NCBI RefSeq assembly: GCF_000485595.1
Contig: NW_014579646.1
Location: forward strand, 3,562 to 28,749
Direction of reading: 5' to 3'
Length of the DNA stretch: 25,188 nt
Origin: Priapulus caudatus
Lineage: Eukaryota > Priapulida > Priapulimorpha > Priapulimorphida > Priapulidae
Shown here: piece after piece, positions 1-25,188 of the stretch
Numbering within the stretch: position 1 is the stretch's first letter
Layout: every line of letters begins with the position of its first letter
Program-made: the position numbers and the translations under genes
Notes under the pieces: model-generated
What the model was told of the DNA's origin: nothing
The model's input: the letters and a program-made list of their open reading frames with translations, nothing else
Databases searched by the model: none

Positions 1-116
1 CGTTAATATCCTTAGTTTTGAACTTCAGACTGCGAACTACTTCATTTTGCCGTGGACTCCCTCTTTTTAAGGGCAGGGAGTCCGTTGGACTCCCTTGGTC
101 AAAAGCTAATTTCTAC
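1..116. mobile_element. Fragment of the same MITE family as 14877-15193
   Basis: It matches 15088-15190 with substitutions (GTTAATATCCTTAGTTTTGA, GGGAGTCCGTTGGACTCCC, TTTCTACCC). It is cut by the window's left edge and lies downstream of ARMC5 exon 6 in its intron. Confidence 0.7.
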
Positions 117-307
117 CCGTACGTCCGACATCCGACGTAATGCTTACAGTCGGCCATCAGTCATGCGATTCTACAAGCTGCATCTGACTATGTCAGATGA
201 GCTAAAAATCATGAACTAGTGATATCTGGTATCATCGTAATATTACTCGGTCACTAATTACCGGTATCATTAATTAACAGTAATTAGCACCTTGATTACA
301 CTCTCAC

Positions 308-414
308 CTGTATAGGTAGGGAATGGCGACGGCACATGCTGACTTGGTCTTCGCTCCTCCCGTCACTATCAGATGCTCTACCGTGCCTCTTCCATAGGCT
401 GACTCTGCTGTCAG
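308..414 (-). CDS. ARMC5: ARMC5 exon 6
   Basis: Acceptor TTTGCTGAGTAG (after a T/C-rich tract) and donor GTGAGA. It encodes LTAESAYGRGTVEHLIVTGG and then AKTKSACAVAIPYLY, matching human AESPFGVGALTHLLLSGS and DRVACALTLPFICRKP. It ends in phase 2, so at least one more exon lies left of the window. The acceptor could instead be at AGCAGAG four codons later. Confidence 0.85.
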
Positions 415-3400
415 CTACTCAGCAAAGAAAGAAGATACGACATGACAGCCGCGGAGATATTATGGAAAAGGACGCAACTGACTCATCACCTAAAACTGGA
501 ACTGTAATCACTATCCAATTAACTCTCTAATTAACTATAATATCGGTGACGCTAATTATAACGCTGACTATCAATAACGGCTATGTATAAGTCACGAGTG
601 TTTGTTCACATCGAACGGAATAGCAAAATAGAAAGTATAATGCAGCAATTTAACCATAAAAAGTGAACAGAACCACTTACAATTTCTGATTAAGCGTGCA
701 TAATTTTCTCACTTTTATTATTGACGGTGACGTAATCACTTTAAGACTAACATTTGTCAGCCCTACACAGGGGGGGGGGGACCTGATTGCCTGCGTCTGC
801 TGCGCGTGCGTGCGGACATACCTGAAGCTGATCCTTCAGGTTCTGGAACGCCTGTCTGACCTCGTCCCCACACTCCGCCATGGTCTGCCTCCACACCATC
901 GCTGGGAAGTGAGCGCGAACCAGGCCAGCGAAGCAGAGCGAGTGCCGGCACAGACGCAGGAGGCTGCGCTGCGCTCTCTGGTTGCCCGTGGCAACGACGT
1001 AGTTGAGGAGGGTGCGAAGGCAGCGCGGGGCGAGCAGGTGGCGTGCGAGCGAGTCGTCGTGTGTGAGACGCGACAGCAGGATCAGGATGTGACCGACAGC
1101 ACCGTGACGATCGCCATGACGACGTGCGGATGCTTCCCGCTGCCCCGCATCCGTCCGAGGCGGCCCCCCGCATCTCTCCTCGCTCCTTCGCACACCCGCG
1201 GCACCGCTCCCGGTCGCCGTGGCAACGCCGCCGACGGACGCCGAACCGTCCGCGGATCCGGTTGAGAGCTGCGACGTGCGGCGGCTGCGTGTTCGTCGTT
1301 TTGGCATCCTGCCAGGCGCGAGCGAGCCGGGCTCCGCCGCCTGATCAACGCTGGCGGTGATGGGTAGTCCTTCCTGCCTCCCCCCATGCAGGCCACTCAC
1401 ACCTGCACCGCTGCTAATGTTCCCCTCGCTATGCTCTCCCACCGAGGTCCCTGCACTCTTACTCTGCTGCTTACGAGATGCCGGGCTCAGCTGTCCGTCA
1501 TTGCGTCTCGTGTCATCCGGCTCGACTGCGGTGAGCAGCAGAGAAGCGACCGCGGGCAGGGCAAGACAGTCCGCGTCCATTTTACGTCGCTTCGACAGCG
1601 GCGGCAGCGATTCAGTTTCGTCGTTGTCGCCCCCGTCACTGTCTTCCGCCGTGGCTCGCCGGTTACCACGGTAACCTTCCTCTCTCGATGTCGTCCCTAC
1701 AGCCTCGGACATCTCCGAGGAACGGGAGGTCTCCCCCGCTGCCGCCACACGATCCCCGGCATCCTCCTCCTCCTCCTCCTCCTCCTCCTCGTCCTCCTCC
1801 ATGTGGGCGACATGAACTGGTGACCACTGTGGGGCGCCAGCGTAGCAGGGCGACGCCTCCCCCTCGCCCATGCAGCGGGAACTCCCGCCTGCGGCGGGGG
1901 AGAGAGGCGGAGAGTATCGCGGCGGCGACCACAGCAACGACGACGACGACGACATCGGGGACGCCGCGTCGCTGCGAGCGGGCGAATACTGCGGCGAGGC
2001 GCCCTCTATAATCGCCGCCGCAGACGCGGCAGGACTGTAGGGCCGCCGCCACGCGTCGGGCGACGCTGCGGGGGACAGCGGGCCGCACAGCGACCCGGGG
2101 CTGCGAGCGCTCTGCGGGGACCAGGCAGGGGAGAACCTGATCGCGTAGCCGGGCGGCTCCGGGGAGCGATCCGGAGAACACCAGCTGCTGGTTCCCGGGC
2201 TCCAGGCCATCCCCATCGGGTCCCTCGGCGGACTCCAGGCCATCCCTGCCAGGTCCCGCGACGGACTCCACGGGTTTCTACCCGGTTCTCTCGCAAACTC
2301 TGACACCGCTGTGACGTCGATCGGTCGGAAGCTCTGCTGGTACGTCGGGCTGTCGATGCGAAACTGGTGAGCCTGCTTGGCTTCTCCTTTCCTCTCTTCT
2401 CCTCTCTGCTCTTCTCTTGTCATCTCTTCTCTTGTCATCTCTTCTCCTCTCTGTTCTTCTCCTTCCCTCACTTCTCCTGTCCTCTCTTCTCTTGTCCTCT
2501 CTTCTCCTCTCTGTTCTTCTCTTCCCTCTCTCTCCTGTCCTCTCTTCTCCTGTCCTCTCTTCTCTTGTCCTCTCGTCTCCTGTCCTCTCTTCTCTTGTCC
2601 TCTCTTCTCCTCTCTGTTCTTCTCCTTCCCTCTCTTCTCCTTCCCTCTCGTCTCCTTCCCTCATTTCTCCTTCCCTCACTTCTCCTGTCCTCTCTTCTCT
2701 TGTCCTCTTTTCTCCTCCCCTCTCTTCTCCTTTCCGCTCTTCTCCTCCCCGCTCTCTCTCTTCTCCTCTCCTCTCTCTTGTATCTGAACGATCTTTCTTC
2801 GTTGAATGCTCATCCTCGTCGGGCGACGATGATACCACGACATCCCCGTCCTCATCCTCATCATCAGTATCTGCCAGCTTCTCATCCTCCGCGTGCAGGA
2901 TGGCTTCATCCCCAGCCTCAGCACCGCACGCGTCTCCGCCCGTGTCGTCCACACGCGTTCGCTTCTCTTCGATCCTCGCCATCGCATCGACACTCCGCTC
3001 CTTGGCACCGTCGTCGTCACACAAGGGGGCGCTACCATCCCGCGCGCCGTCGTCGTCACACAAGGGGGCGCTGCTATCTTGCGTGTCGTCGTCACCAGGG
3101 AAGACGAGAGAGCGCAGTATGTTGGTGAGCGTTGGCACGAGGCCAGCATCCAACAGCAGCCCGAGGCTCGCCTCGTCATAGAGGAACGACAGCAGCGCGT
3201 TAATTACGCGGGCGTGCGTGCCGTCGTCACGGCAACGCAGCAGCGAGAGTAGCATCGGCAGCGCCCCGCACTCGCGCACACGCACGCGGTTCACCGACTC
3301 CCTGCAGCACAGACAGAGGGCGCTGACAAACGCAGGCGAGCGGGATTTCTCAACCTCCTTCAGGAAGAACTGGATCGCTCCGACTCGCCCGAGATCGGGT

Positions 3401-6029
3401 CGGATGCTCACTTCTTGGACGAGTTCGAGCAGCACTCCCACCGCCTGGTGGCGGAATTGTTGCTTCTCGCGGCTGCACAGATCGAGGAGAGTCGCCAGCG
3501 CCCCCGACTGGACGACTTCGTAAGCTGCGTTGGCCGAGCATTTCTCGGTGAGATGGGCGAGGGTTCGTAGGCTGGCGTGAACCACCTCCTCCTTACACGA
3601 ACCCAGCAAGGTCATGACTGCTCTCACAGCGCCGTCTCTTGTCACCTGCCATAACGAAACGATATATTTGAGATGTGAATCGTACAGCATTAGTTCGGAC
3701 TTTTAATTAGTGTGGGAATACATGCATGAGTGTTGCATTCTGTGTGAGAATTTGCAGACTGAAATATTATTTTTTTTTTTTTGCCTTACTTTTACTGAGA
3801 AATCGGTTAATAAATATTCGGAGAAGGTAACAGCAAGAATTGTCTGTCAGGATAGATAACACAGGGCCCGTTTCAAAACACACGCTGGTTTATTTGGTCA
3901 TCAGCCAGCAACCTAACGTCATGTATGTACAATGATGTATATATAACAGCAGCATAGTACAGTGGGGAGGGAGCTGGGTGAGCTTACGTTGGCTTTATGT
4001 TGTGTGGTGTCGGCCAGCAACCTCAGCGTTCTAATGACGGTCAGCTGGAGACGGAAGTCCGCTGTGTCCTGCAGTTTCTTCACAATGACAGGAACCGCCT
4101 ACAGATCGTCAGGTAATAAATCAGCAACAAAGATCAAACTAAAGAGATTACGAGATTCTGGTTATAATACATACCTTTAAAATACATTACAGCGAATTAA
4201 CTCTACAAGAATAAAGGTTTAGAGGCTAAATTGGTCTAATTTAGACCAATTAGAATCGAATGTTAGTTAATATCATGTGGCAATACAAATGGCCTCACTC
4301 TCTTTGTGAATTTGTCAGCATTGTCCCGCGTCCAATGCATCGGAGACAAATGGTTATTCCTATCTATGCTGATAAATTCACAAAGAGAGTGAGGCCATTT
4401 GTATTGTCCTGCGCACCATCTAACGAGCAATTAAATAAACCTGCTCTACATGTATGGTCACCTCTATCTCATGGATCATCTGGGCACTTTTGTTATCCTG
4501 GGCAAGGTTCGCCAACGTCCTGCATGCTCTGTTAGCAATAGAGTCTTTCTTGGTGGCGGTCAGCACATCAACTGCAGTGGCAAACAGCTGATTGTAACAT
4601 TACAGATATGAATATATTGGGGGGGGGGGGTTATTGTGTGGCACTGAAAAGTGATGTGTAATAGTGATACTGCACAATATAAGATTGCTTACCTTCCCTA
4701 AAATTGCCATTTATTATATTACGCTATTTTTATTATTTTTATTATAATTTTCCCTACCAGGTTACCTGTAATACTAACTATATATACAGCTATTGTGGTG
4801 GCTTAACTCACCAATTAGGTCAACTCCATTTCTTCTTCGCACCTAGTGAAACATAAACAATTCATAATGAACTACACTGATAGAGTAGAGTGACAAGAAT
4901 ACTCGTGGGCGATTCATCACAGGTGCTCAGCATGGCAGACTGGTGTAAACTGGGTCTAGGCATGCAGCGCCATCTATGCACGATACATCAAACCATTTAG
5001 CAGACGTCAGCGTAGCACGCACATACAGAGCAGATGTAGGTTTGATCAGTGTGTTAGCCAGAGACACGCCTACCCGTCTTTTGGACAGCCTATTCTTGGA
5101 TGACACGGATGAAATATGATAGAGACGGCATGAGGGCGGCCCAATTTTATATATTATACACCTTGTATATATAACTGACAACAGTGCTTCTAAGAATATA
5201 AAATCATATCAGATTCATGTCTTTTTGGCATTTCAGACTAAATTTCCTCCATTTTAAGGTAAGGCCCTCCCCCTAGGGCGCTCCGCGCCCGCAGCATCCT
5301 CGCTTCGCTCAGATGGTGAGACTCCCTGATTTTTTTCCTGGCTAACAACACCCTGTCCCTGGGTGTGATTCACCAAGCTGCTAGTCTGACAACCACTATA
5401 ATCACACTATGTCTAAAGCTGGGTTTACACTAACAACTTTTAGTTGAACAATTGACGAATTGATCAACTTTTCAAATATTCTACCAAAAGTCAGCAGTGC
5501 AATTTGCTAACGATTAACGTAGTATTATTACTATTAGTAACAATAACAATTAACAATAACAGCGCCTGTAACTTGTATGCGCTCAACCAGTTGATGTCAA
5601 CAGTCAGTTGGTGCAATGCATATTTACTTTAGCAATATGCTTGTATTACAACAACACAATAACACCATAGCCAAACATAAAATCTACCCAAATTATCCTA
5701 ACACGTGTAATTTGACACGATCGTTCATTTATATAGCAAAATTCCAGTAATCCTAGTATAATTAATTATACCTCTATTCTACTCTCCTCCTCAAGGCAGC
5801 AATTACCCAAAATGCTTAGCGCAACCTCGAGTAGTTTGTTCGATGGTTGAAGCAAAACAGGCAAAAGTAGCTTTAGCCCGCCACGGGATCTGAACTTCTG
5901 AAACCCGCAGCTATCATTAGCATACTTATTTCTTATTTTCACTAATTCTTTGTATCTTACTGCATCCGACTCGCTTTGTAAATCTATAAACGGTGACAAA
6001 CGAGCTGGCTGTACACGGGAGCCTTCCAT
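308..6029 (-). CDS. ARMC5: ARMC5 (armadillo repeat-containing protein 5), 3' part beyond the left edge
   Basis: Six minus-strand exons were assembled: 6029-5772, 4842-4812, 4571-4462, 4098-3988, 3645-822 and 414-308. Phases agree throughout except for one 2-nt break inside a repeat of exon 5. The product starts MEGSRVQPARLSPFIDLQSE. Armadillo repeats span about residues 45-350, an acidic and Arg/Glu-rich linker follows, then a Ser/Pro-rich segment with WSP/YSP motifs, a Glu tract, and a second helical region at the end of exon 5 and in exon 6. Blocks such as RFRARGGL-, [15 protein letters not shown] and ESPFGVGALTHLLL-like segments match vertebrate ARMC5. In vertebrates ARMC5 carries a C-terminal BTB domain and works with CUL3. 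That domain is not in the window and should lie to the left. About 1150 residues are seen, so this protein is longer than human ARMC5, mainly because of the low-complexity middle. Confidence 0.92.
415..821 (-). other. ARMC5 intron 5
   Basis: AT-rich 407-base intron with a G10 run at 771-780 (C10 on the coding strand). Nothing else recognised. Confidence 0.75.
822..3645 (-). CDS. ARMC5: ARMC5 exon 5, very long, with low-complexity middle and an apparent 2-nt frame break
   Basis: Acceptor TTATGGCAG at 3646 and donor GTATGT at 821. From 3645 it encodes armadillo repeats (RDGAVRAVMTLLGS, ALPMLLSLLRC, NALLSFLYDEASLG), then an acidic linker with a duplicated APLCDDDG motif. A long Glu/Arg repeat follows (about 2775-2385), then a Ser/Pro-rich segment (2275-1825), a Glu tract near 1800-1760, the NLS-like LSKRRKMD, and a helical region (ILILLSRLTHDDSLARHLL to AFQNLKDQLQ). 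The first part reads in one frame and the last part in another. The change falls inside the Glu/Arg repeat at about 2520-2532, where one repeat copy is 2 nt shorter than its neighbours. With that difference allowed for, the exon is one frame of 942 codons. The alternative is a small intron inside the repeat, but the purine-rich sequence offers no good acceptor. Confidence 0.85.
2385..2775 (-). repeat. Glu/Arg-coding purine repeat (GAAGAGAGGACAGGA type) within ARMC5 exon 5
   Basis: On the plus strand it reads as a TCTCTTCTCCTGTCC-like repeat of about 15 nt with shorter variants. On the ARMC5 strand it codes EERTG/EERTR/EEREG units. The 15-nt unit keeps frame, which supports translation. One copy at about 2520-2532 lacks 2 nt compared with the copies near 2460 and 2623. 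Confidence 0.85.
3988..4098 (-). CDS. ARMC5: ARMC5 exon 4
   Basis: Acceptor ATCTGTAG and donor GTAAGC. It encodes AVPVIVKKLQDTADFRLQL, then TVIRTLRLLADTTQHKAN, one armadillo repeat. It matches human AVPLLVESL and VRALRNLADSPQHR. 37 codons, phase 0 at both ends. Confidence 0.92.
4281..4406. repeat. 40-bp near-perfect foldback in ARMC5 intron 3
   Basis: The arms 4281-4320 and 4367-4406 are complementary over 40 bp with one mismatch (arm starts CAATACAAATGGCCTCACTC), around a 46-base loop. No flanking duplication is obvious. It would form a long hairpin in either transcript strand. Confidence 0.9.
4462..4571 (-). CDS. ARMC5: ARMC5 exon 3
   Basis: Acceptor GCCACTGCAG and donor GTGACC. It encodes VDVLTATKKDSIANRACRTL and then ANLAQDNKSAQMIHEIE, an armadillo repeat matching human [20 protein letters not shown]. 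It ends in phase 0. The donor is GTGACC, which is weaker than the others. Confidence 0.9.
4812..4842 (-). CDS. ARMC5: ARMC5 exon 2, 31-nt microexon
   Basis: Minus-strand acceptor CACTAG and donor GTGAGT enclose 31 nt encoding VRRRNGVDLI, matching the human stretch VRRLGGILPLV. Phase 0 to phase 1. It is too short for ordinary ORF detection, but both phases fit its neighbours. Confidence 0.88.
4843..5771 (-). other. ARMC5 intron 1
   Basis: 929 bases. A short GC-rich block at 5258-5330 (CCCTCCCCCTAGGGCGCTCC and following) looks like a dispersed-repeat fragment. No coding signal or RNA gene seen. Confidence 0.75.
5772..6029 (-). CDS. ARMC5: ARMC5 exon 1
   Basis: ATG at 6029-6027, 86 codons, then donor GTATAA (phase 0). 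It contains YKELVKIRNKYANDSCGFQ and FRSRGGLKLLLPVLLQP, the first armadillo-like helices, and ends LGNCCLEEESRIE. This matches the human segment around LSILADCCTEGACRTEV. Confidence 0.92.
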
Positions 6030-6075
6030 TTTGTGACGTCATAACATCCTGGTATTTCTTTGCATTATCGAAGAA
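6030..6075. promoter_or_regulatory. Shared bidirectional promoter/5' UTR of ARMC5 and the FET gene
   Basis: Only 46 bases separate the two start codons. At 6034-6041 there is a perfect CREB/ATF palindrome TGACGTCA. No TATA box is seen. With so little space the two transcripts must start inside this interval with very short leaders, or overlap into the neighbouring gene. Confidence 0.75.
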
Positions 6076-6088
6076 ATGGCGGATCAAC
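6076..6088 (+). CDS. FUS: FET gene exon 1 (start codon, MADQ)
   Basis: The ATG at 6076 opens MADQ and is followed after 13 nt by the donor GTGAGT (phase 1). A short first coding exon is usual in FET genes. The bases around the ATG (AAATGGCGG) partly resemble a YY1 site. I chose this start because it is the first ATG that splices in frame to exon 2 and lies directly upstream of it. Confidence 0.85.
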
Positions 6089-9000
6089 GTGAGTTTTTGT
6101 GTTTCGAAATTTATTGCCGTTTATTGTGTTATGTAACTTTATTTAGTTATGTTTGATGCAGAAAATGAGTTGTTTAACCATTAAGGATAGTACATAAATA
6201 GACATTTTTGAAGTAATTATCGTTTTTAAGGAAATATTAGGAAAACATGGTACAGAAAATTGGGGGTCGACCAATCAAACATGGCTGCGGGTCCCCGGTA
6301 CCACTGCCACTGCCGGTGTATGGTTATTGTTATGTATGCGATATGAAATGTGTTTTGGTTTACTTGTGAAGCGCAGTGTGTCGTTATGATAATTTAAACA
6401 ACTGCAGTTATTTTCAGCCTCTTGCACGGTGTCGTGAAATCGTACTATGATATAGCCTCAACTCCCTGGTCGGCTCTTTGTCTCGCCAATGCCATCTGCC
6501 TCCTGTGCGTGAAATCATCTGTCCTTCTGTGTCTGTGATTGTACCGGTTTCTCATTATTAATAGAAGCAGTGATAATTTTGTAATGAAACTTTCAGAGTA
6601 CAGTTACGCAGGAGCAGCAGGTGCCCCAGTCGCCAGGTAAGTTAGTCATCATCGGATGTGAAATCAATAATGATCATGACCAAATATTATAACCTGTTGT
6701 AAATGTGTGCATATTGTGTAGAGAATTGATAAGGATGAGTACAGGATTGCACTGGTTTGGGTAGTAATAGAAAAAGTACAGTGGGAAAAATTCCTGCTTT
6801 TTGACCAACTATCTAATAATACTATGCTTGATAACGTGGCGAGCATATTTCTCGACATATTGACGAAATTTTACATGACTTATTCATAAGTGACTTGACA
6901 TCACCATTTACACATGCACAGCTCCTGAAGCAGTGTGCTCATTGGCTTGCAGTTGCATTCCTACTAAAGCCTTTATGCATAGAGATGAGCATGAAGTCAT
7001 AACGTCTCGTTGGGTCTTTTTTTAATAGTTATGGCGCTTACAGTGCAGCAGGCTACGATACGTCCCAGCAGTACGGACAACCCCCTCCTGTAGCAAGTTA
7101 CAGCCAGCCCCCGGTATGAATTCAAAACATTAGAAACGTCAGTTGAGCCGAGTAATCTTAAGCGAATTCAGATCACGTTGGCTGTGTGTGCGTGAGTGCG
7201 TGCGTGAGTGCGTGCGTGCGTGCGTGCGTGCGAGCGTGCGTGCGTGCGTGCGAGCGTGCGTGCGAGCGTGCGTGCGAGCGTGCGTGCGAGCGAGCGCGGG
7301 CGTGCGTGCGTGCGTGCGAGCGAGCGTGCGTGCGTGCGAGCGAGCGTGTGCGGGCGGGCGCGACACACGTTGTTGCAATGACTATTCTATTTAAATTCCA
7401 TGTTGGATAAATACAAGATAAATAATTGCGATTACATGAGGAATTCACGTAAGGTGAATTGTTTATTTAATAATTTATGTGAGGTTATTGATGACGTGTG
7501 CCGTCGTTTTTCTGCAGCCTGCGGCGACGGGAGCTTACGCACCATACGGAGGTTATGCGCAGACAGAGTACGCGCAAGCGCCGCCCCCTGCCGGAGGTAC
7601 GGCGTCGTACGGCCACAAGCAGTCGCCTGGCTACGCTGCTACCAATCCTGTTTATTCCTCTGCACAGCCGACCCCGCCCGCCACTGGTACAGCACTCCTT
7701 CCTTTACGTCACGGTTACCTCCGCAAGTTTCGCCAGCAAAGCGATGCTCTTGTGTCACTAAGTGACAAATGCAGGTCGTTTGCACTTCCTTTGTTGTGTG
7801 TGTGTGTGCGTGCGTGCGTGCTACTAGTAGCATTGTCTTTCTTTCTCCTCTTCACTCTTCTTTTGTTAGCAAGGTCCTGATCATGTTTGTGGTTGTATCT
7901 CTTGATTGTTCTCTAAAGAAAGAGTTGTGCAGCTGCTCTCTTAAATTCTATGGTGCTGACTTCAAAATATTGGAGGTTATCATGTATCATCTGCATACAT
8001 ATATAAACATGATGCGGCTTGAATAGAGAGCCAGATCTCATTGGTGTACGTGCATGTGTTTGTTTTACTGAAGTCGATTTCAAACTTCCTGTTTCCGTGT
8101 CCATTTCAATTAGTGTAGCCATTCCTATTTCTCTATCGCCATAGTCTGCGTGAAGAATTGTTGCCACAATGCCACTCCTGCTATGGGAGTGGCCATTTTA
8201 CAGGAAGTTGATATATATACTTCCAGTGAACGTAGTACGCACTCTCATTGGTCCAGGAGTGGCGACTCGACCAATGATTGTGGTATTATAATTATTCTCA
8301 TAGCCTTTATCATAGACTAGGAATATTCTTAGTCTATGCTTGTGTTTGTTGTTACACTACAATGATTACGCATATGAGTGTATTTTATTTGTTAATCGAC
8401 AAAGAGCTGCCCTTAAATTATGTAGGAAATATTGTGTGTAATTGGCTCGTTATCCAAGATTCCTACTTGTCAATATTCAAATTCCTATTGCACAATTTTA
8501 GGTGAATGTTGTCAGCTCTGCTGTATGTGTCGTGTGTAGTATTGATCGTGTGAACTGTGAAGTGATTTGCTGTGGTGTCACATGAGTCGTTTATGCTCCA
8601 GTCTATCGCTACCTAACACAGTGGGTCTGTGCTTGCAGGCACAGCTGTACCACAGCAGTATCCACAGCAAGGTGCCTACAGCAGCTACGGTCCCCCGCCT
8701 ACTCAGCAGACGGTAGTGCCGCCCCCTCCCGCGTCGTATGGGGGTGCACTGCCCCCGGCGTCATACGGCCAGCCACCGCCAGCGGCGCCCCCTGCCGCCT
8801 ATCAACCAGCAACGTATGGAACAGGTCAGTGGTGGCGTGGCATTGTAATATGTGAAGTAAAGGCGTGCGCACAAAGCTACCGCATATATGTAGGACATGC
8901 CAGTGAAACTGACTTAGCCAGCCGTTGTACATGCTTGCATCTTGTTGTTGCAAGTGAGTGGTGCGAGCAAGAATGGGCTCTGAAGGCTTGTGTGTGCGTG

Positions 9001-12000
9001 TGCATGTGCGTGTGTGTGTGCGTGCGTGCGTAAGTGCGTGCGTAAGTGCCTGTGTGCCTGTGTGCCTGTGTGTGTAATCGATGGCAATGTTTGTGCCTTT
9101 CCAGATGGCGGTTACAGCGCCCAACAAGCCGCGCCACCGCCGGTGAGTTACGGAGGTCAGGGTGCTGCTTATGGGCAGACCAGCGGCGTGCCGGAATACT
9201 CTGCTCCATCAGGCGGCTACAGCCAAGGTAGTGCTACAGACAATATATATAATTGTACTATGTGTGCATAATATTGGGGTTGTTGTCGTAGGCTTTCTAA
9301 TAATGATTGTTGTCCGATTTGAGCCATATTTCTCGTCAACTTTTTATCGGGGACTATCGGTTTCGTGTGTTCGCGTGAAACTAATGTCTTTTATACTTTA
9401 CTTTATTTTTTTACTTGACTCTACTTTGAAGTGTTACCATTATGAGATTATGTGTGCATTGGATTTTTGTAGCGGGTGCTTACAGTCTAACGTGGTCTGT
9501 TCTCCATGAGAGCTCGCATGTGCGTGTGTGTATGTATGCGTGCGCGCGCTGTGTGCCATTGTCTATAACCGCGCTCGTGTGTTCTTTCGGTGCTGTTAGC
9601 CGGTTATGGACCACCCAGTGGCGGTTACGAGGCACCGAGCGCAGCGGGAGGAGGAGGAGGAAGCGGTGGATACGGTCGCGGCGGAGGAGGAGGTAACGTT
9701 TCCTCGCTCGCATCGTCATAATCTTACACTTGTGCGTCGTCCTTGCCCTGTGACGTGTCAGAACAACGTGAGTGTGTCTGGCCCACCGTACGGCAATGTT
9801 CCTGGTCACGTCTACCAACTCGGAATGTTGCTGAAGGCCTGGGGCCTGTTGTCAGGTTGTCAGAAACAAAATTAGTTTTAACATTTGACTTAACATGACT
9901 TTTTCTTGTAGACCAGACCTCTGTGTGCTGCATATGAGAAACTTCACCACATTTCTGACAACAGGCCCCTGCACGTTGTTTACGAAGAGTGAAATCTTTG
10001 CTTCTCCTTAGGCCAAAACAAAATATAGGTGTGGTTACGGTTTCCCGACCGACCCTATTTATTCCCGGCGACCCTAAACATTTTTATTGTCAATTTTCGT
10101 TAAAGTAAAAAAAAAATAGGAATTGGACAGTTTCTGCTTCAAAAGGCACAACGTACATCCTTCGGACAGGGTTCGTAAATAAATTATTTCAAGAAAATAA
10201 AATGTTTCCCCTACCTACTTACCCTATTTTTCCCCGGCATGTAACGGTGATGTTTCCCCTACCTACTTACCCTATTTTTCCCCGGCATGTAACGGTGATG
10301 TTTCCCCTACCTACTTACCCTATTTTTCCCCGGCATGTAACGGTAACCACACATGTATTTTGTTTTGGCCTTATTGGCAGGTTTTCGGTATGTGGCAGTG
10401 GCAAGGCCGTAATTCCCCGCGGCAGTAGCATAAGCTGTGTACTGTGTGTTGTCACTCGTGTTCTTAGTGTGTTGTCTGCGTGTGCGTAGGTGGCAGCGGC
10501 GGATACGGAGGTGGGTCCGGTGGCTATGGAGGCGCTGGTGGTGCTAGTGGCGGTGGCTACGGCGGCGGCGGCGGAGGAGGCATGAGTTCTGGCTATGGCG
10601 GTGGCGGCAATGAACGTGATAGTCGCGGGGGATACGGAGGCGGGTAAGCCGTTTTCCATCTGTTTTTAAAACTGTGTGTAAAATTGCATCCGATGTATAA
10701 AACACGGTGAGAGAAAATATGTTTGGTTTCCGTGTGGTCGGCACCGGCTTTATAGTGGTATTGTGTAACTGGTCACAGGGTTGTGTGTAAGTCAAGTGTT
10801 TGACACGATAAACTATTGCTGTGCCGTATGGTGTAACACTTCTGGTAGATGTTGGGTTTAGGCGGCTGCACAAATCGAATGTTTAACACGGTGTAACGAT
10901 TGTCAGTGTCATCTCCCGGGGCTGCCAACTCCAAACTATGGTTTTTCTAGTGAGAAAACCTCGTTAAAACAAATATTGACCAGGTTGCAGAACCGTTGGC
11001 TGTTATTGCGGCGATCTGTACACCACATACATACATGTTAAGAGGTTCGGAGGTTATTCGCCTAGTTACAATATTTTGTTATGTCAGGGGTGTTCACTAT
11101 CTCCCTTGTTATCTAATCCCAAGGTTATCTAAGGTTATCTAATCCCAAGATGTCATCTTTAACATAAATAACAGTGCTGCTCGTGGCAATTTTTCGGAAT
11201 TCAATCGGTAATGCGTCGGCACTGTGTTAAGCGATGTCAATAATATGTCAGATATATGGCATTTTTCCGAGGAACTTGACTGGTTTATAGCATGCCTTCT
11301 GTAGCGTATCCTTCTCATAGTTCTGTGTAAATTTTAGGTAAATGAGTGAGTATGCCTGGACACAATCTGTTCTTAAAGGGATACTAGACTCTAGGATTTT
11401 ACTGCATACAACTCAACTTACTGTATAACAAATCGTCTATACCCACACGTACTTGTTACCAGATACCTAATTTAATTGTTATAATTAATTATACATCGAC
11501 GCTACGAAATTTGAACGGCGCCATTGACACCCGCGACCGTGCTGCCACCCTGAAAAAGTTGCGCATTTCCCAATATATTTTGCACGTTACAGATCGAGGG
11601 CTAATCACAAAAGTGCAATTATATTTATACCTAAATGCTATTTAACCGAATGATGTTCATTTTAGGACAAATTTATTCATAATATAACTGAAACTATATG
11701 TCGTTTATAAGATATTATAATCCTTTGCTTTAAAATTAATAAATAAGAAACACCCTCGGTCTGTAGCCCTTGGCTAAAAAGTCATTTTGCGCAACTTTTC
11801 AGATCATTCGCTTTGAGTGGCGCTGCCGTCGTTGTAATCAAACTGTAGTCGTTGGTTTTAAAACATTTTTTAAACATTTCTAATGGTGATTGAACCATGA
11901 AACTTTTTATGTAGCGTAATTTTAATCTAAATTAACTGAAAATAACCCTAGAACCGAGAGTAAAGGATCCCTTTAACATCCATTGTCTAGTTTTATTGGC

Positions 12001-15000
12001 TCATCTTTCAGCGTGTTTTCTATGCCTTATCTGCAGGGTTGTGTATATATATTACGTACACAGTGCCTTCCCCCCCAATATCGCATTAACATTCACATTG
12101 CAAAATTCTATCATGCGATCATATGCCTGCCTTCATATATGCCAGTCTTCCTTTATATGCATATGTGTAAAATACAACTAAAATGTAAACAACAATATCT
12201 GAACCCAACGTTGTATGTCAAGTGTAAACTTTACTTGTGCCTGTTACTATGACATTCATGTAGGCATCTTATTTCAAACTTTTTGCAAGATATCTACATA
12301 GAAGGGTGTCAATTAAAATTACTGTACATAACTAATTAACTAGCCTCAAGATTTTTGTATTACACTTACTCCATGCGTGACGATCGCTGGGCCTGACCTG
12401 ACCTATGGTTTATGGTGTGGGTCGAGTCGGTTGCTTTGCTATAAACCATAGATTTAAGTACTGAACTGATGAGTGTGTAATAGCAGTGCACACATGGTGT
12501 AAGTGTGTTGCTGTGTGATTTATTATACATGTGCCGTGGGATTTAACCACATCGATTGTACCTTCATTGCCCAACACAGATTGATATCCAATACATGTAT
12601 TCCCCTGTATTCACTCAAACAAGTTGGCAGCCCTTGGGGGGTGTGAATTGGGAGTTACTGTGGTTACTGTGTGCATTTCTGTGCGTTTATAACACCGTAA
12701 CGGTTTTGAGCTCTCGTCCTACAGGTGGTGCTATGCGGGTTTATAAGGAAACCCGCGGCGGTCGTGTCGCTCAGCTACATCAGTTGTAGAATATCACACT
12801 CGGGCAAACAAGACCACGAAGTGTGTAGTGTCACTCTGGTATCAACAGTTAAGGGATACCAGAATTCTTGTACCGTCTAAAATAATTTGGTGTACCTCGC
12901 AAGTTGTATTATAGATTATGAGACAGGAAGCTTAGCTTAGCTACTCAACGTCGTGTCATGCGCCGGGACTAACTCTATAACGTTGTTGACTTATAACGTA
13001 TTTTATTCGAAATATCGGGTGGGTTCAGCAATAATTTATGGCTGTGAGAAGGTTATCCAATTTTAATTTTGAAAACACGGCTTTCTAATAGGTTAGCAGT
13101 TTACTTACCAAAAGAAACGAACTAGGTTCTTCTAGTTGAATAGAAAGAAAATAACTATTCAGCATAAGTATTGGAGCAAAAAATACGGATTAAAATTTGA
13201 TGAAATACGTGTGTGATTGCGGTTAGTTTTATGCGTGCAATAGACCGAGCGAGTGTTAAATAGCGTGCTATTTATAAAAAGGGTATAAATTTTGCTCATT
13301 TGGTGAACGAGAGTGTTTTACATGGATTTCTGATGATCATTTGCGAACCCCAAGTCAGGTAGCTAGCAGTGAGAGTTAGTGAGATGTCGGTTAGCTCGGA
13401 ATGTGTGTTGGTTGGTGTGTGTAACGTAATCGCAGAGGTGTTGTGTACCAGTAGCCGAAGAAGAATCGGCACAACGTCTACAGCGAGGAGGGAGGTTCAG
13501 CGATCTGCCGGCCATTGTTACCCACCCCTCGGTCCACCTCGCTCCCACGCAGTGCGTGTGCGGAGCGTGATGGAGGCGCTTGTACTGTGTTGAGGGGTGG
13601 CGTAACATTGGTTGTTATCTTTCTGTTGGAATAGGGGTCAGGATAGAGGCGGATTCAACAAGTTTGGTGGTAAGTGGTCGCAGGAACCACAGCAGTTCTG
13701 TTAGCAGGGTGGTTCTTTTGTTTTTATGTGTATGCAAGTTAAATCCCTGGGAAGAGCCAGGCAACTAGAGTTCAATATCAAAACTATATGTTTTGCTCAC
13801 TTCGCTCTCCGATAGGTACGTGCCAGTTGGCTCTTTCCAGGTTTAGCATTGCAAGGATACACGTATGTGTTATTTGGCGGTAAGTTTTCTCATTCTACAG
13901 TTCTGCGCGTGTTATGTTCCCTGCCCCGTGTAGCCCTCGCCCCCGAAACCACGCGTTACGGAATATAGAGTTGTTGTATGCTATCCACGTGTACGGGAAA
14001 AAGTATACGAGAGTAAAGGCTGCTGCTTGCGTGCGATGCGTGGTAGACTCGGTGACCTACCACAAAAGTGTGTGTTTACGGTTGTCTGGACGGTTGATGG
14101 CAAGCATGCGGCGAGCTGCTGTAACCGTGGCAACGAGCGGCAGCAGACGTGGGAGTACGTACAATCGTTGTCTCCTTGTGTGGTGTACGAGTCACCGACA
14201 GGTTGGGTCAGCGTTACTGACAACACTCGCTCGTCATCGTCCCCCGCACGCGCACAGACGCCGTTATAAGTGTAACTGCACTGGCGCCATCTACAGGAAC
14301 TGAGAGTCATCGGTTACTGCATGTAATGGTTGCAGTGTGCGTATGAGATGCACTGTGAAATTTAACCGCCGACGTAAAACCCGCGGAGTTGTGAGTGAAC
14401 TACTAACTCATGCAGCTGAGGACGCACTGTCAATGATGAAACGTTCTTTCTTGATTTTTATGAGAGCTTATAAGAACTAAGGCGGACTGAGGCAGTGTAG
14501 GGTGGTTAACCTTGCGAGCGTTGAACGTGATTGGTTGGTTGGTTGCATATGCCCTGCCCTCTGGTTGCATGCGAGTGGGCAGCATCGTTACCTCGACAAC
14601 TTGGAAACACTAATTTAAACAAATTACAATGTGTCTGTTGCGACTTTGGGGACTCGAACGCAAACATTCTTAGGGTGTCGTCGTGTACCACCAAGGTATA
14701 CCAAGGTCCTAACATCAAGGTCGTAACACTAAGGTTCTAACATCAAGGGCGTAACACCAAGGCGCGCTAGTTATAGTGCTCCTGTGGTACCACCGTACAA
14801 GGGTCGAGGCGCGAAAGTAATGGTGCTGTGGCACCGGGTTTTACCACTCTCTGAGATGTTTCTAGCTATATGCACTCAGGGTGCGAAATTAACGGGAGTC
14901 TGGAGTCAAATACTCCCTGATTTGACATATGCAGGAGTCTGTGTGTCTCCCTGAAAATTCTGCCATACTAACTATAGTTCGTTCCAGAGCACGGCCTCGC

Positions 15001-18000
15001 GGAATTACCGTATTTTTTCAGCTAATATCCAAAGAAAATTTGGCAGACGTGCAACCGCATAAATCTTAAAAATAAGCACATGCATTATTGTTAATATCTT
15101 TAATTTTGAACCTCGGACTGCGGACTCCTTGTTTTTGAGGGTAGGGAGTCCGTCTGTTGGACTCCCGTGTTCAAAAGTTCATTTCTACCCCTGCGCACTG
15201 GTAGGCCCGGTGTGCCCATAGCCCAGGTATAATGAAGCTTAGGGCAGAGTGTTTGCCTGTGCATATATACGATCTGCAATGACGGGCCAATCGGTGTACA
15301 CAATACGCCAAAACCTGGTGCAACTGTTAGCAGTGGTCGTTCAGGGTTCTCTGTTACACCGCTGTTGTGACGTGGGTGATATTTTTACATATGGTGCCCC
15401 TGTGTAAGGGAAGAGATTGTGTCTGCGCTGCAATGATGACAACTAACAGGTGAATGAAGCAGTGGGAGAAATATTGAATGGAAATCGATCGCTGAAACTG
15501 GAGATGATGCGATCTTAAGCTGTCGTGAAAGCTTGCCGTGCCAACAATGGTACTTTAACTCCTGCCTTCTCTGCTCCAATGCATCGTGTTTAACTTTAAG
15601 CAAGAAACCTTGCCCACTATATAGTTACTCTCCACCCCTTAGCTTCCCTCTGTGTTTCCTCACTGCTGTTATTTAAGGAAAGGTGTATTCTCGGTTATTT
15701 AAGTGTGATGTGACAATGCACGTTTCATATAGCAGGGTTCGGAATGGAAGTGGTGCGTGTGGGGGGAACTGCAGCCGTATGGGTGCATTGCTAGCGTTAT
15801 TTAAGGTTTGTTGTGTTCATGCGTTGCTAGCGTTATGTAAGGTTTGCATTGCGCCAGGCTCAACCTTGCTTCCTGTCATGTGTCTGATGCTATACTCTTC
15901 CTATTGTAAGGTGGTATGCAGCGCCACGCGCTGGTACGTCGTGGTGAGCGGGCAAGGCGGTGCCGGTGCCGCACCGCAGTCCGCCACCGGCACTGCCAAC
16001 CCTGGACGACATCAGCAGGAGCATGAGACAGACGAAGCAATCTTGAGCCATGTGAAATGCTCCTGCGGTGTAGGCGGGGTGGGGGGGGGGATGCGGGCAG
16101 CGGCAGTGTTCAGCAAGTTGCTCTGTGAGCTGTCGTTTTGTTGGACTGGTTTGTCGTTTTGGCAGTGGCAGTGGTAGGGGAAGGGGGTTCCTCCGTGGTT
16201 AGACTCGGTTATCCTGCGTGAGGAATTTGCATGTGAAAAAAGAGGACGGGTATCAGTGAGACAGTTACCTGAGAAACGCCGAGGAGATCTGTCTGTCTGA
16301 ACTGCGCTTGTTCCTAAACCCACACGTGGACGATGGCGCAGCAAGTTCCACAGCGTGTGCGGACTGCTAGTACAGCTTACTAGCATTCACAAAAACAAAA
16401 TTTGCGTGTTTCATCGTCGCACTGAACGTTCAGACGGATCTCCGGGTCGCATCTTCCACTCGGTGAGCTCGTCGCGCTTAAACATCCGCTGCCCGCATTC
16501 CTGCGTAGTCGCGTTAACGTTCCCGCACATTGTCTTCCCCACCCGATGTTCTAATCGCTGTATTTCCTCGTGCACAGGGGATAGAGGAGGCGGAGGAGGA
16601 GGAGGAGGAGGAGGAGGCGGCGGCGGCTTTGGTGGACGTGAGATGGAGACGCAGGAGGATACTGTGTTCATTAGTGGGCTTCCACCAGACGTGACCGAGA
16701 TGGACCTCGCAGACCATTTTGGTGCCATCGGCGTGATCAAGGTCAGAATCCGGGGTACCCCAAGGTCAGGTAGCGGCGCGGCGGTCACCTTTAATATTCC
16801 GTGGCACTAGGAAGCATGAAAACGTTGCGATTAAACGGTGAATGTATGATAGTGTGTGAGTGAGGATCCTTCTTCTCCAAGCACATGATTTGTTTACGCT
16901 GTGCTGAAACCACTCTGTTGACAAAACGTTTCGTAAAATTAGATGTAAACAAGTGTCGGCAACCATTTTGTGGTAACTCAAATTGTTGCATTTTGGCAAA
17001 TTTTGCCCCCAACAAACTCAACATATACCATTAGGAAAACGGCAAACAAACATCTAAAAAGCTGCTTGTCCAGCGGACAAGCTACTGGGCAGGTCTACTT
17101 GTCCTCTGTGGAAATGGACAAGTGAGGAGAAATGGATAGCCATTATTTCAAACACTGCCTATCACTGCCCTAATTAGCATTGTTAATCAATAAACTCGTT
17201 AAGCTTTGCTGCCGATGATGATTCGTTCATCCTCTATTACCATGAGAGTTTTACTCAGAACTAAGGCGGACTGAGGCAGACAGAAGCTTTCGTTCCCAGG
17301 TGACCGTCACCATTTATGTCTATTTAGTGTCTAATTCGGCTTGTTGAACAGACTTTAGCCCCGATTTTACCCTGAGTCTCAAAACTCCTAATTTCACGTT
17401 TGAATCAACGGTAAAGAATTGTATTCTTTAGTTCATGTACGACTGGGGTAATATAGACTGTCCGGTTGAGCAATATTCACGAGAACTGCACTGGAATGGG
17501 ACTGGAGAGGGCAAGCAGCACAGACAGTCAATCTGTATCATGTCTAGACATATCACATGCTAAACACACACATCCTTTCTACAGATGGACAAGAAACTGG
17601 GGAAACCAAAGATCTGGATCTACAAGGACAAGCGAACTGGTTCTCCAAAGGGAGAGGCCACCGTTACATTTGACGACCCGCACACTGCCGGTAGCGCCAT
17701 CTCCTGGTTCAATGGTGAGTTTTCCTCCAGTGACTGTATAGCCGTCTCCTTAGCGGGTGCTGGTGCAGACACGGCGTGAACCCGTGCTTTAGTGAGTTCT
17801 CGGTCGCCTGGTGAGGGTTTATAGATTTGCCTAGTTAGACATCAGCATCTGTTCCAGACCTGCCAACCCTTACGATTTTTTCGTATTCCTTACGAATTCC
17901 ATGATGTTTCTACAAATGTACGATCAAACTGAAAAACTTACGATTTTTTACGACTTGTGAAAATTAATGTTTTTTACATTGTGAGCCGAGAAATATCTGG

Positions 18001-21000
18001 CGATTGTGGGCGCAGCCATATTGGATCACACGTTCACGTTGTTCTCGCGTGATCTAGAGTTAGTCCCATCATTCATTGCGCGCATAACATACAAACAAAA
18101 TGGCCGCCTGCTGCAAGAAAAGAAAAGCCTTACTATTTTCATGAATCACAGGTTGGCAGGTCTGCTGTTCTAACATTTTTGACATGGCACGCGGTTGGTC
18201 ACACACTGTCGATGATGAGACGTTCTTTGCTTGATACCTGAGAGTTTATCAGAACTAAGGCGGACTGAGACAGTGTTAGTACCCACCTGTCGTGACATCG
18301 GACTGTGCGTGGTCTGTAAGAGCTTGGGACAGTCACAGAGGACTTGTGGCATGATAGACTACTACGCTGACAGGATTAAAGCCATAATTTTTAGAATTTT
18401 CTAGTGTTTTATCCACTTTTATGATACCTACCGTTATCGCTTGAGTAACAGCAACTGTCTAGAGTAACGATAAAATGTATTAGAACCTTTGTATTCACCA
18501 AAACGTGCACGTTTCGAACTCGTTCGATTACCACCGCCTTTTCTTGTAATCTGGGACCAGTTAGTACAGCGCCAGCCATCATCCATGGACTTGCACGTCT
18601 CTCGCACAATCTCGTTTGCACCGACAAATTACAAGTTGACACATTTAACCAATCTCGCCCAGTGTTTCCCCTGGCCAAACAGGTCTGTGAGGTGGTGAAT
18701 TTATTTTTGATGTGTTTCCGCATTTCGAGGTCCTAGCAAAGCGAGAATGCCTTTGCTATAAAAAAAAATTAAAAAATGGTGCAATTTGGTGCATTCTAAC
18801 TATTTTGGTGCATATAATCACTATTCTATGGAAGAATAGTGATTTCCATCAGCGAGGCAGTGTTTTGGACAAATTTCTGTGTGGCGGCTGAGAATTTGAG
18901 CGAGGCGGGCCGCCTCGCTCGTGTCAATACAGGGGAAACACTGTCGCCACACGATGTTATTTTCATTGAGTTACAATGTGTTCATATGCAATTTTCTATG
19001 CTATAACTGCATAAAATATCCTAGTATTTTTTAAGTTAGTGTAATCAGTGATATATCCGCTGTGAGGTGAGACTATATTTCGCTATATTTTGTTTCTGGT
19101 TGAGCGTTTCTGAGCCAGAATCTCGCAAATCTAGCTTTAATAGTCTTGCCACCTATAATAATGGGAGTGCAAATCAGATTACCACAGTTGGGTGTAGACA
19201 ACGTCATAGCCATCTACTGTCAGCCTATTATTATTTATTATGTTATTATATTTTGTTATGGATTTGGTATTAACTATTCTTTATCGGTCTAGCGTTGTCA
19301 CGCTCCCTGTACGTTATTGTCGGCTGACTAAACTTGTACCTGTAGTTATATACTTGTGTTCGTTGCAGGCAAGCCATTCAGAAACAGTCACGAGATAAAG
19401 GTTGAGAAGGCGCAGCGGCCTGCCTACCAGGGTGGCGTGGATCGTGGCAGGGGGCGTGGCCGCGGCGGCGGGGGCGGGGGCGGACGAGGCTTCGGGGGTC
19501 GTGGTGGTGACCGCGGCGGTGGTGATCGCGGTGGAGACCGTGGCGGTGAGTCGCACGTGTTAGAATCCAACACTCTTGTTAAGCGCAACGCACACACCCG
19601 AGCAAAATGCGAAATATTGTTTTCTAGCGTTTCGCGTTCTGCTCGGCGAGCAAGCGCACACACGCCACCCCACACAGCACACAGCTGAGCAAAACATACA
19701 GAAACACTGCGTACAGCGCCGCTGTCACATGACATCAAAAATAGCCATCCAATGGACATCCAATTTTGTGTGTCATGTGATATTTTTAAGGATATTGATT
19801 GGAGACCGTCTGTGGCGTTTCGCTGTGTAGCAGATCGATTGACGCACACACCCGAGCAAAACATACGCTCAGGCGAAACACGCTCTGCGAATCAAACATT
19901 GCTTGTTCAGCGAAACATGTTTTGCTCCACGTTCAGGTGTTTTGCTCGGGTGTGTGCGTTGGGCTTAAGTCGTCGCTTAGTTCAACGCTGCGTTCTTTCT
20001 GTGCGTGCGTGCGCGCGTGAAACTAAACGTGATCGATGCTGAACCCGACGAGTGGAGCTTAGCGATCAAGACGTGGCGAGTTTCAACATTGTGATCGTTG
20101 ATTTTCGATAGTTTTTGGTAAATGTTGAATTTGCAATTTGATTTATATTTTAGTCGATGTTGAACATCGATTGATAATTCACGTAGTAGTTGGTATTGTA
20201 CGTATTGATCGGTGTACTGTGTGTTGATCCATGGTTCGAGCGCAGCGCGTTACCGTCGTGGGAAGCGTCGTGTAACGGAGTGTTTCTTGTTGCTACCGCT
20301 GTGATGCTAGGTAGAGGAGGAGGAGGAGGCCCGGGCGCCGGTGGCCCATCACGCGATGGAGACTGGACCTGTCCCAACCCAGACTGTTCCAACAACAACT
20401 TTGCATGGAGGACCAACTGCAATCGTTGCCAGACCGACCGTCCTGAGGGCATGGGAGGTAGGCATTCTTCAGTCTCGCGGCGTTTCGCGATGCAGGCTAT
20501 TTGTCTTGCGTTGATGTGCAATTTTGGCGTTTGTATGTTGAGTGAGCGTATGTGGAGATGTGCTGCAGGACTGCAGTATCGTGTGTTGTCGCTGCGCTAG
20601 CCAGTGACATTGGTATAGTCTAGTACTATCTAGTCTGCAAGCAAACCTGTAGGTACACACACTCTGAAGAGGGCTATGCTATAACACCCTATCAGTGTTC
20701 GAAATAAGGGGGAAAATTTGTTTGTCTGACGGACAAGCTACAAGATATTTTTGCTTGTCCTGCAAAATTTGTGCTTGTCCTGATTAATAACATAGAAATA
20801 TAATAAATGTGTAATACATTTAATCAAATTAAAGTTTAGACCCAATATCTTACCTTGTAATTTTAATACAGTTAACTAACAGTTCAAATTAGACACCAAA
20901 CTTGAAAGAACATAAATAAGCACAATTATTTATTTTAAGTTAAGTTAAGTTACTTGTCTTAAGAAAGTTGAAGCGATGGTAGAAAATGATGAAAAGTTGC

Positions 21001-22049
21001 TCTAAAAAGCTGCTTGTCCAGCGGACAAGCTACTGGACAGGTCTACTTGTCCTCCGTGGAAATGGACAAGTGAGGACAAATGGATAGCCCTTATTTCAAA
21101 CACTGCCTATCACTGCCCTAATTAGCATCGTTAATCAATGAACTCGTTAAGCTTTGCTGCCGATGATGATTCGTTCATCCTCTATTACCATGAGAGTTTT
21201 ACTCAGAACTAAGGCGGACTGAGGCAGACAGAAGCTTTCGTTCCCAGGTGGCGACGCGATGCTTCACCATTTATGTCTATTTAGTGTCTAATTAATTGTC
21301 TCTATTAAATTAATTAACATTAGCGTTAATCTCTTGCAGATGATGCTAACGGGTTTGGCGGTGGTGGACGAGGCGGGTTCCGGGGGCGCGGACGCGGGAT
21401 GGATCGTGGCGGTCGCGGCGGTGATCGCGGAGGATTCCGGGGACGCGGCGGTGACCGAGGCGACAGAGGCGACAGAGGAAGAGGAGGTCCACGCGATTCA
21501 AGGTTAGTGGTTCAAGGTCGTCACTCACGGCACGCGGTTGGTCACACACTGTCGATGATGAGACGTTCTTTACTTGATACCTGAGAGTTTATCAGAACTA
21601 AGGCGGACTGAGACGGTGTTAGAACACACCTGTCGTTACACCGGTGTCAGGGTTCGTAGCGGGTCTTCCAAAGTCTTATAAGTACTTATTTTGCCAAAAA
21701 TAAAATAAGGGCCCTTATTAGTACTTATTTTTGGTGAAATCTTAGAAAAGTACTTAATAGTCCTTATTTTTCGACTTACTGTTCTCGACTTAGAGTAAGA
21801 ATTGTTGTATATATAATACGGAATAATTAAATCTGCTGTGCAATTGTGTATATAAATATTATTAGTGTACTTTAATAGTCGGTGATCGCGTAAAAAAGTC
21901 TTATTTTGGCCTCCAGAAAGGGTCTTATAAGTCTTTATTTCAACATGTGTCTTACTACTATGAACCCTGGGTGTGTTGAAACTGCATTCATGAGTTATTC
22001 CGTAACGTCTTTCTGCTGCAGGGAGGATAGGCGGCCGAGACCATACTAG
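6076..22049 (+). CDS. FUS: FET-family RNA-binding protein (FUS/EWSR1/TAF15-like), complete, 15 coding exons
   Basis: This is a nuclear RNA/DNA-binding protein of the FET family, acting in transcription and splicing and able to form condensates. Joining the fifteen exons listed below gives 1707 nt and 568 residues in one unbroken frame, with GT-AG at every intron. Residues 1-205 are a low-complexity region rich in Tyr, Gly, Gln, Ala and Pro with repeated SYG/GYS-type motifs. Residues 206-319 are Gly-rich and include the RGGFNKFGG block. The RRM is about 327-413 (RNP2-like TVFISGL, RNP1-like KGEATVTF, K-loop MDKKLGKPK). RGG1 is about 422-463. The RanBP2 zinc finger is at 474-500, with Cys477, Cys482, Cys493 and Cys496. 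RGG2 is 506-560, and the end [10 protein letters not shown] is a PY-NLS. Length and domain order fit the family (human FUS 526, TAF15 592). It could be a single pre-duplication ortholog of all three vertebrate genes; linkage to ARMC5 favours the name FUS. It also hosts snoRNAs. Confidence 0.96.
6271..6290 (+). promoter_or_regulatory. CCAAT box followed by a YY1-like site in FET intron 1
   Basis: CCAATC at 6271 is followed by AACATGGCTGCGG, which fits the YY1 consensus AANATGGCNGC. These are typical core-promoter elements, so part of the promoter may lie within intron 1. Function is inferred from motifs only. Confidence 0.35.
6597..6636 (+). CDS. FUS: FET gene exon 2
   Basis: The acceptor is TTTCAG and the donor is GTAAGT. 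The 40 nt encode [13 protein letters not shown], the start of the Tyr-rich low-complexity region. It begins in phase 1 and ends in phase 2. Confidence 0.88.
7029..7113 (+). CDS. FUS: FET gene exon 3, Tyr-rich low-complexity region
   Basis: A T-rich tract leads to the acceptor AATAG; the donor is GTATGA. The 85 nt complete a Ser codon and then read [11 protein letters not shown], followed by QQYGQPPP. Five tyrosines sit in small-residue contexts. It ends in phase 0. Confidence 0.9.
7186..7353. repeat. (TGCG)n-rich microsatellite with GAGC variants, FET intron 3
   Basis: About 165 bp of alternating TGCG/CGTG and GAGCG units. All six frames can stay open here (Arg-Thr-His-Ala or Val-Arg-Ala-Cys repeats), which is an artefact of the repeat. 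Alternating purine-pyrimidine sequence may adopt Z-DNA. Confidence 0.92.
7518..7686 (+). CDS. FUS: FET gene exon 4, Tyr/Pro-rich low-complexity region
   Basis: The acceptor is TTTTTCTGCAG and the donor is GTACAG. It encodes a 56-residue stretch with motifs [13 protein letters not shown] and [11 protein letters not shown], containing seven tyrosines. It ends in phase 1. The donor is weak, so small changes at the 3' end are possible, but the phase joins correctly to exon 5. Confidence 0.88.
7687..8638 (+). other. FET intron 4
   Basis: 952 bases. It holds a short TG run at 7794-7822 and two small hairpins: GCCACTCC/GGAGTGGC at 8170-8192 and CATAGACTA/TAGTCTATG at 8311-8338. No gene seen. Confidence 0.7.
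8639..8824 (+). CDS. FUS: FET gene exon 5, Tyr/Gln/Pro-rich low-complexity region
   Basis: The acceptor is GCTTGCAG and the donor is GTCAGT. It encodes repeated SYG/ASYG and poly-Pro stretches (for example [15 protein letters not shown]). It begins and ends in phase 1. It contains seven tyrosines. Confidence 0.92.
8988..9075. repeat. (TG)n/(TGCG)n microsatellite, FET intron 5
   Basis: TG and CGTG units with TGCCTG variants end about 30 bases before the exon 6 acceptor. Similar short runs occur at 7794-7822 and 9517-9550. Confidence 0.85.
9105..9227 (+). CDS. FUS: FET gene exon 6, end of Tyr-rich region
   Basis: The acceptor is CTTTCCAG and the donor is GTAGTG. It encodes [18 protein letters not shown] and ends SGGYSQ. 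It begins and ends in phase 1. Confidence 0.92.
9228..9599 (+). other. FET intron 6
   Basis: 372 bases with a short TG/CG run near 9517-9550. Nothing else recognised. Confidence 0.7.
9600..9692 (+). CDS. FUS: FET gene exon 7, Gly-rich
   Basis: The acceptor is GCTGTTAG and the donor is GTAACG. It encodes [18 protein letters not shown] and then a Gly-rich end with GGYGRGG. This is the transition from the Tyr-rich to the Gly-rich region. Phase 1 to phase 1. Confidence 0.9.
9841..9970. repeat. Small inverted-repeat element, FET intron 7
   Basis: GGGGCCTGTTGTCAG at 9841-9855 and its exact complement CTGACAACAGGCCCC at 9956-9970 enclose about 100 bp. No clear target duplication is seen. It is probably a further MITE or foldback. 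Confidence 0.6.
10011..10370. mobile_element. TTA-flanked MITE with internal tandem repeat, FET intron 7
   Basis: Ends GGCCAAAACAAAATA and TATTTTGTTTTGGCC are inverted, extending with small differences to GTGTGGTTAC / GTAACCACAC. TTA flanks both sides (10008-10010, 10371-10373), which would fit a PIF/Harbinger-type target. The right half holds the 48-bp tandem repeat listed separately. Confidence 0.7.
10202..10345 (+). repeat. Three tandem copies of a 48-bp unit
   Basis: Units start at 10202, 10250 and 10298 with the identical beginning ATGTTTCCCCTACCTACTTA. The unit is a multiple of three and so gives an open frame ([16 protein letters not shown] three times), but it lies inside a MITE in an intron and I do not regard it as coding. 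Confidence 0.9.
10490..10643 (+). CDS. FUS: FET gene exon 8, Gly-rich
   Basis: The acceptor is GTGCGTAG and the donor is GTAAGC. It encodes a Gly/Tyr/Ser-rich stretch with GGSGGYGG repeats, ending [12 protein letters not shown]. It ends in phase 2, which fits only the 35-nt exon 9 and not the RRM exon directly. Confidence 0.9.
10644..13634 (+). other. FET intron 8 (2991 bases)
   Basis: Contains the TTAA-flanked element at 11377-11972 and a 10-bp hairpin CTATGGTTTA/TAAACCATAG at 12402-12450. The rest shows no coding or RNA-gene signal. It is unusually long for this gene and precedes the frame-shifting 35-nt exon. Confidence 0.7.
11377..11972. mobile_element. TTAA-flanked non-autonomous element (piggyBac-like), FET intron 8
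   Basis: TTAA occurs at 11373-11376 and 11973-11976. The ends are AGGGATACTAGACTCTAGG and, inverted, AGGGATCC...CTAGGG. An inner inverted pair GAAAAAGTTGCGCA / TGCGCAACTTTTC suggests a folded interior. No transposase frame is present. The superfamily is inferred from the TTAA target only. Confidence 0.6.
13635..13669 (+). CDS. FUS: FET gene exon 9, 35-nt microexon ([12 protein letters not shown])
   Basis: The acceptor is GGAATAG and the donor is GTAAGT. The 35 nt encode [11 protein letters not shown], closely matching the block [10 protein letters not shown] of human FUS and RGGFNKPGG of EWSR1. Its length is not a multiple of three, and it is the only unit that joins phase 2 (exon 8) to phase 1 (exon 10). 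Skipping it would therefore shift the frame. It stands between the two longest introns of the gene, 2991 and 2908 bp. Confidence 0.93.
13746..13841. repeat. Small foldback in FET intron 9, just after exon 9
   Basis: CCTGGGAAGAGCCA pairs with TGGCTCTTTCCAGG over 14 bp with one mismatch, and CCAGTTGG/CAGGCAACT extends it imperfectly. It lies 77 bp downstream of the 35-nt exon and could be structural in the pre-mRNA or a MITE remnant. Confidence 0.55.
14424..14498 (+). ncRNA. Intronic box C/D snoRNA, copy A (FET intron 9)
   Basis: C box AATGATGA at 14432-14439 and D box CTGA at 14487-14490. The closing stem GCACTGTC (14424-14431) pairs with GGCAGTGT (14491-14498), with two G-U pairs. The antisense element AGAACTAAGGCGGA lies directly before the D box. 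A D'-like ATGA is at 14460-14463. About 75 nt and in the host sense strand, as is usual for intron-encoded guides of 2'-O-methylation. Confidence 0.85.
14710..14765 (+). repeat. Four tandem 14-bp units (TAACAYCAAGGTCG type)
   Basis: Units begin at 14710, 14724, 14738 and 14752: TAACATCAAGGTCG, TAACACTAAGGTTC, TAACATCAAGGGCG, TAACACCAAGGCGC. A diverged partial copy precedes them. Confidence 0.85.
14877..15193. mobile_element. hAT-like MITE (FET intron 9)
   Basis: The ends are CAGGGTGCGAAATTAACGGG and, inverted, CAGGGGTAGAAATGAAC. The flanks TGCACT/CGCACT form a near-perfect 6-bp target duplication. Its right half (from about 15088) is shared with bases 1-115 of the window. It contains inverted GGGAGTCC/GGACTCCC blocks and has no coding capacity. 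Confidence 0.65.
15786..15847 (+). repeat. Direct repeat of TTGCTAGCGTTATTTAAGGTTT, two copies
   Basis: Near-identical copies begin at about 15787 and 15824 (T/G difference in the second), a short tandem duplication in FET intron 9. Confidence 0.75.
16578..16741 (+). CDS. FUS: FET gene exon 10, Gly tract and first half of RRM
   Basis: The acceptor is GTGCACAG and the donor is GTCAGA. A polyglycine tract encoded by a GGA/GGC repeat is followed by [17 protein letters not shown] and ends at VIK. This gives beta1 (RNP2) and helix 1 of the RRM. It ends in phase 0 within the K-loop region. Confidence 0.94.
17052..17336 (+). repeat. Duplicated segment carrying snoRNA B (partner 21004-21292)
   Basis: It is nearly identical to 21004-21292, from AGCTGCTTGTCCAGCGGACA through the snoRNA to TTTATGTCTATTTAGTGTCT. 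It begins inside the right half of a hAT-like MITE. That MITE's left half is missing here but present at the partner locus. Confidence 0.85.
17209..17279 (+). ncRNA. Intronic box C/D snoRNA, copy B (FET intron 10)
   Basis: C box GATGATGA at 17214-17221 and D box CTGA at 17271-17274. The stem CTGCC (17209-17213) pairs with GGCAG (17275-17279). The same D-box antisense AGAACTAAGGCGGA is present, with a different D' element (CATCCTCTATTACC before ATGA). It is nearly identical to copy D. Confidence 0.87.
17585..17714 (+). CDS. FUS: FET gene exon 11, second half of RRM
   Basis: The acceptor is TTTCTACAG and the donor is GTGAGT. It encodes [19 protein letters not shown], then [17 protein letters not shown] and SAISWFN. 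The RNP1 segment has Thr where canonical RRMs have an aromatic residue, as in other FET proteins. Confidence 0.96.
17855..18164. mobile_element. hAT-like MITE (FET intron 11, next to snoRNA C)
   Basis: Perfect 14-bp inverted ends CAGACCTGCCAACC / GGTTGGCAGGTCTG. A perfect 6-bp direct repeat CTGTTC sits directly outside both ends (17849-17854, 18165-18170). 310 bp, non-coding, AT-rich with TTACGA motifs. Confidence 0.85.
18203..18276 (+). ncRNA. Intronic box C/D snoRNA, copy C (FET intron 11)
   Basis: C box GATGATGA at 18211-18218 and D box CTGA at 18265-18268. The perfect 8-bp stem ACACTGTC pairs with GACAGTGT. D' box CTGA is at 18238-18241, preceded by TTCTTTGCTTGATAC. The shared D-box antisense element is present. 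74 nt. Confidence 0.9.
18660..18943. mobile_element. hAT-like MITE (FET intron 11)
   Basis: Perfect 14-bp inverted ends CAGTGTTTCCCCTG / CAGGGGAAACACTG, with the 5-bp direct repeat TCGCC outside. 284 bp, non-coding. It contains an internal palindromic GCGAGGC...GCCTCGC block. Confidence 0.85.
19369..19545 (+). CDS. FUS: FET gene exon 12, RRM end and RGG1
   Basis: The acceptor is TCGTTGCAG and the donor is GTGAGT. It encodes [17 protein letters not shown] (last strand of the RRM), then [10 protein letters not shown] and [18 protein letters not shown]. The RGG box is a likely arginine-methylation and RNA-contact region. Phase 1 to phase 1. Confidence 0.95.
19583..19964. mobile_element. TTAA-flanked inverted-repeat element, FET intron 12
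   Basis: TTAA at 19579-19582 and 19965-19968 flank inverted ends. The left starts GCGCAACGCACACACCCGAG and the right end is its complement with one mismatch. Partial internal copies of the terminal motif (CACACACCCGAGCAAAACAT near 19845) are present. Non-coding. Confidence 0.65.
20311..20457 (+). CDS. FUS: FET gene exon 13, RanBP2-type zinc finger
   Basis: The acceptor is GATGCTAG and the donor is GTAGGC. It encodes a Gly-rich lead and the finger [17 protein letters not shown], then [14 protein letters not shown]. The four cysteines follow C-x4-C-x10-C-x2-C, and the Trp before the first Cys is the family Trp. It should bind GGU-type RNA. Confidence 0.96.
20693..21105. mobile_element. hAT-like MITE (FET intron 13)
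   Basis: Inverted ends CAGTGTTCGAAATAAGGG / CCCTTATTTCAAACACTG (17 of 18 match) and the 5-bp target duplication CCTAT at 20688-20692 and 21106-21110. The interior has repeated CTTGTCC/GGACAAG hairpins. A left-truncated copy lies in intron 10. Confidence 0.87.
21004..21292 (+). repeat. Duplicated segment carrying snoRNA D (partner 17052-17336)
   Basis: The partner of the segment in intron 10. Here the MITE part is complete with both target duplications, so this locus looks like the source. Confidence 0.85.
21157..21227 (+). ncRNA. Intronic box C/D snoRNA, copy D (FET intron 13)
   Basis: C box GATGATGA at 21162-21169 and D box CTGA at 21219-21222. The stem CTGCC/GGCAG and both antisense elements are the same as copy B. 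The flanking sequence is also duplicated with copy B over about 290 bp. Confidence 0.87.
21340..21502 (+). CDS. FUS: FET gene exon 14, RGG2
   Basis: The acceptor is CTCTTGCAG and the donor is GTTAGT. It encodes [18 protein letters not shown], several [10 protein letters not shown] repeats and the end RGGPRDS. It ends in phase 2, with AG completing an Arg codon in the last exon. Confidence 0.95.
21546..21619 (+). ncRNA. Intronic box C/D snoRNA, copy E (FET intron 14)
   Basis: C box GATGATGA at 21554-21561 and D box CTGA at 21608-21611. The 8-bp stem ACACTGTC/GACGGTGT contains one G-U pair where copy C has A-U. The elements are the same as copy C except one base in the D' guide. It starts only 43 nt after the intron's 5' end. 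Confidence 0.9.
21648..21969. mobile_element. hAT-like MITE (FET intron 14)
   Basis: Inverted ends CAGGGTTCGTAG / CTATGAACCCTG (one mismatch) and the 5-bp target duplication GGTGT at 21643-21647 and 21970-21974. 322 bp. The interior has repeated CTTATAAGT/CTTATTTT units. It ends about 50 bp before the last exon's acceptor. Confidence 0.83.
22022..22049 (+). CDS. FUS: FET gene exon 15, PY nuclear localisation signal and stop
   Basis: The acceptor is TTCTGCTGCAG. With the split Arg codon it reads REDRRPRPY followed by TAG at 22047. This C-terminal R-x(n)-PY signal is the transportin-binding PY-NLS of the family (human FUS ends RRERPY). Confidence 0.97.
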
Positions 22050-22832
22050 AATCAGCGCACCCCGCCTAGCAGGGCAGACCAGTGGTGGCGGCTGCAGCCA
22101 CCGTCGCCCGGGGAGAGCAAGCGATCTCAACGTGCGAGGGTTCTACTCGACCGTGCAGCGGTGGTTCTAGCAAGGGGAGCGTCGGCATATTCTTGTATTT
22201 CAATGCCGTTAGCTTTCTGTGGAATTTATTTTACGAGGGTTCCGCGGATTCCAACCAGCGACGCGCGGGGTGTCGGTGCCATCACGTCCTGCTCTAACTA
22301 TTTTCTTGACACGCACATGCACACATGTCAGGCTGTTAGGTGTCAGGAAGTGAACGAACTCTCACACCCTATTGTAAATATGCGCCGCCAATGTCGTTGT
22401 CTTCATCGTGCTTGCTGAATGTTTTTTGGGGGTGAAATGCCTCCGTTGGAATTGTAACGCATTTGTGGCGCTATGCTGCCATTCCGAGAGGCCTGTGTGT
22501 GTGTACATGCGTAGTAATCTCTGTACGTGAGTTGTTCAGGTCACCTTGTCAATGTAATGTTAAATTATAGCTGTGTTGGCGGTGGGTTTCCGGCGTGGCA
22601 GGACGCGCGACACTGTCAGCCACCTGTCAGAACGATCGTGTGCGGTAAATTTCACGCTCACGACTTTTAGATGTTTGAGCAACGTGAAAGGGAAGAAATG
22701 AAACGTGCGAGGATGCATATTCTATGATATTGTCTGTTTCGTGTACTTTGATGGTAAAGTTTAGTGTTTTTAGAGGTAATGATGTTCCGTATCTGTGTCA
22801 AGTGTCATGCAATAAAGACGATAGTCGATGAC
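22050..22832 (+). other. FUS: FET gene 3' UTR
   Basis: About 780 bases lie between the stop codon and the cleavage region after the AATAAA at 22811. No coding signal is seen. The 3' end is inferred from the poly(A) signal and the GT/T-rich stretch downstream. Confidence 0.7.
22811..22816 (+). terminator. Poly(A) signal AATAAA
   Basis: A canonical AATAAA lies about 760 bp after the FET stop codon and is followed within 40 bases by a T/GT-rich element (TTGTCCTGTTTTGCAGTTTT). It is the best candidate for 3'-end formation. Confidence 0.75.
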
Positions 22833-23402
22833 CTTATCCCGACCTTGTCCTGTTTTGCAGTTTTGTCTTTTGTCAGTTGCGTGTATAGTGAGAAATACTC
22901 CATTATTTACTTTCAATGTGTTTAGCTCATCTGACACAGTCAGAATGGCATGAGCGACCGTCCGGCAACAGTTGGGCACAAATCTAAACAGCTTGATGTA
23001 CGGTTTCGAAATTGGGGACGTAGGTAGGTAGTCCGAAAACGCATTGTGATCTCGAATCTGGGTGGTCAAAGGTTAGGGTTCCCCCTTAACTTGAGGTATA
23101 GGAAGGAGTTGTGGTACAAATCTAAACTGCTCGACTTATGGTCTTGATAGTCTGTATGTAGGAGGGTGTACAGGTTGTTGTCTTCCTCCCTCCATACCTC
23201 CCCCTCTCCTCCCACCTCCCTCCCCTGTCCTATCTCCTTCCCTCAACACCTCCAGGATCCTTTATATTTTGCATTTCCTTTTTTGAATGTCACTTAGTTT
23301 CTCTGACAGTTTGCGTAATAAATTGTTAATCCTCTACAATGATTTTCTCAATGTATGTTATTTCTCGGCTATGGATTTCCTTTTATTTTTCTCTACTTGG
23401 TA

Positions 23403-23574
<172 letters not shown>

Positions 23575-23985
23575 TCACGCGTACAACAGTTTATAATAGT
23601 TTGTTTTGTTTAAAAATCCTCCCGCCCACTAGCCTCTCTACTCGCCCCCTTTTCTCACATACCCCCCCCCCCGTACCCCTCTTCAATAATGTATCAGCGA
23701 CTTTGATCAATTATGACATATTCGCGCCATCTATCGGGAGAAATAATTTATATGTGCACATTGTATCAGGAGTCTATCGATAGTGATTGTATCATTGTAT
23801 ACCGAGCAAGGGTGCAACCACGTGTTGAAAGTTGGGGGGGGTCCCAAGCAGCCAATAGCAACGTGATCTGCGGGCAAGCGAATATCACGTATTGGTTCAA
23901 TATCACGTATTTCAGCATGTTGATGGAAGTGTTGCATAATTGTGATGTCATAAATGACATTACTAGGATCATGTATACTCGTTTT

Positions 23986-24075
23986 GCACCCTACAGGCTA
24001 GGGCGCTCTCCTATCTATTAACACAGGTGCACCCTACATGCTAGCTAGGGCGCTCTCCTATCTATTAACACAGGT
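23986..24075 (+). repeat. Tandem duplication (43/47 bp)
   Basis: GCACCCTACAGGCTAGGGCG through CTATTAACACAGGT occurs at 23986-24028 and again at 24029-24075 with a 4-bp GCTA insertion. Confidence 0.9.
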
Positions 24076-24395
24076 CTACTGATAAGACTTAATTACAGAA
24101 ACCTATGCTGAGATACCCCTAACCATATTAAATGCATATTCATAACAAAATATAACTTCTCTGGTGAGATATTGCGCATGAGTTAGCACACTATCGTATC
24201 CAGATTATATACTCACTGGTATAGGCAGCGCGCACCTTACATGCACGATCGTCTTTCTATTTCTTTATATAATTCTACTGATGGAATTTTATCATATAAA
24301 TCTATGCTAGAATACCTCCTCTTCATATGAAACGCATAATTTTTGCAAAATAATATATTTCTTTTGGTAGTTATTGCGCATGCGCGAGCACCGTT
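24060..24395 (+). repeat. Two strongly diverged direct copies of about 170-200 bp
   Basis: The order CTACTGAT...CTATGCT-AGATACC...TATTGCGCATG-GCAC is seen at about 24075-24190 and again at about 24268-24390 with many differences. An old duplication; no coding signal. Confidence 0.5.
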
Positions 24396-25188
24396 TTAGG
24401 CATATAATATGAACTGAATAATAACTGAATAATATAGCTTGCTGAGAAAGTGAGGGGTGGGAGACTAAGAAAATAGGGCATGGAAGATAGCCGAGGGGGT
24501 AGAAGAAGAAAGGAGGCCGGGCGATGGACATGGGAGGCAATGGGGTTAGCCGCTAGCTTTGTCAGCAGGTGGCGCAGCGGGAGTTAGATGTGTTACAGGG
24601 TTCACGCTTGGAAATCAATTTCCATAGGCGGTAATACTTACGAAAAAATTCCCATAAATCAGCAGAAGTTTATTTTTGGAATAACAATGCCATCCTCTGA
24701 ATCCAAGTCGCAAGTGACACCATATATGTTATTAACAAAAAAATTCTTCCATAATTTTTTTTCTAAACATCATTTTCCCAGCACACACTCGAAATGGCCC
24801 ATTTACAATGTGAATCTGCACAAAAAAGTAGGCTTTCTTTGAAAATTCCCCGGCCGCAAACGCAACGCACCTCGGACGAGCCGTTTACACTGTCGGATTC
24901 AGAAAAGATTCTAGTTTATGAAATTAACAATTGCACAGAGTTCTGACCCTTTCTAATGAGAAATACAAAATTCAAGCGTACGCGTACACTCAAATACAAT
25001 CTCATCCTATCCCAACGCTCATTGGTTGATTTGCCACCATGGTACCTACAACGATTGCGCAATCAACCGGTCAATTGGAAAGATACAGGAATCACGAATA
25101 GCCGATCGTATCGTCATAGCGATATAACCAAGTTAAAATGCCTTCGTAAAGGCCCAGTCACACATACACCACGCACGGCCCGCGCACT

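Follow-up and report, generated by a model that had tools for sequence, protein, structure and literature searches.

In vertebrates, multi-copy box C/D snoRNA families are sets of paralogs that lie in different introns of one host gene and are ascribed to intragenic duplication, and spread across the introns of a single host by cis duplication is the usual form of such families in human and chicken (PMC8178906, PMC2653536). Intragenic duplication into several host introns is the ordinary route of C/D family growth. For the 18S rRNA segment considered below, the closest described guide is Arabidopsis SnoR20.1, to which 18S Um1013 is assigned in Table 1 of PMC8053127, and that paper also gives Am978 as an Arabidopsis 18S site. 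Yeast snR79 (18S Cm1007) and Neurospora crassa CD18 (18S Cm1004) are directed at the same 18S segment. A guide is expected to pair without mismatches in the core of the duplex, around its target, and a mismatch there can abolish guiding.

The window analyzed here is a stretch of 25,188 nucleotides of Priapulus caudatus DNA (contig C2283, bases 3562-28749) that contains a FET-family gene on the plus strand. Five snoRNA-like elements, copies A to E, lie in the introns of this gene, and unlike in the vertebrate multi-copy C/D families, the host is an invertebrate FET-family RNA-binding protein gene. The FET gene probably hosts a five-copy, cis-duplicated family of C/D guide snoRNAs for position 1009 of the 18S rRNA. 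The RNA kind and the cis-duplicated family pattern are known, and the FET host is unusual.

The host is a genuine FET-family gene, as seen from its Pfam domains, its cabeza/FUS homologs, and its RPRPY C terminus. The exon translations contain an RRM and a RanBP2-type zinc finger (Pfam), and proteins named cabeza, FUS, EWS, and TAF15 are found among the best 120 of 289 matches. The last seven exons were placed by splice sites and reading frame, with homology in addition for three of them, and the six introns between them all have GT/AG ends. The exons are as follows.

13635..13669, plus strand: FET exon upstream of copy A (splice sites; reading frame by eye)
16578..16741, plus strand: FET exon, Gly-rich stretch and first half of the RRM (tblastn, Pfam)
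17585..17714, plus strand: FET exon, second half of the RRM (tblastn, Pfam)
19369..19545, plus strand: FET exon, end of the RRM and RGG repeats (splice sites, reading frame)
20311..20457, plus strand: FET exon, RanBP2-type zinc finger (tblastn, Pfam)
21340..21502, plus strand: FET exon, RGG repeats (splice sites, reading frame)
22022..22049, plus strand: last FET coding exon, ending in REDRRPRPY and a stop (sequence; acceptor site)

The REDRRPRPY end is a PY-type nuclear localization signal. A tree of 34 FET rows did not resolve where this animal belongs. An ARMC5 homolog (window positions 747-6038, minus strand; Pfam ARM_ARMC5) lies head-to-head with the FET gene, and the 16 ARMC5 homologs listed show at most 39% identity to it. 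Human ARMC5 and FUS are also close neighbors, at 16p11.2, and the linkage of ARMC5 with the FET gene may be old. An inverted repeat at 19579-19968, with 29-nt arms that are 97% complementary, 332 nt between them, and TTAA at both ends, looks like a piggyBac-type MITE; it occupies the sole late FET intron without a snoRNA. A long (TC)n microsatellite is located downstream of the FET gene, at 23390-23575.

The five copies and their shared element before the D box are located as follows.

14425..14498, plus strand: copy A, in the 2.9-kb intron 13670-16577; C box 14433-14439, D box 14487-14490, 8-bp stem
17210..17279, plus strand: copy B, in intron 16742-17584; C box from 17215, D box to 17274, 5-bp contiguous stem
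18204..18276, plus strand: copy C, in intron 17715-19368; C box from 18212, D box to 18268, 8-bp stem
21158..21227, plus strand: copy D, in intron 20458-21339; snoRNA identical to copy B, 5-bp contiguous stem
21547..21619, plus strand: copy E, in intron 21503-22021; 44 nt from the 5' splice site, 8-bp stem
14473..14490, plus strand: guide and D box AGAACTAAGGCGGACTGA (18 nt) in copy A; the same element starts at 17257, 18251, 21205, and 21594 in the other copies

Every copy (5/5) has the C box ATGATGA and the D box CTGA within a closing stem. When both strands of the window were scanned for [AG]TGATGA followed, after 35 to 110 nt, by CTGA and enclosed by a stem of 5 bp or more, exactly five matches were obtained, which are copies A to E; in 200 sequences resampled by a first-order Markov model, the mean was 0.05 matches and the maximum 1. 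The five elements in host orientation reported in the first-pass annotation are where it had placed them, and their number (5 against 0.05 expected) far exceeds chance. The copies occupy the first, second, third, fifth, and sixth of the last six FET introns, all in host orientation, which is the same relative pattern as the introns 9, 10, 11, 13, and 14 named there. A covariance model of the five copies matched only A to E in the window, with no degenerate extra copy, and copy A scored 95.2 bits against this model, which was built from the same five copies. In fold energy the copies are unremarkable, with z scores from -1.46 to 0.18.

The element before the D box had been described as identical throughout the family, and it is: all 18 letters of AGAACTAAGGCGGACTGA, D box included, are the same in the five copies, whereas the D' half has diverged. 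The segment between the C box and a TGAGAG block exists in three versions (A, B/D, and C/E). The TGAGAG block itself is kept in every copy and, judged by its sequence, could be the C' box; the D' box has no clear example. The stems were also said to carry changes that keep pairing. Two-sided changes do occur in 2 of the 8 pairs, one of them an isolated outer pair, among four distinct rows, but 55 of 500 shuffles match this, and the covariation is weak, suggestive and not beyond shuffles.

Two pairs of copies lie inside longer duplicated intron segments.

17053..17336, plus strand: duplicated intron segment with copy B (local alignment to 21001-21293)
21001..21293, plus strand: duplicated intron segment with copy D (local alignment to 17053-17336)
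18183..18301, plus strand: duplicated intron segment with copy C (119 nt, 94%)
21526..21644, plus strand: duplicated intron segment with copy E (119 nt, 94%)

The B and D segments (284 and 293 nt) have zero differences inside the snoRNA and six substitutions plus indels in the flanks, a lack of change within the snoRNA that is not significant by our own estimate (about 0.15). The C and E segments differ at seven positions per 119 nt, two of which are inside the snoRNA. Because B and D are identical and C and E are near duplicates, the five copies count as about three independent instances; the five-member family of the first-pass annotation stands as to its number of copies but does not consist of five independent inserts. 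A palindromic GCTTGTCC element begins the B and D segments, and a third, related copy without a snoRNA is present at 20713-20761.

The animal's own 18S rRNA was represented by three loci, L011, L012, and L013 (contigs C572, C37, and C1057), which were found by DNA similarity and all match SSU_rRNA_eukarya; the site sequence in each of them is CAGATACCGCCCTAGTTCTGACC. Guide positions 2 to 15 of copies B to E form 13 Watson-Crick pairs of 14 with this site, and the guide of copy A forms 12 pairs with one mismatch, at duplex energies of -23.7 kcal/mol (B to E) and -19.8 kcal/mol (A). Guide snoRNAs are recognized by 10 to 20 nt of complementarity to an rRNA or snRNA, located directly upstream of D or D', which copies B to E show at 13/14. 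In the 4.2-kb stretch searched, 1 of 1,000 shuffled guides equaled this match; none of the 174 other CTGA-adjacent 14-mers of the window reached it within the SSU stretch, and over the wider 4.2 kb, three of the 174 reached 13/14, outside the 18S. At an insect-type site the guide matches 12/13, which was equaled by 1 of 500 shuffles and by none of 174 other CTGA-adjacent 13-mers, and the duplex energy at that site was reached by 2 of 300 shuffled 13-mers. Lenient scoring that admits G-U pairs was uninformative, as equally high scores came from 12 of 400 shuffles and from 12 of the 80 other plus-strand CTGA sites, after which the stricter Watson-Crick counts were used. Complementarity alone is modest evidence, since shuffled 13-mers reach the energy and controls reach the lenient score. 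The guide is also nearly the reverse complement of the 18S segment of a published insect 18S primer (PMC10051671). Exact printed matches to the letters of the guide or of its perfect target number two, one of which is an unrelated primer.

The base at D+5 meets a C at SSU position 1009, in the yeast-like numbering of the 1,800-nt L005 SSU. The 18S target segment is homologous to the bacterial 790 loop. Position 1009 would equate with Arabidopsis U1013, provided that no indel separates the target from the Am974/Am978 site in Arabidopsis, because the reference methylation is Am974 in yeast 18S (PMC5199042) and Am978 in Arabidopsis, an offset of 4. For none of the three loci used does the downstream sequence examined (roughly 10 kb) contain a 28S, L012 carries indels just after the target site, and all three may be stray copies, possibly other than the active rDNA. 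The matched part of the 1,831-position SSU model spans more than 2 kb in L011 and L012; these loci may be dispersed pieces of rDNA, or the 18S may be unusually long. The loci L003, L004, and L005 are eukaryotic rDNA in records named Blastococcus, Bacteroidetes MAG, and Planomonospora, an apparent contamination of bacterial assemblies.

No copy forms a mismatch-free core duplex. At the seventh guide position counted from the D box (position 7), which is two bases away from the target, all five copies carry an A opposite a C, where the animal's own 18S needs a G, at a predicted cost of about 6.6 kcal/mol for B to E. This core mismatch puts the efficiency of guiding in doubt; membership in the C/D RNAs is unaffected. 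In PMC8053127, a predicted site with one mismatch was unconfirmed, though its guide was also not expressed.

The variable upstream (D') half is without a convincing rRNA target. As an rRNA guide it was rejected, its energies with the insect-type SSU being within the shuffle range; it was also tried against half of a foreign LSU, without a shuffle control, and against the own 18S stretch, where a single 9-mer of copy A was the only exact match of at least 9. The element CGUUCUU, present in copies A, C, and E, has a match in the AAGAACG of SSU 970-976, which precedes the main site by about 35 nt, and could be an accessory pairing, although its 7 bp were judged to be within chance. The stretches 17152-17175 and 21100-21123, upstream of copies B and D, show partial (71%) complementarity to copy A over its guide, D box, and 3' stem.

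Comparison with Rfam, named as a check in the first-pass annotation, turned up nothing at the gathering cut-offs: zero matches, and no family reached, in the window. The score for snoR20a, which together with SnoR20.1 was taken by name as one family, is 23 bits against a cut-off of 42 (E, 5.8), and the copies are not filed in it. Like A to E, SnoR20.1/snoR20a has a D-box guide against the homologous 18S site, and the snoR20a consensus GAACUAGGACGG(U)CUGA places its guide in the same register, with 14/17 letters of guide and D box alike by eye. Between them and A to E, the change of guide position 5 from A to G tracks that of the rRNA target from U to C. Unlike SnoR20.1/snoR20a, copies A to E are shorter, have C as the target base, carry one guide mismatch, and score below the cut-off. 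N. crassa CD18 has its guide upstream of the D box, as A to E do, and the snR79 site is two nucleotides upstream of the site predicted here. By its numbering, the Drosophila Me18S-C1096 snoRNA may address the same 18S site; a literature search for a Drosophila 18S-C1096 guide found nothing. For copies B and D, snoR77Y scored 29.5 bits (E, 0.025), below its cut-off, with AUUACC shared, and was rejected, as its 18S target forms only about 6 pairs with B/D by hand. SNORD103, SNORD108, SNORD34, and U8 (E up to 10) were likewise all below their cut-offs.

In the mechanism that we favor, the family would have grown through duplication of intron segments within the FET gene, and the spliced introns would release each copy as an RNA of about 70 to 75 nt. 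The C/D proteins would bind each RNA where the terminal stem closes the C/D motif, and the D-box guide (C)AGAACTAAGGCGG would pair with the 18S rRNA at ACCGCCCUAGUUCUG and direct the 2'-O-methylation of C at SSU 1009, the counterpart of Arabidopsis Um1013 with SnoR20.1. Expression, snoRNP assembly, and methylation are what we infer from the sequence. The proposal of the first-pass annotation that the FET gene is a multi-snoRNA host is borne out as far as the DNA can speak to it, by C/D architecture above chance, FET domains, confinement of the genome matches to this gene, and an 18S guide match in the D+5 register. Beyond that annotation, the addition is a predicted 18S target for the invariant D-box element, weakened by the shared A·C mismatch.

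A different outcome for the same RNAs is unlikely: the copies may be expressed C/D snoRNAs in which the core mismatch blocks 18S methylation, leaving them as orphans or as guides for another RNA with a U opposite position 7. The copies all (5/5) have the A at position 7, which is mismatched to each of the animal's three 18S loci, and its own 28S is known from one 104-base match to a 500-base query, both of which leave room for such a target. On the other side, the site of the 13/14 match in the D+5 register corresponds to a methylated position in a plant, and the second-best rRNA match is weaker, 7 against 11, in a set made up of a foreign SSU with an insect-type site, a foreign 5.8S, and half of a foreign LSU. 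We regard it as very improbable that the copies are a dispersed repeat, a snoRNA-derived retroposon, or non-expressed pseudogene copies, although two pairs of copies sit in longer duplicated segments that include flanks, and the B/D segment contains the palindromic GCTTGTCC with its related piece at 20713-20761. A 91-nt query around copy C, searched against the whole 385-Mb genome of the animal, gave five matches, which are A to E only, all in the FET gene and all in host orientation; the search scored the best candidates, so that repeat counts are lower bounds (a first look gave just five candidates), and a query of this kind could miss strongly diverged relatives that keep the guide alone. 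The boxes and the stem are kept in 5/5 copies, and the model search found no degenerate further copy in the window. With the genome matches confined to five copies in the FET gene, the same sequence dispersed at many sites, which the first-pass annotation had said would count against a snoRNA family, is not what is found, and the repeat or pseudogene explanation is largely refuted by the genome search. Pattern matches in the viral contigs L001 and L002 were judged to be chance by a rough estimate.

Equally improbable in our view is that the copies act mainly in cis, with snoRNP assembly tuning the splicing and output of the FET gene, as for SNORD86/NOP56 and SNORD2/EIF4A2. Such an action would fit human FUS, which came down with snoRNAs and selected host transcripts in pull-downs, in an assay that does not discriminate for sure between binding to the one or the other, and whose loss changes snoRNA levels and rRNA methylation (PMC9941101); snoRNAs that regulate their own host genes are reviewed in PMC11028025. 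It would also fit the stretch upstream of copy B, which folds onto the guide (17140-17290, 151 nt, z of -1.65), but 9 of 200 shuffles fold as low and the fold is not significant. In addition, the copies share no common distance from the splice sites, which ranges from 44 to 755 nt on the 5' side and from 112 to 2,079 nt on the 3' side. A bolder idea, which we rate as quite unlikely, joins the FET protein, snoRNP assembly on the introns, and methylation of the 790-loop region of the 18S into one circuit, in which the mismatch would make methylation partial and dose dependent, hence five copies. The link between FUS and snoRNAs and the self-regulation of host genes make this circuit thinkable; they are not evidence for it here.

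The preferred explanation therefore remains a cis-duplicated family of C/D guide snoRNAs carried by the FET gene. The first-pass annotation knew of no FUS, EWSR1, or TAF15 gene as a snoRNA host, and our literature search, which was not exhaustive, likewise found no FET gene in this role; FUS, TAF15, and EWSR1 were not met as hosts in the parts of PMC2653536, PMC8178906, and PMC3511168 that were available. If the copies are expressed, a FET-family gene would join the known snoRNA hosts, and a relative of FUS and a snoRNA family would be co-produced in a natural setting, which is relevant because of the effect of human FUS loss on snoRNA levels and rRNA methylation described above (PMC9941101). 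Otherwise, copies A to E are an ordinary cis-duplicated C/D family. The complementarity suggests that, in this animal lineage, an 18S methylation known from a plant may have as its guide a multi-copy family with a shared mismatch, and this shared guide mismatch would be testable for effects on stoichiometry.
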